Shown here: one piece after another, positions 1 to 64,000 of the stretch
Layout: the number at the start of each line of letters is the position of its first letter
How positions within the stretch are numbered: position 1 is the stretch's first letter
Assembly: GCA_040902765.1 (NCBI GenBank)
Contig: JBBDWO010000014.1
Span: 1 to 64,000, forward strand
Source: Acidimicrobiia bacterium
GTDB lineage: Bacteria; Actinomycetota; Acidimicrobiia; Spongiisociales; UBA11373
Direction: 5' to 3'
Length of the DNA stretch: 64,000 nt
The notes under the pieces: model-generated
What the model was told of the DNA's origin: nothing
The model's database searches: none
Seen by the model: only the letters and a program-made list of their open reading frames with translations
Translations under genes and position numbers: made by a program

Positions 1-64
1 GCCTCCCCCTCCGTCATCGGCCTTCGGCCGCTGCCACCTCCCCCTTCGGGGGAGGAGAGTCAGA
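1..64. repeat. Left-edge copy of the GC-rich palindromic repeat module (X half)
   Basis: This is the same module found at 5.2-6.4, 10.6-10.8, 30.2-30.3, 35.6 and 40.4-40.5 kb. It holds the hairpin ATCGGCC-TTC-GGCCG(C)T and the terminal hairpin CCTCCCCC-TTC-GGGGGAGG. The window begins inside it, so the rest of the array lies to the left. It is followed at once by a 7-bp periodic array at 84-125. Confidence 0.85.
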
Positions 65-83
65 AGGGCCGCCACCACCCCGC

Positions 84-125
84 GGGCCACTGACCACTGA
101 CCACTGGTAACCGGCAACCGGCGAC
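84..125. repeat. Heptamer (7-bp period) tandem array
   Basis: Six consecutive 7-mers are readable: GGGCCAC, TGACCAC, TGACCAC, TGGTAAC, CGGCAAC, CGGCGAC. The units are degenerate but the period is strict. The array lies between a palindromic repeat and the -10 hexamer of the next gene. Confidence 0.8.
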
Positions 126-131
126 TAGCTT
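126..131 (+). promoter_or_regulatory. Leaderless -10 hexamer (TAGCTT)
   Basis: TAGCTT fits TANNNT and ends 7 nt before the ATG at 139. This suggests that transcription starts at or next to the start codon. There is no Shine-Dalgarno sequence. Confidence 0.55.
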
Positions 132-138
132 CTCCCCC

Positions 139-1026
139 ATGGACCTCAAGACCCCGCTTCCCGATCTCGGACGCGTCGGGGTGTTCTCGTGGGAGACCGT
201 CACCCGACCGGCGGCCGAGGTCAGAGCGGGTCTCCGTCGGGTCGAAGAACTTGGATACGGGGCGGTGTGGTTCCCCGAGAGCCGGGGTCGAGAGGCGCTC
301 ACTGCCGCCTCACTGGCACTTGAGGCAACCGAGACCATCGTCGTCGCCACGGGCATCGCGAGCATCTGGGCGCGTGACCCGATGGCGACCGCCTTCGGCG
401 CGTACGGGCTAGCCGAGGCGCATCCGGGCCGTTTCGTCCTCGGCCTCGGCGTCAGCCATGCCCCCTCGGTTCAGCGACGCGGCGGCGACTACACCTCCCC
501 GCTCCTACGCATGGAGGCGTACCTCGACTCGGTAGAAAAGGTGAGCAACCCGCTCAAGGACGGACCCACCCCGCCGGTGGTGCTCGCCGCCCTCGGCCCG
601 AAGATGCTCGCTCTCGCCGCCGAGCGAACCGCAGGCGCCCACCCGTACTTCGCGCCCGTGGAGCACACCGCGGCGGCTCGCCGGGTCATCGAAGAGGCCT
701 TTCTCGCCCCCGAGCAGGCGGTCGTGCTCGAGACCGATCCGGACGTCGCCAGACGCATCGCCCGAGATCACACCACGGGCTACCTCGGCCTGGACAACTA
801 CCGGAACAACCTGTTGCGACTGGGGTGGACCGAAGACCAGCTGGCCGATGGAGGCTCCGACGAGGCCGTGGACGCGATCGTGGCCTGGGGTGATGCTTCT
901 CGCATCGCCGACCGTGTCGAGGAGCACTTCGCCGCCGGAGCCGACCACGTCTCGCTCCTCGTGCTCAACGAGAGAGACGGCTTCCCCCTGGACGATCTGG
1001 AGACCCTGGCGAGCGAGATGCTCTAG
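139..1026 (+). CDS. LLM-class F420-dependent oxidoreductase
   Basis: A 295-residue luciferase-like (bacterial luciferase/F420 fold) TIM-barrel protein. The N-terminal GRVGVFSW strand, the GYGAVWFPES segment and the internal LAEAHPGRFVLGLGVSH block are typical of the actinobacterial family modelled as TIGR03620, and the length matches. Members are expected to use reduced F420 or a flavin to reduce or oxidise a small substrate in the cytoplasm; the substrate cannot be read from sequence. The ATG is preceded by a leaderless -10 rather than a ribosome site. The gene ends before a heptamer array and a hairpin shared with the convergent helicase gene. The family call is secure; the cofactor is inferred from the family. 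Confidence 0.88.
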   Translation: MDLKTPLPDLGRVGVFSWETVTRPAAEVRAGLRRVEELGYGAVWFPESRGREALTAASLALEATETIVVATGIASIWARDPMATAFGAYGLAEAHPGRFVLGLGVSHAPSVQRRGGDYTSPLLRMEAYLDSVEKVSNPLKDGPTPPVVLAALGPKMLALAAERTAGAHPYFAPVEHTAAARRVIEEAFLAPEQAVVLETDPDVARRIARDHTTGYLGLDNYRNNLLRLGWTEDQLADGGSDEAVDAIVAWGDASRIADRVEEHFAAGADHVSLLVLNERDGFPLDDLETLASEML

Positions 1027-1028
1027 GC

Positions 1029-1102
1029 GCGATTCGCAATTCGCAATTCGCCCCGATGAAACCCGGTTCTGGCTGGCCACTGGTAGCCGGTAGCCGGTAG
1101 CT
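1029..1102. repeat. Heptamer tandem arrays between convergent genes
   Basis: Two short arrays are present. The first has units GCGATTC, GCAATTC, GCAATTC (1029-1049). The second has TCTGGCT, GGCCACT, GGTAGCC, GGTAGCC, GGTAGCT (1068-1102). Both keep a 7-bp period although their sequences are unrelated. Confidence 0.75.
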
Positions 1103-1120
1103 GCGCCCGAAGGCGCTACC
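1096..1120. terminator. Possible bidirectional terminator hairpin
   Basis: GGTA...GCGCC-CGAA-GGCGC-TACC forms a GC-rich stem with a small bulge and a CGAA loop between two convergent genes. It runs into the stop codon of the helicase gene. There is no U-tract, which is usual in high-GC actinobacteria. Confidence 0.45.
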
Positions 1121-2363
1121 GCCTCTTACGGCGCATCCCCCGGCGTGACAGGGCCACGTCGTCGCCCATGCGCATGTCGACCGCCTCCGGCTCGAACCCG
1201 GCCAGGTCGGCGAGCCGCGGATCGTTGGAGAACATCTTGACGATCTCCTGATGGAGGCCGGAGGCCCGCTGTATGCGCTTGACCTCCTCGACCTGATCCC
1301 ACTCCACCAGCGTCACCACCAGGCCACTCTCGCCGGCTCGGGCAGTCCTGCCCGAGCGGTGAATGAAGCTCTTGTAGTCCTGGGGCGGGTCGTAGTGGAT
1401 CACCACATCGATGTCGTCGACGTGCAGCCCGCGAGCCGCCACGTTGGTGGCCACCACCACGGGGCGCTTCCCCGAAGCGAGGTCGTCGAGGGTCCGCTCG
1501 CGCAGCGACTGGCGCAGGTCGCCGTGGATCGCCGCCGCCCGGACGCCCTCCTTCTGGAGCGCCTCGGCGACCCGGTCGGCTCCGCGCTTGGTCGACACGA
1601 AGACCAGGGAACGCGACACCGAGGCCGTGATGGCGGCGACCAACTTCGGCTTGTCCATGTGGTGCACCAGGATGAACCGGTGATCCTGGGTGTCGATGAT
1701 GTCCGAGGTCTGCTCCACCTCGTACCGGACCGGATCCTCGAGGTAGCGCTGCACCAGGCTCTGTACTTCCCCGTCGAGGGTGGCCGAGAACAGCATCGTC
1801 TGGCCCACGTTCGGAGCCTCCCGCATGACGCGATGCACCTGCGGGAGGAACCCCATGTCGGCCATCTGATCGGCCTCGTCGATGACGACGGTCGCCAGAT
1901 CCACGAGGTCGACCTTCTTGCGCTCGATGAGGTCGATGAGCCGCCCTGGCGTGGCGACCACGATGTCGACGCCCCTGGCGATGCGGCTGATCTGAGCCTC
2001 GATGGGGACGCCGCCGTAGACGGCCATGATGCCCAGCCCGCGGGCCGCCGCCATCGGCTCGATCTCCTCAGCCACCTGGCTGCACAGCTCACGGGTGGGG
2101 ACGAGGACGAGGGCACGAGGACGCCCGCGATCAGCGGGCGCGGTGCGCTCCACGAGCGGAATGCCGAAGGCGATGGTCTTGCCGGATCCGGTCTGGGCCC
2201 GACCGCACACATCACGGCCGGCGAGTCCGTCCGGAATCGTCAGCGTTTGAATCGGAAACGGGTCGGTGATGCCGCGAGCGGTCAGCGAGGCCACGACGGC
2301 ATCGGAGACTCCCAGGTCGGCGAAGGGCGAGCGGATTTCCGTATCCGCGGTGGAGGATTCCAT
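1116..2363 (-). CDS. DEAD-box ATP-dependent RNA helicase
   Basis: A 415-residue helicase with the full motif set: Q motif around residues 14-39, Walker A AQTGSGKT at 56-63, PTREL at 89-93, TPGR, DEAD at 162-165, SAT at 193-195, HGD, VATNVAARGLHV and HRSGRTARAG in the second RecA domain. The C-terminal tail is short and basic (RRGMRRKRR), as in RhlE/DeaD-type helicases that remodel rRNA or mRNA. The start at 2363 gives MESSTAD followed directly by the Q-motif region. The frame stays open upstream to 2756, but that extension is Arg-rich and resembles no helicase. No convincing ribosome site or -10 hexamer precedes the ATG, so the start is the weakest part of the call. Confidence 0.93.
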   Translation of the reverse strand: MESSTADTEIRSPFADLGVSDAVVASLTARGITDPFPIQTLTIPDGLAGRDVCGRAQTGSGKTIAFGIPLVERTAPADRGRPRALVLVPTRELCSQVAEEIEPMAAARGLGIMAVYGGVPIEAQISRIARGVDIVVATPGRLIDLIERKKVDLVDLATVVIDEADQMADMGFLPQVHRVMREAPNVGQTMLFSATLDGEVQSLVQRYLEDPVRYEVEQTSDIIDTQDHRFILVHHMDKPKLVAAITASVSRSLVFVSTKRGADRVAEALQKEGVRAAAIHGDLRQSLRERTLDDLASGKRPVVVATNVAARGLHVDDIDVVIHYDPPQDYKSFIHRSGRTARAGESGLVVTLVEWDQVEEVKRIQRASGLHQEIVKMFSNDPRLADLAGFEPEAVDMRMGDDVALSRRGMRRKRR

Positions 2364-2709
2364 GGTGAGGTGTGCTCTTTTCGTTCGAAATGGCCGGCCC
2401 CGGAGCGCGACTCGAACGAGAGAACGAGCGGTCGAGGCCCGGCGTCCACGCCCTGTGCGTGCAGACACCGAGAACCATGGTAACAGCCGGAGGTCGCTCC
2501 ACCGCCCTGTTCGCCGCGCTCGAGGGCCAGGGCCGGCCCGAGACGCAGGCGGCGGCACGCGCCGCGCTCGAATGGGTCCGATCGGTCGGGGCTCTTCAGC
2601 TGGAGCGGGCGTGGTCACGCGGCCTGCCCATTTCGAATGAGGCGCGCGAGACGGGCTGGGCCACTTTTTACCTCTCATTCGGATCCTGCTATCTTCCGAT
2701 CCTGCGACG
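2364..2709. other. 346-bp divergent intergenic region
   Basis: This region lies between the helicase and the L,D-transpeptidase. It contains a promoter for the latter (2667-2695) and two inverted copies of a 13-bp block, TC(G/A)TTCGAAATGG, at 2381-2393 and on the opposite strand at 2628-2640. No other feature is convincing; an open frame at 2477-2713 is not supported. Confidence 0.5.
2667..2695 (+). promoter_or_regulatory. Sigma-70-like promoter of the L,D-transpeptidase gene
   Basis: A -35-like TTTACC is separated by 17 nt from a -10 TATCTT. Transcription is predicted near 2702, giving a leader of about 8 nt before the ATG at 2710. This is inferred from sequence only. Confidence 0.5.
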
Positions 2710-3501
2710 ATGACCTTGAGCACACCCATGCGGCGACACCTCGTCACAATCACCACGGTGGCGTTCGCGCTCGGGCTCTGGCCGATGGCCGGGTTCGCCG
2801 CCGAGGTCGTCCCGAACCCGTTCCCGCATCTTTCAACCGGTGCCGAGGGTCCCGATGTAGCCCGACTGCAGGAGGACCTGGCCGAGGCCGGCTTCTACAA
2901 CCACGACATCGACGGGGTGTATGACGAGCGAACCGCGTCGGCCGTGGTGGCGTTTCACAAGTACCTGCGAGTGAAGCGCACCGACGAGTTCTCCACGATC
3001 GACTGGCATCTGCTCAACAACCTGCCGACCGCCGGTCTACCTGCCCGCCCTGGGGCCACCGAGTACGTGGAGGTGGACCTCTCGCGCCAGTTGCTCTTCG
3101 TGGTCCGTGACGGTGAGGTCGCAGGGATCCTCCCGGTCTCCACGGGAGGCGGACACACCTACTGGAGCGTACGCAACGGACGGCATTCGCGGGCATCCAC
3201 CCCGATAGGTGACTTTGCGCTCCGCTGGCGTCAGACCGGCTGGGTCTGCGATCGGACGACCGGCTGGTGCGTCTACAAGTACTGGGCGTTCAGCGACTTC
3301 TACGGGATCCATGGGTATCGGTCGGTCCCGACGGAACCGGCATCCCACGGCTGCGTGCGGCTCAACCTGTGGGACGCCGACTGGATCGAAGACAAGCTGT
3401 CCATCGGCATGGCGGTCCACATCTGGGACCGGCTCCCCGCTCCGAAGGAACCTCCGGATGAGCCTCGGGTGTCCCGTGCGTTCGCGGACATGATCGGCTA
3501 G
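2710..3501 (+). CDS. Secreted L,D-transpeptidase (YkuD) with peptidoglycan-binding domain
   Basis: A 263-residue exported protein. A signal peptide (basic start, hydrophobic 11-27, AXA-like site near 31) is followed by a PG_binding_1 domain at about 42-105 and a YkuD catalytic domain at about 118-245. The active-site block HGYRSVPTEPASHGCVRL places the catalytic His and Cys at about 213 and 215. The enzyme would form 3-3 cross-links or attach proteins to peptidoglycan outside the membrane. Two extra Cys (about 180 and 187) could form a disulfide. The ATG at 2710 fits the promoter just upstream; ATG at 2728 would also leave a signal peptide. The gene is followed 32 bp later by a lipoprotein gene on the same strand. 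Confidence 0.92.
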   Translation: MTLSTPMRRHLVTITTVAFALGLWPMAGFAAEVVPNPFPHLSTGAEGPDVARLQEDLAEAGFYNHDIDGVYDERTASAVVAFHKYLRVKRTDEFSTIDWHLLNNLPTAGLPARPGATEYVEVDLSRQLLFVVRDGEVAGILPVSTGGGHTYWSVRNGRHSRASTPIGDFALRWRQTGWVCDRTTGWCVYKYWAFSDFYGIHGYRSVPTEPASHGCVRLNLWDADWIEDKLSIGMAVHIWDRLPAPKEPPDEPRVSRAFADMIG

Positions 3502-3533
3502 CCACGGGCCTGTCGGTACGCTGACCGGCGCCC

Positions 3534-5207
3534 ATGCGCGCCGTATCGCCCCGAGCCGTTGCCTTCGCCATCGCCCTCACGCTGGGGGTGCAGGCGTGCA
3601 GCGACCAGCCGACCGTGACCACACCGGCTCGACCATCCGATACCGGCGACCCGCTCCGACCTTGCACGACGACGATCCTGCAGCCGGCGGCCGACCCCGC
3701 CACCGCACCTTCGGTCATGTCGCTCGCCTCCGGCGCGAGCGCACAGGTATCGGCGAGCATCGCCCAGGCAACGTTCCGCTGTGCCCGCGACGTGGTGGTT
3801 GCTCCCCAGGCGGACCCTGTCCTCGCCGCGCTCGGTGGGAGGCTGGCGGCTCACCTCGGCGCACCGCTCCTCCTGGTGGGCGACCGGGGCACCGGGGCCA
3901 CCGAGTACGAGGTCGACCGGCTCGGTCCGGAGCGACTGTGGGAGTTCGGCATACTGGGGGTCACCGTTCCCGAATTCACCGAGACCATCACCGTGGAGGG
4001 TGATGTCGGCGCCGTGGCCGATCGGGTCAATAGAGAAATCGGGGCCGGCGGCGACCTCGTTCCGCTCCCCTCCGACCCCGCCGGGGCCGCCAGGGCGCTC
4101 GCCGAGGCGATCGGCCAGGACCGTGGCCTGGACCCGAGAGGGGAGGGCGACCCAACGGCCGAAGACGTCCTCAGCGCCGGCCCGGCGGTGTCGGGCTGGG
4201 TGTGGTTGGTGGACCACGACGACGCCGCGGTGCACATGGCGGCCATGGCGGCGGCGGCCAACACGGACGGGCTCATGGCCACGGTCGAGGGCTTCGACCT
4301 GCGGGCCAACCCCGAGGTGGGGAGGCTGCTGGGGCTCAGCACCGGGGCGATCACGGTTCACACCGTCGGCGTCACCGAGGACGCCCGGTGGCAGCTGCCG
4401 ATCATCATGTCGGGCCAGGAGCTGCCCGGAGGCGGCTACCTGCTCGAAGACCGCCGTCTGGTTGCCCTGTATGGGAACCCGCTGACCAGCCAGCTCGGGA
4501 TCCTCGGACGACAGAGCCTCGAAGAAACCATCGGACTGGCCCGGGAGTACGCCGCACCGTATGGGGAGGACGGGGTGATGGTGATCCCCACGTTCGAGAT
4601 CATCGCCACGGTCGCTGCAGCCAACGCCGGCGCCGATGGCAACTACTCGAACGAGATGCCGATCGACTTGATCCGACCGTGGGTCGAAACGGCACGCCGC
4701 GAGGGTTTCTACGTTGTCCTCGACCTGCAGTCCGGGCGTAGCCACTTTCTCGATCAGGCCCGGCTCTACGAAGAGCTGCTTCTCGAGCCACATGTGGGTC
4801 TCGCCCTCGACCCGGAGTGGCGACTCGCCCCCGACCAGGTCCATCTCCGCCAGATCGGGCGCGTCGGGGCTGCCGAGGTCAACGAGGTCTCCGAGTGGCT
4901 CGCCGCCCTGGTGCTCGAACACGACCTGCCACAGAAGCTGTTCCTCGTGCACCAGTTCCGGTTCACCATGCTCCAGAACCGTGAACTCATCGAGGCACGC
5001 CCGGAACTGTGGACGGTGATCCAGATGGACGGTCAGGGCCTCATCTCCGACAAGTACGCCACGTGGAATACGCTCACCGATGGGTGGGAGGATCACCCCT
5101 GGGACTGGGGGTGGAAGAACTTCACCATCGAAGACAGTCCGGGACCGATCGCCCCGTCAGAGGTCCTCGAACTGGTGCCGACGCCGGTGTTGGTGAGCTA
5201 CCAGTAG
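3534..5207 (+). CDS. Large lipoprotein with cell-wall-binding-repeat-like N-terminal region, function unknown
   Basis: A 557-residue predicted lipoprotein: hydrophobic signal 8-20 and lipobox VQAC with Cys22. Residues about 60-160 contain patterns such as LAAHLGAPLLLVGD and LWEFGILGVTVP that resemble the alternating alpha/beta pattern of cell-wall-binding repeat 2 (PF04122), here apparently single and diverged. The C-terminal half (about 330-557) reads like a TIM-barrel hydrolase fold (GFYVVLDLQSGRS, LALDPEW, QKLFLVHQF, VIQMDGQG) with no recognised catalytic signature. It follows the L,D-transpeptidase gene closely, so a role at the cell envelope is plausible. A TACGCT hexamer lies 11 nt before the ATG. 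I do not recognise the full-length protein. Confidence 0.75.
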   Translation: MRAVSPRAVAFAIALTLGVQACSDQPTVTTPARPSDTGDPLRPCTTTILQPAADPATAPSVMSLASGASAQVSASIAQATFRCARDVVVAPQADPVLAALGGRLAAHLGAPLLLVGDRGTGATEYEVDRLGPERLWEFGILGVTVPEFTETITVEGDVGAVADRVNREIGAGGDLVPLPSDPAGAARALAEAIGQDRGLDPRGEGDPTAEDVLSAGPAVSGWVWLVDHDDAAVHMAAMAAAANTDGLMATVEGFDLRANPEVGRLLGLSTGAITVHTVGVTEDARWQLPIIMSGQELPGGGYLLEDRRLVALYGNPLTSQLGILGRQSLEETIGLAREYAAPYGEDGVMVIPTFEIIATVAAANAGADGNYSNEMPIDLIRPWVETARREGFYVVLDLQSGRSHFLDQARLYEELLLEPHVGLALDPEWRLAPDQVHLRQIGRVGAAEVNEVSEWLAALVLEHDLPQKLFLVHQFRFTMLQNRELIEARPELWTVIQMDGQGLISDKYATWNTLTDGWEDHPWDWGWKNFTIEDSPGPIAPSEVLELVPTPVLVSYQ

Positions 5208-5208
5208 G

Positions 5209-5632
5209 CCTCGCGACGCGTCAGCCCTCCCCCTCCGTCATCGGCCTCCGGCCGAGGGGGCCTCGGCCGCCTCCGCGCGGTTCCTCCCCCCGAAGGGGGG
5301 AGTACCGCCCTGAGCGAAGCGAACGGCGGGGAGGGGGCCAGGAGTCATTGGGCCTCGCGACGCGTCAGCCCTCCCCCTCCGTCATCGGCCTCCGGCCGAT
5401 GCCACCTCCCCCTTCAGGGGAGGGGACCGAAAGAGAGGCCGATCGGGGACCGCCTGCCCCTTCCCGCGGTTCCTCCCCCCGAAGGGGGGAGTACCGCCGT
5501 GAGCGAAGCGAACGGCGGGGAGGGGGGAGCCCAAGCACTACGTCGCCCCTCGCGACGCGTCAGCCCTCCGCCTCCGTCATCGGCCTCCGGCCGATGCCAC
5601 CTCCCCCTTCAGGGGAGGAGACCGCAAAGAGG
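5209..5632. repeat. REPIN-like palindromic array, left of the DUF559 gene
   Basis: The array alternates two modules. X is CCCTCCCCCTCCGTC, then hairpin ATCGGCC-TCC-GGCCGAT, then GCCAC and the hairpin CCTCCCCC-TTCA-GGGGAGG. Y is CCTCCCCCCGAAGGGGGGAG, then TACC, the hairpin GCCGTGAGCG...GAACGGC and GGGGAGGGGGGAG. X modules start near 5224, 5370 and 5562; Y modules start near 5282 and 5471. Y passes into X through a conserved linker containing CTACGTCGCC and TCGCGACGCGTC. The reverse complement of X has the same layout as Y, so each Y-linker-X unit is an inverted pair. Confidence 0.9.
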
Positions 5633-5635
5633 GGC

Positions 5636-6007
5636 CTATCGCCAGGGGAGCGGCTTACCGTTCCGCAGTGCCTCGATGGCCACTTCAAGCGCGTGGACAG
5701 CCACATCGACCTCGAAGATATCCCTGTTGTCGAAACGAGCCACTGCGAAGCCCAAGGCTTCCAGGTAGCGGGTGCGTTCCAACTCGTCCCGGCCATCGTG
5801 AGACCCGTCGTCGACCTCGATGACGAGCTTTGGGGCGAAGCAGGCGAAGTCGACGATCCACGGACCCATCGGTACCTGCCGCCGAAACCGGACGCCCAAC
5901 TGCCCGCGTCGAATCCGGGCCCAGAGGCGAGCCTCGACATTCGTCTGCCTCCGCCGTAGAGCCCTGGCACGCTCGGCGGACATCGGATCACGTGGAGGCC
6001 GTGCCAT
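5636..6007 (-). CDS. DUF559 domain protein (Vsr-like endonuclease fold)
   Basis: A 123-residue stand-alone DUF559 protein. The family is related to very-short-patch-repair (Vsr) endonucleases and the PD-(D/E)xK superfamily. Expected signatures are present: an N-terminal RQTNVEARLWARIRRGQLG block, RFRRQVPMGPWIVDF, then LVIEVDDGSH with candidate acidic residues Asp53, Glu64 and Asp66 and His70, and the terminal VARFDNRDIF strand. Length is normal for the family. Its stop lies 3 bp from one palindromic array and a second array begins 37 bp upstream of its start, so the gene is enclosed by repeats. A weak -10 (CATCCT) sits 6 nt before the ATG. Nuclease activity is inferred; the native substrate of this family is not established. 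Confidence 0.87.
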   Translation of the reverse strand: MARPPRDPMSAERARALRRRQTNVEARLWARIRRGQLGVRFRRQVPMGPWIVDFACFAPKLVIEVDDGSHDGRDELERTRYLEALGFAVARFDNRDIFEVDVAVHALEVAIEALRNGKPLPWR

Positions 6008-6044
6008 CCGTGCAGGATGGGTGAGCGCAGATGGAGTTACCAGA

Positions 6045-6440
6045 CCCCTCGCGACGCGTCAGCCCTCCCCCTCCGTCATCGGCCTCCGGCCGATGCCACC
6101 TCCCCCTTCAGGGGAGGGGACCGCGAGAAAGGGCCATCCCCTTCCGTCATCGGCCTGCTGCCGAGGGGGCCTCGGCCGCCTCCGCGCGGTTCCTCCCCCC
6201 GAAGGGGGGAGTACCGCCGTGAGTGAAGCGAACGGCGGGAAGGGGGGAGCCCAAGAACTACGTCACCCCTCGCGACGCGTCAGCCCTCCCCTCCGTTATC
6301 GGCCTGCGGCCGAGGGGGCCTCGGCCGCCTCAACGCGGTTCCTCCCCCCGAAGGGGGGGAGTACCGCCGTGAGCGCAGCGAACGGCGGGGAGGGGGAACC
6401 CAAGCACTACGTCACCCCTCGCGACGCGGCGGGCCGCAAA
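6045..6440. repeat. REPIN-like palindromic array, right of the DUF559 gene
   Basis: This is the same family as the left array. X-type modules start near 6064, 6137 and 6286; Y modules start near 6190 and 6341. The linker CTACGTCACCCCTCGCGACGCG is seen after both Y modules. Module hairpins differ in sequence but keep pairing, for example GGCCTGCGGCC against GGCCTCCGGCC. The array ends about 23 bp before the stop of the helix-turn-helix gene. Confidence 0.9.
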
Positions 6441-6462
6441 AGAGGGGCCTCCGGCGTCGCCT

Positions 6463-6777
6463 TCAGCCGAGGATCTCCATCGCCCGTCGGTAATGGGCGA
6501 ACCCCTCGACACGCCGCATGAAGTCGGGCGACCGTCGGAAGCGCTCGGCGATTTCCTGGTGGGTCTCACCGTCGGCTCGAAGCCGGAGCACCCGTCGTTC
6601 CATGGCCCGGTTGGCCGTTCGAGGCGGCGGGCCGGTTCTCGGGATCTCCGCCCATTGGAGTACCCGCTCGAGGTGTTCGGGACTCCGCTTGAAACGCCGC
6701 GACATCTCGGCGAGGCCGACACCGGCATCGCTCAGGCTCAGCACCCGGCGTGCCAGGGGACTCAGGCGATCGCTCAC
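6463..6777 (-). CDS. Small double helix-turn-helix protein
   Basis: A 104-residue basic protein with two similar HTH-like segments. The first, LSPLARRVLSLSDAGVGLAE followed by MSRRFKRSPEHLERVL, spans about residues 4-40. The second, ERRVLRLRADGETHQEIAER followed by FRRSPDFMRRV, spans about 58-94. Both resemble sigma-70 region 4/LuxR-type helices, which suggests DNA binding. The GTG start at 6777 is chosen because AGAGGAG lies 7 nt upstream; an ATG farther up (6831) has no such support. The gene abuts the right-hand palindromic array and reads toward the DUF559 gene, so the two could be related in function. That link is inference. No named family is recognised. Confidence 0.72.
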   Translation of the reverse strand: MSDRLSPLARRVLSLSDAGVGLAEMSRRFKRSPEHLERVLQWAEIPRTGPPPRTANRAMERRVLRLRADGETHQEIAERFRRSPDFMRRVEGFAHYRRAMEILG

Positions 6778-6834
6778 GGTCGCTCCTCTCGTGGCGTACC
6801 GCTCACGATACCCGCCAGCCCCGGAAACCAAACC

Positions 6835-7749
6835 TCAGCCGGTGGCGCTGGGGGTGCGCAGCCTGCCGGGCCGCCGGTAGGAGCGGTCGGTGATGATCAC
6901 ACCGATCAAGATGAGCGCACCACCGACGACGATGCCCGCCTGGAGCCGCTCGTCGAGCAGCACGATGCCCGAGACGATGGCGAACACCGGAACCACGTAT
7001 CCAGTGAGGGAGGCATAGGTTGCCGACACCCGCTGGAGCATCCAGTAGTACAGGGCGAAGGCGGCGAAGGTAGACACGAGTCCCAGGTAGGCCATCAAGC
7101 TCAGCGCCCGCAGCGTCTGCGCTTTGGGTAGTCCCTCACCGACCAGCCAGATGACGGCGATGACCATGGTGCCGCTGAGGAAGTGAATGCCGCTGGCATC
7201 GAGCGTCCGGTACTGGCCGGCGAACCGCTTGGCGTAGACCCCGCCGTAGCTGATGGCGAGCACCGAGATCAGGCCGAGGATGCCGGCGTAGACCGGACGA
7301 CCGCCCTCGGCGAGGCCGCTGTCCCCCGACAGCATGAGCGCCGCTACCCCGGCGAGCGCCACCACCAGCCCGACCACCCGCACACCAGTGAGTCGCTCGC
7401 CTTTGAGGAGGAAGTGGGCCATCACCGCCGTGAGGATCGGGATGAGGGCGGTCATCAGCCCGAGGAACCCCGCCGATGCATACTGGAGGGCGATGTTGGA
7501 GAGCACGAACGGCACAGCCATGTTGGTGATGCCCATCGTGAGCCCGACCCGCAGCGCCGCCATAGATCGCGGGATGATCCCGCGGCGCTGAATGACGAGG
7601 AACACGACCACCGCCACCGTGGCGATGGCGCCCCGATACACGGCGATGGTGACCGGTGACGCACCCTCGTTGAGCGACGCCCGGGTGGCTACCCCTCCGG
7701 TACCCCATCCGAACGAGGCGATGAGGATTGCGAGCCAGATGCGGGCCAT
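6835..7749 (-). CDS. EamA/DMT-family transporter
   Basis: A 304-residue integral membrane protein with about ten hydrophobic segments in two EamA repeats. The first repeat has FGWGTGGVATRASL and PFVLSNIALQYASAGFLGLM with the adjacent TALIPILTAVMAHFLLKGERL. The second has AYLGLVSTFAAFALYYWMLQ and VPVFAIVSGIVLLDERLQAG. This is the layout of drug/metabolite transporters related to RhaT and YdcZ, which export amino acids or other metabolites. The substrate is not predictable. The start is supported by a TAGTGT -10 hexamer 7 nt upstream. It is likely a single-gene transcript; the neighbouring genes are unrelated in function. Confidence 0.9.
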   Translation of the reverse strand: MARIWLAILIASFGWGTGGVATRASLNEGASPVTIAVYRGAIATVAVVVFLVIQRRGIIPRSMAALRVGLTMGITNMAVPFVLSNIALQYASAGFLGLMTALIPILTAVMAHFLLKGERLTGVRVVGLVVALAGVAALMLSGDSGLAEGGRPVYAGILGLISVLAISYGGVYAKRFAGQYRTLDASGIHFLSGTMVIAVIWLVGEGLPKAQTLRALSLMAYLGLVSTFAAFALYYWMLQRVSATYASLTGYVVPVFAIVSGIVLLDERLQAGIVVGGALILIGVIITDRSYRRPGRLRTPSATG

Positions 7750-7756
7750 CGGCGAG

Positions 7757-7762
7757 ACACTA
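7757..7762 (-). promoter_or_regulatory. Leaderless -10 hexamer (TAGTGT) of the EamA gene
   Basis: Read on the minus strand, TAGTGT lies 7 nt before the ATG at 7749. It fits the leaderless pattern seen throughout the window. Confidence 0.5.
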
Positions 7763-7787
7763 GGACGGCGACACGGGTCCCCGCCGA

Positions 7788-8228
7788 TCAGACTTCGGTG
7801 AGCCTCACCAGCGGAAGCGTCCGGCCAGCCTGTTCCTGATACTTGCCGAATGCCGGGTGGCGTTCGATGATCGGCTCCCAGCGCGACGCTCGCTCCTCAC
7901 CGTCGAGCACCGTCGCCCGGGCCTCATAGAGTCGCTCCTTACGACGGACCCATACCTTCGGGTCGTCCGCCAGGTTCCGATACCACTCGGGATGATCCGG
8001 GGCGCCGCCCTTGGAGCCAATGACCAGGAGGTCGTCCCCATCGAGAAACGACGCCAACGGCACCCGGCGAACGGCGTCCGAGGTTCGTCCGATCGTGTAC
8101 AGGAGGATGATCGCATCCGCCATCGGATGCTCCACGTCACTGCCGTCGCTAGCGATATACCTCAGGCTCAGCTCCCGATTGCGCTCCTGGGCATCGGTCG
8201 CCCTCGATTCGATCTCCTCCAGAAGCAC
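7788..8228 (-). CDS. Deazaflavin (F420)-dependent nitroreductase-family protein
   Basis: A 146-residue split-barrel protein of the Ddn/TIGR00026 family (FMN-binding split barrel, actinobacterial F420H2-dependent reductases). Diagnostic stretches are ILLYTIGRTSDAVRRVPLAS, VIGSKGGAPDHPEWYRNL and DPKVWVRRKERLYEARATVL, with the C-terminal RWEPIIERHPAFGKYQEQAG. It would use reduced F420 to reduce quinones or nitro compounds, which suits a menaquinone-using cell with other F420 enzymes nearby. GTG at 8228 is preferred because GGAGG lies 8 nt upstream and TAGGAT could be its -10. An in-frame GTG at 8255 would add nine residues. Confidence 0.88.
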   Translation of the reverse strand: MLLEEIESRATDAQERNRELSLRYIASDGSDVEHPMADAIILLYTIGRTSDAVRRVPLASFLDGDDLLVIGSKGGAPDHPEWYRNLADDPKVWVRRKERLYEARATVLDGEERASRWEPIIERHPAFGKYQEQAGRTLPLVRLTEV

Positions 8229-8358
8229 GCTGGTCACCTCCGTGCGGGCCGGCACCCGATCCTAACGCCCAAGGATGGCCGACCCCGACGATGAGCCCCG
8301 TCTTCACTCGATCGGATCGAGCCGGAGGATGAGGCCGAATCGCTCGATGACATGGATC

Positions 8359-9261
8359 TCAGTGCCGCGACAACCGGTCGGGAGCCAGCGTGAAGCGACG
8401 CGCTCCGGAGCTGATGGCGGCCCCGATGACCAGGGCGGTACCGGCCATCCCGGCGGCACCCGAGACGAGGGCGAGGCCGTGACGGGTGGCCTGGACCGCA
8501 GTGTCGGCATCGTCCGCCCAGAAGAGCCCCACCCACGCCACGGTGGCGATCACATACGCCGTGACCGCGATGGCAGTCACCATCCACAGATAGTTCTCCA
8601 GCGAACCGCCGCCGGGTGCCGGCGGCCGACGCGACGTGTCCCTGACCACGACGAACGCGGCCACCAGGGCCGTCCAGAACCCGACGACCAGCCACGACCC
8701 GATGACATCACCGGGCCGGTGCCAGCCGGCGGCGATGGTGGCGAAACCGACGGCTAATCCCGCGCTGGCCGCGATCACGGCCAATGCGGGACGCATCCGC
8801 CGGGGGACCACCAGCATGAGGGCGATCCCCAGGGACGCGACCGCGGTGGCGTGTCCACTGGGGAACGAGTTCGGGAGCCGATACGCATCGGGGATGAGGT
8901 GGGGGCGTTCGAACACGACCAACTTGAGGAACTGGGTGGTCAGATTCGATCCGACGACGAGTACCACGACGGCGACGGCGAGCGTTGTCCGCCCTCTCAA
9001 GAAGGCGCCCGCGGCGACGACCACCAGCGCTATCGCCAGTACGGTCACCTCTATCCCACCGAGCAGCGACTCGGCGTCGGTGACCAGGCCGGGGCGAACG
9101 CCATCTCGAACCCGAAATCCGGCCTCGTCGAGCCGTTGACCGACCCCGGTTCGCACGTAGAACAGGTAGGCGGCAATGATCGCCACTCCGAAGGCGGCGG
9201 CCAGCCACCACAGGGCGCGGGGCTGCGGCGATCGGGGAGACTCGGGCGGCGGCGCTGTCAC
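8359..9261 (-). CDS. PAP2-superfamily membrane phosphatase
   Basis: A 300-residue membrane protein with an N-terminal transmembrane helix, a PAP2 core and extra C-terminal hydrophobic segments. The three catalytic motifs are present: KLVVFERP (KxxxxxxRP form), FPSGHA, and AGWHRPGDV (the His...Asp motif). The family dephosphorylates lipid phosphates such as phosphatidic acid or undecaprenyl pyrophosphate at the outer membrane face. The GTG at 9261 is chosen because TAGCGT lies 8 nt upstream. The open frame upstream of 9261 overlaps the hydrolase gene and is Arg/Ser-rich, so it is not used. The last 110 residues carry two or three extra transmembrane segments beyond the minimal family. Confidence 0.87.
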   Translation of the reverse strand: MTAPPPESPRSPQPRALWWLAAAFGVAIIAAYLFYVRTGVGQRLDEAGFRVRDGVRPGLVTDAESLLGGIEVTVLAIALVVVAAGAFLRGRTTLAVAVVVLVVGSNLTTQFLKLVVFERPHLIPDAYRLPNSFPSGHATAVASLGIALMLVVPRRMRPALAVIAASAGLAVGFATIAAGWHRPGDVIGSWLVVGFWTALVAAFVVVRDTSRRPPAPGGGSLENYLWMVTAIAVTAYVIATVAWVGLFWADDADTAVQATRHGLALVSGAAGMAGTALVIGAAISSGARRFTLAPDRLSRH

Positions 9262-9269
9262 GAAACCGG

Positions 9270-9275
9270 ACGCTA
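9270..9275 (-). promoter_or_regulatory. Leaderless -10 hexamer (TAGCGT) of the PAP2 gene
   Basis: The hexamer ends 8 nt before the GTG at 9261 on the minus strand. It decides the start in a frame that otherwise stays open for 480 bp more. Confidence 0.5.
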
Positions 9276-9304
9276 CCAACTCCGCCGGGAACGGCGACGC
9301 GGCG

Positions 9305-10063
9305 TCAGGAGAGCCTCTCCACGAAGGCGAGCACGCGCCTCCAGGCGTCCTCCGACTCGGAAGCGAAAGCCTCCTGCTTGCGATCGAAGAAGGAGTGCGG
9401 GGCACCGTCGTACACCACCACCTCGTGGTCGACGCCGGCTCCGGTGAGCGCGACCCGGAAGCGCTCGACCTCGTCCAGGGGAATCCCTGGGTCGTCACCT
9501 GCCATGAGGGCGAGCACCGGGCACGCCATCTCGGCCACGCGATCCACCGGCGCCGCCGCTCCGGATGGGCGGATACGGCCGGGATGACCGTAGAAGCCGA
9601 TCGCTCCGGCGAGACCGTGCCCGTTCGCCGCCTGCTGCCACGCGTTGCCCCCTCCGAGACAGAAGCCGACCACGAAGACCGGCCGCTCCGGGCTCCGTTC
9701 CCGCAGGCGGGCGATGGCGGCGGCCGAGTCCTGCCGGAGCCCATCGGCGGTCATCTGCTCGACGTGGGGCATGTACTCGAACCCGTCGTCGCGCGGCCCG
9801 GCGCCGGCGGTCCGGCCGAAGTAGTCGACGGCGACGGCATCCATACCGCGCTCGGCGAACCGATCGGCGAGCTCGCGATAGAAGGTGTGCAGCCCGCGCA
9901 CATCGGGCAACACCAGCATGGCGGGACCGTCGGGCAGCGAGCCGAGGGACTCATGAGCGGTCACCTCGGTACCGTCGTCGGCCACCAGCGTGATGAGGCG
10001 GGACTCGATCGACGCCCCGCGAATTGGATCGATGGGGGGCCTGGAGTCGTGTTCGAAGCACAT
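9305..10063 (-). CDS. Dienelactone hydrolase family protein
   Basis: A 252-residue alpha/beta hydrolase of the dienelactone hydrolase type. The nucleophile elbow is GFCLGGG (Cys135), followed by LMAGDDPGIP (candidate Asp) and YDGAPHSFFDRK (His), the usual Cys-Asp-His triad. It hydrolyses lactones or other small esters in the cytoplasm; the natural substrate is unknown. The ATG at 10063 gives MCFEHDSRPP and has a TAGGGT hexamer 7 nt upstream. The open frame runs on to 10522 but crosses the divergent RRM gene, so the extension is rejected. The PAP2 gene follows on the same strand after 43 bp with its own -10. Confidence 0.9.
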   Translation of the reverse strand: MCFEHDSRPPIDPIRGASIESRLITLVADDGTEVTAHESLGSLPDGPAMLVLPDVRGLHTFYRELADRFAERGMDAVAVDYFGRTAGAGPRDDGFEYMPHVEQMTADGLRQDSAAAIARLRERSPERPVFVVGFCLGGGNAWQQAANGHGLAGAIGFYGHPGRIRPSGAAAPVDRVAEMACPVLALMAGDDPGIPLDEVERFRVALTGAGVDHEVVVYDGAPHSFFDRKQEAFASESEDAWRRVLAFVERLS

Positions 10064-10070
10064 GAAGGGC

Positions 10071-10076
10071 ACCCTA
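10071..10076 (-). promoter_or_regulatory. Leaderless -10 hexamer (TAGGGT) of the hydrolase gene
   Basis: It lies 7 nt before the ATG at 10063 on the minus strand, with no ribosome site between. Confidence 0.5.
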
Positions 10077-10222
10077 CCGGCTCGACATACACAAGGCCCA
10101 CGCCTCGCATTATCCTCTCCGGCGGCTGGGTCAGGTGATGTCGATGCTCTCGAATCTCGGGAACCCAACCGACAGATGCCCGTCCGAATGGAGGCGGGCC
10201 GGGTGCTCGAGAAAGGAACCCG

Positions 10223-10474
10223 ATGAACATCTACGTAGGAAATCTGCCCTACACGACCACGTCTGACGAACTGCGCGAACTCTTTTCCCAGTATGGGCAG
10301 GTCGACTCGGCGGGAGTCATCATGGACCGCGACACCGGTCGCTCCAGGGGCTTTGGCTTCGTCGAGATGCCCGATGCCGACGGCACGAAGGCGATCGACG
10401 CGTTGAACCAGCCGGGTGCCGAGTTCGGTGGACGCAGCCTCAATGTCAACGAGGCTCGTCCCCGCGCTCGATAG
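10223..10474 (+). CDS. Single-RRM RNA-binding protein
   Basis: An 83-residue protein that is a single RNA recognition motif. RNP2 is IYVGNL at residues 3-8 and RNP1 is RGFGFVEM at 42-49, with the exposed aromatics needed for RNA stacking; the tail is short and basic (EARPRAR). Such small bacterial RRM proteins (the Rbp type of cyanobacteria and some actinobacteria) bind single-stranded RNA and are often cold-induced. The start is firm: AAAGGA lies 6 nt before the ATG. A 159-bp leader separates it from the divergent hydrolase gene and may hold regulation that I could not resolve. A palindromic repeat array follows downstream. Confidence 0.92.
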   Translation: MNIYVGNLPYTTTSDELRELFSQYGQVDSAGVIMDRDTGRSRGFGFVEMPDADGTKAIDALNQPGAEFGGRSLNVNEARPRAR

Positions 10475-10572
10475 TCCCGGAAACGATTGAAGGCGTGAGA
10501 GCGGCGGGCAACCGCCGCTCACTCGCGCTCAGAACACCTATGTAGCGGCCACCCTCCCGCTCTCCTCTGTTT

Positions 10573-10820
10573 GCGGTCCCCTCCCCTGAAGGGGGAGGGG
10601 ACCGAAGAGAGGAGCCTTGGCCGTCTCCGCGCGGTTCCTCCCCCCGAAGGGGGGAGTACCGCCGTGAGCGAAGCGAACGGCGGGGAGGGGGGAGCCCGAA
10701 CACTACGTGACGCCTCGCGACGCGTCGGCCCTCCCCCTCCGTCATCGGCCTCCGGCCGATGCCACCTCCCCCTTCAGGGGAGGGGACCAAAGAGAGGGGC
10801 CTCGGTCTCCGCGCGGTCCG
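10573..10820. repeat. REPIN-like palindromic array
   Basis: The array contains the hairpin GGTCCCCTCCCCT-GAA-GGGGGAGGGGACC (10576-10602), a Y module near 10636, the linker CTACGTGACGCCTCGCGACG, and an X module near 10730. It fills most of the gap between the RRM gene and menE. No coding region is supported in 10475-10845. Confidence 0.88.
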
Positions 10821-10845
10821 CTCAAGAACGGGGGAGGAACCTCCC

Positions 10846-12108
10846 TCAACCGAGCTTGGTCGGCAGCGACTCCACGATGCGGATCTCTTTGGGGATCTCC
10901 GCGGGGTGGAGAAAGCCGGCGGCCCATGCGCGCAGGTCCTCCGGCTCGACACCGTCGGCGAGCACTTCGGCGATCACCCTGCTTCCCCACTCGTCGTCGT
11001 GCTCGCCGAACACCCTGGCGGCGGCAACGGCCGGGTGCCCTTCCAGGACGGCCTGCACGCGCTCGGGGTGCACGTTCTCGCCGCCGGTGAGGATCACCGC
11101 GTCGGCCCTGCCCCGTACGACGAGCCGGCCGCCAGGGTCCATCTCGCCCAGGTCGTTGGTGACGAACCAACCCCTCGCATCGCCGAGACCTGCGGCGACC
11201 ATCTCACCGCGAACCGCGATACGGCCGTCGGACTCGATGCGGATCTCGGCGCCGCGGATCGCGGTGCCGGCGGTGCCGAGTTCGTCCTCGAGTCGATCCG
11301 GGTGGACGGTGCACACCTGCGAGGCGGTCTCAGTCATCCCGTAGGTCTGGAGGGCGACGATCCCCGAACCGATCGCCTCCCGGAGCAGGCCGGTCGACAC
11401 CGGACCGCCTCCCACGAGCGCTCGTACCCCCCGGAGCGTGCCCGCACTCATGGCCCGCCGGAGCATCGTCGGTACGACCGAGGCGAACGTCACCGACGAC
11501 GCCTCGGTGACGCTGGCCGCGAGCACCACCGGTGCACCCCGCTCGGCCTGGCGCCACAGGACCGACAGGCCGCCGACATGGGTGAACGGGAGCACGCCGA
11601 GCCATCGATCGTCGGCTTCGTTGCCGAGGCGATCCTTCGAACCGGCCACGGAGGCAGCGACGTTGTTGCCGGTCAAGGTCACCGGGGTCGGTGTGCCTCG
11701 CGTGCCGGACGTGAACACGACGACCGTCGCCTCGCCCCCCGGGAGGGCGTCGCGCCCCTCCCGGGGAGGGCGTCGCGAAGCCAGCTGCTCGAGCCCACCA
11801 TCCGGCGGCGTCCAAAGGCCGCGCACCCCCGCCGAGCGAGCGGCGCGCCGCTGCTGCTCCACCGGCCAACGGGGCTCGATGAGTGCCGGAACTGCACCGG
11901 CACGCTGAATACCCCAGAGCGCGGCGATCGTCTCAGGGGACCTGTCGCCGGCCAGCCCCACCGGGGCATTGGCGAGGCCGCTGGCCGCGACCATGCCCGC
12001 GACGCCGTCGGCAGCTGCATCGAGCTCACCGTACGTCACGACTGTGGCGCCGACCACGATCGCGGCCGAACCCGGCCGCTTCGCGGCAGCGCTCCGGAGC
12101 CAATCCAT
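10846..12108 (-). CDS. menE: o-Succinylbenzoate-CoA ligase
   Basis: A 420-residue acyl-adenylating enzyme that activates o-succinylbenzoate to its CoA thioester in menaquinone synthesis. ANL-superfamily motifs are visible: [13 protein letters not shown] (P-loop-like A3), [11 protein letters not shown] (A5), GWFVTNDLG (A7), [10 protein letters not shown] (A8) and a C-terminal [16 protein letters not shown], although the protein ends early after the final Lys motif. It is shorter than generic acyl-CoA synthetases, as MenE usually is. ATG at 12108 ([13 protein letters not shown]) is preferred over ATG at 12144 because TACGGT lies 7 nt upstream. The open frame continues to 13038 only because it is antisense to menB. 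It is divergent from menB. Confidence 0.88.
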
Positions 12109-12115
12109 CGCCGGG

Positions 12116-12121
12116 ACCGTA
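12116..12121 (-). promoter_or_regulatory. Leaderless -10 hexamer (TACGGT) of menE
   Basis: It is 7 nt upstream of the ATG at 12108 and selects that codon over the ATG at 12144. Confidence 0.5.
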
Positions 12122-12155
12122 GCGCCGCCTCGACCGGTGCCCATACGCCTCGCGT

Positions 12156-12161
12156 TAGCCT
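12156..12161 (+). promoter_or_regulatory. Leaderless -10 hexamer (TAGCCT) of menBA
   Basis: TAGCCT ends 7 nt before the ATG at 12169. The same hexamer precedes the hydrolase gene at 17180 and the bL37 gene at 58951. Confidence 0.6.
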
Positions 12162-12168
12162 GCTCGCC

Positions 12169-12987
12169 ATGGCATTCGACTGGCAGCAAGACGGTGACTA
12201 CACCGACATCCGATACGAGACCCTCCCGGGGATCGCCAAGGTGACCATCGACCGGCCCGAGGTGCGCAACGCCTTCCGGCCCACCACGCTCTTCGAGATC
12301 AGCGACGCTTTCGAACGGGCGCGCGACGACCAGACTGTCGGCGTCATCATCCTCACCGGCGAGGGCACCGAGGCCTTCTGCTCGGGGGGCGACCAGAAGA
12401 TCCGGGGCGATGCCGGGTACCTCGATCCCGCGGGCACCCCGCGACTCAACGTGCTCGACCTCCAGATCCAAATGCGCCGCTTGCCCAAGCCGATCATCGC
12501 CATGGTCGCTGGCTATGCCATCGGCGGCGGCCACATCCTGCACCTCGTGTGTGACCTCACCATCGCCGCCGACAACGCCCGCTTCGGTCAGACCGGGCCC
12601 AAGGTCGGCTCGTTCGACGGCGGCTACGGTGCCGGGCTGCTCGCTCGCATGGTGGGCGACAAGCGGGCACGGGAGATCTGGTACCTGTGCCGGCAGTACA
12701 CCGCCGAGCAGGCGTACGAGATGGGAATGGTGAACGCGGTCGTCCCCCTCGCCGACCTCGAGCCCGAGACGGTGGCCTGGGCGAACGAGATCCTGGAGAA
12801 GTCGCCGCTGGCGATCCGCATGATGAAGGCGGCGATCAATGCGGCCGCAGACGGCCTCGCCGGCCAGCAACAGCTGGCGGGTGACGCCACCCTCCTCTTC
12901 TACATGACCGAGGAAGCGCAGGAGGGCCGGGACGCATTCAACGAAAAGCGACGACCCGACTTCGGGAAGTTCCCACGGCTCCCGTGA
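12169..12987 (+). CDS. menB: 1,4-Dihydroxy-2-naphthoyl-CoA synthase
   Basis: A 272-residue crotonase-fold enzyme that closes the second ring in menaquinone synthesis. MenB-specific signs are [11 protein letters not shown] (oxyanion-hole region), [19 protein letters not shown], the [18 protein letters not shown] block, and the C-terminal [18 protein letters not shown] with the conserved RPDF tail. These residues separate MenB from ordinary enoyl-CoA hydratases. Its stop overlaps the menA GTG start in a GTGA tetranucleotide, so the two are translationally coupled. Its own start is leaderless. It is divergent from menE by 60 bp. Confidence 0.96.
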
Positions 12988-13853
12988 GCGCCTGGTTGGT
13001 TGCCGCCAGACCGGCGACGCTGCTCGCATCGGTGGCACCCGTCCTCGTCGGCACCGGCATCGCCATCGGGGACGACGCCTTCCGGCCCGTGGTGTTCGCC
13101 GTCACCCTGGCGACCGCCGTGGCCCTCAACCTTGCTGCCAATTTCGCCAACGATGCCTCTGACGCCGCTCGCGGCGCCGACTCCCCGGCCCGGATCGGGC
13201 CACCGCGTGCCGTCGCCGGCGGCCTGCTCACCGCCCCACAGGTGTGGAGAGCGACGGCGATCATGCTCGTCGCCGCCGTGGGCGGGGGCGTCTACCTCAC
13301 CCTCGAGGCCGGATGGGTGGTCATCGCCATCGGCGTCGCCTCGATCGCCGCCCTCCTCACCTACACCGGTGGACCGCGGCCGTACGGCTACCGGGGGTTC
13401 GGCGAGCTCTTGGTGTTCGCCTTCTTCGGTCCCGTCGCGTTGGTGGGGAGCCGGTTCGTCCACGACGGCCAGGCGCCCGCCGCCGCCTGGATCCTGGCCG
13501 TCCCGGTCGGCCTGCTGGCGGCCGCCATCCTGACGGCGAACAACGTGCGCGACATCGACAGCGACCGGGCGGCCGACAAGCGGACGCTGGCGGTCCTCCT
13601 CGGACTCGACGCTGCCCGCCGGCTGTACGCCGCGCTGCTCATCGGAGCCTTCACGGTGATTGCCATCGGTGGCGCCGCCGGATGGACGCCGCGGCCGACC
13701 CTGATGGCCCTGACCGCGCTCCCGATGGTGCCCGCCCCGATCCGGCTCGTCTTCGGTGAGACCGCGGGTCCCCCGCTCATCGCTGCCCTCAAGGCAACCG
13801 CCCGCCTCTTGCTGATCGTCGGTGTCCTGCTCGCCGTGGGGGCGGCGATCTAG
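12984..13853 (+). CDS. menA: 1,4-Dihydroxy-2-naphthoate polyprenyltransferase
   Basis: A 289-residue UbiA-family membrane prenyltransferase that attaches the polyprenyl chain to DHNA. The first Asp-rich motif is [14 protein letters not shown] at about residues 50-63 and the second is [16 protein letters not shown] at about 185-200; both bind the Mg-prenyl diphosphate. About eight hydrophobic helices follow the UbiA pattern. The GTG start overlaps the menB stop (GTGA), which fits coupled expression. It converges on a small membrane protein gene with a 4-bp overlap at the 3' ends. Confidence 0.95.
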
Positions 13854-14071
13854 GCCGGCAGCACGAACCGCCCGAGAAGCGCCGCGGCGTAGAGGAGGGC
13901 GGCGAGCCACAGGGTCCGGTAGTGGTGGGCGAAGGCGCGGCCCGAGGCGGTGCGATTGCCGCGGTCGTTGCGGACTACGCCGATCACCCACATCACCGCA
14001 TAGGCGACGAGAAGAGCGGCGAGGATGCCGCCGACCAGGTACCCGAAGTCGTAGGCGGTGTCACCGGGCAT
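13850..14071 (-). CDS. Small two-helix membrane protein, unknown
   Basis: A 73-residue protein with two clear transmembrane segments (GYLVGGILAALLVAYAVMWV at about 9-28 and LWLAALLYAAALLGRFVL at about 54-71) joined by a basic loop (VVRNDRGNRTASGRAFAHHY). No family is recognised. ATG at 14071 is selected because TACGGT lies 7 nt upstream; the ATG two codons earlier (14077) sits too close to that hexamer. The gene is divergent from menD and convergent with menA, so a role in quinone or membrane physiology is only a guess from position. Confidence 0.62.
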   Translation of the reverse strand: MPGDTAYDFGYLVGGILAALLVAYAVMWVIGVVRNDRGNRTASGRAFAHHYRTLWLAALLYAAALLGRFVLPA

Positions 14072-14078
14072 CGCCATC

Positions 14079-14084
14079 ACCGTA
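14079..14084 (-). promoter_or_regulatory. Leaderless -10 hexamer (TACGGT) of the small membrane protein
   Basis: It lies 7 nt before the ATG at 14071. It forms a divergent promoter pair with the menD hexamer 30 bp away. Confidence 0.45.
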
Positions 14085-14113
14085 GCGACCACGGGTGGCA
14101 CCGATCCCACCGC

Positions 14114-14119
14114 TACCGT
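14114..14119 (+). promoter_or_regulatory. Leaderless -10 hexamer (TACCGT) of menD
   Basis: TACCGT ends 7 nt before the GTG at 14127. Confidence 0.5.
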
Positions 14120-14126
14120 TGCGGCG

Positions 14127-15803
14127 GTGTCGGCCATCAACGCCACCTTCGCCACGGCACTCGTCGACGCCCTGGCCGGGCTCGGCGTCCGGCATGCCTG
14201 CATCACCCCGGGGAGTCGCAGCACGCCCCTGGCCTTCGCTCTCGCCGATCATCCCGGCATCACCGACTGGTCTCACCACGACGAGCGCTCGTCGGCCTTC
14301 TTCGGACTGGGGATCGCCCGGGCCACACGGCAGCCCGTGGTACTCGTCACCACCTCGGGCACAGCCGCCGCCGAGCTCCTCCCGGCGGTCGTCGAGGCGC
14401 GGTACGGGCGGGTACCCCTCATCGCCATCACCGCCGACCGGCCCGGCCACCTGCGCGACGCGGGTGCCCCCCAGACGATCGACCAGCGCAACCTGTTCGG
14501 CGGCATGGTCGCCGGCTCGTGGGCGGTGGACCTCTCCCCCACCGAACCGGTGCCTGACGCGGCATCGCTGGCAACGGCACTGTTCGTCGCGGCCACCGGA
14601 CCTCCACCCGGCGCTGCTCACCTCAACGTCGGATTCGACGAGCCACTCCTGGGCGACCCGGATCCATCAGCCCCGGCGACCGTCGCCTACGAGACGCCCG
14701 CCGTACCCGAGCCCGATACTGACGGCATCCGTGAGGCCCTCGGCGACCGGAGGGGCATCCTCGTGATCGGACCCCAGGACTCGCCGGACGTCGTCGACGC
14801 CGCGACCGCGTTCGCCGCCGCCGCCCGCTGGCCGATCATCGCCGACCCCCTGTCCGGACTCCGAGCCGGAAGGCACGATCGGTCGTCGGTGGTCGGCCAC
14901 GCCGACGTCCTCGCCGCGGCGGGCTGGGTGGGCCGGGTGGCGCCCGGAGCGATCATCCGCATCGGAGCGCTCCCCACCTCCAAACCGCTGTGGAGATGGA
15001 TGGAGGACGCATCGCTCCCGCACGTGTTCATCGAACCCCATGGGTGGCGGGATCCGATCTCCGCCGCCACCGTGGCGGTCCCGTCCGACCCGGCGGCGAC
15101 GCTGCTGGCCCTGACCAAGCAGATCCCACCGGCGCCGTCCGAATGGCGCGAAGCGTGGAACGCAGCCGATGCCACGGCGGGCGCCGCCATCGACACGACC
15201 CTCGGCGAGACGCCGTTCCCCAACGAGCCAGCGGTGGCGCGTGCACTCGCCACCGCTCTCCCCGACGCGGCGACCGTGTGGCTGGCATCGTCGATGCCGG
15301 TGCGTGACGCCGACTCGTTCTTCGGGAGCAGCCCCAAAGACATACGCTTCCTGGCGAACCGGGGGGTCAACGGCATCGACGGGTTCGTGTCGAGCGCTCT
15401 CGGCTCGGCCGCGGTCACCGATGGGCTCACCGTCGCCGTCAGCGGCGATTTGTCGCTCATCCACGATCTCAATGCTCTGGTGACCGCCAAACGCCTGGGG
15501 GTCCCGATCACCATCGTCGTGGTGAACAACGACGGCGGCGGCATCTTTCACTTCCTCCCACAGCGGGAGCATGCGCACTTCGAGCGCCACTTTGCCACCC
15601 CGCACGGCGTGCGCTTCGTCCCCGTGGCCGAAGCCCTTGGCATCGAAGCCCGTGAGGTCACCGAGGTCGAGGAGTTCGCCGACCTCCTCGGGGCGAACCC
15701 GGAGGGTCCCCGACTGCTCGAAGTCCGCACCGACCGTGAGGACAACGTCGCGGTGCACCAGCGGCTCCAGGAGGCTGTTCGCCACGCGGTCGCAGACGGC
15801 TGA
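14127..15803 (+). CDS. menD: SEPHCHC synthase (2-succinyl-5-enolpyruvyl-6-hydroxy-3-cyclohexene-1-carboxylate synthase)
   Basis: A 558-residue thiamin-diphosphate enzyme that joins isochorismate to the 2-oxoglutarate-derived unit. The N-terminal domain has HACITPGSRSTPLAFAL and WSHHDERSSAFFGLGIA with the catalytic Glu environment of MenD, then VTTSGTAAAELLPAVVEA and ITADRPGHLRDAGAPQTI. The ThDP-binding part has SGDLSLIHDLNAL and VVVNNDGGGIFHFLPQ. Length equals typical MenD. The GTG at 14127 has a -10 hexamer 7 nt upstream; an earlier ATG at 14058 would add residues with no MenD character. It converges on menF with 7 bp between stops. Confidence 0.95.
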   Translation: MSAINATFATALVDALAGLGVRHACITPGSRSTPLAFALADHPGITDWSHHDERSSAFFGLGIARATRQPVVLVTTSGTAAAELLPAVVEARYGRVPLIAITADRPGHLRDAGAPQTIDQRNLFGGMVAGSWAVDLSPTEPVPDAASLATALFVAATGPPPGAAHLNVGFDEPLLGDPDPSAPATVAYETPAVPEPDTDGIREALGDRRGILVIGPQDSPDVVDAATAFAAAARWPIIADPLSGLRAGRHDRSSVVGHADVLAAAGWVGRVAPGAIIRIGALPTSKPLWRWMEDASLPHVFIEPHGWRDPISAATVAVPSDPAATLLALTKQIPPAPSEWREAWNAADATAGAAIDTTLGETPFPNEPAVARALATALPDAATVWLASSMPVRDADSFFGSSPKDIRFLANRGVNGIDGFVSSALGSAAVTDGLTVAVSGDLSLIHDLNALVTAKRLGVPITIVVVNNDGGGIFHFLPQREHAHFERHFATPHGVRFVPVAEALGIEAREVTEVEEFADLLGANPEGPRLLEVRTDREDNVAVHQRLQEAVRHAVADG

Positions 15804-15810
15804 GCGACGG

Positions 15811-17118
15811 TCAGACGCCGGTGAGCAGGTCCAGCATCGGTCGCAGCTTGAGGCGGGTCTCGGCGAGTTCGGCCTCGGGATCGCTGGCGGCGACGATCCC
15901 GTTGCCCGCGTAGAGGATGGCGCGGTCGCCGTCGATGAGGGCGGATCGGAGCCCGAGCGCCAGCTCTCCGTCGCCCCCGGCGTCGGCCCACCCGATGCCA
16001 CCGGCATACCAGCCACGGTCGATCCCCTCGACCTTGGCGATGAACTCGGTCGCCGCCCGACGGGGTACTCCCCCCACCGCCGGCGTGGGGTGAAGGGCCG
16101 CCGCCAGCTCCAAGAGGCGCGCATCGCTCGAGGCGCTGATCGGTGTGGCCAGGTGCTGCACCGTGGCGAACCGACGGATCACGGGGCCATCCGGGGCGTC
16201 GACCTCGGAGACCAGCGGACTGAGTCGTTCGACCACGTCGTCCACCACGAGCGCGTGTTCCATCCGATCCTTGACGCTGGCCAGCAGCTCGGCGCCGATG
16301 CGGACGTCGTCCACCGGGCCGGCACCCCGGGGCGCCGAACCGGCGAGCGGCTCGACGCGCACCCGGCGACCACGACGCTCCACCAGGAGCTCGGGGCTCG
16401 CCCCGACGAAGGCGGTTGCTCCCTCCTGCCAGCCGAAGACCCGGCACGACGGGTACCGGGCCTGCAGCGATGCCACCACGTCGAACACCGGGATGGTCCG
16501 GGCCGACCGGACGACGACGGTCCGGGCGAGCACCACCTTGACGAACGCCCCCGAGGCGATCGCCGCCCGGGCGTCCCCGACCAGGCCACGCCAGTCGGTC
16601 GGCGATGGCCTCGCCTCGACGCCGAGCAACGTGTCGACAATCGTCCCCGCGCCGGGCGGCGGCTCGAGCCCGGCGAGCAGGTCGACGAGATGGCCGCCAT
16701 CGGATCCGTGCCGGGGCGTGAGGGTCAGGTGGGTCTTGCCTCCCATCGCGCGAACGGCCACCTCGGGAAGCACCACGGTGGCCGGAGCGAAAGCCCCCCA
16801 CTCGACCGACGCCGGCCCATCGTCGGCAAAGGAAAACCCAACCGCACACGGTGCGCCTGCGGGCATGTCCTGAAGAGCCCGGTCGAGAGTACCCAGGCGA
16901 TCGGGTCCACTCCCCGAGAAGCGCCGTGACACGCCCAGGCCACCGAATACGCCCCCCTCGGGAGACGAGAAGTACACGGCCGTCCCCACCGAACCGGCGC
17001 CAGCGCGGAGCAGGTCGAGCGGGTCACAGTCGACCTTGACGGTGATCGGGGTCTCCGATTCCACCCGCTCGGCGAGGGCGCGCCGTATCGACTCGATCGT
17101 CGGGATGGTGAACAGCAT
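15811..17118 (-). CDS. menF: Isochorismate synthase
   Basis: A 435-residue chorismate-utilising enzyme that makes isochorismate for menaquinone. The anthranilate synthase-like core shows VKVVLARTVVVRS, FVGASPELLVERRGRRVRVE, PLAGSAPRG, KDRMEHALVVDDVVERLSP, the HLATPI motif, LHPTPAVGGVPRRAATEFI and DRGWYAGGIGWADAGGDGEL. These match MenF/EntC rather than anthranilate or aminodeoxychorismate synthases, and the men context agrees. The ATG at 17118 has TAGGAT 8 nt upstream. Divergent from the alpha/beta hydrolase gene by 61 bp. Confidence 0.93.
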   Translation of the reverse strand: MLFTIPTIESIRRALAERVESETPITVKVDCDPLDLLRAGAGSVGTAVYFSSPEGGVFGGLGVSRRFSGSGPDRLGTLDRALQDMPAGAPCAVGFSFADDGPASVEWGAFAPATVVLPEVAVRAMGGKTHLTLTPRHGSDGGHLVDLLAGLEPPPGAGTIVDTLLGVEARPSPTDWRGLVGDARAAIASGAFVKVVLARTVVVRSARTIPVFDVVASLQARYPSCRVFGWQEGATAFVGASPELLVERRGRRVRVEPLAGSAPRGAGPVDDVRIGAELLASVKDRMEHALVVDDVVERLSPLVSEVDAPDGPVIRRFATVQHLATPISASSDARLLELAAALHPTPAVGGVPRRAATEFIAKVEGIDRGWYAGGIGWADAGGDGELALGLRSALIDGDRAILYAGNGIVAASDPEAELAETRLKLRPMLDLLTGV

Positions 17119-17126
17119 GCCCGCCG

Positions 17127-17132
17127 ATCCTA
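17127..17132 (-). promoter_or_regulatory. Leaderless -10 hexamer (TAGGAT) of menF
   Basis: It ends 8 nt before the ATG at 17118 on the minus strand. Confidence 0.45.
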
Positions 17133-17167
17133 AACCCGGCAGGTCCCGACCATTCCCCCGGCGCCGG

Positions 17168-17173
17168 TAGCCT
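17168..17173 (+). promoter_or_regulatory. Leaderless -10 hexamer (TAGCCT) of the hydrolase gene
   Basis: It lies 6 nt before the ATG at 17180 but only 3 nt before the GTG at 17177, so it favours the ATG. Confidence 0.5.
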
Positions 17174-17179
17174 GCCGTG

Positions 17180-18016
17180 ATGGTCCCGACCGTCGCCTCC
17201 GGCGGCATCGAACTCGCGGTGAGCGACCAGCGCAGCGACCTTCCCGGCGTCCTCGTCTTCGTCCATGCCACCGGCTTCTGCAAGGAGACCTGGGGCCCCG
17301 TCACGACCCACCTGAGCGAGCTCCCGTCGATCGCCATCGACCAGCGCGGGCACGGCGGTTCGACGGTCGACGAGCCTCCCTTCGACTGGTGGGACCTCGG
17401 GCGCGACGTCCTGGCGGTGCTCGATGCCTTTGCCATCACCCGACCCACCATCGGTGTCGGCCACTCGTCGGGAGCGGCCGCTCTCGCCATGGCTGAGTTG
17501 CTGCGACCAGGGACGTTCGATCACCTGGTCCTCATCGAGCCGATCACGTTTCCCGGGCCTTACGGTCCCGGCGACGACCATCCTTTGGCCAGGGGAGCCC
17601 GAAGGCGCCAGGCCACCTTCGCTTCGCTCGACGATGCGGAACAGCGCTTCCGAGGGCGGGGGCCGTTCAGCCGATGGACGGACGACGCCCTGAGCGCCTA
17701 CCTGCGGTTTGGCACCGTCCCGACCGCCGACGGCGGCCGCCGACTGGCATGCCCGCCCGACACCGAGGCCGAGTTCTACCGGGCGGCCACCACCCACGCC
17801 GCGTGGGAACGGCTCCCCGAGATCGCGTGCCCGATCACCCTCGTCGTCGGCGAGGACTCCGACAGCCACCCTCTCGATTTCGTGGAACGGCTCGCCGCCC
17901 GCTTCCAGGACTGCCGGACCACCGTGGTGCCTGGTGCCACCCATTTCGTCCCGATGGAGAAGCCAGAAGAAGTCGCGAAACTCGTCGCGAGCGTGTTCAA
18001 GGGGACGGGCGGATAG
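17180..18016 (+). CDS. Alpha/beta hydrolase, possible MenH-like step
   Basis: A 278-residue alpha/beta-hydrolase. It shows the oxyanion-hole VHATGFCKETW segment, the IDQRGHGGS block, the nucleophile elbow GHSSG (Ser about 96), an acid region VVGEDSDSHP and the catalytic His in GATHFVPMEKPEE. The position beside menF, menD, menA, menB and menE suggests the SHCHC synthase (MenH) reaction, but sequence alone does not separate MenH from general esterases, so no gene symbol is given. The stop is followed by a second, diverged copy of the last 19 codons (18047-18137), evidence of a past recombination at this gene end. Confidence 0.8.
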   Translation: MVPTVASGGIELAVSDQRSDLPGVLVFVHATGFCKETWGPVTTHLSELPSIAIDQRGHGGSTVDEPPFDWWDLGRDVLAVLDAFAITRPTIGVGHSSGAAALAMAELLRPGTFDHLVLIEPITFPGPYGPGDDHPLARGARRRQATFASLDDAEQRFRGRGPFSRWTDDALSAYLRFGTVPTADGGRRLACPPDTEAEFYRAATTHAAWERLPEIACPITLVVGEDSDSHPLDFVERLAARFQDCRTTVVPGATHFVPMEKPEEVAKLVASVFKGTGG

Positions 18017-18137
18017 GCGGACGCTCAACGCTTAACGCTCAACGCAGGAGAAACCGGAAGAAGTGGCGGAGATCATCGCGAGAGTGTTCAAGGAGACGAG
18101 CGGATAGGCGGACGCTCAACGCTTAACGCTCAACGCA
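17956..18137. repeat. 91-bp tandem duplication of the hydrolase 3' end
   Basis: Copy A (17956-18046) covers the last codons, the stop and 30 bp beyond; copy B (18047-18137) follows without a gap. The coding part differs at about ten positions, yet copy B still encodes GEKPEEVAEIIARVFKETSG-stop against MEKPEEVAKLVASVFKGTGG-stop. The 3' untranslated part is identical and contains the heptamers CTCAACG, CTTAACG, CTCAACG. Copy B looks like the end of a homologous gene rather than a recent slippage product. Confidence 0.85.
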
Positions 18138-18179
18138 AGAGAGACAGGCTTTGCGTTAAGCGTTGAGCGTTAAGCGTTC
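18118..18179. terminator. Hairpin between convergent genes
   Basis: The arm AACGCTTAACGCTCAACGC (18118-18136) is repeated in inverted orientation within 18155-18179, just before the stop of the CBS-BON gene. Both arms are built from 7-bp units. The structure is well placed as a bidirectional terminator for the hydrolase and CBS-BON genes. Confidence 0.5.
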
Positions 18180-18853
18180 TACGAAACCAGTGGCGGATAC
18201 CGCTTGCCGATCCGCTCGTCGTCGACTTCGAACTCGAGCTTGCTCTCCACCCTGACCACGCCGGCAACCCTCTTCGTCAGCTCCTCGAACAGGTGAGCCT
18301 CGATTCGGTTCTCGAGGCGACCGCTCAGGGTGACGATGCCGTCGTTCACATCGACCCCGATCGCGTCGCGGTCGAGGAAGAGCAGCCGTACGGCCACGTC
18401 CTCACGGATCTCGTCCTCGATCACCTCGTCGGGCTTGGTGAAGGCGTTGACGATGTCCGCCCGGCTGATCACACCCATGAGCGCACCGTCTCCGTCGACC
18501 ACAGGGAGTCGCTTGATGTTGCGCTTGGCCATCACCCGAGCCGCTTCACTGATCGTGGCCTCGGCGGCGATGCTGTGGACCTTGGTCGTCATGACGTCGG
18601 ACACTTTCTCTACCTCGTGCTCACCGTCGCCCCCGCCGAAGAGTGCCTGGAGGAGCGACAGCCGGTAGGGCTGCTCCCGGTCTGCTTCCCGGCGGAGGTA
18701 GTCGCCCTCGGTCACGATCCCGACGAGCTTGCCGCCGTCGAGCACGGGGAGCCCACTCACCTGGTTGTCAATCATGAGACGCGCCGCCTCCTTGAGGCTG
18801 GCGTCGGGCGTGGTGGTGACCGGATCGGTTGTCATCAGGTCGAGGACGTTCAT
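18179..18853 (-). CDS. CBS-pair plus BON domain protein
   Basis: A 224-residue cytoplasmic protein with two CBS domains (about 7-58 and 82-135) and a C-terminal BON domain (about 145-212, VAVRLLFLDRDAIGVDVNDG then IVTLSGRLENRIEAHLFEE). The opening MNVLDLMTTDPVTTTPDASL is typical of CBS proteins. CBS pairs bind adenine nucleotides; BON domains bind phospholipids or other proteins. GGAGGAG lies 8 nt before the ATG. It is the last gene of a run with the response regulator and Usp (3-bp gap). The mycobacterial DosR regulon also contains CBS-domain and Usp proteins, so a hypoxia or stasis role is plausible. Confidence 0.9.
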   Translation of the reverse strand: MNVLDLMTTDPVTTTPDASLKEAARLMIDNQVSGLPVLDGGKLVGIVTEGDYLRREADREQPYRLSLLQALFGGGDGEHEVEKVSDVMTTKVHSIAAEATISEAARVMAKRNIKRLPVVDGDGALMGVISRADIVNAFTKPDEVIEDEIREDVAVRLLFLDRDAIGVDVNDGIVTLSGRLENRIEAHLFEELTKRVAGVVRVESKLEFEVDDERIGKRYPPLVS

Positions 18854-18855
18854 GG

Positions 18856-19290
18856 TCAGTGCTCCTCCTGGGAACGAACGACGAGGACGTCACAGGGAGC
18901 ATTGTTCACGATCCGGTGGCTGGTGCTCCCGAGCACCATCGAAGCTATCGGACCGCGACCCCGGGTGCCGACCACGATGAGGTCGGCTCCTGAAGTGCTG
19001 GCATAGTCGCTGAGTGCGTCGGGCGGATAGCCGTCGAGGTCGACGCGGCTAACGGGCACCTTCGCCTCCCCGAGCACGGAATCGAGGCCGGCCCACACGG
19101 ACCGCCGCTGCCCGGCGACGATGTCCTCCATGTTCAGGGGGACCCCGCCCATGGCGGCGAGCACCGTGGCGGGTATGTAGGCGGCGTGCGCCACCTCCAG
19201 TTCCGCGTCGAGTTGCTCGGCGAGCCGCAGCGCGCGCCGAATCGTGTGCTTGCTCATGTCGCTTTCGTCTACGCCTACGAGGATCTTCAT
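18856..19290 (-). CDS. Universal stress protein (UspA family)
   Basis: A 144-residue single-domain Usp. The N-terminal MKILVGVDESDMSKHTIRRA strand and the ATP-binding loop GTRGRGPIASMVLGSTSHRI (G-2X-G-9X-G-S/T) are intact, so it is an ATP-binding type. ATG at 19290 is preferred: AGAGGAG lies 8 nt upstream and the codon overlaps the response-regulator stop in ATGA. A GTG nine bases earlier lies closer to the ribosome site. Co-transcription with the regulator and CBS-BON gene is very likely. Confidence 0.93.
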   Translation of the reverse strand: MKILVGVDESDMSKHTIRRALRLAEQLDAELEVAHAAYIPATVLAAMGGVPLNMEDIVAGQRRSVWAGLDSVLGEAKVPVSRVDLDGYPPDALSDYASTSGADLIVVGTRGRGPIASMVLGSTSHRIVNNAPCDVLVVRSQEEH

Positions 19291-19964
19291 GTCGGCCACT
19301 CCTCTGGTGGGTATCGGTGGACTCGTTCCGCGTCGAGACGCGCCGCGTAGGCGGCTGCCTCGCTGCGACGGCCCATGTCCATTTTGGCGAGCAGGTTCGA
19401 AACGTAGTTCTTCACGGTCTTCTCGGCGAGGAACATCGCATCGGCGATCTGGCGGTTGGTCATACCCTCGGCGATGTGGTCGAGGATCTTGCGTTCCTGC
19501 GGTGACAGCCTCGCAAGCAGCGGATCCTCGCCGCTCTCACCCCGCAGCCTGATGAACGCCCGCTCGGTGGTCTCGGCATCGAGGAGGGACTCACCGCGGC
19601 CGACGCGACGGATGCTGTCGAGCAGGTCGACACCCTTGATCTGCTTGAGCACGTACCCGGAGGCTCCGGCCATGATCGAGGAGAACAGAGCCTCGTCGTC
19701 GGCGAAGGACGTGAGCATGAGCACCCGGGTCTCGGGCCAGCGGGCCCGAATCTCACGACACGCCTCGATCCCGGTCCCATCGGGAAGTCGTACATCGAGT
19801 ACGACAACGTCGGGCGTATCGAATCCGACGCGCCGGATCGCCTCGTCGACCGTTCCGGCCTCGCCGACCACCTCGAGATCCGCCTCCGCCTCGATGAGCG
19901 TCTTGAGGCCCTGTCGGACCACCTCGTGGTCATCGACCAATTGAATCCGGAGTGCTGAGACCAT
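19287..19964 (-). CDS. NarL/DevR-family response regulator
   Basis: A 225-residue regulator: receiver domain at 5-125 with acidic pocket Asp11/Asp12, phospho-acceptor Asp57 (VVLDVRLPDG) and Lys near 107, and a LuxR-type HTH at about 150-210 (LSPQERKILDHIAEGMTNRQ then IADAMFLAEKTVKNYVSNLL). The HTH closely resembles DevR/DosR. A hydrophilic tail (DAERVHRYPPEEWPT) follows. The gene heads the run with Usp and CBS-BON and is divergent from a GAF histidine kinase, its likely partner. The start is set by TAGCGT 7 nt upstream. The open frame upstream of 19964 overlaps the kinase promoter and is ignored. Confidence 0.94.
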   Translation of the reverse strand: MVSALRIQLVDDHEVVRQGLKTLIEAEADLEVVGEAGTVDEAIRRVGFDTPDVVVLDVRLPDGTGIEACREIRARWPETRVLMLTSFADDEALFSSIMAGASGYVLKQIKGVDLLDSIRRVGRGESLLDAETTERAFIRLRGESGEDPLLARLSPQERKILDHIAEGMTNRQIADAMFLAEKTVKNYVSNLLAKMDMGRRSEAAAYAARLDAERVHRYPPEEWPT

Positions 19965-19971
19965 GGATCGC

Positions 19972-19977
19972 ACGCTA
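19972..19977 (-). promoter_or_regulatory. Leaderless -10 hexamer (TAGCGT) of the response regulator
   Basis: It ends 7 nt before the ATG at 19964. With the kinase hexamer at 20043 it defines a 91-bp divergent control region. Confidence 0.5.
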
Positions 19978-20042
19978 CAGGAGGAGGTGCCGCGCCACCC
20001 CTGCCGAAGGTCCCTTTTCTCCGACCCGTTGCGACCGGGCCG

Positions 20043-20048
20043 TAAACT
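20043..20048 (+). promoter_or_regulatory. Leaderless -10 hexamer (TAAACT) of the sensor kinase
   Basis: It ends 7 nt before the GTG at 20056 and supports that start over an in-frame ATG at 19963, which would overlap the divergent regulator start. Confidence 0.5.
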
Positions 20049-20055
20049 CGCTGTC

Positions 20056-21180
20056 GTGAAACGCCTCGGGCCGCAGCGCATGCGAGATCTCGTCGAGGCC
20101 GCCGCCACGGTCGCCGGGCAGGCGGACCTCGCCGCTCTCCTTCGCGCCAGCGTGGCGACGGCGATGGACCTGACCGGAGCCCGCTACGGGGCCCTCGGTG
20201 TCATCGGTGACCAGGGCGGTCTCAGCGAGTTCGTCCATCGCGGCATCGCGCCAAAGGTCGTCGTCGAGATCGGCGACCCACCCAAGGGCCACGGTGTGCT
20301 CGGCACCATCACCCGGTTGGGGCAGACGGTCCGCCTCGACGACATCGCCGACCACCCGGACTCGGTCGGCTTCCCGGAGAACCACCCGCCGATGAAGGCG
20401 TTCCTCGGCGTGCCGGTTCGCGCCGGCGAGACCGTGTTCGGCAATCTGTATCTGACCGAGAAGGACGGCGGCTTCAGCGAGTCCGATGAGGCCCTCGTCG
20501 AGTTCCTCGCGGTCACCGCCGGGGCGGCCGTCTCCACCCTCCGCCTCCAGGAGCGCCTCCGCAGGGTCGCCCTGCAAGAAGACCGGGAGCGAATCGCCCG
20601 CGACCTCCACGACTCACTGATCCAGGACCTGTTCGCCGTCGGGCTGAGCCTCCAGTCGTCCCTCGCCCAGCTCGAGAGCGACCCGGAAGCGGTGCGAGAT
20701 CGGATCGACTCCGCGATGGACCAACTCGACGCGGCGATCGGATCCCTCCGGCGATTCATCTTTGACCTGCGGCCCCCACGCTGGGCCAGACGCGATCTCG
20801 AGGCCGACATACGCCTTCTGGTGGCCGATCTGTCACGCCCGCACCGGGTGGCCGTCGAGGTCGACATCGACCCGGCGGCGGCGGCCGTCGACGCGGAGAC
20901 CACGGGACACCTCGTCGCCATCGTGCGCGAGGCGCTCAGCAACGCGCTCCGCCATGCCCGCGCCCGCCGGATCACGATCCGCGTGTCGGCCGAGCCCGAT
21001 CGCGTCGTCGCCGCGATCGCGGACGACGGTGAGGGCTTCGACGCGTCGGCGGCCCGAGGTGGGCTCGGCCTGGGCAACATCGCCCGTCGCGCCGCCGAGG
21101 CAGGGGGCCGACACACCGTCGAGTCGAGTCCCGGCTCCGGGACCACCGTCCGGGTCGAGATGCCCCGAAGCCGCCCTTAG
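20056..21180 (+). CDS. GAF-domain sensor histidine kinase, DevS/DosT-like
   Basis: A 374-residue kinase: one GAF domain at about 22-165, HisKA_3 dimerisation at about 168-235 with phospho-acceptor His185 (ERIARDLHDSLIQDL), and HATPase_c at about 275-372 (REALSNALRHARA, DDGEGFD, GGLGLGNIARRA). The GAF segment MKAFLGVPVRAGETVFGNLY resembles the first GAF of mycobacterial DevS/DosT, which binds heme and senses oxygen or redox. Whether this one binds heme is not shown. It lacks the second GAF of DevS. Its stop lies at the edge of the tandem palindromes at 21176. Confidence 0.92.
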   Translation: MKRLGPQRMRDLVEAAATVAGQADLAALLRASVATAMDLTGARYGALGVIGDQGGLSEFVHRGIAPKVVVEIGDPPKGHGVLGTITRLGQTVRLDDIADHPDSVGFPENHPPMKAFLGVPVRAGETVFGNLYLTEKDGGFSESDEALVEFLAVTAGAAVSTLRLQERLRRVALQEDRERIARDLHDSLIQDLFAVGLSLQSSLAQLESDPEAVRDRIDSAMDQLDAAIGSLRRFIFDLRPPRWARRDLEADIRLLVADLSRPHRVAVEVDIDPAAAAVDAETTGHLVAIVREALSNALRHARARRITIRVSAEPDRVVAAIADDGEGFDASAARGGLGLGNIARRAAEAGGRHTVESSPGSGTTVRVEMPRSRP

Positions 21181-21369
21181 AGCGCGCGCAAATAGGCTCG
21201 CCCTGGGATAAGGTTTCTGCTTGCGACAAGCAGGAACCTCATCGGACCCGCGACCTATTTGCGCGCGCTCTTAGGGGGTGAGCGAATAGGCTCGCCCCGG
21301 GGATCAGGTTTCGGCTTGCCACAAGCCGAAACCTGATGAAGCCAGCGACCTATTCGCTCACCCCCTTAG
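21176..21369. repeat. Two tandem nested palindromes of 94-95 bp
   Basis: Each unit begins with CTTAG (21176, 21270 and a closing copy at 21365). Unit 1 has outer arms AGAGCGCGCGCAAATAGG / CCTATTTGCGCGCGCTCT (21179-21196, 21254-21271) and an inner stem 21211-21223 / 21227-21239. Unit 2 has outer arms AGGGGGTGAGCGAATAGG / CCTATTCGCTCACCCCCT (21273-21290, 21349-21366) and a perfect inner stem 21303-21318 / 21322-21337 with a CCA loop. The arms differ between units but stay complementary within each. The spacers CTCGCCC and GCGACC are conserved. Confidence 0.92.
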
Positions 21370-21417
21370 GACTTTCGACCCTCGCCTCCGCGGCGCCGGG
21401 TACGCGAGACTGACACC

Positions 21418-24026
<2,609 letters not shown>

Positions 24027-24030
<4 letters not shown>

Positions 24031-26750
24031 CGGGACACTCGCTCTGATGCCGGCAGGTCGCGGCGAGCCGGAAGCCACGACGAAGCCACCGCACGGACCC
24101 GCACGCGGGCGTCCACCACACGCAGCCCGCTTCCCGGCCCGAGCACCTTGACCGGGTTGAGGTCCATCTCGGCGATCTCGGGTACGTCCTCGATCAGCTG
24201 ACTGAGGCGCAGCAGCATCTCGCCAAGGGCGACGACGTCTCCGGCCTCGCCACCGCGATAGCCCTCGAGGATCCGGGCTGACTTGACCTCGGCGATCATC
24301 TCAGTGGCATCCACATCGGTGATCGGATGGATGCGGAAGGCGACGTCGCCGATCAACTCGACGAAGACACCACCGAGCCCGAAGGCGAGGAGCGGGCCAA
24401 ACGATGGATCCTCGGTCATGCCGACGATGACCTCGTGACCTCCGGGAACGAACTCCTGGATGAGGGCACCGTCGGCGGCGGCGACCACACCGGTCACCTG
24501 TCGATATGCCGCCGCCACCTCGTCGGCTCCCTCCACACCGAGCACGATCCCTCCGACATCGCTCTTGTGGAGCGCACTCGGCGCCAACACCTTCACCGCC
24601 ACCGGTCCGCCGATCTCCTCAGCGCGGGCGACCGCATCGGTTTCCGACGCCGCCACCGCGGCTCGCGCCCGGTGGATGCCGTAGGCGTCCAGCAGCGCAT
24701 CGGCTTCGGGCGGGTCGAGCCACACGCCGTCGTCGCCGTCGCGCTGGAGAGCCCCCGCCACCACCGCCCGAGCAGCGTCCGGGTCCACGTCGTCGAAGCG
24801 CACGAGTTCTCCCTCGGGCCTGGCTCGCCAGGCCGCGTACCGATGGGCCTTGGCCAGGGCACGCGCTGCCGGCTCAGGGAACGGGTAAACCGGCACACGG
24901 GTCGAGGCCTCCCCGGGGCGCGGCATCGAGTCGACATCGGCTTCCATGTACACCGCCAGGACGGTCTTGCCCCCGGCCCCGGCGGCGACCGCCTCGTCCA
25001 CGGCCTTCTGCACCGGACCCAACCCACCGGGCGTGGTGGGGATGAAGACCACGATGACCGAGTCGACCTCGTCGGACTCGAGCAGTACCCGCACCGTCTG
25101 TCGGTACTCCTCCGGCCCGGCCGAGGCGATCATGTCGACCGGGTTGCGAACCGCGGCGTCGTCGGAAAGCGGTTCGCGCAGTCTCGCCTGGAGTTCCTCG
25201 GAGAACTCGGGTACCTCGAGACCCTCGCTCGACAGCATGTCGACGCCCAGAATCGCGGGACCTCCGGCATTGGTGATCAGACCCACCCGGGCTCCGGCCG
25301 GCAACGGCTGGTTGGCCAGAAGGGCTGTGACATCGAAGAGTTCGGCCATCGTCTCGGTACGGATGACACCCGCCTGCCTGAACAGCGCTGCCACCGCCAC
25401 CTCGACGCTGGCGAGGGCACCCGTGTGACTGCTCGCCGCCCGGGCGCCGGCGAGCGTCCGCCCTGACTTCACGGCGACGATCGGCTTGGTCCTGGCGATC
25501 CGACGGGCGATACGAGCGAACCGGCGCGGGTTCCCGAACGATTCGAGGTAGAGCACGATCACATCGGTGGCCGGGTCTCCCTCCCAGTACAGGAGCAGAT
25601 CGTTGGCGCTGACGTCCGCCTTGTTGCCGACCGACACGAACGTCGAGATCCCGATGTCCAACCGCCTCGCCTGGTCCAGGATGGCGATGCCCAGGGCCCC
25701 CGACTGACTCGACATGCCGACGTTGCCCTGCGGCGGGAACGTTGGAGCGAAGGTCACATCGAGGCGCACCGCCGGATCGGTGTTCAGCAGCCCCATGCAG
25801 TTCGGGCCGACCATTCGCATACCGGCGTCGCGAACGATCCGCAGCAGTTCCCGTTCGCGTTCTCCGCCCTTCTGGCCGGTCTCGCTGAACCCCGCCGAGA
25901 TGACCACGAGCCCCCGCACGCCCTTGGTGGCACACTCACGGACCACGTCGAGGACATGGGCAGCCGGGACGACGATGACGGCGAGATCGACGGGATCGGG
26001 GATGTCGAGCACCGAGGCATACGCCTTGATAGATCCCACCGAGGTCGCATTGGGGTTGACCGGATAGACGGTGCCCGAGAAGCCCCCGCGCACCAGGTTG
26101 CGCAGCAACCGACCCCCGATCGATCGCTCCGAACGGCTGGCACCGACGATGGCGACGCCGTTCGGATAGAAGATCGGCATCAGCGAGGCGGCCACGGCCA
26201 GCTGCTCACGCTCACCCGACCGCCGCACCACCTCGCCGGTGAGCTCGACGGGGAACTCGACCCGGTACACCCCTTCGTCGAGGTCCCGGGTCATGTGGAA
26301 ACCCGAGTTGCGGAACACCCGCATCATGGCGTAGTTGTCCCGGCGCACGAAGGCGCGAAAGGCGGTGATGCCCATACCGGCGGCGTAGGCGGAGAGGTGC
26401 ATGAGCAGTTGGGTTCCGATGCCGCGACCCTGATGGTCATCCTCGATCGCCACAGCAACCTCAGCGGCTCCCGGTGCATCGGAGGCGACGTCGTACCGTC
26501 CCACGCCGACCACAGCACCGCCCACGTCGACCACGAAGGTCATCGACTGCTCGTAATCGACCTCAGTGAGCGCGACGGCGGGGCGGTCGCCGAGCAGTTG
26601 CCGCATCCGGTCGTCGGCGCCATCGGTACCCAGCCGTGTCAGCAGGGCAGCGAGCGATCCGGTATCGTCCGGCCGGACCGGGCGTATGTGCGCCAGACCG
26701 CCGTCGCGCAATACGACATGGAACTCGTGGCCTGCCGGAGTGGGGACCAT
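24027..26750 (-). CDS. GNAT acetyltransferase fused to ADP-forming acyl-CoA synthetase
   Basis: A 907-residue fusion. An N-terminal GNAT domain (about 10-175; GRGIGTQLLMHLSAYAAGMG) is followed by a CoA-binding domain (about 215-345; VAIVGASRSERSIGGRLLRN), a succinyl-CoA-ligase-like domain (about 350-660; GNVGMSSQSGALGIAILDQA, YLESFGNPRRFARIA) and an ATP-grasp domain (about 690-905; GPVAVKVLAPSALHKSDVGG). This is the Pat/AcdA-type layout in which NDP-forming acetate-CoA ligases are joined to a protein acetyltransferase. It could convert acyl-CoA to acid plus ATP, or acetylate lysines, or be a non-catalytic regulator; residues cannot settle this. ATG at 26750 precedes the first beta strand; only a weak -10 (GACAAT) lies upstream. 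Confidence 0.9.
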
Positions 26751-26848
26751 GAGGCTGATTGTCGCAGACGGTGGCTGGGCGTGATCACGCGCGACCCGGT
26801 CGCGGGAAACCGACGCCGAGGGGCTTGAGCGTGGGGAGTGATCTGCCG

Positions 26849-28483
26849 ATGGATGACAAGGAGCGACGTCAGCCGACGTCGTCCGGCACGATGACAACCA
26901 CCAACGCCGACCAGACTGCCTTCCAGCGGGTGGCGCACGAGTTGCGCACGCCGCTCACCTCCGTGCTCGGCCTGCTCAGCCTGCTCGAAGACGGTTCGCT
27001 CCGGATCGACGACGACGAGGCCCGAGAACTGGCTTCGCTCGGTAGACAAGAAGCCGAGCAGATGCTCGACCTCGTCGACGGCCTGGTGGTGGGCGCCAAG
27101 ATCGCCCGCGGCGCCCTCGACCCGACGATCGAGGCGATCGACCTCCAGGCACTCACGCACGAGGTGCTACGACGATTCCCCGACGTGGCATCCCGGACCT
27201 TCATCCCCATCGACCGCACGGCGGTGGCTCACTCCGACGGTCGATTGGTCAGGCAGATCCTCACCAATCTGTTCCAGAACGTCCAACGCTACGCCCCCGA
27301 CGGCGCGGTCGAAGTTCGGTTCGAGCACGACGGCGACGCCGTCACCGTGCACGTGTCCGACAGCGGTCCCGGCATCGCCGCTGCCGACGCCGAGCGCGTG
27401 TTCTCCGACCCGGGCCCGTCGCCGGGCCTCGGTGTCGGACTCGGCCTGAGCCGCGACCTGGCCCGCCTGCTCCAGGGTGACCTGGTGGTCGCCGCCGAGC
27501 CGCTCGGGACGGGAGCCACGCTCAGCCTGACCCTCCCACGGTCGCGCTCGGAGGCAACCCCCATCCGAAACGAGGAACGGCAGAGTGGAGCCGTCACACT
27601 GCCCGCTGGCCCCCAGATGCTCGTCGCGGTCACCCACCTGCTCACCGAGCGCGACCTCGATCGGATGGTGGCCGGGATCCACCGGATCCTGTCCGAGCAT
27701 CTGGACGCCGAGTCGGGTCGCCTGTTGGTCAGGGACCGCAACGGCGAGATCCAATTCGCCGGCGGCCGGGGACATGGTGCAGAAGCGCCCGCCCCGACCA
27801 CCGCGCTCACCCGACGCGTGCTCGACCGCGGTGAGCCCGAACTGATCAGCGACCTGGAGAACGCCGACCTCGACTGGTACCTCCAGTTGGGGAGTCCCGT
27901 CGGCCTCTTCCTGCCGATCCACGGGCCGGACGACGAGGACACCGTCATCGGCCTGCTCGCCGTCGGACTCGCCGAGGACACGCTGTCACCCCGAGCCCTC
28001 GAGATCGCCACCGCCATGGCTCGCCTCGCCGGACTCGCCCTGGAGCGGGCGCGCCTCAGCGCCGATGCCGACTACGAGCGTCGGCTCCGATCGAGTGTGC
28101 TGGAGGCACTACCGATCGCGGTGTCGGTGTTCACCGGCGACCCGCCCCGGGTCGTAGACATGAACAGACGGGAACGACAGCTGCTCGGCATCGAACACAA
28201 TGATCAGCGGCCGTCCAACCTTGCGGTCAGCCAGAGAACCTTCGACGTACGGTTCGCCGACGGCACGCCACTCGACCTGACGAACTCGCCGGTGGCGAAG
28301 ACGATCGCCTCGGGAGAGTCGACCGGACCGTTCTTCGTCAGAGTGACGCGGGCCGACGGATCTCAGGTGCTGACCCGCACCTACTGCGCCCCGTTCTTCG
28401 ACAAGCACGGCTGCGTCATCGGCGCCGCGGTGACCGCCGAGGAGGTCGACGAGAGCGAAGCTGGCCCCGCCACGTCGATCTAG
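26849..28483 (+). CDS. Histidine kinase with the kinase core first and GAF/PAS domains last
   Basis: A 544-residue kinase with unusual order. The HisKA H-box is at the very start (QRVAHELRTPLTSVLGLL, His30), followed by HATPase_c (LTNLFQNVQRYAP, VSDSGPGIAAADAERVFSD, GLGVGLGLSRDLARLL) up to about residue 230. A GAF-like domain spans about 245-390 (MLVAVTHLLTERDLDRMVAG; LGSPVGLFLPIHGPD) and a PAS-like domain about 400-535 (LEALPIAVSVFTGDPPRVVD). Most kinases place sensing domains before the core. No transmembrane segment or linked response regulator is seen. ATG at 26849 is a compromise; GGGGAG lies about 11 nt upstream and the frame is open to 26759. Confidence 0.85.
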   Translation: MDDKERRQPTSSGTMTTTNADQTAFQRVAHELRTPLTSVLGLLSLLEDGSLRIDDDEARELASLGRQEAEQMLDLVDGLVVGAKIARGALDPTIEAIDLQALTHEVLRRFPDVASRTFIPIDRTAVAHSDGRLVRQILTNLFQNVQRYAPDGAVEVRFEHDGDAVTVHVSDSGPGIAAADAERVFSDPGPSPGLGVGLGLSRDLARLLQGDLVVAAEPLGTGATLSLTLPRSRSEATPIRNEERQSGAVTLPAGPQMLVAVTHLLTERDLDRMVAGIHRILSEHLDAESGRLLVRDRNGEIQFAGGRGHGAEAPAPTTALTRRVLDRGEPELISDLENADLDWYLQLGSPVGLFLPIHGPDDEDTVIGLLAVGLAEDTLSPRALEIATAMARLAGLALERARLSADADYERRLRSSVLEALPIAVSVFTGDPPRVVDMNRRERQLLGIEHNDQRPSNLAVSQRTFDVRFADGTPLDLTNSPVAKTIASGESTGPFFVRVTRADGSQVLTRTYCAPFFDKHGCVIGAAVTAEEVDESEAGPATSI

Positions 28484-28486
28484 CCG

Positions 28487-30088
28487 TCAGGCCAGGGCGA
28501 CCAGGTCGAGCAGCGAGTCGTCGAAGTAATCGAGCGCACCGTCGGGCATGAGGATCGCCCGATCCGGCCCGAGTTCGGCGACGAAGTCGGTGTCGTGGCT
28601 CACCAGGACGATCGTGCCCGTGTAGGCGTGGAGCGCGGCGAGCAGGGCCTCCTTGGCCTGCGGATCCAGGTTGTTGGTCGGCTCGTCGAGCAAGAGGACG
28701 TTGTGGCGCCCGATCACCAGTTGAGCCAGCGCGAGTTTGGTCTTCTCCCCGCCGGAGAGTGTCCCGGCGGGCTGATCCACCTTGTCGGCGAGCAGGAAAA
28801 GCCCGAGCACCGATCGCAGCGTCTGGTCGGTCTCTCCGGTCGCCACCGCACGCACATGATCCATGACCGTGTGGTCGCGGCGGATCTGCTCGTGCTCCTG
28901 GGCGTAGTAGCCGAGGGACACGTTGTGGCCCAGGGTCACCTCCCCGATGTCGGCGCTCTCGACCCCGGCCAGGATCCGCAGCAGGGTCGTCTTCCCGGCG
29001 CCGTTGAGCCCCATGATCAGCATGACCTCGCCCCGCTCGAGGTGGACATCCACCTCCACGAACACCACGTTGTCGCCGAACGCCTTGGCCAGCTCGGTGG
29101 CGTCGATGGGGATGCGGCCCGAAGGGTCCGGTTGGGGGAAGCGCACCGCGACCGACCGAGCCGACTTCCCGACCTCCACCAGCGATCGCTTCATACGTTC
29201 CGCCCGGGTCTGCATGCCCTTGGCGACCTTCGACATCTTCTCGGTACGGCCCATGAATCGTCGAGCCGTCTCCTCGAGTTGGGTGATGCGCTTGTCCTGC
29301 TGGACCCGCTCGCGGCGTCGCTGCTCTCGGCGCCGGTCCCGCTCCTGCAGGAAGTACGAGTAGTTGCCCCGGTATGCCTCGATGGCGCCGTTCTCGAGGG
29401 ATAGCACCGAGGTGATGGCAGCGTCGAGAAGCGGCAGGTCGTGGCTGACCACGAGCAGGGCGCCCGAGTAGTCGGTGAGGAACCCGACGAGCCAGGCCTT
29501 CGCATCCATGTCGAGGTGGTTGGTGGGCTCGTCGAAAAGCAGCACATCGGTATTGGCGAAGAGGATGCGAGCCAGCTCGACGCGGCGCCGCTGCCCGCCC
29601 GACATGGTTCGCACCGGCTGCGCCATCTCTTCGTCGCTGATCCCGAGCGAGGCGCCGAACCTGCGTGCCTCCGCCTCGGCGTGATAGCCGCCTCGGGCCT
29701 GGAACTCGTTTTCGAGGCGCGAGTACTGGCGAATCAGGCGATCCCGGTCGTCGCCATCGGCGACCTCCATTTTGGCTCGCGTCTCCTCCATCCGGAATTG
29801 CAGGTCCCCAATCGCCCGCGCCGTCAGGATGCGCTCCAGAGCCGTCGCCTCCGGGTGGTCGAGTTCCGGAAGCGCCGCCTCCTGAGACAGATGCCCGATG
29901 ATCCCGGAGCGTGCGATCGTTCCCTCCTTGGGTTCCAGGAGGCCGACGAGTGTGCGCAGCAATGTGGTCTTGCCCGCGCCGTTCTGACCGACGAGGCCGA
30001 CCTTGTCCCCTCGGTGGAGGGCGAAGGAGGCGTCGGTGAGCAGGGTCCGGATGCCGGCCTCGATCGTGAGGCCGCGAGCGATGATCAT
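28487..30088 (-). CDS. ABC-F family ATPase (translation or resistance factor)
   Basis: A 533-residue soluble protein with two ABC cassettes and no membrane domain. Cassette 1 has Walker A GQNGAGKTT, signature MSGGQRRRVELARIL and Walker B LLFDEPTNHLDMD. The linker is long, basic and helical (ERDRRREQRRRERVQQDK) as expected for an ABC-F P-site tRNA interaction motif. Cassette 2 has GLNGAGKTT, LSGGEKTKLALAQL and LLLDEPTNNLDPQ. It belongs with Uup/EttA-like factors that act on stalled ribosomes. Convergent with the histidine kinase (3-bp gap). The divergent region upstream holds heptamer and palindromic repeats. Confidence 0.94.
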   Translation of the reverse strand: MIIARGLTIEAGIRTLLTDASFALHRGDKVGLVGQNGAGKTTLLRTLVGLLEPKEGTIARSGIIGHLSQEAALPELDHPEATALERILTARAIGDLQFRMEETRAKMEVADGDDRDRLIRQYSRLENEFQARGGYHAEAEARRFGASLGISDEEMAQPVRTMSGGQRRRVELARILFANTDVLLFDEPTNHLDMDAKAWLVGFLTDYSGALLVVSHDLPLLDAAITSVLSLENGAIEAYRGNYSYFLQERDRRREQRRRERVQQDKRITQLEETARRFMGRTEKMSKVAKGMQTRAERMKRSLVEVGKSARSVAVRFPQPDPSGRIPIDATELAKAFGDNVVFVEVDVHLERGEVMLIMGLNGAGKTTLLRILAGVESADIGEVTLGHNVSLGYYAQEHEQIRRDHTVMDHVRAVATGETDQTLRSVLGLFLLADKVDQPAGTLSGGEKTKLALAQLVIGRHNVLLLDEPTNNLDPQAKEALLAALHAYTGTIVLVSHDTDFVAELGPDRAILMPDGALDYFDDSLLDLVALA

Positions 30089-30140
30089 CAGAGCCAGAGA
30101 GGGTAACTACCAGGTGTTCAGTACTTGGTACCTAGACAGC

Positions 30141-30413
30141 GCACAGCTCACAGCTCACAGCCAGAGGGGGCGACACGTGGTCCCTCCCCCCGAAGGGGGG
30201 AGTACCGCCGGGAGCGGAGCGAGCGGCGGGGAGGGGGGAGGGCGAACGCTACGTGGGCATCGCGACACGTCTGGCCTCCCCCTCCGTCATCGGCCTTCGG
30301 CCGCTGCCACCTCCCCCGTCGGGGGAGGAGAGTCAGAACGGACCAATCCCGGACCGCGCCCACTCTGCCTGCTGCAGGCTGCCTGCTGCACGCTGCACGC
30401 TGCAAGCTGCACG
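30141..30413. repeat. Palindromic array flanked on both sides by heptamer arrays
   Basis: Three parts are present. Heptamers: GCACAGC, TCACAGC, TCACAGC (30141-30161). Palindromic unit (about 30178-30335): a Y module with CCTCCCCCCGAAGGGGGGAG and hairpin GCCGGGAGCG...GAGCGGC, the linker CTACGTGGGCATCGCGACAC, and an X module with GGCCTTCGGCC. Heptamers again: CTGCCTG, CTGCAGG, CTGCCTG, CTGCACG, CTGCACG, CTGCAAG, CTGCACG (30365-30413). This accounts for most of the gap 30089-30460. Confidence 0.88.
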
Positions 30414-30414
30414 C

Positions 30415-30451
30415 GGTAGGGGAACGGCGCCGGCGGCGCCGCTCCCCTACC
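30415..30451. promoter_or_regulatory. Strong hairpin overlapping the promoter of the next gene
   Basis: Arms GGTAGGGGAACGGCGCC (30415-30431) and GGCGCCGCTCCCCTACC (30435-30451) pair with one mismatch around a 3-nt loop. The right arm overlaps the TACCCT hexamer (30448-30453) that would serve the GTG at 30461. It could be an operator, a cruciform or a terminator for transcription coming from the repeats. Confidence 0.5.
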
Positions 30452-30453
30452 CT
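30448..30453 (+). promoter_or_regulatory. Leaderless -10 hexamer (TACCCT)
   Basis: It ends 7 nt before the GTG at 30461 and overlaps the right arm of the hairpin. Confidence 0.45.
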
Positions 30454-30460
30454 CCCGCTG

Positions 30461-31309
30461 GTGAAGTTCGGGCTCACCTTCGTCAACGCCGCCGCTCCCG
30501 GGAGAGAGGCTGCGATCGGGCTGGCCCGAGCGGCCGAAACGGCAGGGTTCGAGTCGCTGTGGACGGTGGAGCACGTCGTCGTACCCAAGGACTACTCATC
30601 GGCGTACCCGTACAGCCGCAGCGGCAAGATGGCGGGCGGTGACGACACGTTCGACTCCCCCGACCCGATCGTGTGGCTCGCCGCCATCGCCGGCGTCACC
30701 ACGACTATCCGGCTCGCCACCGGCATCCTCATTCTCCCCCAGCGCAACCCGCTGATCCTGGCCAAGGAGGTGGCGACACTCGACGTGCTGAGCGCTGGAC
30801 GAGTCATCCTTGGGGTCGGTGCCGGATGGCTCCGCGAGGAGTTCGAGGCGCTGGCGGTGTCGTTCGACGACCGGGGCGAGCGCCTCGACGAGTACATCGA
30901 CGTGCTGCGAACGGTTTGGACCTCCGATGTCGCTCGATACCGGGGACGCTTCATCGATTTCGCCGAGCTGTACTCACGCCCGCATCCCATCCAGCGCCCG
31001 ATACCCATCGTGGTCGGGGGGCACAGCCGCCGCGCCGCTCGCCGCGCCGGCGAGTTGGGCGATGGCTTCTTCCCGGCGAGTGCCTCGAGCGACGAACTCC
31101 CCGGTCTGGTGGTCGCCGCCCGGCGCGCCGCCGAGGATGCGGGACGGGACCCGGCGAGCCTGGAGATCACGATGGCGGCCCGGCCCGGGCACGAACACGT
31201 GGAAGTCCTCGCCGAGGCCGGGGTGGATCGGGTGGTGGTCCCGGCATACCTCGGGGTGGACGGACTCACCCAATTCGCCGCCGAGGTGATGCCGGCGTTC
31301 GCCGAATAG
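30461..31309 (+). CDS. LLM-class F420-dependent oxidoreductase
   Basis: A 282-residue luciferase-like protein, a different subfamily from the one at 139. It starts VKFGLTFVNAAAPGREAAIG and carries the subfamily signs WTVEHVVVPKDYSSAYPYS, ATGILILPQRNPLILAKEVA, LDVLSAGRVILGVGAGWLRE and PIPIVVGGHSRRAARRAGEL. These match the TIGR03619-type actinobacterial F420 oxidoreductases. F420 use is inferred. The GTG start is set by the family N-terminus and the upstream hexamer; the open frame extends far back through repeats and is not used. Catalytic substrate unknown. Confidence 0.9.
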   Translation: MKFGLTFVNAAAPGREAAIGLARAAETAGFESLWTVEHVVVPKDYSSAYPYSRSGKMAGGDDTFDSPDPIVWLAAIAGVTTTIRLATGILILPQRNPLILAKEVATLDVLSAGRVILGVGAGWLREEFEALAVSFDDRGERLDEYIDVLRTVWTSDVARYRGRFIDFAELYSRPHPIQRPIPIVVGGHSRRAARRAGELGDGFFPASASSDELPGLVVAARRAAEDAGRDPASLEITMAARPGHEHVEVLAEAGVDRVVVPAYLGVDGLTQFAAEVMPAFAE

Positions 31310-31422
31310 AGCAGGCCCGTGCCTGCGGCACGGGCCGAACTCGTCGACACCGGATGCGGGTCGCTCTTCCGCCAGCGATGCTATCAGCCGACCCCCGCCA
31401 GCGTCCACGGGACCGGGCCTCA

Positions 31423-31428
31423 TATAGT
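31423..31428 (+). promoter_or_regulatory. Leaderless -10 hexamer (TATAGT)
   Basis: The strongest -10 match of the set; it ends 6 nt before the ATG at 31435. Confidence 0.55.
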
Positions 31429-31434
31429 CGCCCC

Positions 31435-33348
31435 ATGACGTCGGTCCTCTGGCAACCCCAGCCCCAGCGAGCCGATGCGTCGCTCCTCGCCCGATTCGCC
31501 ACGGCGGTCGGGTTCGGCGCCGACGACTACGAGGCGCTGTGGCAGTGGTCGGTCGAGGAGTACGGCGAGTTCTGGCAGGCAGTGTGGGATCGGTGCGGAG
31601 TCCTCGCCACAGAGCCTCCCTCGACCCCGGTGGGCAGAGAGTCGATGCCCGGAGCCGAGTGGTTCCCCGGGGCACGACTCAACTACGCCCAGAACCTCCT
31701 CCGGGGACCGAGCGACGAAGCGGCGCTACTGGTCGCAGGCGAGGATGGGAGCCTCGAGACGATCACCCGAGCCGACTTGTGGGGCCGGGTGGCTCGTGTC
31801 CAGGCCGCCCTGCGCGACCTCGGAGTCGGTGTCGGCGACCGGGTAGCCGGCCTGGTCACCAACGGGGCCGAGGCGGTCGTAGCCATGCTCGCCACCGCGG
31901 CGTCAGGCGCGATCTGGTCGTCCACCTCACCCGACTTCGGGGCCATGGGTGTGATCGACCGATTCGGACAGATCGAACCCACCGTGCTCATCTGCGTGGA
32001 CGGGTATCAGTACAACGGGACCGCCTACGACGTGACCGACACCGTCGCCACCGCCGTATCCGCCATCCCGTCGATCCGTCACACCGTCGTCATCGACCGT
32101 ATCGGCCGCGGCGCTGGCGCCGGTCAGATCGCCTGGGACACTCTCACCTCCACCCCGGCCAGCGACCCGGAGTTCGCCCAGCTGCCCTTCGACCATCCGC
32201 TGTTCATCGTGTATTCGTCCGGCACCACCGGACCCCCCAAGAGCATCGTGCACGGCGCTGGCGGCACCCTGCTCAAACACCTGTGCGAGCACCAGTTGCA
32301 CTCCGACCTCAGACCGGCGGACCGGCTCTTCTGGTTCACCACCTGCGGATGGATGATGTGGAACTGGCTAGTGGGCGGGCTGGGGTCGGGGGCGGCGATC
32401 GTCCTGTATGACGGAAGCCCCTCCCACCCTGACCTGGGCGTGCTGTGGCGTCTCGCTGCCTACACCGGGATCACCCATTTCGGCACCAGTCCTCGGTTCC
32501 TCGCCGCCAACGCCAAGGGCGGCGTGCGGCCCCGCGACATCGCCGATCTCGGATCGATCCGCTGGATCGGGTCGACCGGCTCCCCCCTCAACCCCAACCA
32601 ATTCGACTGGGTCTACGACAACGTCTCGCAAGACGTCCACCTCGCATCGATCAGCGGAGGCACCGACATCATCGGCTGCTTCGCCATCGGCGTGCCCACC
32701 CTCCCGGTCCGTCGCGGGGAGCTCCAGGCTCGCGCCCTCGGCATGGCCGTCGAGGCCTGGGACGACGAGGGGAGGGCCGTGATCGGTGAAAAGGGTGAAC
32801 TGGTGTGCACGAAGCCGTTCCCATCGATGCCGGTGGCCTTCTGGAACGACCCGGACGGGAGTGCCTATCACGACGCCTACTTCGCCGAGCACCCGGGGGT
32901 GTGGACCCACGGCGATTTCATCGAGATTCGCCCCGAGGGGGGCGTCGTGATCCATGGCCGCAGCGACACGACCCTCAACCCAGGCGGCGTGCGCATCGGT
33001 ACCGCCGAGATCTACCGGGCGATCGAGACCATGCCGGAGGTAGTGGATTCGATCGTCATCGGCCACGACACCGACGGCGACACGGAGGTGGTCCTGTTCG
33101 TGGTGCTCGCCGACGGTGAAGATCTCGACGACGACCTCACCGCTCGGATCAAGAGCACCATCCGTGACCAAACGTCGCCGCGCCATGTGCCGCGCCGAGT
33201 GATGTCCATCTCAGAGGTGCCGTACACCATCAGCGGGAAGAAGGTCGAGAAGGCGGTGAGGCTCGCCGTCGCCGGCAAGGCCATCACCAACCGCGATGCC
33301 CTGGCCAACCCGTCATCGCTGGATCAGTTCGTCGGCATCCTCGACTGA
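31435..33348 (+). CDS. Acetoacetate-CoA ligase
   Basis: A 637-residue acyl-CoA synthetase. The family signature YSSGTTGPPKSIVHGAGG is present at about residues 259-276, with LFWFTTCGWMMWNWLVGGLG, IGSTGSPLNP and a C-terminal VPRRVMSISEVPYTISGKKV carrying the catalytic Lys. The N-terminal pattern WQPQPQRADASLLARFA and WSVEEYGEFWQAVWDRCGV is specific for acetoacetyl-CoA synthetases (AacS) rather than acetyl-CoA synthetases, and the length agrees. It activates acetoacetate with ATP and CoA, which suits ketone-body or PHB-derived carbon use. Start supported by TATAGT. Monocistronic by spacing. Confidence 0.92.
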   Translation: MTSVLWQPQPQRADASLLARFATAVGFGADDYEALWQWSVEEYGEFWQAVWDRCGVLATEPPSTPVGRESMPGAEWFPGARLNYAQNLLRGPSDEAALLVAGEDGSLETITRADLWGRVARVQAALRDLGVGVGDRVAGLVTNGAEAVVAMLATAASGAIWSSTSPDFGAMGVIDRFGQIEPTVLICVDGYQYNGTAYDVTDTVATAVSAIPSIRHTVVIDRIGRGAGAGQIAWDTLTSTPASDPEFAQLPFDHPLFIVYSSGTTGPPKSIVHGAGGTLLKHLCEHQLHSDLRPADRLFWFTTCGWMMWNWLVGGLGSGAAIVLYDGSPSHPDLGVLWRLAAYTGITHFGTSPRFLAANAKGGVRPRDIADLGSIRWIGSTGSPLNPNQFDWVYDNVSQDVHLASISGGTDIIGCFAIGVPTLPVRRGELQARALGMAVEAWDDEGRAVIGEKGELVCTKPFPSMPVAFWNDPDGSAYHDAYFAEHPGVWTHGDFIEIRPEGGVVIHGRSDTTLNPGGVRIGTAEIYRAIETMPEVVDSIVIGHDTDGDTEVVLFVVLADGEDLDDDLTARIKSTIRDQTSPRHVPRRVMSISEVPYTISGKKVEKAVRLAVAGKAITNRDALANPSSLDQFVGILD

Positions 33349-33401
33349 ACGGGACCCCTGGTCCAACCCGTAGGATCGGGCGAACACGGGGAGGTACCAC
33401 C

Positions 33402-35063
33402 ATGAACGAAGCACTCGACCGTCTCGCCCGGGACTACTGGGAGTACATCCTGGAGGAACACCCGACTCAGGCGCTCATGCTCGGCGACCATCGCTACGAC
33501 GGCCGCTTCGAGGACGCGTCCCGTGCCGCCGAGGATCGTGCCATCGGCCGGTCGCGTGAGTTCGCTGCGGCGGCAGAGGCGATCGACCCGGGGGACCTCA
33601 CCGATGACGAGCGCATCACGCGCGAGGTCCTCATCTTCGAGGCGTCGAGCCGGGCCGATGTGGCCGCCACCCGCCTCGCCGAAGCGTATGTCAGCCATAC
33701 GATCGGGGTTCAGGCGATGCTGCCGGTGGAACTCCCGCAGTACCCGCTCACCGCGCCAGAACATGCCGCGGCGATGCCGGAGCGCTTCCACGGCATCGCC
33801 GCCTACTTCGATGCTGCCGCCGACCGACTCAAGGATGGTGTCGCTGCTGGCCGGGTGCCGATCGCATCGACAGCCCTCAAGACGATCGCCATGACCGACG
33901 AACTGCTCGCCGCAGATGGCGATGGGGACCCGTTGGTGAAGCTGAAGGCCCCCGAGGGATGGGACGGAGAAGCGGCCTGGCGTGCGGAGATGGCGCAGGT
34001 GGCCGCCGACGTGGTGCGCCCCGCCCTGCGCAGGTGGCGAGATGTCATCGCCGACACCGTGGTACCGGCGGGTCGCTCGGACGACCAACCGGGACTCTGC
34101 CACCTTCCCGGCGGGGAGGTGGCGTATGCCGCGACCCTCTACCGATACACGACCACCGACAAGCAGCCGCAGGAGATCCACGACGTCGGCCTCGCCCAGA
34201 TCGAGTCGCTCGCCGACGAGTACCGGACCCTCGGAGCCGAGGTCCTCGGGACCTCCGATCTCGACGAGATCTTCGAACGGTTACGCGACGACCCGGACCT
34301 GCATTTCGAGGACGGTCCGACGATCGTGGCGGCGGCCGAAGCAGCGATGGCCAAAGCCAAGGCCGCCATGGGCGATTGGTTCGGCCGACTTCCGGTCGCC
34401 GACTGTCGGGTGATGGAGACGGCATCCGGGCCGACTGCCTTCTACTTCAGGCCGGCGGCCGACGGGTCGCGTCCGGGGATCTTCTTCGTGAACACCGCCG
34501 AACCCACCCGGTGGCACACCTTCGAGATCGAGTCGATGGCATATCACGAGGGCATTCCGGGACATCACCTGCAGCTAGCGATCGCCGGCGAGCTCGAGGG
34601 GGTGCCCGAGTTCCGCAAGCAAGCCTTCATCGCCGCCTACGGCGAGGGTTGGGGGCTGTACACCGAACGACTCGCCGACGAGATGGGCTTGTACTCGGGC
34701 CCGCTGGAGCGGATCGGCATGCTCTCCGCCGACTCGATGCGAGCGGGCCGACTGGTGGTCGATACCGGCATCCACGCCATGGGGTGGACCCGCCAGCAGG
34801 CGATCGACTACTTCCGGAAGAATTCGCCGATGACCCTGACCACCACCGAGAACGAGGTGGATCGGTACATCTCGTACCCCGGCCAGGCGACCTCCTACAT
34901 GATCGGGCGGCTCGAGATCCAGCGCATGCGCCGCCAGGCCGAGGAGGCGCTCGGGGACCGCTTCACCATCAAGGGATTCCATGACACCGTGCTCAGCAGC
35001 GGCCTCGTCCCCCTGGGCACCCTGGATCGGATGGTGAGCGACTGGGCGGCATCGGCCTCATGA
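33402..35063 (+). CDS. DUF885-family metallopeptidase-like protein
   Basis: A 553-residue DUF885 protein, a family of predicted zinc-dependent carboxypeptidase-like enzymes. The zinc motif region YHEGIPGHHLQLAIA (HExxxHH arrangement) lies at about residues 383-397, followed by YGEGWGLYTERLADEMG with the third ligand Glu. The helix-rich N-terminal half and terminal TIKGFHDTVLSSGLVPLGTL are normal. No signal peptide is seen, so it is probably cytoplasmic. GGGGAGG 7 nt before the ATG fixes the start, and TAGGAT could be its -10. A ferredoxin gene follows about 100 bp later, without known functional connection. Confidence 0.92.
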   Translation: MNEALDRLARDYWEYILEEHPTQALMLGDHRYDGRFEDASRAAEDRAIGRSREFAAAAEAIDPGDLTDDERITREVLIFEASSRADVAATRLAEAYVSHTIGVQAMLPVELPQYPLTAPEHAAAMPERFHGIAAYFDAAADRLKDGVAAGRVPIASTALKTIAMTDELLAADGDGDPLVKLKAPEGWDGEAAWRAEMAQVAADVVRPALRRWRDVIADTVVPAGRSDDQPGLCHLPGGEVAYAATLYRYTTTDKQPQEIHDVGLAQIESLADEYRTLGAEVLGTSDLDEIFERLRDDPDLHFEDGPTIVAAAEAAMAKAKAAMGDWFGRLPVADCRVMETASGPTAFYFRPAADGSRPGIFFVNTAEPTRWHTFEIESMAYHEGIPGHHLQLAIAGELEGVPEFRKQAFIAAYGEGWGLYTERLADEMGLYSGPLERIGMLSADSMRAGRLVVDTGIHAMGWTRQQAIDYFRKNSPMTLTTTENEVDRYISYPGQATSYMIGRLEIQRMRRQAEEALGDRFTIKGFHDTVLSSGLVPLGTLDRMVSDWAASAS

Positions 35064-35162
35064 CGCTCGAGAGAAGCCTGACGGTGCTTCGATCCAGGAT
35101 AACGACGCCGTCTGTGCAAAGATGGACTCGCCAACGGCAAACCGAGGCGGCAATGGAGGTGC

Positions 35163-35486
35163 GTGTTGGCTGAGACGAAGTGGATGGTCTGGATCGACCA
35201 GGACCTCTGCACCGGCGATGGCATTTGCGAGGAGATCGCACCCGATGTCTTCCGCGGTCGCGACGACGGTCTTTGGGTCGTCAAAGAAGAAGCGAAGCAT
35301 TTCGACAAGGCCATCCTGTTCGACGGCGGCGATGGCGACGGGCACGGGCCTGACGGCGCTCGCGGTGTGGCTCGCGTCCCCGACTCCCAGGTCGACATCG
35401 TGATCGAGGCGGCCGAAGAGTGCCCGGGCGAGTGCATCATGATCGAGCCCTACAACGCCGATTCGATCGCCAAGCGAGGAGCCTAA
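35163..35486 (+). CDS. Small ferredoxin, [3Fe-4S]-type pattern
   Basis: A 107-residue single-cluster ferredoxin. Cysteines lie at about 16, 22, 87 and 91: CTGDGIC gives a CX5C pair that lacks the middle Cys of [4Fe-4S] ferredoxins, and ECPGECI gives the remote Cys-Pro plus one extra Cys. This resembles the [3Fe-4S] ferredoxins that serve actinobacterial cytochromes P450. An acidic Gly/Asp-rich insertion (about 54-68) is unusual. GGAGG lies 3 nt before the GTG (35163) and 6 nt before the in-frame TTG (35166); either could start translation. No P450 gene is in this window, so the partner is unknown. Confidence 0.85.
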   Translation: MLAETKWMVWIDQDLCTGDGICEEIAPDVFRGRDDGLWVVKEEAKHFDKAILFDGGDGDGHGPDGARGVARVPDSQVDIVIEAAEECPGECIMIEPYNADSIAKRGA

Positions 35487-35490
35487 GGCC

Positions 35491-35700
35491 GGTTGCCAGT
35501 CGCCAGTCAAACCGTCCTGGCTGTTGACTGTTGACTGTTAGCTGCTCTGTACCAAGGAGACGCGCTGCGAGGTTTGCGTAGCGATCGCCCTCCCCCCTCC
35601 CCTCCGGTCGCTGCGCTCCCTGCGGGACTCCCCCCTTCGGGGGGAGGGACCACCTATCTCCGCCTCTGGCTGTGAGCTGTGAGCTGTGAGCTCTGTCTGC
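35491..35700. repeat. Palindromic module flanked by heptamer arrays
   Basis: Heptamers come first: GGTTGCC, AGTCGCC, AGTCAAA (35491-35511) and CTGTTGA, CTGTTGA, CTGTTAG, CTGCTCT (35521-35548). A Y module follows in reverse orientation (about 35583-35652, with CTCCCCCCTTCGGGGGGAG). A GCTGTGA heptamer array then runs from about 35668 to 35700. TGCTCTGTACCAAG occurs on both sides (35542 and 35699), so the module is bracketed by a short direct repeat. No gene lies in 35487-35738. Confidence 0.85.
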
Positions 35701-35738
35701 TCTGTACCAAGTACTAAGTCCAAATACCTTCTTGGCTG

Positions 35739-35823
35739 TGCCCGGGGAGGGATTCGAACCCCCACGCCCCTTTCGGGACCTCGGATTTTAAGTCCGACGC
35801 GTCTGCCGTTTCGCCACCCGGGC
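35739..35823 (-). tRNA. tRNA-Leu (anticodon TAA)
   Basis: On the minus strand the 85-nt molecule folds with acceptor stem GCCCGGG/CCCGGGC and discriminator A, anticodon stem-loop CGGACTTAAAATCCG (anticodon TAA), a long variable arm (GGTCCCGAAAGGGGC) and the T-loop GGTTCGAATCC. The long variable arm is the class II type expected for tRNA-Leu. CCA is not encoded. Confidence 0.97.
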
Positions 35824-35920
35824 TGCGTCCGGCAGCGTACCGATGCCCCGAGCAACCCCGGAACCTATGCTCCCCCGAACTGCCACTGACCACTGGCATT
35901 GGCCACCGGAGGCTGAATCG

Positions 35921-36511
35921 GTGTCTGAACACGGCGAACACCCCGCCCTCCTCCGGGATGGGACCACCGTCACGGTGCGCCCGATCCGACCCGAAGACAA
36001 GGAGGCCCTCGCCGCCGGACTGAGCCGGGTCTCCCCCGAGTCCCGATATCGACGCTTCCTGCGTCCGGTGACCAGTCTGTCACCGAAGGAGCTCGCCTAC
36101 CTCACCGAGATCGACTACAGCAACCACTTCGCCTGGGTGGCGGTCGACCCCGACGATGACCAGCACGGCCTCGGCGTCGCCCGCTACGTACGCGATGCCA
36201 AGGATCCGACGATCGCCGAGGCCGCCGTGATCGTCGTCGACGACTACCAGAGCAAGGGCCTGGGCACGATCCTGCTGAGACTCCTCGTCGCCACCGCCCT
36301 CGACAACGGGATCACGACGTTTCGCGGATGGGTGCTCGGGGACAACGTCGAGATCCTCCGCCCGCTGGAACGGCTCGGCGCCCTTCGCAGGGCAGACAAA
36401 GGAGTCCTCCGCATCGAGGTCGACCTCAACGCGGCGTTCGATGGATCGAGCATCCAAGACGCCCTGCGGGCCGTGGCGGCCGGAGAGTTCACCCCCGAAC
36501 CGGGAGCCTGA
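35921..36511 (+). CDS. GNAT-family N-acetyltransferase
   Basis: A 196-residue GNAT protein. Residues about 18-165 carry the fold, with the acetyl-CoA loop DDYQSKGLGTILLRLLVATA (Q/RxxGxG/A form) and the N-terminal block LLRDGTTVTVRPIRPEDKEA typical of the GNAT domains found in Pat-like proteins. Its closest look-alike in the window is the N-terminal domain of the acyl-CoA synthetase fusion at 24.0-26.75 kb; here the domain stands alone. The GTG at 35921 has GGAGG 8 nt upstream, better than any earlier ATG. The next gene starts 2 bp after the stop, so the pair is co-transcribed. The target (protein lysine or metabolite) is unknown. Confidence 0.9.
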   Translation: MSEHGEHPALLRDGTTVTVRPIRPEDKEALAAGLSRVSPESRYRRFLRPVTSLSPKELAYLTEIDYSNHFAWVAVDPDDDQHGLGVARYVRDAKDPTIAEAAVIVVDDYQSKGLGTILLRLLVATALDNGITTFRGWVLGDNVEILRPLERLGALRRADKGVLRIEVDLNAAFDGSSIQDALRAVAAGEFTPEPGA

Positions 36512-36513
36512 CC

Positions 36514-37131
36514 GTGGAGATCGACCACGTCATCCTCCTGGTCGACGATCTCGCAACCGGTCACGACTGGATGTACGGGATCCACGGGCTGGAGTCGGTG
36601 CCGGGTGGGAGACACGACGGTCACGGGACCGCCAACCGGATCGTCCCCCTCGGGTCCACCTACCTGGAGCTGATGGCGGTCGTCGATCCGACCGAGGCCG
36701 GTGCCAGCGAGATGGGCCGCTGGGCGATGCGCCAGGCGGAGCCGACCCCACGACCTGCCGCCCTGTGCCTTCGCACCGACGACGCCGGCTCGGTCGCCGC
36801 CCGCTTCGACGCCAAACCGATCGCCATGTCGCGCACCCGACCCGATGGCTCGACCCTCGCGTGGCGTCTGGTGGGAGCCTCCGACGTGTTCTCCGGCACG
36901 ACCAGCGTGTTCTTCATCCAATGGGATGATCCCGGGGTGCACCCTGGGGCAGTGGCGGCAGAGCACCGGGTGACACCAACGGGAGGGCTGTCCCTCGTGC
37001 TGGCCGGAGAGCACCACGATCTGGATCTTCGCCTCGGGCTACACGGTCTGCCGATCACCGTCGAAGACGGTCCGCCGGGCGTGGTCTCGGTGACAGTCGA
37101 CACCACCGACGGTCCGATCACGCTGATCTGA
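36514..37131 (+). CDS. VOC/glyoxalase-like domain protein
   Basis: A 205-residue protein with a glyoxalase-like fold of the Glyoxalase_3 type. Signs are VEIDHVILLVDDLATGHDWM at the start, HGTANRIVPLGSTYLELMAV around residue 36, and WRLVGASDVFSGTTSVFFIQ in the middle. These paired beta-alpha-beta units usually hold a metal through His/Glu residues; His5 and Glu near 53 are candidates. The reaction is unknown. The GTG start follows the GNAT stop by 2 bp, which implies translational coupling. Confidence 0.85.
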   Translation: MEIDHVILLVDDLATGHDWMYGIHGLESVPGGRHDGHGTANRIVPLGSTYLELMAVVDPTEAGASEMGRWAMRQAEPTPRPAALCLRTDDAGSVAARFDAKPIAMSRTRPDGSTLAWRLVGASDVFSGTTSVFFIQWDDPGVHPGAVAAEHRVTPTGGLSLVLAGEHHDLDLRLGLHGLPITVEDGPPGVVSVTVDTTDGPITLI

Positions 37132-37167
37132 GAGTCCGGGCGGGCACGCAGCCGGTTCCACGCCGTC

Positions 37168-38070
37168 CTACCCGTGGCTCGCCAGCTCCATCGCCACCCC
37201 ATCGAGGAGGTCCCGCACCGACACCGTCACCGCGTCTACCGCCACGTGGCGGGCTGCCTCGGCGGCGACGATGGCACCCCCAAGGATGGCCGGTGCGCGA
37301 GCCGGGTCGAGTGATGGGATCGCCGCCGTTTGCTCTATGGACAGTCCGGCAAGCGCACCGACGAGACCGTCGAGCGCCCTCTGCGTCATGCCCCTGCCCT
37401 CGACCACCGTGGGGGCATCGCTCTCGGAGGCGGCGATGCCGGCCAGGGAGGTGAAGGTCCCCCCGACGCCGACCGCGCGCGATGGCCGCCCCGGCAAGGT
37501 GACAGAGGCGAACAGATCGCGAACATGGGCGGCGGCCGCGGCGATCTGCTCGGACGTTGCCGGTCGATCGGGCAGGAGGCGGTCGGTGAGCCGCACCGAC
37601 CCGATGTCGATACTCACCATGTAGTCGGGTCGGGTACCGCCGAACACGAACTCGGTGCTGCCACCACCGGGGTCGATGACCACTACCGGCATGGACCCGG
37701 GCAACCATCGGGTCGCTCCCCGGAACGACAGTCGCCCCTCCTCGTCACCCGAGATCACCCGTGGCCGCACCCCGATCACTGTGGCGACCCGGTCGAGGAA
37801 GGCATCGGCATCGGCCGCGTCCCGGCTGGCCGACGTGGCGACAGCGGATCGACGGGCCACCCCCGCGTCGTCCATCCTCTCGGCGAAGCCGCCGAGAGCG
37901 GCGAGGGCGCGTTCCACCGCATCGGGGTCGAAGCGACGAGCTCGATCGACGCCGCGGCCGAGTCCCACGACGACGCTGTGGCGCTCCACCTCCGACGGCG
38001 GATCCGTTGAGGCGTCGGCGATCAGCAGGCGCACCGTGTTGGTCCCGATGTCGACCGCCCCGACCATCAT
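37168..38070 (-). CDS. ppx: Exopolyphosphatase / pppGpp phosphohydrolase (Ppx/GppA)
   Basis: A 300-residue ASKHA-fold phosphatase. It opens VGAVDIGTNTVRLLIADAST (phosphate 1 loop), then has SGDEEGRLSFRGAT, VVVIDPGGGSTEFVFGG (phosphate 2) and VGVGGTFTSLAGIA. It is the short actinobacterial form without the C-terminal extension, as in mycobacterial Ppx1. It degrades long-chain polyphosphate or converts pppGpp to ppGpp. The ATG overlaps the DUF501 stop by 4 bp. It is last in the eno-ftsB-DUF501-ppx run, a conserved actinobacterial neighbourhood. Confidence 0.93.
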   Translation of the reverse strand: MMVGAVDIGTNTVRLLIADASTDPPSEVERHSVVVGLGRGVDRARRFDPDAVERALAALGGFAERMDDAGVARRSAVATSASRDAADADAFLDRVATVIGVRPRVISGDEEGRLSFRGATRWLPGSMPVVVIDPGGGSTEFVFGGTRPDYMVSIDIGSVRLTDRLLPDRPATSEQIAAAAAHVRDLFASVTLPGRPSRAVGVGGTFTSLAGIAASESDAPTVVEGRGMTQRALDGLVGALAGLSIEQTAAIPSLDPARAPAILGGAIVAAEAARHVAVDAVTVSVRDLLDGVAMELASHG

Positions 38071-38580
38071 GTCGGCTCGGTCCACTCCGAGTTGCGCACC
38101 ACACCGTCCGGGGTGGCGACGATGCACCGGGTCGTGCAGTCGAGCGGTTCGACCTGATCGGCCACCCACTCCCCGACCGGGTTGTCGTTGCCTGCGGCAT
38201 GATCGGCGTAGTGGGCGTGCAGACACTTGACGCCGCCCTTGCTGCCGGCGACTCCCCCCGACGGGCGCGGCGCGGCGTCGACCGGCACGGCCGCATCTCG
38301 CTCGCGTCGGTACCGCTCGTGCGCCGCGGCGAGCCGCTCACCGAATACCGGGTCGGACACACGCCGACGATCCATGCTGGCGACGCCACCCGCCGCCTCG
38401 ATCCGATCGATCCGCACCACCGCCAGCGGACAGCTCAGCCAGTACCGGGTCGGGAACGGGGTCCCATCGTCCAGGCGCGGCGGGACGCGGGTCACCACCG
38501 GGAGCTCGAGGTGACACCGGACAACGACGTCGGCTTCGGAACGCAATGGCCGGCCCAACTGCGCGGCGACGACCTCGCGA

Positions 38581-38588
<8 letters not shown>
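38067..38588 (-). CDS. DUF501 domain protein
   Basis: A 173-residue DUF501 protein, conserved across actinobacteria next to ftsB/divIC and ppx, with no established function. Family hallmarks are VVVRCHLELPVVTRVPPRLD, FPTRYWLSCPLAVVRIDRIE, VKCLHAHYADHAAGNDNPVG and the terminal DCTTRCIVATPD. Several conserved Cys/His suggest metal or cluster binding. The start overlaps the ftsB stop by 8 bp and the stop overlaps the ppx start by 4 bp, so expression is coupled. Confidence 0.93.
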
Positions 38589-40535
<1,947 letters not shown>

Positions 40536-40549
40536 GCAAGAGAACCTCA

Positions 40550-41968
40550 TCACGAGGTCCCTTTGGCTCTTTCCCACCGCTCATCCATCTCCGCGAGGGT
40601 GAGTCCCCGGATGTCACCTTCCGCTTCGATGGCCCGGAAGCGGCGCTCGAATCGCGCCACCGTGCGGCGCAGGGCCTGCTCGGGGTCGATGCCGAGGTGC
40701 CGCGCCACGTTGACCAAGGAGAACAGCAGGTCCCCGAACTCGTCGGAGCGGCCGGACCCCTCCGCCTCGGCGAGTTCTGCCACCTCCTCGGCCACCTTGT
40801 CGAGCGGTCCCTCCACCGACGGCCAGTCGAACCCGACGGAGGCGGCCCGGGCCTGTGTCTCGAACGCCCTGGCGAGCGCCGGAAGGCCGACCGGGATGCC
40901 GTCGAGGCGTGAGTGGCGGCCCTTCTCGTCCTGCTTGATCGCCTCCCAGTTCGCCATGACCTGTTCGGGCGTGGTGGCGTCGACGGTGCCGAAAACGTGT
41001 GGGTGCCTCGTGACGAGCTTGCGTCTGACACCCTCGGCGACCTCCTCGATGCCGAACATGCCGGCCTCGGATGCGAGCGTGGCGTGCAGGACCACCTGGA
41101 TGAGCAGGTCACCGAGCTCCTCCTCGAGTTCGACGTACCCGGCGACGTCGGGGGCGCCGAGGGGAGCCTCCGCAGGGAGCCGCTCGATCGACTCGAGTAC
41201 CTCGTGGGCCTCCTCGAGGAGGTGTTTGGCGAGCGAGTGGTGGGTCTGCTCACGATCCCAGGGGCAGTCCAGTCGGAGGCGGGCGCTGGTCCGAACCAAT
41301 CCCGGCCAGCCCGGGGCGGGAACGTCGACGAACAGACTGACCCGCAGTCCGGCATGGCTCGAACGGAGCTCGCCGAGCGGGAGCCGCAGCAGCCCCGGGC
41401 TCTCCCCGCCAGCGTCGGTCACCAGGGTCACTTCCGCGTCGGCATCCAACACGGTGAGCAGCCCGTCACGCACCGCGTCGATGGCCATCGCCGAGTCGAG
41501 CTGGCCGATGAGCGTGGGAAGCCCCAAGAGGAGCGGATACGGCAGATCGTGAGCGTCGAGCACCGCAAGTCCCCGCTCGAGCGGATCGATCCCCAGCGCC
41601 CCCAGGGCAGCCTCGATGAACGACGGCGCGACGACCACATCGACCGCCACCCCGGCCTGGCGCAGCAACCCGACGACCCGCTCACCCACGATCGGAGACC
41701 CCGGAACGGCGTAGACGACGGGTCCGGAGAGCGCCAGATCGACCAGGCGAGCCACGATCGCGGCGTACACGCCATCGAACGTCTCAGCCGACTCGTAGAG
41801 GTCGTCGCAGGTCACCACCTGGCGTTGCGCTGCCAGCTCCCGCGCTGCCGGATGATCGAGCGTGCGCACCACCACCGTGGCTCCCGCGTCGAGAAGGATG
41901 CCCGCAGCCCGTGCCGAGATCCAATCCAGGCCAGCCGGACCGAGTCCGACCGCCTGGATGCCACTCAT
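40550..41968 (-). CDS. mazG: Tetrapyrrole-methylase-like domain fused to MazG pyrophosphohydrolase
   Basis: A 472-residue fusion of YabN type. Residues about 1-220 form a SAM-dependent tetrapyrrole methylase-like domain (IQAVGLGPAGLDWISARAAG; VVYAVPGSPIVGERVVGLLR). Residues about 235-465 carry two MazG modules (CPWDREQTHHSLAKHLLEEA; LEEELGDLLIQVVLHA; then KVAEEVAELAEAEG and DEFGDLLFSLVNVARH), with the metal-binding ExxE and ExxD patterns. It hydrolyses nucleoside triphosphates to monophosphates and so removes damaged nucleotides; the role of the methylase-like part is unknown. Its start overlaps the SurA-like stop by ATGA, and the run continues from mfd. Confidence 0.94.
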   Translation of the reverse strand: MSGIQAVGLGPAGLDWISARAAGILLDAGATVVVRTLDHPAARELAAQRQVVTCDDLYESAETFDGVYAAIVARLVDLALSGPVVYAVPGSPIVGERVVGLLRQAGVAVDVVVAPSFIEAALGALGIDPLERGLAVLDAHDLPYPLLLGLPTLIGQLDSAMAIDAVRDGLLTVLDADAEVTLVTDAGGESPGLLRLPLGELRSSHAGLRVSLFVDVPAPGWPGLVRTSARLRLDCPWDREQTHHSLAKHLLEEAHEVLESIERLPAEAPLGAPDVAGYVELEEELGDLLIQVVLHATLASEAGMFGIEEVAEGVRRKLVTRHPHVFGTVDATTPEQVMANWEAIKQDEKGRHSRLDGIPVGLPALARAFETQARAASVGFDWPSVEGPLDKVAEEVAELAEAEGSGRSDEFGDLLFSLVNVARHLGIDPEQALRRTVARFERRFRAIEAEGDIRGLTLAEMDERWERAKGTS

Positions 41969-42849
41969 TCGGCGTCGGGGGCCTGAATGCCCGTGGGGGA
42001 CCAGGTCCCGTACTGCGGCTCGACATGGACCTCGGCGGCTCGCAGGGTGTCGTTGACCCAGTTGTTCCACGCGAAGCCGGCGTCGACACCGGACAGATAC
42101 GCCAACGGATCGGATTCGACCAGGGCGCGATCGAGCACCTCCCGGTCGGACACGATGAGGATGTGGAACCCGAACTGAGTCTGCACCGGGCCGGTCGGCA
42201 CCGCGATGTCGGCCTGCACCGAGGCGTATGCGAAGTCGGTCACGTACTCACTGGCGGGTCGGCAGCCCAGGTCACCGCGCTCGGAAGTGTCGAGGGACAC
42301 GTCGGCGGCCACATCACCGATGTCCTCACCGTCATCGAGCCGCTCGAGGACGTCCAATGCCTCGTCTTCGGTGGCGACCAGCACGTGCTGGACGCATACG
42401 GTGGTCACCCCGATGCCATCGCGGTAGAGCGTGTCGAGAAACTCTGCCGAGCGCAGCACTTGGGCCGACACGAGTGCCCGAATCACGGCGAGCTCGGCGT
42501 TGAATCGGACCATGCCCATCCCAGCATTGGGGACGCCGAGGGCGTCGGACGGAGTGACGCCACGGGCCGTCAGGTCGGCCTGCATCTCCTCGAACGTGCG
42601 ATCGACCTCGGCCGGGTCCAGCTCGAGATCGAAATCAGCCTCCATGGCGTCGAGCAACACCTCGAGGGCAGACAGCCGGAACAGAGCAGAGCGAAGATCG
42701 TCGCCGATCGGCATCGACCGCGCCTCGAACAGCGCGGCGACATCGCCTTCGGTGATGGTGGCATCGCCGACACGCGCCATCACCGCTCCACTGCCGCCGC
42801 AGGAGACGGCGAACAGGCAGGCGAGAGCCAGGGGGACGATCTTGTGCAA
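41965..42849 (-). CDS. SurA/PpiC-like lipoprotein chaperone
   Basis: A 294-residue lipoprotein. With TTG at 42849 it begins with a compact lipoprotein signal (HKIVPLALACLFAVSC, lipobox AVSC). An N-terminal SurA_N-like helical region follows (VGDATITEGDVAALFEARSM and the long helices to about 150), then a parvulin-like PpiC domain at about 155-250 (VCVQHVLVATEDEALDVLER, SERGDLGCRP, TQFGFHILIV). It would help folding of exported proteins. GGGAAG lies 7 nt before the TTG. An ATG at 42876 lies inside the mfd end and would spoil the signal peptide. Translationally linked with mfd and mazG. Confidence 0.87.
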   Translation of the reverse strand: MHKIVPLALACLFAVSCGGSGAVMARVGDATITEGDVAALFEARSMPIGDDLRSALFRLSALEVLLDAMEADFDLELDPAEVDRTFEEMQADLTARGVTPSDALGVPNAGMGMVRFNAELAVIRALVSAQVLRSAEFLDTLYRDGIGVTTVCVQHVLVATEDEALDVLERLDDGEDIGDVAADVSLDTSERGDLGCRPASEYVTDFAYASVQADIAVPTGPVQTQFGFHILIVSDREVLDRALVESDPLAYLSGVDAGFAWNNWVNDTLRAAEVHVEPQYGTWSPTGIQAPDAE

Positions 42850-42854
42850 AGGGG

Positions 42855-45800
42855 TTACTTCCCGTCGAGGGGCCACATTGTACGGAGGAATTCGGTCAAC
42901 TCGGCGACCGAGGCACGGGCCTTGGGGAGGAACAGCGAGCCGTCACGCACCAACGCGCCCGGCCGCAGCCGCTCGAGTCGGACCTCCTCGGAGGCTTTCA
43001 GGGCGACCGGGGTGAGCCGCACGTCACGGCGGCTGGCGACGACCTCGGTGATCCCAACCCGCAGGGCCTCCACACGGAGGCGGGCGACCTCGACCAGGGC
43101 ATCGGCGCGGCGCGGCAGAGGGCCGTAGCGGTCCTCCCACTCGGCGACCACGTCATCGACGTCGCCGTGGGTGGTGGCAGCCGCCAGCCGGCGATACGCC
43201 TCGAGACGGCTTTCCTGATCGGGCACGTAGTCGTCGGGCAGATGAGCCTCGACCGGCATCTCGATCCGCACTCCGGGCGATTGCCGCTCCGAGGTATTAC
43301 CGGTGGTGAGTTGTTCGACTGCATCGGCGACCAACTCCACGTAGAGGTCGAGTCCGACCGCGCTGATGTGGCCCGACTGCATGTTGCCCAGGAGGCTGCC
43401 GGCTCCCCTGATCTCGAGATCTCGCATCGCCAGCTGGAATCCGGAGCCGAGGTCGGCGAACTCACCGATCGCCTCGAGGCGGCGGTGCGCCTCCTCGGTC
43501 AGATGCTCCGATTCGGCGTGGAACAGGTAGGCGTAGGCGCGCTGCGACGATCGCCCCACGCGCCCGCGCAATTGGTACAGCTGGGCGAGGCCGAGCACGT
43601 CGGCGCGTTCGACGATGAGTGTGTTGACCTGCGGAAGGTCGAGACCGGACTCGATGATCGTGGTGGCGACGAGGACGTCGTAATCGCGGTTCCAGAAGTC
43701 GAGCATCACCTGCTCCAGCCGACTCTCGCTCATCTGACCGTGGGCGACGGCCAGCCGGGCATCGGGCACCAGGGATCTGAGACGCGCCATCGCCGAGTCG
43801 ATCGATGCCACCCGGTTGTGCACGTAGAAGACCTGCCCATCGCGCAGCATCTCCCGGCGAATCGCCGCCGCCACCGCCCGCTCGTCGTACGGTCCGACGA
43901 AGGTCAGGATCGGGTGACGATCTTCCGGCGGCGTCGCGATGCGGCTCACGCTCCGGATGCCGGTCAGGGCCATCTCCAGCGTCCTCGGGATCGGCGTCGC
44001 GGTGAGGGTCAGTACGTCCACCGACGACCGCAGGCTTCGGATCCGATCCTTGGCGGCGACACCGAACCGCTGCTCTTCGTCCACGACGAGCAAGCCGAGG
44101 TCCCGAAAGGAGACATCCTCGGACAGCAGGCGATGGGTCCCCACGACGACATCGACGGTGCCGTCGGCGAGTCCGGCGACCACGGACCGCTGCTGTGCGC
44201 CGGTCAGGAACCGGCTCAGCACCTCGACGCGGATCGGATACGGGGCGAACCGCTCACCGATCGTCTGGAGGTGCTGCTGGGCGAGCAGCGTCGTCGGCAC
44301 CAGCATGGCCGCCTGTTTGCCCGCCTGCACCGCCTTGAACATCGCCCGCACCGCCACCTCGGTCTTGCCGAAGCCGACGTCCCCGAACACCAGGCGATCC
44401 ATCGGGTTGTCGCTCTCCATGTCCGCCTTGACCTCACCGATCGCCAGCAACTGATCGCGGGTCTCCTCGAACGGGAAGGCATCCTCCAGCTCCCGCTGCC
44501 ACGGGGTGTCGGGTCCGAAGGCGTGGCCCCTCGCCAGTGCCCGAGTCCGGTGCAGCGCAACGACCTCCTCGGCGACGGCGGCGACCTCGGCGCGGACCCG
44601 GCTCCGGGTGCGTTCCCAGTCCGCTCCGCCCATCCTGCTGAGTCTGGGCGCCTCGCCGCCGGTGTAGCGGGTGATCGCTCCGAGCTGATCGGTCGGCACG
44701 TAGAGCCGGTCGCCGCCGGCATAGGCGACCAGGAGGTAGTCGCGTTCCACGTCGCCCAGCCTCTGGGTCACCAGCCCCTCGAAGCGACCGATTCCGTGCT
44801 GACGATGGACTACGTAGTCCCCGGATCGCAGATCGTCGTATCCCTCGGTCGGCTGGGCGCGGGTGCGACCCGGACGACGGTGGGCACGCCGCCGACCGGC
44901 GATCTCCTGCTCGCCGAACACCGCGGCACCGACGTCGGGGAGCGCGAATCCACGGTGGATGCCGGCTCCGATGACCAGGGACTCGCCGGCGAACCCGTCC
45001 TCACGCGCCAGCCCGAGGCCCGCCTCGCCCAGGATCCGCGCCACGCGATCGGCGGCGGCCTCCCCATCCATCGCGATCACCACCTTCGTTCCATCGGCGA
45101 TGAGGCGCCCGAGGGCAGCGGCCACCGACTCGGCATCGCCGGGAACCGCGTCCAGCCCACGGACCCGCAGAGTCGGGTCTTCGGGCCGTGCGGGAGCCGG
45201 CGGCGCCTCGACGAACCCCTCTCCCGGGCCGGGAAGATCGAGGAACAGGGGTGGATGTTCTGCTGCCGCCACCGGATCGATCCCCCAGGTCGCGGCGAGG
45301 GCGGCGGCGAGCTCCGACTCCTCGGTCGCCAGCGCCGCTGCTCGTTCCCGGCAGGAAACAGGATCGAAGAGGACGACACCGCCCCTCCCGGAGAGTTCGT
45401 CGACGACCGATCGCGGTGGGGTCAGCCATGGGAGCCACGACTCCATCCCGGGGAAGGTGGCCCCAGCCGCCAGTCGTTCCCACGACGACGATGCCCACGG
45501 TGCCGTGGTCAGAAGTGAACGGGCGGTGGCGGCGATCGTCTCGTCAGGCCGGAGCTCGCGCACCGGGAAGACGAGAACCCGGTCGATGCGACCCTCCGAC
45601 CGCTGGCTGGCGATTGACATCTCGGTGATCTCGCTAACGGTGTCCCCCCAGACATCGATGCGGACCGCACTCCGTGCCTGGCCCGGATACACGTCGACGA
45701 TCCCTCCCCTCACCGAGAACTGTCCCCGGCCTTCGACCCGGTGGGTCCGTTCGTATCCCAGTCTCGACAGGTGGTCGACGAGTCGATCGAAGTCGATGCG

Positions 45801-46202
45801 CTCCCCTTCGGCCACCGCCAGTGGCTCGACCGGCGCGGAGGCAACCCGTTGGATCGCAGCGCGCACCGACGCCACCACCACCGTCCCACCTCCGGCGGTG
45901 CGCAGTGCGTGACGCGCCTCGGCGCGTGCCGCCATCGTGCCGAGGTTGGGCGAGACGTGCTCGAACGGGAGCGTCTCCCATGCCGGCAGCAGGGCCGTCG
46001 ACTCCGTGAACAGCGCCAGGTCGTCCGTCAATTCCTCGGCATCGACCTCACCCGGGACGATCGCCAGCAGTGGACCCCGGGCTTCCAGGGCCAGTCCGGC
46101 GAGGAAGTAGGCGCGCACCGGCGGAGGCACGGCGATCCGATCGACGCCACCCATCGGATGTGCCCGCCAGAGGTCGACGAGGGCGGCGAGCGGGGCGGGC
46201 AT
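42855..46202 (-). CDS. mfd: Transcription-repair coupling factor
   Basis: An 1115-residue Mfd that removes stalled RNA polymerase and recruits UvrA. The UvrB-like damage module is at about 1-400 (PAWETLPFEHVSPNLGTMAA), the RNA polymerase interaction domain at about 440-510 (GDYVVHRQHGIGRFEGLVTQ), the translocase at about 570-960 (DVGFGKTEVAVRAMFKAVQA Walker A, VDEEQRFGVAAKD, TLTATPIPRTLEMALTGIRS, TTIIESGLDLPQVNTLIVER, QLRGRVGRSSQRAYAYLF) and the TRCF C-terminal domain to the end. Complete length. The start has TACCCT 8 nt upstream on the minus strand. Confidence 0.96.
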   Translation of the reverse strand: MPAPLAALVDLWRAHPMGGVDRIAVPPPVRAYFLAGLALEARGPLLAIVPGEVDAEELTDDLALFTESTALLPAWETLPFEHVSPNLGTMAARAEARHALRTAGGGTVVVASVRAAIQRVASAPVEPLAVAEGERIDFDRLVDHLSRLGYERTHRVEGRGQFSVRGGIVDVYPGQARSAVRIDVWGDTVSEITEMSIASQRSEGRIDRVLVFPVRELRPDETIAATARSLLTTAPWASSSWERLAAGATFPGMESWLPWLTPPRSVVDELSGRGGVVLFDPVSCRERAAALATEESELAAALAATWGIDPVAAAEHPPLFLDLPGPGEGFVEAPPAPARPEDPTLRVRGLDAVPGDAESVAAALGRLIADGTKVVIAMDGEAAADRVARILGEAGLGLAREDGFAGESLVIGAGIHRGFALPDVGAAVFGEQEIAGRRRAHRRPGRTRAQPTEGYDDLRSGDYVVHRQHGIGRFEGLVTQRLGDVERDYLLVAYAGGDRLYVPTDQLGAITRYTGGEAPRLSRMGGADWERTRSRVRAEVAAVAEEVVALHRTRALARGHAFGPDTPWQRELEDAFPFEETRDQLLAIGEVKADMESDNPMDRLVFGDVGFGKTEVAVRAMFKAVQAGKQAAMLVPTTLLAQQHLQTIGERFAPYPIRVEVLSRFLTGAQQRSVVAGLADGTVDVVVGTHRLLSEDVSFRDLGLLVVDEEQRFGVAAKDRIRSLRSSVDVLTLTATPIPRTLEMALTGIRSVSRIATPPEDRHPILTFVGPYDERAVAAAIRREMLRDGQVFYVHNRVASIDSAMARLRSLVPDARLAVAHGQMSESRLEQVMLDFWNRDYDVLVATTIIESGLDLPQVNTLIVERADVLGLAQLYQLRGRVGRSSQRAYAYLFHAESEHLTEEAHRRLEAIGEFADLGSGFQLAMRDLEIRGAGSLLGNMQSGHISAVGLDLYVELVADAVEQLTTGNTSERQSPGVRIEMPVEAHLPDDYVPDQESRLEAYRRLAAATTHGDVDDVVAEWEDRYGPLPRRADALVEVARLRVEALRVGITEVVASRRDVRLTPVALKASEEVRLERLRPGALVRDGSLFLPKARASVAELTEFLRTMWPLDGK

Positions 46203-46210
46203 GGGACAGG

Positions 46211-46216
46211 AGGGTA
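46211..46216 (-). promoter_or_regulatory. Leaderless -10 hexamer (TACCCT) of mfd
   Basis: It lies 8 nt before the ATG at 46202 and would drive the mfd, SurA-like, mazG run. Confidence 0.45.
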
Positions 46217-46228
46217 AACGGGGTGCGA

Positions 46229-46317
46229 GTGGCCAGTGGCCAGTGGCCAGCTACCAGCTACCAGCTACCAGTTGGGATCCAAGGGCGACGGGCAACCGGC
46301 AACCGGCAACCGGCAAC
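46229..46317. repeat. Heptamer arrays upstream of pgsA
   Basis: The units are AGTGGCC (three times), then AGCTACC (three times), then after a break GGCAACC (four times, 46290-46317). Three different heptamers occur in one intergenic gap of 132 bp. The change from one unit to the next keeps the phase over the first six units. Confidence 0.82.
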
Positions 46318-46334
46318 AGCCCCCGAGCGATACC

Positions 46335-46916
46335 ATGCCCAGCCCGGCCCGGAGGCCCACGCTGTCGATTCCAGACCGAATCGCATACTTCCGCATGGCG
46401 CTGGTGCCGGTGATCCTCACGCTGATCCTGCTCTCAGAGCACATCGACCATTCGCTCGGAATCGCGGCGGCACTGATGGTGCTCGCCATCTTCAGCGATT
46501 TTTTGGACGGCTACCTGGCGCGCCGATGGGAGATCACCACCGTGTTCGGCGCCTTCCTCGACCAGATCACCGACAAGGTGCTCGTGGCCGGTGCGCTCTT
46601 CGGGCTGGTCGCCATCGGGCGGGTCTGGGCATGGGCGGCGTTCGTGATCGTCGCCCGCGAGATCCTGGTATCCGGTCTGCGCGGGTTGGCGGCAATGGAC
46701 GGCGAGGTGGTTCATCCGTCCATCTGGGGAAAGATCAAGGCGAGTGTTCAGTACCTGGCGATCATGATGGCCCTGATTCGCACGGAGACCGCGTACGGGG
46801 GCCTGAGACCCGACCAATGGGTGATGGTCGGTGCCGTCGTGGTGACCGCACTCTCCGGGTACGAGTACTTCACGCGCTTCGCGCGCGTCCTGCGGGCGAG
46901 TCGAACCGCCGGCTAG
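46335..46916 (+). CDS. pgsA: CDP-diacylglycerol-glycerol-3-phosphate 3-phosphatidyltransferase
   Basis: A 193-residue membrane enzyme making phosphatidylglycerol phosphate. The CDP-alcohol phosphotransferase signature DFLDGYLARRWEITTVFGAF with following LDQITDK is exact (D-X2-DG-X2-AR-X8-G-X3-D-X3-D). N-terminal IPDRIAYFRMALVPVILTLI and the C-terminal helices fit PgsA rather than cardiolipin synthase, and the size agrees. ATG at 46335 is the only start that keeps the family N-terminus; earlier codons come from heptamer repeats. Convergent with pth (4-bp overlap of ends). Confidence 0.92.
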   Translation: MPSPARRPTLSIPDRIAYFRMALVPVILTLILLSEHIDHSLGIAAALMVLAIFSDFLDGYLARRWEITTVFGAFLDQITDKVLVAGALFGLVAIGRVWAWAAFVIVAREILVSGLRGLAAMDGEVVHPSIWGKIKASVQYLAIMMALIRTETAYGGLRPDQWVMVGAVVVTALSGYEYFTRFARVLRASRTAG

Positions 46917-47527
46917 TCGCCCTCAATACGACGGGAGGCGAGTGCCGCCGCCGCCTTGGCCCCCTCGTCCCCTTCAACCGCGAACGCCACCACCACGTCG
47001 ACCGCCTCGCGCACCATCAGGTCGGCGTCGGGGCGTTCGCTCTTGCCGAACGGTCTGAGTACGAAGTCCGCAGGGTCCATGCGCCCCGGAGGACGACCGA
47101 CACCGAGCCGCACCCTCCGGAAGTCGTTGGTGCGCAGCGACCTGATGATCGACTCGACCCCGTTGTTCCCGCCGGACCCACGGCCTGCGTGGAAACGGAT
47201 CCGCCCGAAGGGGAGGTCGATGTCGTCGTGGACCACCACCAGCGCATCGGAGGTGAGCCTGTAGTACCCGAGGATCGAGACGACGGCCTCCCCGGAGAGG
47301 TTCATGAACGTCGTCGGGACCGCCAGCAGCACCTTGCGGCCCCCGAGCTCGACGGTGGCTACCCGGGCATGGACTCGCCGTGGAGCCCGACCGAGCCCGA
47401 CGGGGGCGGCCATCAGAGCGGCAGTCTCGGCACCGATGTTGTGGCGGGTCCCCTCGTATTCGCTCCCCGGGTTCCCGAGGCCGACGACGACCAGCGCCGA
47501 GGGCCCATCCCGCTCAGAGCGTCTCAT
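46913..47527 (-). CDS. pth: Peptidyl-tRNA hydrolase
   Basis: A 204-residue enzyme that recycles peptidyl-tRNA. Catalytic and binding motifs: VVVGLGNPGSEYEGTRHNIG (Asn and His20-type catalytic residues), PTTFMNLSGEAV, VVHDDIDLPFGRIRFHAGRG and GGNNGVESIIRSLRTNDFRR. The length is normal. It lies just after rplY on the same strand (39-bp gap), the usual rplY-pth order, so both share the promoter upstream of rplY. Confidence 0.95.
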   Translation of the reverse strand: MRRSERDGPSALVVVGLGNPGSEYEGTRHNIGAETAALMAAPVGLGRAPRRVHARVATVELGGRKVLLAVPTTFMNLSGEAVVSILGYYRLTSDALVVVHDDIDLPFGRIRFHAGRGSGGNNGVESIIRSLRTNDFRRVRLGVGRPPGRMDPADFVLRPFGKSERPDADLMVREAVDVVVAFAVEGDEGAKAAAALASRRIEGD

Positions 47528-47566
47528 GATCCCGAACCCCCAAGGTCAGGAGCGGGGCGTCGACGG

Positions 47567-48265
47567 TCAGGAGGAGTCTTGGTCCCCATCGGCTCCGCCG
47601 CCGGCATCGCCGTCGCCGGATGCGCCTTCGGATTCCTCGCCCTCCTCGCCCTCGGGCAGCTCACCCTCTTCCAGCTCGCCCTCGTCGACCGGCTCCTCGA
47701 CCTCGACGATCCGCGGGATGACGACGGTGACCAGGCTGGCGTCGGGGTCCTCGGTGTACTCGACACCTTCGATCGCCGGGAGGTCGGCGACCTTGAGCGT
47801 GTCACCGACGATCATCTCCGAGATGTCGAGCGGGATGCTGGACGGGATGTCCATTGGCAGGGCACTCACATGGACCACGGTTCGGATCGTCTCCAGCACC
47901 CCGCCCTCCTTGGTGCCCTCGGGGGTGCCCAGGTACTCGACGTGGACCTCGGCGGCGATGGCCTCGTCGAGGGAGATACTGATGAAGTCGAGATGGACGA
48001 TCTCTCCCCGGACGGGATCCCGCTGGACCTCGCGAGCGACCGTGAGGAGCTTCTTCTGCCCCTCCACCGACAGGTCGATGAGCGCGTTGGCTCCCGACTC
48101 CGTGTGCAACACGGCGTAGAGCTCCCTGCGATCGACGCTGATCGTCACGGCGTCGCGTCCCCGGCCATACACCATGGCGGGGACGCGACCATCGCGTCGC
48201 ATGCGGCGCGCGCTGCGCGAGCCGAACTCGGAACGCGGCTCGCCGCGCAGTTTGACCTGATTCAT
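47567..48265 (-). CDS. rplY: 50S ribosomal protein L25, Ctc (TL5) form
   Basis: A 232-residue L25/Ctc protein binding 5S rRNA. The N-terminal L25 domain (about 1-95; RSEFGSRSARRMRRDGRVPA and MVYGRGRDAVTISVDRREL) is followed by a TL5-type C-terminal beta domain (about 96-190) and a very acidic tail (about 190-232, rich in Glu, Gly and Asp). The ATG has GAGGAG 8 nt upstream and a sigma-70-like promoter at 48301-48330. Co-transcribed with pth. Confidence 0.95.
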   Translation of the reverse strand: MNQVKLRGEPRSEFGSRSARRMRRDGRVPAMVYGRGRDAVTISVDRRELYAVLHTESGANALIDLSVEGQKKLLTVAREVQRDPVRGEIVHLDFISISLDEAIAAEVHVEYLGTPEGTKEGGVLETIRTVVHVSALPMDIPSSIPLDISEMIVGDTLKVADLPAIEGVEYTEDPDASLVTVVIPRIVEVEEPVDEGELEEGELPEGEEGEESEGASGDGDAGGGADGDQDSS

Positions 48266-48300
48266 CGCGAAATCTCCTCGGAGGGCAGAGGGGGGTGGTC

Positions 48301-48330
48301 ATTATCGCCCACAGACGACGCATTCGGCAA
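48301..48330 (-). promoter_or_regulatory. Sigma-70-like promoter of rplY-pth
   Basis: On the minus strand a -35 TTGCCG (48325-48330) and a -10 GATAAT (48301-48306) are separated by 18 nt. The leader of about 30 nt contains the ribosome site. Confidence 0.55.
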
Positions 48331-48365
48331 GGCGAGAACGCCTCCACCGTGCCGAGGTGCCCGAG

Positions 48366-48371
48366 TACCAT
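48366..48371 (+). promoter_or_regulatory. Leaderless -10 hexamer (TACCAT)
   Basis: It ends 7 nt before the ATG at 48379 and selects that start. Confidence 0.45.
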
Positions 48372-48378
48372 CCCAACT

Positions 48379-48783
48379 ATGACCGAAGTACCGCACATGG
48401 ACGAGGACGAGGTGGCGTCACACCACGACACACCCGCAACCGACCACGCAGCCATCGAGAAGGCGGAGGCGACTCGGCGGCAGAACGCAGGCGAGCGCAA
48501 GGTCTTCGTCGGCACCGGGTTCTTCTGGGGCCTGGTGTTTGGCGTCCTGATCACCGCGGTGGTGATCGTCTTTGCCGCGCAGAACACGGCGAGCATCGAG
48601 GTCAGGTTCCTCGGGTGGCGGTTTACCACTCCGCTCATCGTGCTCATCCTGGGATCGGTCCTGGCCGGCGTCATCATCGACGAGGTCGCCGGCTTGGTCT
48701 ACCGCCGGCGCAAGCGGCGGATCCTCAATGAACGCGAAGAACTCAAGCGACTCCGCCAGCAGACGAACAACCAGCCCTCCTGA
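48379..48783 (+). CDS. LapA-domain (DUF1049) membrane protein
   Basis: A 134-residue protein. A hydrophilic N-terminus (about 1-50, acidic then basic) precedes two transmembrane helices (VFVGTGFFWGLVFGVLITAV and FTTPLIVLILGSVLAGVIID) around the signature VIVFAAQNTASIEVRFLGWR, which is the LapA/DUF1049 hallmark. A basic cytoplasmic tail with coiled-coil tendency ends the protein. LapA proteins take part in lipopolysaccharide assembly in proteobacteria; in actinobacteria the role is unknown. The start follows the leaderless hexamer; an earlier ATG at 48295 adds an implausible leader. Confidence 0.86.
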   Translation: MTEVPHMDEDEVASHHDTPATDHAAIEKAEATRRQNAGERKVFVGTGFFWGLVFGVLITAVVIVFAAQNTASIEVRFLGWRFTTPLIVLILGSVLAGVIIDEVAGLVYRRRKRRILNEREELKRLRQQTNNQPS

Positions 48784-48815
48784 CCGGGTCTCCGGCTACC
48801 GCGAGTCCGAGAGGG

Positions 48816-48950
48816 TCAGCCGCTCTTCTTGCGGAACAAGCCGGTGATCGCCTCGAGGAGACCGCCGCCGGACGAAGCGGAGGTGCCGCCCCCGCCGCCG
48901 CCACTCCCGCCCAGCCGCCCCATCACCAGATCGATGATCGGCGGCGACAT
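48816..48950 (-). CDS. Possible 44-residue Gly-rich small protein
   Basis: A short frame beginning MSPPIIDLVMGRLGGSG, then a poly-Gly/Ser stretch, and ending LLEAITGLFRKKSG. AAGAGG lies 9 nt before the ATG, and the amphipathic C-terminal helix and basic end look protein-like. The composition could also arise by chance in GC-rich DNA. It converges on the LapA gene. No family recognised. Confidence 0.35.
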   Translation of the reverse strand: MSPPIIDLVMGRLGGSGGGGGGTSASSGGGLLEAITGLFRKKSG

Positions 48951-49053
48951 CCGGAAAATCCTCTTCGGGGCATTCAGCCCGGGCTGCGGCTCCCTGTAAC
49001 TCGGGGAGTCCGAAACTAGTCTAAGGGATGTCCGCTACAACAGGAGGCGTGGG

Positions 49054-49206
49054 GTGAGGTTCTCGAAGTTGTGGAACATCGTCCTGGCCGTATGGCTGGT
49101 GTTCTGGGGGGTAGTCACCATGGGATGGGTGACGATGAGCTCCGCAGGCGACATCCTGGGCATCGGCGCGATCATCGCCGGCGTCCTGCTGGCCCTGGAC
49201 AAGTAA
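49054..49206 (+). CDS. 50-residue hydrophobic small membrane protein
   Basis: A small gene encoding MRFSKLWNIVLAVWLVFWGV then VTMGWVTMSSAGDILGIGAI and a final IAGVLLALDK. It forms two hydrophobic helices with a short Ser/Asp loop. AGGAGG lies 6 nt before the GTG and TAGTCT about 28 nt upstream could be its -10. The stop is followed at once by two strong hairpins. No family is recognised, though the layout recalls short SPW-like membrane proteins. The ribosome site and terminators together make it credible. Confidence 0.72.
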   Translation: MRFSKLWNIVLAVWLVFWGVVTMGWVTMSSAGDILGIGAIIAGVLLALDK

Positions 49207-49214
49207 CACCGACC

Positions 49215-49242
49215 GAGAGTCGGCGGCCGTCCGCCGACTCTC
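49215..49242. terminator. Perfect 12-bp terminator hairpin
   Basis: GAGAGTCGGCGG-CCGT-CCGCCGACTCTC, starting 8 bp after the small membrane protein stop. No U-tract. Confidence 0.75.
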
Positions 49243-49246
49243 CACA

Positions 49247-49272
49247 CCGACCGGACCGCGAGGTCCGGTCGG
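49247..49272. terminator. Perfect 11-bp terminator hairpin with GCGA loop
   Basis: CCGACCGGACC-GCGA-GGTCCGGTCGG. The GNRA tetraloop stabilises RNA on the plus strand. It lies 11 bp from the stop of the convergent gene, so the pair of hairpins can act on both strands. Confidence 0.72.
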
Positions 49273-49283
49273 TCTCGTCCGGA

Positions 49284-50585
49284 TCAGGCCGTCTGCAGAC
49301 CTTCCATGTAGTCGCGCAGCTCGGGTAGGGCGGTCATCTTCTCGTAGAAGAAGTTGTTGACCAGGTTGAGCAGGCGTTCCCGGGCAGCTTCCGCCTCACC
49401 CGAGTCGATACCTTCGGGTCGCGACACCCCGTCGCGCAGGCTCAACAGGGCGGCGACGATCTCCTCCTCCTCGACGCCCTCGAGCGCACGGATGACCCCG
49501 ATGATCGCCCGATCCACCTGCCCGATCACGGTCTGGCGATCCATCGTCGACTCCCCCTCGATCGCCTCATCGATGGTGCGCACCACGGCGTACACCTGAT
49601 ACAGCACGGTCGCCGGCTCGTCGAAGATCTCCCGGAGGAAGGCGGCCTCGACGTAACGGCCGTTCAATCGAAAGATGTTGTACATGCGCTTCGCCGCCTT
49701 GCCTACGTTACGCCCCTCGCCGGAGATGTACTTGCGTACTTCCTTCTCGAGCGCCTTCACATAGTCGTCGAGTGCATCCGCCGACACGTGCTGGGCCAGC
49801 TTGTTGAACAGGGGTATCTCCTCGGCGTTGAGGTAGACCTCCTGGAAGTAGGGGTCCAGGTAGCCGTCGAGCGGCGTGATCGAACCGTCGGGCGCCTCCC
49901 AGGTGACGTCGAGCATGTTCGAGGCATTGGCGACCTGGCGACGGACCGGGTCGGCGACCACCCAGTCCAGCTTGCACCAGCCAGGCTCGTGGGCCACGTC
50001 CTTCCAACGGATCGTGACTTCCCCGCCCGATCCGTCGACGCCGGTGAACTGCCCGGTTACGACGTCGTCAGCGCTCCACGCGATCGGCGTCCCCGCTCGC
50101 ATGGTCTGGGTGCCACGGGCGACGTCGAAGGGATAGTCGCCGAACTTGACCTCGATCAGCCGGTAGGTCTCCCCTTCCAGCGTGTCGAGTGCCTTCTTCC
50201 GCAGCACCTCGCCGATGCGCCGGCAGGCATCCTCCCGGGTCGGCGCCTTGATGTTGACTCGCTCGAAGAAGTCGGCATCGCCGGGATACGTCTGGATCTT
50301 GGATTGGGCGGCGGAACCGCTCAGGGCCAGCGCGGTCTCGACGTCGTCCTCGTCCGGGATCTCCACCAGGGCTCCGATGGCACGGAAGAAGGCGATGTCG
50401 ACGGGGGAGAAGTCGAGCATGGCGACGCTATGGCCGAACACGCCGGTTCGGTGGTCCAACGTGACCTCGTCTCCCTCAGCGGCGAGGTCGATGCGCCGCA
50501 GCCAGTCGGCGGCATCCTCCTCCTTGAACTCCAGACCGGCGTGTCGGGCGGATTCGACTATGCGTTCGAGATCGGGGTGTGCCAT
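49284..50585 (-). CDS. Unknown protein with nucleotidyltransferase-like GS...DxDF motif
   Basis: A 433-residue soluble protein I do not recognise. Residues about 88-112 read LALSGSAAQSKIQTYPGDAD and then FFERVNI: a Gly-Ser pair followed by Asp-x-Asp-Phe, the pattern of polymerase-beta-fold nucleotidyltransferases. Nearby are GEVLRKKALDTLEGETYRLI and EVKFGDYPFDVARGTQT. The remaining 220 residues are mostly helical (YVKALEKEVRKYISGEGRNV; LREIFDEPATVLYQVYAVVR). No signal or membrane segment. GGAGG 8 nt before the ATG fixes the start. It may be an NTP-transferring enzyme; this is a motif-level guess only. Confidence 0.7.
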   Translation of the reverse strand: MAHPDLERIVESARHAGLEFKEEDAADWLRRIDLAAEGDEVTLDHRTGVFGHSVAMLDFSPVDIAFFRAIGALVEIPDEDDVETALALSGSAAQSKIQTYPGDADFFERVNIKAPTREDACRRIGEVLRKKALDTLEGETYRLIEVKFGDYPFDVARGTQTMRAGTPIAWSADDVVTGQFTGVDGSGGEVTIRWKDVAHEPGWCKLDWVVADPVRRQVANASNMLDVTWEAPDGSITPLDGYLDPYFQEVYLNAEEIPLFNKLAQHVSADALDDYVKALEKEVRKYISGEGRNVGKAAKRMYNIFRLNGRYVEAAFLREIFDEPATVLYQVYAVVRTIDEAIEGESTMDRQTVIGQVDRAIIGVIRALEGVEEEEIVAALLSLRDGVSRPEGIDSGEAEAARERLLNLVNNFFYEKMTALPELRDYMEGLQTA

Positions 50586-50595
50586 GGTCAGAGCC

Positions 50596-50720
50596 TCCAG
50601 TCGCCAGTCACCAGAGTCGCCAGTCACCAGCCGCCAGCACGGCAGCCGACCGACACATGACACTACCCGCGCCACCGTATCGCCGTCCGCCTCTGGCTGG
50701 AGGCTGGTGGCTGGTGGCTG
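50596..50720. repeat. Heptamer arrays on both sides of a short gap
   Basis: CCAGTCG, CCAGTCA, a break, then CCAGTCA, CCAGCCG-like units lie at about 50597-50638. GGCTGGA, GGCTGGT, GGCTGGT, GGCTG lie at about 50695-50720. A GGCGC...GCGCC hairpin follows at 50722-50736. The arrays occupy the space between the unknown gene and prs. Confidence 0.75.
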
Positions 50721-50737
50721 CGGCGCCGGTAGCGCCC

Positions 50738-51709
50738 CTAGACGTTCTCGCCCATGAAGATCGACGAAACCGATTCGTCCTCGAAGATGGCCTTGAGGGT
50801 GTCGGCGAGGAGCGGTCCGATCGACAGGATGGTCAGGTTGGGCAGCTCCTGCGCGTCGAGCGGCACCGGAACGGTGTTGGTGACCACCACCGCTTCGATC
50901 GGCGAGTTCTTGATGCGGTCGACCGCCGGCGGCGACAGCACGCCGTGGGTGGCGAGAGCCCTGACCGAGAGAGCGCCTCGCTCCATCAGGAGATCGGCGG
51001 CGGCGGTGATGGTCCCGGCGGTGTCGATGATGTCGTCGATGATGACGCAGTGCCGGGCAGCGACGTCTCCGACGATTTGGAGAGCGGTCACGTCGTTGGC
51101 GATGTCGGTACGCCGCCGCTTGTTGACGAAGGCAACCTCGGCATCGAGCCGTCGGGCGTACTTCGAGGCCTGCTTCACCCGCCCGCTGTCCGGTGACACC
51201 ACGGTCAGCGGCGCCGGGACGGTGGCGGCCACGAACTCACTGAAGATCGGCAACGCGGTGAGCGAGTCGAACGGCTTCTCGCTGAAGCCCTGGATCTGCG
51301 GGGAATGGAGATCGACCGACACCAGGCGATCGGCGCCGGCGGCGAGGAACAGATCGGCCATGAGCCGTGCCGAGATCGGCTCCCGGGGCATACCTTTCTT
51401 GTCCTGCCGGGCATACCCGTAGAACGGGACAACGGCCGTGATCCGCTTCGCCGACGCCCGCTGCAGAGCGTCGATCATGATCAACTGCTCCATGATGTGG
51501 TAGTTGATCGGGTGGCTGTGACTCTGGAGCACGAAGCAGTCGGCCCCGCGCACGCTTTCGTTGAATCGGACCCGGATCTCGCCGTTGGCGAACTGGGATC
51601 GGTGGACGTCGCCGAGCGAGACACCCAGCAGGTCGGCGACTTCCCGAGCGAGCGGCTCGTTGGCCGACCCGGTGAAGAGCATGAGGCGCTTTCGGTTCGG
51701 TGTCTCCAT
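50738..51709 (-). CDS. prs: Ribose-phosphate pyrophosphokinase
   Basis: A 323-residue PRPP synthase. Signatures: LMLFTGSANEPLAREVADLL, SQFANGEIRVRFNESVRG, VVPFYGYARQDKKGMPREPI (ATP-binding flexible loop), SVDLHSPQIQGF, VVSPDSGRVKQASKYARRLD and VIIDDIIDTAGTITAAADLL (PRPP-binding loop). The length and order match the class I enzyme. The start lies 6 bp downstream of the glmU stop, and glmU-prs is the common actinobacterial order. The product feeds nucleotide, His and Trp synthesis. Confidence 0.96.
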   Translation of the reverse strand: METPNRKRLMLFTGSANEPLAREVADLLGVSLGDVHRSQFANGEIRVRFNESVRGADCFVLQSHSHPINYHIMEQLIMIDALQRASAKRITAVVPFYGYARQDKKGMPREPISARLMADLFLAAGADRLVSVDLHSPQIQGFSEKPFDSLTALPIFSEFVAATVPAPLTVVSPDSGRVKQASKYARRLDAEVAFVNKRRRTDIANDVTALQIVGDVAARHCVIIDDIIDTAGTITAAADLLMERGALSVRALATHGVLSPPAVDRIKNSPIEAVVVTNTVPVPLDAQELPNLTILSIGPLLADTLKAIFEDESVSSIFMGENV

Positions 51710-51715
51710 CGATGC

Positions 51716-53095
51716 CTACTCGTCCTCCGCCTGGTGCAACCGCTCTCGGCGCTCAGCGTACCCGGGGATCTCCTTCTGCGCGGACCGCTCCACGGCGAGT
51801 GCGCCCGGTGAGACGTCGCGCGTGATCACAGAGCCCGCCCCGGTGATGGCGTCGTCGCCGACAGACACGGGCGCCACCAGCATCGTGTCCGAGCCGATGA
51901 ACACCCGGTCGCCGATGTGGGTCTCGTGCTTGTCGTACCCGTCGTAGTTGCAGGTGATGGTGCCGGCGCCGATGTTGCTGTGCTCGCCGATCGTGGCGTC
52001 ACCGACATAAGCGAGGTGCGGCACCTTCGATCCCTCGCCGACCGTCGATGCCTTGATCTCGACGAACGAGCCCGCCTTGGCGTCGCGGTGCAGAACCGTC
52101 CCGGGACGGAGGCTGGCGAAGGGACCAACATCCACTCCGGGACCCACCGAGGCGCCGCGGACCACCGAATACCAGATCCGCGCCCCGTCGGCGACCTCCG
52201 AGTCGGCGACGAACACCTCGGGGCCGAGGCGTACCCCTCGTCCGACACTCGATCTCCCCTCGATGTGGGTTCCCGGGTAGATGGTGGTACCCGGACCGAC
52301 CGACACCGCGGCGTCGATGTACACCCGGCTGGGATCCGGCATGTCGACGCCTTCGCGCATCAGAGCGCCGTTGATCCGCCCCCGGAGTACGGCGGCCACG
52401 CCGGCGAGCTGCTCGTGGGTGTTGACGCCCAGTACCTCGTCGGGATCGGTGACCGCCACCGCAGCGACGCCGTCGGGTACCAGGGCGGCGACGACGTCAG
52501 TCAGGTAGCGCTCGCCCTTGGCGTTCGCCTCGCCGATGTCACCGAGCACCCGGGCAAGGGCTCCAAGCCTGAAGACGTAGGTCGACACCGCCACCTCGTC
52601 GATGGCGAGCGTCGCCTCATCGGCATCGACGTGCTCGACGATCCGGGAGACCCGCTCGCCGTCCCGAACGACGCGGCCGTATCCGCTCGGATCAGCGAGG
52701 CGAGCGGTGAGCATGGTGCACGCGCTGCCACCGGCGGCGTGCGCCTCGAGCAGGGACCTGAGGGTGCCTGCGGTGAGCAGCGGCGAGTCGCCGGGCACCA
52801 CCAGCACGGTGTCGTCGGCTGCTCCCGCCGTCGCTCCAAGCGCGACCTCGGCGGCGTGACCGGTGCCCCCGGGGAGATCCTGGACCACACTGATCACCCC
52901 GTCGGGCAGAACGGCTACGAGGTCGTCGGCGCCCTTCGGGATGACGACCACCACGTCGTCGGCGCCGGCTTCGCGGACGGCGGCGACGACCCAGGAGACG
53001 AGGGAGCGGCCAGCGACCTGGTGCAGCACCTTCGGAAGGTCGCAGCCCATTCGGGTGCCCTTGCCGGCGGCGAGGATCACCGCCCGAACGGTCAT
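51716..53095 (-). CDS. glmU: Bifunctional UDP-GlcNAc pyrophosphorylase / GlcN-1-P acetyltransferase
   Basis: A 459-residue GlmU. The N-terminal uridyltransferase (about 1-225) opens VRAVILAAGKGTRMGCDLPK and has QDLPGGTGHAAEVALGA. The C-terminal left-handed beta-helix (about 255-450) shows hexapeptide repeats (VYIDAAVSVGPGTTIYPGTH; IGEHSNIGAGTITCNYDGYD) with the acetyl-CoA site near AITGAGSVITRDVSPGAL. It makes UDP-GlcNAc for peptidoglycan. GGGAGG lies 10 nt upstream of the ATG. tRNA-Gln lies just upstream on the same strand. Confidence 0.96.
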   Translation of the reverse strand: MTVRAVILAAGKGTRMGCDLPKVLHQVAGRSLVSWVVAAVREAGADDVVVVIPKGADDLVAVLPDGVISVVQDLPGGTGHAAEVALGATAGAADDTVLVVPGDSPLLTAGTLRSLLEAHAAGGSACTMLTARLADPSGYGRVVRDGERVSRIVEHVDADEATLAIDEVAVSTYVFRLGALARVLGDIGEANAKGERYLTDVVAALVPDGVAAVAVTDPDEVLGVNTHEQLAGVAAVLRGRINGALMREGVDMPDPSRVYIDAAVSVGPGTTIYPGTHIEGRSSVGRGVRLGPEVFVADSEVADGARIWYSVVRGASVGPGVDVGPFASLRPGTVLHRDAKAGSFVEIKASTVGEGSKVPHLAYVGDATIGEHSNIGAGTITCNYDGYDKHETHIGDRVFIGSDTMLVAPVSVGDDAITGAGSVITRDVSPGALAVERSAQKEIPGYAERRERLHQAEDE

Positions 53096-53117
53096 CTTTG
53101 ATCAACCTCCCATCGAG

Positions 53118-53192
53118 TGGCTGGGGGGATAGGACTCGAACCCATACTTTGGGGACCAAAACCCCACGTGCTGCCGATTACACCACCCCCCA
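53118..53192 (-). tRNA. tRNA-Gln (anticodon TTG), CCA encoded
   Basis: On the minus strand the acceptor stem is TGGGGGG/CCCCCCA, the anticodon arm GTGGGGTTTTGGTCCCCA (anticodon TTG), the T-loop GGTTCGAGTCC, and the discriminator G followed by CCA. The length is 75 nt including CCA. Its first 15 nt encode the last four codons and the stop of ispE. Confidence 0.96.
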
Positions 53193-54059
53193 CGGGGGCG
53201 GGGGCAGTGTACCCCCGGGGGTGCCGTCCCAACCCCGGTCGACCGGCGACGCGGCAGCGCCGAAGCGGCCATCGACGGCGAGCGCAGCGTCGTCGGCTTC
53301 GTCGCGGGTGACGAAGAACCCGAAGACGGTCGGACCGCTCCCGGTCACCATCGCCTCCTGACCCCAGACCCGTGAGCACTCGGCGATCCAGTCGCCCAAC
53401 TCGGGGCGCACCACGAGGGCGGCCGGGACCAGGTCGTTGACGAGCGGGCCGTACTCCCGGAGTCCCGGCGGAAGGGCACTCGCCTCCAGCGCCGGGCCAT
53501 GCGGACCATCGAGCCGATCCCAGGCATCGAAGACGTCCTTCGTGCTGAGGGGGAACGGCGGGGTGACCACGGCGAGGTGGTAGTCGCCGGGGAGCTGCAC
53601 CCTGGTCAGCACCTCTCCCCGTCCTTCGACCAATACCGACCCGCCGGTCAGACACACCGGCACGTCGGAGCCGAGCCCTGGCGCCAGCGCCCGCACCTGG
53701 CGTTCGCCCACCCCAACGAGGCCGGCCGTGGCGACCAGGGTCGCCGCCGCGTCGGCGCTGCCGCCCCCGAGGCCCGCCGCCACCGGGATGTGCTTCTCGA
53801 GATGCACGGCGAACCGGGCAACGGACGAGGACGCCCGCCTCACGGCCTCGACCGCCCGCCACGCCAGATTGTCCTCGTCGGCGACGAGTTCGGTGTCGCC
53901 ACCCACGCTCACCTCGTCATCCTCGGCGAGGTCGACCGACACCGAGTCGGCGAGGTCGATCGACTGGATCAAAGAACGCACCTCGTGGAAACCGTCGGGC
54001 CGCCTGGCCCCGACCCTGAGGTCGAGATTGACCTTGGCGTGGGCGCGCAGGATGGTCAC
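53178..54059 (-). CDS. ispE: 4-Diphosphocytidyl-2-C-methyl-D-erythritol kinase
   Basis: A 293-residue GHMP kinase of the non-mevalonate isoprenoid pathway. Motifs: AHAKVNLDLRVGARRPDGFH at the start, HIPVAAGLGGGSADAAATLV (ATP loop) and GSGPTVFGFFV (motif 3). The pathway supplies the prenyl chains used by menA in this window. The C-terminus is unusual: the last residues (WGVV-stop) are encoded by the 5' end of tRNA-Gln on the same strand. The stop of ksgA overlaps this start by 4 bp, so ksgA and ispE are coupled. Confidence 0.94.
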   Translation of the reverse strand: MTILRAHAKVNLDLRVGARRPDGFHEVRSLIQSIDLADSVSVDLAEDDEVSVGGDTELVADEDNLAWRAVEAVRRASSSVARFAVHLEKHIPVAAGLGGGSADAAATLVATAGLVGVGERQVRALAPGLGSDVPVCLTGGSVLVEGRGEVLTRVQLPGDYHLAVVTPPFPLSTKDVFDAWDRLDGPHGPALEASALPPGLREYGPLVNDLVPAALVVRPELGDWIAECSRVWGQEAMVTGSGPTVFGFFVTRDEADDAALAVDGRFGAAASPVDRGWDGTPGGTLPPPPWGVV

Positions 54060-54868
54060 GCCGCAGCCGCCAGCCGGAGGAAGTCGTCGGAGGCGAGTTC
54101 CTCAGCACGCCGCGTCGGATCGATGCCGGCGGCCTCCAGGAGCGCGCCGGGGTCGTCGACCACTGTTCGCAGGGACGATCTGAGCATCTTGCGTCGCTGG
54201 CCGAATGCCGCAGCCGCCAGGGCGATCGCCGCGGGAGCCAGCGGATGGGGTTCGATCCGATCCATCACCACAACCGACGATGCCACGGGCGTCGGTGGCG
54301 TGAAGACATGGCCCGGGGCGCGGAGCACCACCGAGGCGTTGGCATGCAGGGCGACGATCACCGACGGCACGCCGTAGGTGCGGCTCCCGGGCACCGCGAC
54401 GAATCGATCGATCGCCTCGCGCTGCAGCATGACCACCATTCGGCGTACCCGCGGTGCATGCCGGAGCACATCGAGGACCAGCGGAGTGCCCACGTTGTAC
54501 GGCAAGTTGGCCACCATCGCCCACTCCCCCGCCGGCAGGTCGGCCTCGAAGTCGACCTTCATGGCATCGACAAACCGTATCTCGACGCCGCCGATGCCGG
54601 CGAGTGTCTCGTCCAGCACCGGCCGCAGCGACTCGTCGATCTCGTAGGCGATCACGGAGGCTCCGGTGGCGGCGAGGGCTCGGGTGAGCGTGCCCGCACC
54701 GGCACCGACCTCGACCACGAGATCTCCGGGACCGGACCCGGCGATCTCCACGATCCGCCGCACCGTGTTCGGTTCCGTCAGGAAGTGCTGACCGAGCCGC
54801 TTCGACAACCGAATCCCATGGCGAGCCAGCAGGTCGGTGGTGGCCGAACGGCCCAGGGGCTCAGACAT
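54056..54868 (-). CDS. ksgA: 16S rRNA dimethyladenosine methyltransferase (RsmA/KsgA)
   Basis: A 270-residue SAM-dependent enzyme that dimethylates two adjacent adenosines near the 3' end of 16S rRNA. Motifs: RLSKRLGQHFLTEPNTVRRI, LVVEVGAGAGTLTRALAATG (SAM site), YEIDESL, and VANLPYNVGTPLVLDVL with the catalytic NLPY. It ends with FGQRRKMLRSSLRTV, the family's rRNA-binding helix. ATG at 54868 overlaps the tatD stop by 8 bp. The tatD-ksgA-ispE order is common in actinobacteria. Confidence 0.96.
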   Translation of the reverse strand: MSEPLGRSATTDLLARHGIRLSKRLGQHFLTEPNTVRRIVEIAGSGPGDLVVEVGAGAGTLTRALAATGASVIAYEIDESLRPVLDETLAGIGGVEIRFVDAMKVDFEADLPAGEWAMVANLPYNVGTPLVLDVLRHAPRVRRMVVMLQREAIDRFVAVPGSRTYGVPSVIVALHANASVVLRAPGHVFTPPTPVASSVVVMDRIEPHPLAPAAIALAAAAFGQRRKMLRSSLRTVVDDPGALLEAAGIDPTRRAEELASDDFLRLAAAA

Positions 54869-55649
54869 GCCCGAACACCCGGGCCGCGGTCTCTGTCGTG
54901 GCGGCCGCCACCTCCGACTCGGCGACTCCCCATACGGTGGCGAGGGCACGCCCCACCGACACCACATTCGCCGGCTCGTTGGGCAGGTGACGGTAGGGGG
55001 GTGGGGTCAGGTACGGCGTGTCGGTCTCGACCATCACGCGATCCATCGGCGCGACCGCGGCACCTCGCCGCACGGTGTCTCCGGTGGTAAAGGCCACCGG
55101 ACCGGCGAACGAGAAGGTCACGCCGAGCTCCAGGAACCGCTTGGTCCACCTGGGTCCACCCGTCCAGCAGTGAAGGATGGCACGGTCACTCCACCCGGAG
55201 GCGGCGAGGATGGCATGCACGTCCTCGAAGGCGTCCCGACAGTGCACGATCACCGGTAGGCCGAGGGAGGCGGCGAGCCGCACCTGGTCGGCAAAGGCCC
55301 CCACCTGGGCATCCCGAGGGGCGAGGTTGCGATAGAAGTCGAGCCCGCACTCCCCGACGGCCACCGACGCCGCGGCGAGGCGCTCGAGAGCATCGCGCTC
55401 CGCTGGCCACGACTCCGCCTGGTGCGGATGGAGCCCGGCAGTCGCCAGCACGGTCCCGGGATGATCCGCGGCCAGCCGCTGCGACGCCTCGGAGGTGGCG
55501 AGGTCGGTCCCGGGAGCGACCACCCAGGCGACGCCAGCCGCAGCCGCCCGCTCGAGGAGCAGCGCCGGTGCCTCCGCCGCCAGCTGGAGGTGACAGTGGG
55601 TGTCGACCCAGGTCCCCGGCTCCCCGTTTCCCGTTCCCCGAGTCGTCAC
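54861..55649 (-). CDS. tatD: TatD-family metal-dependent deoxyribonuclease
   Basis: A 262-residue TIM-barrel hydrolase. The metal ligands are recognisable: WVDTHCHLQL (HxH), AVGECGLDFY (Glu), LPVIVHCRDAFEDVHAIL (His), AILHCWTGG (His) and VMVETDTPYLTPPPYRH (Asp). It acts as a 3'-5' nuclease in DNA repair or turnover. The start is unusual: no ATG or GTG lies near the conserved VDTHCH, and the nearest, GTG at 55649, adds an 18-residue leader (TTRGTGNGEPGT) whose DNA has a 7-bp period. The true start may differ. Between metG and tatD lies a seven-unit heptamer array. Confidence 0.9.
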   Translation of the reverse strand: MTTRGTGNGEPGTWVDTHCHLQLAAEAPALLLERAAAAGVAWVVAPGTDLATSEASQRLAADHPGTVLATAGLHPHQAESWPAERDALERLAAASVAVGECGLDFYRNLAPRDAQVGAFADQVRLAASLGLPVIVHCRDAFEDVHAILAASGWSDRAILHCWTGGPRWTKRFLELGVTFSFAGPVAFTTGDTVRRGAAVAPMDRVMVETDTPYLTPPPYRHLPNEPANVVSVGRALATVWGVAESEVAAATTETAARVFGHV

Positions 55650-55663
55650 GACGAGCGCCAGGT

Positions 55664-55712
55664 ACGGGCGACGGGCGACGGGCGACGGGCGACGGGCGAC
55701 GGGCGACGGACG
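55664..55712. repeat. Near-perfect heptamer array (ACGGGCG)
   Basis: Six copies of ACGGGCG are followed by one ACGGACG in the 70-bp gap between metG and tatD. This is the most homogeneous heptamer array in the window and probably the most recently expanded. The weaker units CCCGTTT, CCCGTTC, CCCGAGT continue the period at 55623-55643 inside the tatD leader. Confidence 0.9.
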
Positions 55713-55719
55713 ACCCGCC

Positions 55720-57243
55720 TCACTCTTCCTCGATGCGCGGGAAGAGCACGTCCCCCTTGGTAACGGTCGATGCCGGGAAAACCCCGAACACCGCGGTCGA
55801 GGCGAGGGGTCCGTCGATCGGAGAGCCGGGCAGGCCGAGCGCCGACCAGAGTGCCGCCGCCGTACCCGGCATCGCCGGCGAGATGAGGATCGCCCCGACC
55901 CGCAGCGTCTCCAACGCGGCGTTGAGCACCTCGTCGAGACGACCCGCCTGCTCTGGGTCCTTGGCCAGGTGCCACGGCTCGGTCGCCTCGATGAAGGCGT
56001 TTGCCGCACCGAACAGCCGCCACACGCCCTCGAGCGCCTGTCGGGTTCGGAACTCGCCAAAGAGATCCATCGCCCGCAGTGCCTCGGCGGCAGCGACGAC
56101 GAGTGGCCGTTCCTCGACGGCCTCGTGGTCGGCGACGGCCGGCACCCGTCCGTCGCGGAAGCGCTCGGCAAGATTGAGGGTGCGGTTCACCAGGTTGCCG
56201 AAGTCGTTGGCCAGATCGCTGTTATAGGTCTCGACCATCCCCTCCCACGAAAAGTTGCCATCGGGCCCGAACGACACATCACGCAGAAAGTGATACCGGT
56301 AGCCGTCGACGCCGAAGGTCTCCACCAGCTCGTCGGGGAAGATCTGAGTCGCATTCGACTTCGACATCTTGGCCCCGCCGACCAGCAGCCAGCCGTGGGC
56401 GGCGATCTGCTCCGGCAGCTCGAGGCCTGCCGACATGAGCATCGCCGGCCACAGCGCCGCATGGAACCGCAGGATGTCCTTGCCGACGACGTGCACGGAG
56501 GCAGGCCACTGTCGGGCGAAGCGGTCCGGGTCGTCGCTGAAACCGGCCGCCGATACGTAGTTGATCAGGGCGTCGAACCAGACGTAGGCGACCTGCGAGT
56601 CGTCCCACGGCAGGGGGATCCCCCAGTCGAGGCTCGCCCGGGACATCGAAATGTCGGCGACGCCCTGCGACAGGAACCCGACCACTTCGTTGCGCCTCTC
56701 GACGGGCACGATGAAGTCGGGGTGTGCCTCGATGTGGGCGAGGAGCGGCTCGGTGTACCGGGACCACCGGAAGAACCAGTTGTCCTCGGAGTGGATCTCC
56801 ACCGGCCGGCCGTGGACCGGGCACGAGCCATCGACCAACTCGTCGTCGGCGTAATACGCCTCACAGGCGACGCAGTACGGCCCCTCGTAGTGCCCGAGGT
56901 ACACGTCGCCGTTGTCGTACATCCGCTGCAGCAGCGACTGCACCGTCGCCCTGTGGCGATCCTCGGTGGTGCGGATGAAGTCGTCGTAGTCCAGGTCGAG
57001 CAGGGTCCATGCGTCCCGGAAGGTGCCAACGATGCTGTCCACCCACTCCTGCGGCGTGAGCCCCCGGTCGGCGGCGGCCCGGGCGATCTTGAGCCCGTAC
57101 TCGTCGACGCCGGTGACGGCGAACACGTCCTCGCCGACCAGCCGCCAGTAGCGAGCGACCGCGTCGGTGACCAGCGTGGTGTAGGCCGTCCCGATGTGCG
57201 GGCGGTCGTTTGGGTAGTAGATCGGGGTGGTGAGGTACTTCAT
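55720..57243 (-). CDS. metG: Methionyl-tRNA synthetase
   Basis: A 507-residue class I synthetase. The HIGH-type motif is PIYYPNDRPHIGTAYTT and the KMSKS motif is GGAKMSKSNATQ. A Cys-containing insertion (YCVACEAYYADDELVDGSCP) lies in the connective peptide. The anticodon-binding helical domain is complete (LNLAERFRDGRVPAVADHEA onward); there is no C-terminal tRNA-binding extension, as in the short MetG form. ATG at 57243 gives MKYLTTPIYYPND. A TACGCT hexamer lies 12 nt upstream. Divergent from the AbrB-family gene. Confidence 0.96.
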   Translation of the reverse strand: MKYLTTPIYYPNDRPHIGTAYTTLVTDAVARYWRLVGEDVFAVTGVDEYGLKIARAAADRGLTPQEWVDSIVGTFRDAWTLLDLDYDDFIRTTEDRHRATVQSLLQRMYDNGDVYLGHYEGPYCVACEAYYADDELVDGSCPVHGRPVEIHSEDNWFFRWSRYTEPLLAHIEAHPDFIVPVERRNEVVGFLSQGVADISMSRASLDWGIPLPWDDSQVAYVWFDALINYVSAAGFSDDPDRFARQWPASVHVVGKDILRFHAALWPAMLMSAGLELPEQIAAHGWLLVGGAKMSKSNATQIFPDELVETFGVDGYRYHFLRDVSFGPDGNFSWEGMVETYNSDLANDFGNLVNRTLNLAERFRDGRVPAVADHEAVEERPLVVAAAEALRAMDLFGEFRTRQALEGVWRLFGAANAFIEATEPWHLAKDPEQAGRLDEVLNAALETLRVGAILISPAMPGTAAALWSALGLPGSPIDGPLASTAVFGVFPASTVTKGDVLFPRIEEE

Positions 57244-57371
57244 GGCGGGCGGGTCAGCGTAGTGCCGGCACCCGAATCGCCCGGCACCACCGCCTCTGGG
57301 GTTGTAGTCTGGACCGCAGCCGTCCCTCTGGACATGTGGCGGCGTCATTCGAACAGCTACACGGAGGACAT

Positions 57372-57632
57372 ATGAGCACCGGCATCGTGCGCAAGATTGA
57401 CGACCTAGGGCGTGTCGTCATCCCGGCAGAGTTCCGACGCACCCTCGGCATCCACGAGGGCGACGAACTGGAGATTTCGCTCGAAGGCGAGCAGGTGGTC
57501 ATCAAGCCTCGGATACCCACCCTCATCCACCAGTTCACCGTCGGCCAGTCCGGCCGGGTGACCATCTCCGGCTCAGGCGTCGACCTCGAGGCCGGCGAAT
57601 ACGTCGTCCAGCGGATCGGCCGCAAGCGCTGA
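57372..57632 (+). CDS. AbrB/SpoVT-family transcription regulator
   Basis: An 86-residue protein. Residues 1-48 form a SpoVT-AbrB swapped-hairpin DNA-binding domain (STGIVRKIDDLGRVVIPAEF then RRTLGIHEGDELEISLEGEQ). The remaining 38 residues form a short C-terminal domain, probably for oligomerisation (GQSGRVTISGSGVDLEAGEY). This is the AbrB layout rather than a MazE antitoxin: no toxin gene follows, since the next gene is convergent rsmI. GGAGG lies 4 nt before the ATG. Target genes are unknown; the divergent metG promoter is a candidate. Confidence 0.88.
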   Translation: MSTGIVRKIDDLGRVVIPAEFRRTLGIHEGDELEISLEGEQVVIKPRIPTLIHQFTVGQSGRVTISGSGVDLEAGEYVVQRIGRKR

Positions 57633-57648
57633 CCGCCTGATCGGGGCC

Positions 57649-58473
57649 TCAGGGCGTCCCGATCGTTCGTTCGTAGAGTTCACGACGCGAGACACCTGTC
57701 TCGGCGGCCGCCTGCCTGACGGCTTCGGACCGGCTGAGGCCACCGGCGACCAACGCCTCGACCCGGGCGCTGGCGTCGTCGACGGTCGGGCCATCGGGAT
57801 CGGCTGGGCCGACGACGACCGTCACCTCCCCGCGGGCGGGCACGGATCCCCAGTGGGCCGCCGCTTCCGACACGGTGCCTCTCCAGACTTCCTCGTGGAG
57901 CTTGGTGAGTTCGCGCAGCACGACGCACTCCCGGTCCCCCGCACCGCCAGCGGCGAGGGCGGCGAGATCGTCGGCCAGACGCGACGGCGCGCAGAACAGG
58001 ACCACGGTGCGCGGCTCGACGGCGACGGCGGAGATCCGCTCGGATCTCGCCCGACCCTTGCGAGGCAGGAACCCCTCGAAGACGAACCGCTCGGCCGGTA
58101 GTCCGGCGAGCGCCAGCGAGAAGGTGACCGCGCTCGGTCCGGGTACCCCGCTCACCGTCGCCCCGACCGACACCGCGGCCCGAACCGCGGAGAGCCCGGG
58201 GTCCGAGATCGCCGGTGTGCCTGCGTCGGTGATCACCGCCACCGTCTCGCCGGCTCCGAGCCGCCCGGCGATCTCGCTCTCGCGGCGCGCCTCGTTTCCG
58301 GCGAAGTACGAGACGAGCGGAGTGGACACTCCGAGGCGGTCGAGCAGGATCCGGGCCCGTCGCGTGTCCTCGGCATAGATCACGTCGGCGGCTCCCAGGG
58401 CCTCGGCGAGCCGCGGTGGAGCATCGCCAAGGTTGCCGATGGGACTCGAGCAGACGAGGAGGGTGCCAGTCAC
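57649..58473 (-). CDS. rsmI: 16S rRNA (cytidine-1402-2'-O)-methyltransferase
   Basis: A 274-residue RsmI of the tetrapyrrole-methylase-like fold. It opens TGTLLVCSSPIGNLGDAPPR and has YAEDTRRARILLDRLG, VAVITDAGTPAISDPG, VSGVPGPSAVTFSLALAGLP, FVFEGFLPRKGRARSERI and ELTKLHEEVWRG. The C-terminal helix-turn-helix-like tail (LSRSEAVRQAAAETGVSRRE) is usual. The GTG start directly abuts a heptamer array and lies 2 bp after the DUF192 stop, so there is no normal ribosome site. Translation probably depends on coupling with the upstream gene. Confidence 0.94.
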   Translation of the reverse strand: MTGTLLVCSSPIGNLGDAPPRLAEALGAADVIYAEDTRRARILLDRLGVSTPLVSYFAGNEARRESEIAGRLGAGETVAVITDAGTPAISDPGLSAVRAAVSVGATVSGVPGPSAVTFSLALAGLPAERFVFEGFLPRKGRARSERISAVAVEPRTVVLFCAPSRLADDLAALAAGGAGDRECVVLRELTKLHEEVWRGTVSEAAAHWGSVPARGEVTVVVGPADPDGPTVDDASARVEALVAGGLSRSEAVRQAAAETGVSRRELYERTIGTP

Positions 58474-58564
58474 GGTTACCGGTTACCCGATACCCGTTGC
58501 CGGTTGCCGGTTGCCGGTTGCCCATTGCCCGTTGCCGATTGCCCGTTTCCCGTTGCCGGTTGCC
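58474..58564. repeat. Thirteen-unit heptamer array, partly coding
   Basis: The units on the plus strand are GGTTACC, GGTTACC, CGATACC, CGTTGCC, GGTTGCC (three times), CATTGCC, CGTTGCC, GATTGCC, CGTTTCC, CGTTGCC, GGTTGCC. The array spans the junction of DUF192 and rsmI. On the minus strand it is read as part of the DUF192 protein. Confidence 0.9.
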
Positions 58565-58916
58565 CGTTCTTGCGTAACGAGACCTCGACGATGTCGCCGA
58601 CCTTGGGGAGTTCCGGGGCGAAGGTTTCGATGATGAGGGCCGCCCTCGCGGTATAGAACAAGCGTCGCGGTCTGAGGCGTTGGGCACGAAGGACGCGGCC
58701 GCTGCGGTCGCAAGCCACGACGGAGATCCGCCGGGCCATTCCGAAGGTGTGAACGGAGCGGGCCTTCAGCGCCAGGCCGACGGCGGTGCCGATGGTGCGC
58801 CGCAGGCCGAACCTTCGGTGGCGCCGGGTCGACGCCACCCGTATCGGACCGGATGACCAGGTCGGCGTCCGCATCTCATAGCACGCCCCTGGTGCTGTCG
58901 GCTCGTCTGTGTCCAT
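58476..58916 (-). CDS. DUF192 family protein with a repeat-encoded tail
   Basis: A 146-residue protein. Residues about 28-117 match the DUF192 pattern: the RRFGLRRTIGTAVGLALKAR region, RSVHTFGMARRISVVACDRS, GRVLRAQRLRPRRLFYTARA and VGDIVEVSLRKN. The family is widespread and uncharacterised. The final 29 residues are a peptide with 7-residue period (NGQPATG, NGQSATG, NGQPATG, NRQRVSG, NR), encoded by the heptamer array: three 7-bp units make 21 bp or seven codons. The tail is probably disordered and dispensable. ATG at 58916 has AGGGAG 5 nt upstream; a GTG two codons earlier is possible. Confidence 0.82.
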   Translation of the reverse strand: MDTDEPTAPGACYEMRTPTWSSGPIRVASTRRHRRFGLRRTIGTAVGLALKARSVHTFGMARRISVVACDRSGRVLRAQRLRPRRLFYTARAALIIETFAPELPKVGDIVEVSLRKNGQPATGNGQSATGNGQPATGNRQRVSGNR

Positions 58917-58938
58917 TCGCACTCCCTGGTGGCGCTAG

Positions 58939-58944
58939 TAGCCT
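58939..58944 (+). promoter_or_regulatory. Leaderless -10 hexamer (TAGCCT) of the bL37 gene
   Basis: It ends 6 nt before the ATG at 58951. Confidence 0.5.
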
Positions 58945-58950
58945 GCTCCT

Positions 58951-59037
58951 ATGGCCAAGGCAAAGCGCCGTAAATTGCGCGCCCGTCGCTCCAAGGCGAA
59001 CCACGGCCGTCGACCGAACGCCGGTCGCGGCAACTAG
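58951..59037 (+). CDS. Small ribosomal protein bL37-like peptide
   Basis: A 28-residue, very basic peptide: MAKAKRRKLRARRSKANHGR then RPNAGRGN. The KANHGRRPN core is the hallmark of the tiny actinobacterial large-subunit protein bL37 first seen in mycobacterial ribosome structures; the family is usually 24-28 residues. It binds 23S rRNA. The gene is too short for most gene finders. It has its own leaderless promoter and a terminator hairpin about 110 bp downstream. Identification is by motif memory and size. Confidence 0.82.
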   Translation: MAKAKRRKLRARRSKANHGRRPNAGRGN

Positions 59038-59149
59038 CCCGCGCCCTCTTCTGATCGTGTCTCGACACCCCGTGGGTCCTCGCGGCGCGCCCTCTCCACG
59101 GAACCCTAGACCCACCCGCCGGGCCGGGAACAGACCCTCTCAGGACGCG

Positions 59150-59177
59150 GCAGAGGGGCCCCGGAGGACCCCTCTGC
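59150..59177 (+). terminator. Terminator hairpin with short pyrimidine tail
   Basis: GCAGAGGGG (59150-59158) pairs with CCCCTCTGC (59169-59177) and is followed by TCTTTCG. It lies between the bL37 gene and the convergent membrane protein gene. Confidence 0.7.
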
Positions 59178-59195
59178 TCTTTCGATCTAGTCCGG

Positions 59196-59603
59196 TCAGC
59201 TCTGTGGCTTGAAGTCCACCCCGGCATCCTTCATCACGGTGAAGGCTCCGAAAGCGGCGAGAGCCGCCCCGGCGAGGCCCACGAAGAGGCCCAACTTCAC
59301 CAGCTGGGTCTCGGTGACGAAGCGCAGGATGATGAAGACGAGTCCGGCGGCTGTGGCGTAAAAGGCGATTTGCTCGGTTCCGAAGCCTCCACCCTTCACC
59401 TCCGACCTGCCCATGTTCTTGAGCAGCAGCAGGACGGCTCCTGCCACTACGAGGAGGCAGCCTCCCCACGCCAAGAACCCGGCGTTCATCGCACTGATGT
59501 TGAAACCGAACACGCCATACCAAGGCATGAAGAGGGCCACCAGCGCCAGGACCCCTCCAATCAGGGCAAGCTTCATGCCCATCGAGAGTTTGCTGAAGTC
59601 CAT
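59196..59603 (-). CDS. Four-helix membrane protein, unknown
   Basis: A 135-residue protein with about four transmembrane segments: LALIGGVLALVALFMPWYGV, FLAWGGCLLVVAGAVLLLL, IAFYATAAGLVFIILRF and LGLFVGLAGAALAAFGAFTV. The FMPWY motif after helix 1 and the polar loop NMGRSEVKGGGFGTEQ recall actinobacterial Trp-rich small membrane proteins of unknown role. ATG at 59603 has AGGAGAG about 7 nt upstream. Monocistronic; the lipoprotein gene upstream ends 90 bp away. Confidence 0.75.
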   Translation of the reverse strand: MDFSKLSMGMKLALIGGVLALVALFMPWYGVFGFNISAMNAGFLAWGGCLLVVAGAVLLLLKNMGRSEVKGGGFGTEQIAFYATAAGLVFIILRFVTETQLVKLGLFVGLAGAALAAFGAFTVMKDAGVDFKPQS

Positions 59604-59692
59604 TCCCCCGCTCTCCTTTTGTCGTCGACAGTTGGTCGCAGACCTATTGTGGCAGGACCGCCGCCGCCTGTCACAGAGCAGCGCCCGGGTCG

Positions 59693-60958
59693 TCACCCCT
59701 CGCCGACAACCGGGGCGAGGGCGACCCCGACCGCGGCGCCGGCGGCGGCCTCGGTGGCGATCACCATGGCCACGCGACGCTCACCCACCCGTACCTCCAC
59801 ATACCCCGAACCGGTGTCGAACACCGTGACCCCGGGACCGGCTGATCGGCCACGGCCGAGGCCGCGCGCCGCCATGGCGTCGACGAGGGCAGCGGCGATC
59901 TCGGCGGCATCGGAGGGCGTGTCCGCTTCGAGGGCGTAGGCGGCGGCGACACGACTGCCGTCCCAGTGGATGCGGAGGTGATCGCCTCCCCAGCCACCCG
60001 CAGCGATGATGCGATCGGCGTCGGAGACCCCTTCGAGCAGCAGGTTCTGAAGCCCCCAGGCACCGAGAGGCCCCTCGTCGAACACCTCGTAGCCGGCCAG
60101 GTCGAGCGGAGCGAGGGCCACCGGGAGGGCTGGCTCGGAGATGAGGTACTTGCCCGGCTGGAGGATCTGCTCGGTGGTGGAGGGTGCGAGCCGGTACGCC
60201 TGATCCACCGCGTCGATCCCCCCGGAATCGACCAGCCGCGACACGAAGCGGAACCCGGCGTCGTACGGGAACACGAGGTCGGCGGCGAACCAGCCGGGAA
60301 AAGAGTCGAGCACCGTCGTGTCGGCCGCCAGTGACTCCTCGACGGCCGCGATGTAGTCGCCGATCGGGAGACTCTGGAGGAAAACGAGTTGGAAGTAGGT
60401 CGCGTCCCCCTCGGCGAGGGCATGGATGGCGGTAGCGGCGTCGTACTCCCCGCCGCTCGTCAGAGCGTCCAGATCGGCCCACCATTGGAAGTGCTGATCG
60501 GTGAGGGCGTGGACCAGCTCGTGGACCACGATGGACCGATCCAGCGGCGACAGGGCCGCATCGGCGCCCACGAACAGTTCCCCGCTCTCCGGGTCGTAGT
60601 ACCCGGCCACCTGCTCGGCGTAGGCGCCCCGGTAGGCGTCGCCGAGATCCACCGAACGCTCCAGCAGACCGAGCACGGCGTAGATCTCCTGCCACACGGC
60701 CACCTCGTCGGGGTCGAGGTCCTCGTCGATCAGATCTGCCACCCGGCGTGCGAGAGCGTCTCTGGTGAGGACGACCACGGTGGGGGGCTCAACGAATTCG
60801 AGTCCCCGGATCCGCTCGGTCTCAGCGATCAGCTCGTCGATCTGCCCGCTGACGCCTCCTACCGGCACCGTCGTGCTCGTGGTGGTGGTCGTGGTCTCGA
60901 CACCGCACGCCGATGCGAGGAGGGTGGCGGTGATGATCAGGACGAGCCGGCGGCGCAT
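59693..60958 (-). CDS. Lipoprotein with metallopeptidase-like HExxH motif
   Basis: A 421-residue predicted lipoprotein: signal 1-17 and lipobox SAC with Cys18, followed by a Thr-rich linker (about 22-31). Residues 145-156 carry VHELVHALTDQH, an HExxH zinc motif, with GGEYDAATAIHALAEGDATY about 35 residues later as a possible third ligand. Upstream GYYDPESGELFVG is typical of this actinobacterial group. The rest forms a C-terminal beta-rich domain. It is likely an envelope metallopeptidase of unknown substrate, or a degenerate one. TAACCT 6 nt upstream marks a leaderless start. Confidence 0.82.
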   Translation of the reverse strand: MRRRLVLIITATLLASACGVETTTTTTSTTVPVGGVSGQIDELIAETERIRGLEFVEPPTVVVLTRDALARRVADLIDEDLDPDEVAVWQEIYAVLGLLERSVDLGDAYRGAYAEQVAGYYDPESGELFVGADAALSPLDRSIVVHELVHALTDQHFQWWADLDALTSGGEYDAATAIHALAEGDATYFQLVFLQSLPIGDYIAAVEESLAADTTVLDSFPGWFAADLVFPYDAGFRFVSRLVDSGGIDAVDQAYRLAPSTTEQILQPGKYLISEPALPVALAPLDLAGYEVFDEGPLGAWGLQNLLLEGVSDADRIIAAGGWGGDHLRIHWDGSRVAAAYALEADTPSDAAEIAAALVDAMAARGLGRGRSAGPGVTVFDTGSGYVEVRVGERRVAMVIATEAAAGAAVGVALAPVVGEG

Positions 60959-60964
60959 CGGTCC

Positions 60965-60970
60965 AGGTTA
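60965..60970 (-). promoter_or_regulatory. Leaderless -10 hexamer (TAACCT)
   Basis: It ends 6 nt before the ATG at 60958 on the minus strand. Confidence 0.5.
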
Positions 60971-61002
60971 GGAGGCGCCGCGACAAGCGGTGTCCGACAG
61001 GA

Positions 61003-61037
61003 TCTGAGGCCTGGGACCTGGAGCCTGGTGCCTGGAA
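61003..61037. repeat. Heptamer array (CCTGGNN)
   Basis: The units are TCTGAGG, CCTGGGA, CCTGGAG, CCTGGTG, CCTGGAA. The first five bases are nearly fixed and the last two vary. The array lies between divergent genes. Confidence 0.8.
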
Positions 61038-61057
61038 GGCCTGCCAGACTCCTCGCC

Positions 61058-61507
61058 ATGAGCATCGTCGAGACCTTCTGGGACCGGTTCGTGGCGGCAA
61101 TCGGTCTCGACGGCCCCTACGACGCCTGGGGGTTCGGCGACGAGTCGATGCCCGAAACGATGACCGAACTCGCTCTCCTCGTCCGCGACGGACCGAAACG
61201 AGCGACGACCGGCGTCCTCGCCGAGTACGAAGACGAGGGTGAGCCCATCGACGAAGTGGGCCGGTTCACCGTGATCCTCGGCGGAGGTGGCGAACCGGTG
61301 TGCGTGACCCGTAACACCTCGGTCGAAGTGCGCCGCTTCGGCGACGTCGACGATGAGTTCGCCCGTACCGAAGGCGAGGGGGACGGGAGCCTCGAATACT
61401 GGCGATCCTCGCACCAGGAGTACTTCGCCAACGCGGGCTACCCGGTCGACGACGACACGCTGATGGTGCTGGTCACCTTCGAGCTCGTCTGGGATGGACG
61501 GAACTAG
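61058..61507 (+). CDS. ASCH domain protein
   Basis: A 149-residue ASCH (PUA-like) protein. The N-terminal helix MSIVETFWDRFVAAIGLDGP is followed by the beta-barrel with AWGFGDESMPETMTELALLV, GKDG-like GPKRATTGVLAEYEDEGEP, GRFTVILGGGGEPVCVTRNT and the closing WRSSHQEYFANAGYPVDDDT. ASCH proteins are thought to bind RNA; some are amidohydrolases acting on modified cytidine. Function here is unknown. ATG at 61058 has only a weak -10 (CAGACT). Confidence 0.88.
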   Translation: MSIVETFWDRFVAAIGLDGPYDAWGFGDESMPETMTELALLVRDGPKRATTGVLAEYEDEGEPIDEVGRFTVILGGGGEPVCVTRNTSVEVRRFGDVDDEFARTEGEGDGSLEYWRSSHQEYFANAGYPVDDDTLMVLVTFELVWDGRN

Positions 61508-61556
61508 TCGGGACCCGGAGCAGGCCGCCGCTCGTCCTACAATCGCCGTCCCACCA

Positions 61557-61630
61557 GGGGGTGTAGCTCAGCCCGGCAGAGCGCTTCCCTCGCACGGAAG
61601 AAGTCAGGGGTTCAAATCCCCTCACCTCCA
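61557..61630 (+). tRNA. tRNA-Ala (anticodon CGC)
   Basis: The acceptor stem is GGGGGTG/CACCTCC with one G-T pair and discriminator A; the D-arm is GCTCAGCCCGGCAGAGC; the anticodon arm CTTCCCTCGCACGGAAG has anticodon CGC; the T-arm is AGGGGTTCAAATCCCCT. The length is 74 nt and CCA is not encoded. CGC reads the GCG codon, frequent in this GC-rich DNA. Confidence 0.95.
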
Positions 61631-61635
61631 CCCCC

Positions 61636-61665
61636 GGGAAACCCCAAGTGGACTGGGGTTTTCCC
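61636..61665 (+). terminator. Terminator hairpin after tRNA-Ala
   Basis: GGGAAACCCCA-AGTGGAC-TGGGGTTTTCCC, 5 nt after the tRNA. Confidence 0.7.
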
Positions 61666-61742
61666 GCGCCTGTGGGTGTAGCACCGCGACCGCAGAGTTC
61701 TCGCTGCTCCTACACTCGCCTCAACCTGCAGGAGATGAGGCC

Positions 61743-62636
61743 ATCGGAGGAGCGCAGAAGAAGAGCCTCGATGCCCCCGACGAGCGGTTCCGGTCCGGGG
61801 GGCTGAGCGCGGATATCGTGCAGGTGGGCGATGCCACCGTCTTCCTCGGTGTGCTCGAGCCCGGGGCCCATTGCGCTCTGGGCGGTCGCAGGCTGACCGG
61901 TAACCGGCGAGCCGAGCAGAGTTGCCAGGCGCACCACAGTGGTGTGGTCCTCGAAGGCCTCCTGCACGTGGAGATGGACGACGGATCGCTTCTCGACATC
62001 GGGCCCAACGACGTCTACGAAATCCCTCCCGGCCACGACGGTTGGGTCGTGAGCGAGCGGCCCCTGCGGGCAATCAACTGGGCGGGGCTGCGCACATGGT
62101 TGCCCGCTCCGGAAACCGGTGAACGGGTGGTCCTGACGTTGCTCATCTCGGACATCGTCGGATCCACCGAACTGGCGGTCCAGCTGGGCGACATTGCCTG
62201 GCGTGAGCTCTTGGGGCGGCACAACCATGAAGTTCGGGATCAGTTGGACCGCTTCCGGGGTCGTGAAGTCACCACCACGGGCGACGGGTTCCTGGCAGTG
62301 TTCGACGGCGCCGCTCGGGCGATTCGCGCCGGCATCGGTATCCGTGAGCGAGCGCGGACCCTTGGTCTCGAGGTTCGGATCGGGCTCCATACCGGTGAGG
62401 TTGAGCTGGTGGGCGACGACGTCCGGGGGGTGGCTGTACACGAGACTGCACGCATAGCCTCCGCCGCATCGTCCGGCCAGATCTTGATCTCCTCTACTAC
62501 CCATCAGCTGGCGTCGGGAGCGGGCTTGGTGATGGAGCATCAGGGAGAGCGCGAGCTCAAAGGGCTATCCGGCGCTCGGAGCGTTTTCTCCGTGGAGGCG
62601 CAGGCCGAGGTGGAGCCGAGTGGCCTGGCGCCCTAA
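61743..62636 (+). CDS. Cupin domain fused to class III adenylate/guanylate cyclase-like domain; start uncertain
   Basis: About 297 residues. A cupin-like N-terminal domain (about 5-115; SCQAHHSGVVLEGLLHVEMD then DGSLLDIGPNDVYEIPPGHD) is followed by a class III nucleotide cyclase domain (about 125-290; LLISDIVGSTELAVQLGDIA, GREVTTTGDGFLAVFDGAAR, RIGLHTGEVELVGDDVRGVA, SSTTHQLASGAG). The metal-binding Asp pair (ISDI and GDG) is present. The relatives I recall begin near KKSxDxPDE, here KKSLDAPDE, but no ATG, GTG or TTG precedes it in frame after the tRNA. AGGAG lies 8 nt before an in-frame ATC at 61743, used here; GTG at 61818 is an alternative that cuts the cupin. Confidence 0.75.
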   Translation: MGGAQKKSLDAPDERFRSGGLSADIVQVGDATVFLGVLEPGAHCALGGRRLTGNRRAEQSCQAHHSGVVLEGLLHVEMDDGSLLDIGPNDVYEIPPGHDGWVVSERPLRAINWAGLRTWLPAPETGERVVLTLLISDIVGSTELAVQLGDIAWRELLGRHNHEVRDQLDRFRGREVTTTGDGFLAVFDGAARAIRAGIGIRERARTLGLEVRIGLHTGEVELVGDDVRGVAVHETARIASAASSGQILISSTTHQLASGAGLVMEHQGERELKGLSGARSVFSVEAQAEVEPSGLAP

Positions 62637-62778
62637 GAGGACATAGGCTTCTGCTACTACTTCCCCGCTTGCTCGGGAGTCGCGACCACACACATGAGGA
62701 GCGAGACGCCCAGAACGACGCGAGGCGCCGCGAGCCAAGAAACCTCGTGGTATCGCCGGCGCCCGGCGGCGCCGGAGC

Positions 62779-62813
62779 CAACAGCTACCAGCTACCAGCT
62801 ACCAGCTAACAGC
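62779..62813. repeat. Heptamer array (TACCAGC)
   Basis: The units are CAACAGC, TACCAGC, TACCAGC, TACCAGC, TAACAGC. A GC-rich palindrome (CCGGCGCC-CGGC-GGCGCCGG, about 62756-62775) lies just before it. No gene is seen in 62637-62827. Confidence 0.82.
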
Positions 62814-62827
62814 CAGATCCTCGGTGT

Positions 62828-62989
62828 CTACGAGCCGACGGGTTCGGTGGTGTCGGAGTCACCTGGGGAGGTGTTGTCCGGCCGGTCGTTGTCGGCGCAG
62901 GCGACGGTTGCGAGGCTCAATGCGAGGGTGAGTAGGGGGATCATCAGACGCTTCTTGAGATCGGGCATCGAAGTACCGTAGCCGACCAT
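62828..62989 (-). CDS. 53-residue lipoprotein
   Basis: A very small predicted lipoprotein: MVGYGTSMPDLKKRLMIPLL followed by TLALSLATVACADNDRPDNT and an acidic Thr/Ser-rich end. The lipobox is TVAC (Cys about 31). GAGGAG lies 5 nt before the ATG at 62989, better than the in-frame ATG at 62968. With almost nothing after the signal it may be a small envelope peptide or a remnant. The heptamer array lies just past its stop. Confidence 0.65.
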   Translation of the reverse strand: MVGYGTSMPDLKKRLMIPLLTLALSLATVACADNDRPDNTSPGDSDTTEPVGS

Positions 62990-63042
62990 CGACGCTCCTC
63001 AGAGCAACCGGAATATCAATCGGAATACTGCGCGGGACCACC

Positions 63043-63048
63043 TACCCT
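63043..63048 (+). promoter_or_regulatory. Leaderless -10 hexamer (TACCCT)
   Basis: It ends 7 nt before the ATG at 63056. Confidence 0.5.
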
Positions 63049-63055
63049 TGTCCCG

Positions 63056-64000
63056 ATGCCTCCCGTCGATCCCGGAACTCAAATCCGCGCCCTGAGGGCG
63101 ACCACCGCCGTCCTGACGGCCGCGGCGGTGCTGATCGGCGCCTATGCGTTCTTCCAATGGCAGTTGAGTGGATCCTCAGGGGCCGAAGCGGCCGAACCGG
63201 CCGCGACGCCGACCACCCTCGTGCCCGCCACGAGCACCACGACAACCACCACGACGACGATCACTCTCCCCTTGAAGTCCCCGGATTCCCCGCCGTACGG
63301 ACCTCGCTACACCGTCCCCCTCTACGAGGCGGCCAACGACGCCAAGCAGCTCGCCGTCGATATCGCTCGCTGGCTGACCACGTATGAGGAAGCCACCGAC
63401 CACCCGGGAAGGCTGCATGCACTCGCTAGCGGCGATGGCATCGACCTGCTCGCCGTCGCCAGCGGGCCGCTGACCCATCCCGGATCGTGGTCGAGGGGCG
63501 AGATCCTCTACCCGCAGCTGGGTGGGTGGAGGAACAACAAAGTGTCGGTGATGGTCGTCACCCGCCAGACGGTGGGCCTCGGCGCAGAGACCCAGTTCTC
63601 GGTGGTGAGGACGCTCGACATCCGCCTCGCCCGCGGTGAGTTCGGCTGGGAGTTCGACTACCTGGACTCGGCCGGCGGGACCTTCGACCGCCTCGAGGAC
63701 CTCACTCTCGCCCATTCCGTGGCCCGGGACTCCCGGATCGAGATGCCCGACTCGGCGCGCCTCGACATCCTGTCGGGTCGAGTGTCGCCACTCCTCCTCA
63801 AGGTGATGGCCGAGATGGCGAACCGGACGCCCTACGGAGTGGTGACGATCACCACCGGCCACCCGCACAACGTGTTCGAGACCGATCGGATCAGCCACCA
63901 CACGCTGGGGCGAGCCGTCGACATCTACCGAGTCGGGGACCGTTTAGTCATCGACGATCGCGGCCCGAACTCGGCTATGCACGCCCTGGTGGCGTGGCTC
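63056..64000 (+). CDS. Membrane-anchored M15-like peptidase, truncated by window end
   Basis: At least 315 residues, open at the right edge. An N-terminal membrane anchor (about 12-33, LRATTAVLTAAAVLIGAYAF) is followed by a Thr-rich linker (about 55-72). An extracellular region begins near SPPYGPRYTVPLYEAANDAK. Close to the window end GVVTITTGHPHNVFETDRIS and HHTLGRAVDIYRVGD give the S-x2-H-x6-D pattern of M15/VanY-type DD-peptidases and related peptidoglycan hydrolases. It probably acts on the cell wall. The zinc-site His and Asp are present; the remaining ligand would lie beyond the window. Confidence 0.78.
   Translation, partial: MPPVDPGTQIRALRATTAVLTAAAVLIGAYAFFQWQLSGSSGAEAAEPAATPTTLVPATSTTTTTTTTITLPLKSPDSPPYGPRYTVPLYEAANDAKQLAVDIARWLTTYEEATDHPGRLHALASGDGIDLLAVASGPLTHPGSWSRGEILYPQLGGWRNNKVSVMVVTRQTVGLGAETQFSVVRTLDIRLARGEFGWEFDYLDSAGGTFDRLEDLTLAHSVARDSRIEMPDSARLDILSGRVSPLLLKVMAEMANRTPYGVVTITTGHPHNVFETDRISHHTLGRAVDIYRVGDRLVIDDRGPNSAMHALVAWL

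Follow-up and report, generated by a model that had tools for sequence, protein, structure and literature searches.

We found that a compact DUF559 gene and the repeats surrounding it probably constitute a single element, in which a Vsr-like nuclease would act on structured ends and from which dispersed repeat units would be derived. The window analyzed here is the whole 64,000-nucleotide stretch of contig JBBDWO010000014.1 from an Acidimicrobiia bacterium (assembly GCA_040902765.1). Positions 5209 to 6440 of the window are tiled by two alternating module types, A and B, around one DUF559 gene. Ten modules were mapped in this island, five on each side of the gene, just as the original prediction had it. 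The features of the island are as follows.

5209..5255, plus strand: module A, partial, left of the gene
5276..5374, plus strand: module B, left of the gene; hairpin at 5284-5302, loop-2 hairpin, third strand GGGGAGGGGG
5353..5429, plus strand: module A, left of the gene; third strand CCTCCCCCTCC, loop-2 hairpin CGTCATCGGCC..GGCCGATG, hairpin at 5405-5423
5465..5569, plus strand: module B, left of the gene; hairpin at 5473-5491; forms a gene-less head-to-head unit together with module A at 5548..5624
5548..5624, plus strand: module A, left of the gene; hairpin at 5600-5618; reaches the 3' end of the DUF559 gene
5636..6007, minus strand: compact DUF559 gene, 123 aa, predicted Vsr-like PD-(D/E)XK nuclease fold (PF04480 profile and fold)
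6047..6123, plus strand: module A upstream of the DUF559 start codon; hairpin at 6099-6117; third strand facing the gene
6047..6060, minus strand: 14-bp core GACGCGTCGCGAGG at the inner edge of the upstream module A (alignment)
6133..6164, plus strand: module A fragment, right of the gene
6185..6289, plus strand: module B, right of the gene; hairpin at 6193-6211
6268..6313, plus strand: module A fragment, right of the gene
6334..6428, plus strand: module B, right of the gene; hairpin at 6342-6361

The 3' flank of the DUF559 gene in the window is rearranged. The nearest module stands in the wrong orientation, and the canonical 3' side has been lost from this copy through rearrangement. Rather than simple palindromes, the modules are more aptly regarded as triplex units, each a hairpin plus a third strand. 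In each, a hairpin with one pyrimidine and one purine arm (CCTCCCCC-loop-GGGGGAGG) precedes a second loop, itself a hairpin, and a third purine strand (GGAGGGGG) comes last. Arm sequences vary by lineage (CCCTCTCCC, CCTTCCCCC, ATCTCCCCC, and ACTCCCCC), and the plan is constant. The third strand was exact on the gene side in 138 of 189 flanks and on the outer side in 37, compared with 5 in shuffled sequence; the two ends therefore stand in inverted order, in most cases facing the gene. Where the arms are not mirror palindromes, the third strand fitted a mirror repeat over a direct repeat by 77 to 9, and this symmetry ruled out the idea that the strand is an alternative duplex partner. The third-strand base opposite A was A in 135 cases, T in 98, C in 3, and G in 3, that is, A or T in 233 of 239. 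A or T opposite A is the pairing rule of purine-motif (reverse-Hoogsteen) triplexes. A long second loop was present in 43 flanks, 26 of which had an internal stem of at least 5 bp. Mirror order, base choice, and loop stems together suggest selection on the folded shape of the single strand. The pyrimidine arm, purine arm, and third purine strand in mirror order that characterize intrastrand triplex (TM) repeats all were found, and the repeats around DUF559 are, as judged from sequence, predicted members of the TM class with the layout of its class II motif. Physical triplex formation was shown by CD and NMR for the Escherichia coli motif (PMC4666352); here the repeats are read as sequence only. 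At one locus (L117), the arms on either side of DUF559 contain A/T (CCCCTCTTT..AAAGAGGGG), and this end type is an outlier. At another (L005, positions 264 to 665), the flanking repeat supplies the coding sequence for the C-terminal residues of the DUF559 protein, SPSGGGAAR.

The window protein matched PF04480 over its full length (E value, 1.7e-28; 99.1 bits against a curated cutoff of 20.6). Residues R18, E25, D53, E64, D66, R78, and R91 were invariant in 88 homologues. The AF2 model of the protein had a pLDDT of 90, and Foldseek returned gonococcal 3hrl as the best match, followed by the homing endonuclease I-Bth0305I (3r3p); Vsr (1vsr) was a weaker match. By its modeled fold and invariant acidic residues, the protein is predicted to be a PD-(D/E)XK, Vsr-like nuclease, and since the catalytic-type residues are invariant, it is likely to be active. 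The nearest characterized relative is I-Bth0305I, both by profile (7e-5) and by fold (4.6e-4). This relationship favors the main rival to the single-element reading, a route resembling that of homing endonucleases: the nuclease would cut gene-less TM units, repair of the break would copy the gene in with the flanking repeat as homology, and the repeats would spread by other means. Unlike the Vsr-like homing endonucleases, DUF559 is free-standing with its own inverted ends, and no intron or intein was seen.

The link between gene and repeats was assessed in 80 DUF559 loci with flanks of up to 10 kb, taken from a genome collection and selected on protein only; the sample was grown from three Acidimicrobiia seeds, some of them repeat flanked. 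A gene was scored as linked when a polypyrimidine-arm (purine/pyrimidine) hairpin lay within 300 bp. Such a hairpin was observed on at least one side in 73 of 77 compact DUF559 loci from many phyla, compared with 55 of the 746 further genes at these loci (P = 1e-63), so that the anticipated enrichment of repeats near the DUF559 genes of relatives was strongly borne out across phyla. Hairpins stood on both sides in 44 of the 77 loci and at 3 of the 746 other genes (P = 4e-48). Their density was 7.7 per kb within 100 bp of DUF559 and approximately 0.5 per kb at 1 to 10 kb. A second sample, consisting of Gammaproteobacteria chosen by profile HMM, gave 27 of 29 DUF559 loci with a hairpin. No hairpin was found at any of 30 Vsr genes from the same genomes, which served as a control, or at any of 12 long, distant proteins whose C terminus matched DUF559 weakly. 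Among 13 other Acidimicrobiia loci, only 7 reached the same hairpin threshold; different or degenerate arms and short contigs account for part of this shortfall. We regard the association of compact DUF559 genes with these repeats across phyla as near certain.

Phages yielded two weak DUF559 relatives only. Among plasmids, 38 records had DUF559 relatives, some being whole chromosomes filed as plasmids, and defense-system libraries gave no convincing match. We also noted a short contig in an Acidimicrobiia genome (L008; G160:C46) that carries DUF559 with repeats of the gammaproteobacterial type (CCCTCTCCC), possibly through contamination. In L011, a reading frame at approximately 2210 to 3303 starts beside the DUF559 repeat island; we take it by eye to resemble an IS256-type transposase.

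The flank counts bear on a passenger explanation, in which fragile or recombinogenic repeat sites gather small genes, DUF559 among them. E. coli TM loci are indeed hypervariable (PMC4666352), and an efflux operon fills the ycjD slot in E. coli B2/D/E strains. Flanking on both sides is nevertheless specific to compact DUF559 (other genes, 3 of 746), and the order and orientation of the ends are fixed. The end type also tracks the DUF559 protein tree, with 32 changes compared with 58 after shuffling, on a tree with many unresolved forks. Acidovorax DUF559 genes with GGGAGAGG ends, for instance, group with gammaproteobacterial genes having those ends, apart from their own family. Already disfavored by the specificity controls, the passenger explanation is highly improbable.

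Repeat units also were found elsewhere in the window. The original prediction had placed modules of the same family at the left edge and at five other loci; the edge fragment was present, and four clusters rather than five were found.

1..58, no strand assigned: module fragment at the window edge; hairpin at 37-55
10574..10788, no strand assigned: gene-less dispersed unit, B head to head with A, plus one hairpin
30176..30331, no strand assigned: gene-less head-to-head unit
35559..35651, no strand assigned: single module B
40379..40537, no strand assigned: gene-less head-to-head unit, A then inverted B

Short tandem repeats (AGCTCACAGCTCACAGC, GCTCATGGCTCATGG, and CTACTCGCTACTCG) adjoin several repeat units (window positions ~30115-30175, 35660-35711, and 40319-40350 and the end of L001). 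Sequence searches of the whole genome (1.99 Mb in 35 contigs) gave 117 module matches in 54 clusters, comprising 55 matches to the 77-nt A module and 62 to the 105-nt B module, numbers that chance does not explain. The core hairpin CTCCCCC-loop-GGGGGAG occurred 161 times, and the reversed pattern did not occur. These copy numbers are underestimates because repeat arrays break the assembly. Contig ends of this assembly (G000) often lie inside repeats (C5, C31, C34, C35, C8, C9, C21, C26, and C12). All three DUF559 genes of the genome (on C14, which is that of the window, C7, and C3) stand in or beside clusters, for which the probability by chance is ~2e-5.

In the dispersed gene-less units of this genome, A and B meet head to head, with a single core, GACGCGTCGCGAGG, between them. 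Alignment placed this core on both sides of the DUF559 gene in L001 and, slightly changed, in L003, and once in gene-less units. Since the core flanks the gene twice, the gene-less unit equals the gene-bearing unit minus the gene and minus one copy of the core. This difference fits either deletion or insertion. At the window locus, relatives were too diverged to serve for an empty-site comparison and did not keep the gene order. Duplication of the 14-bp core around the gene fits the homing-like route, as does a low-copy gene with high-copy repeats.

One junction was observed in several states. Comamonadaceae differ at the fadB-fadA junction, which is filled in L162, L171, and L190; in L182, it is filled by a 50%-identical DUF559 gene with a different end type; in L167, there is a scar with one hairpin left; and in many other Comamonadaceae, there is only a short gap. 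Terminal inverted repeats are present around the DUF559 gene, for example, TTCCTCCTTCCCCCTCTGGGGGAAGGCAGGATGGGGGC and its inverted partner in L162. The homing-like route gains again from the fact that this junction is shared by two DUF559 genes that are only distantly related and differ in their ends. The route leaves unexplained, however, how gene-less repeats arrive at new intergenic sites and why repeat number follows the gene, and with tens of targets available, most genomes have a single gene copy. We consider this route unlikely.

Several observations are awkward for the single-element reading. In other lineages, DUF559 often is kept at one site across related genera, just like RAYT genes, and this resembles domestication more than active mobility. 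The rearranged 3' flank of the window copy, the lack of a third-strand unit directly upstream of ycjD, the 7 of 13 score of the other Acidimicrobiia loci, and the existence of repeat-rich genomes without the gene also count against this reading. Persistence in synteny would suit another explanation, a domesticated DNA repair nuclease: DUF559 would resolve triplex or hairpin obstacles or mismatches, be kept where repeats abound, and stand beside repeats for regulation. The Vsr-like fold is in keeping with this, and so is VsrA, a DUF559 protein of Caulobacter that is needed for a DNA damage response in cells without a cytosine methyltransferase and has been proposed to be a mismatch repair nuclease (PMC12907096). 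Inverted, gene-facing copies of the substrate on both sides are not normal for repair genes, though, and the Vsr genes had none (0 of 30). Moreover, elements exist whose own ends are the only two matching hairpins of the genome: in G368, DUF559 has one copy of the pattern on each side and the genome has no others, and the same holds for G222 (L081). This repair explanation is distinctly improbable.

In favor of the single-element reading, repeat copy number was found to correlate with gene presence. Among 274 gammaproteobacterial genomes, the median number of hairpins was 8.5 with DUF559 and 0 without it; at least five copies were present in 35 of 60 genomes with the gene compared with 22 of 214 without it (odds ratio, 12; P = 7e-14; kinship ignored). 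The reversed-pattern control in these genomes was mostly 0. Among 198 Acidimicrobiia genomes, the corresponding counts were 11 of 17 and 4 of 181 (odds ratio, 81; P = 4e-11; kinship ignored), and the genome of the window had the highest count, 161. Within its family, genomes carried 10 to 161 copies with the gene and 2 to 8 without it. GC content may contribute to these correlations. The expectation that copy number would track the gene thus held in general and failed in a minority of genomes, which are repeat rich without DUF559 (G330, 91 copies; G510, 82; G284, 61).

YcjD of E. coli and NGO0050 (3HRL) of Neisseria gonorrhoeae are DUF559 proteins. Both belong to the same compact family and have TM-type repeats near their genes (L192 to L194), and both were uncharacterized before. 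ycjD lies between sapF and fabI and is present in 3,366 of 5,426 complete E. coli genomes. A TM repeat stands after ycjD, and no third-strand unit was found directly upstream of it in E. coli. A K-12-like chromosome had 29 copies of the TM core, several of them forming head-to-head pairs 37 to 48 bp apart, and a second ycjD-positive strain had 12. Holder et al. reported higher copy counts in 29 strains and lower ones in 27. Joined sapF-fabI flanks were sought as an empty site and not found; in B2/D/E strains, the slot is occupied by the efflux operon eefRABCD, whose presence there in other phylogroups has been described (PMC12817139). E. coli therefore provides a replacement and not a clean empty site. 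In another E. coli strain (L200), ycjD is frameshifted and the neighboring TM unit is mutated (GGGTAAGGG). The NGO0050-like locus of N. gonorrhoeae (L194, positions 1861 to 2820) has three or more CCTCTCCCTGTGGGA..AGAGAGAGGG units inside 1 kb.

A possible mechanism for the single element is as follows. The DUF559 gene would be bounded by two inverted end units, each a polypyrimidine/polypurine hairpin with a mirror-ordered third purine strand next to it on the side of the gene, and owing to this mirror order a single strand of the end could fold into a triplex. The nuclease would recognize its own folded ends and cut there, most likely when the structure forms on single-stranded DNA at the replication fork, and the ends would be joined by host replication or repair. 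Gene-less units would be nonautonomous derivatives, mobilized now or once by the same nuclease in trans. We infer that DUF559 cuts these ends and that cutting spreads the repeats.

Several known systems resemble this arrangement. Earlier work on TM repeats reportedly was done by Hoyne et al. TM repeats, including TM_ECO, are known from E. coli and more than 260 genomes, and Holder et al. (2015; PMC4666352) reported seeing no mobility genes near TM sites and called the origin of the repeats unclear. The repeats described here share with them the C-arm, G-arm, and third purine strand, the intergenic location in many genomes, and the inverted pairs; unlike the sites in that study, which had no adjacent mobility gene, they bound a specific nuclease gene. 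Enterobacter sp. 638 was reported to contain one hundred CCCTCTCCC..GGGAGAGGG palindromes (PMC2869309). The original prediction had proposed a nuclease-driven analogue of RAYT-REPIN. The association it relied on stands: in both systems, a low-copy nuclease gene, often vertically kept, is flanked by palindromic repeats, these are dispersed in gene-less head-to-head pairs, and copy number tracks the gene. The repeats themselves, however, are of the TM class and not REPs or REPINs proper, with triplex-type hairpin ends in place of GTAG REPs, and the enzyme is a PD-(D/E)XK, Vsr-like protein, whereas RAYT is an HuH/Y1 transposase. The GTAG tag was absent, by eye, from the hairpin feet of the module sequences. 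Because the defining HuH enzyme is absent, the element was not classed as RAYT-REPIN, and we rate it as a variant of a wider kind, a dispersed repeat plus dedicated nuclease.

Module A of the window genome has a second loop of the form CGTC-AT-stem-AT-GCCA, which fits the CGTC tag, AT-starting stem, and CCA tail of the CGTC-tagged REPs, said by Di Nocera et al. (2013; PMC3733652) to "apparently lack a dedicated transposase." Across lineages, just 5 of the 43 long second loops contained CGTC; it was rejected as a general identity, and the two kinds of repeat therefore are not equated. Insertion sequences with MITEs likewise have a gene between terminal inverted repeats and gene-less miniature copies. 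They differ in that no recognized transposase is present here and no defined target-site duplication was established at the outer ends.

No paper linking DUF559 to TM repeats was found in a literature search that lay outside preprints and most subscription journals, so that a prior description is possible. DUF559 and TM repeats each were known separately, and joining them appears to be new. The evidence is evenly poised on a broader claim. On this claim, the elements would form a phylum-spanning class of minimal mobile DNA that carries a single gene, for a Vsr-like PD-(D/E)XK nuclease, between intrastrand-triplex hairpin ends. The TM repeats found in E. coli and many other bacteria would derive from this class, and YcjD would be the enzyme in E. 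coli. TM repeats mark unstable loci in hundreds of bacterial genomes, and DUF559 is a common family with almost no assigned biology; the link between them offers a role for each that can be tested directly in E. coli K-12. If the reading is true, a nuclease fold unrelated to HuH transposases would independently support a REPIN-like repeat system.
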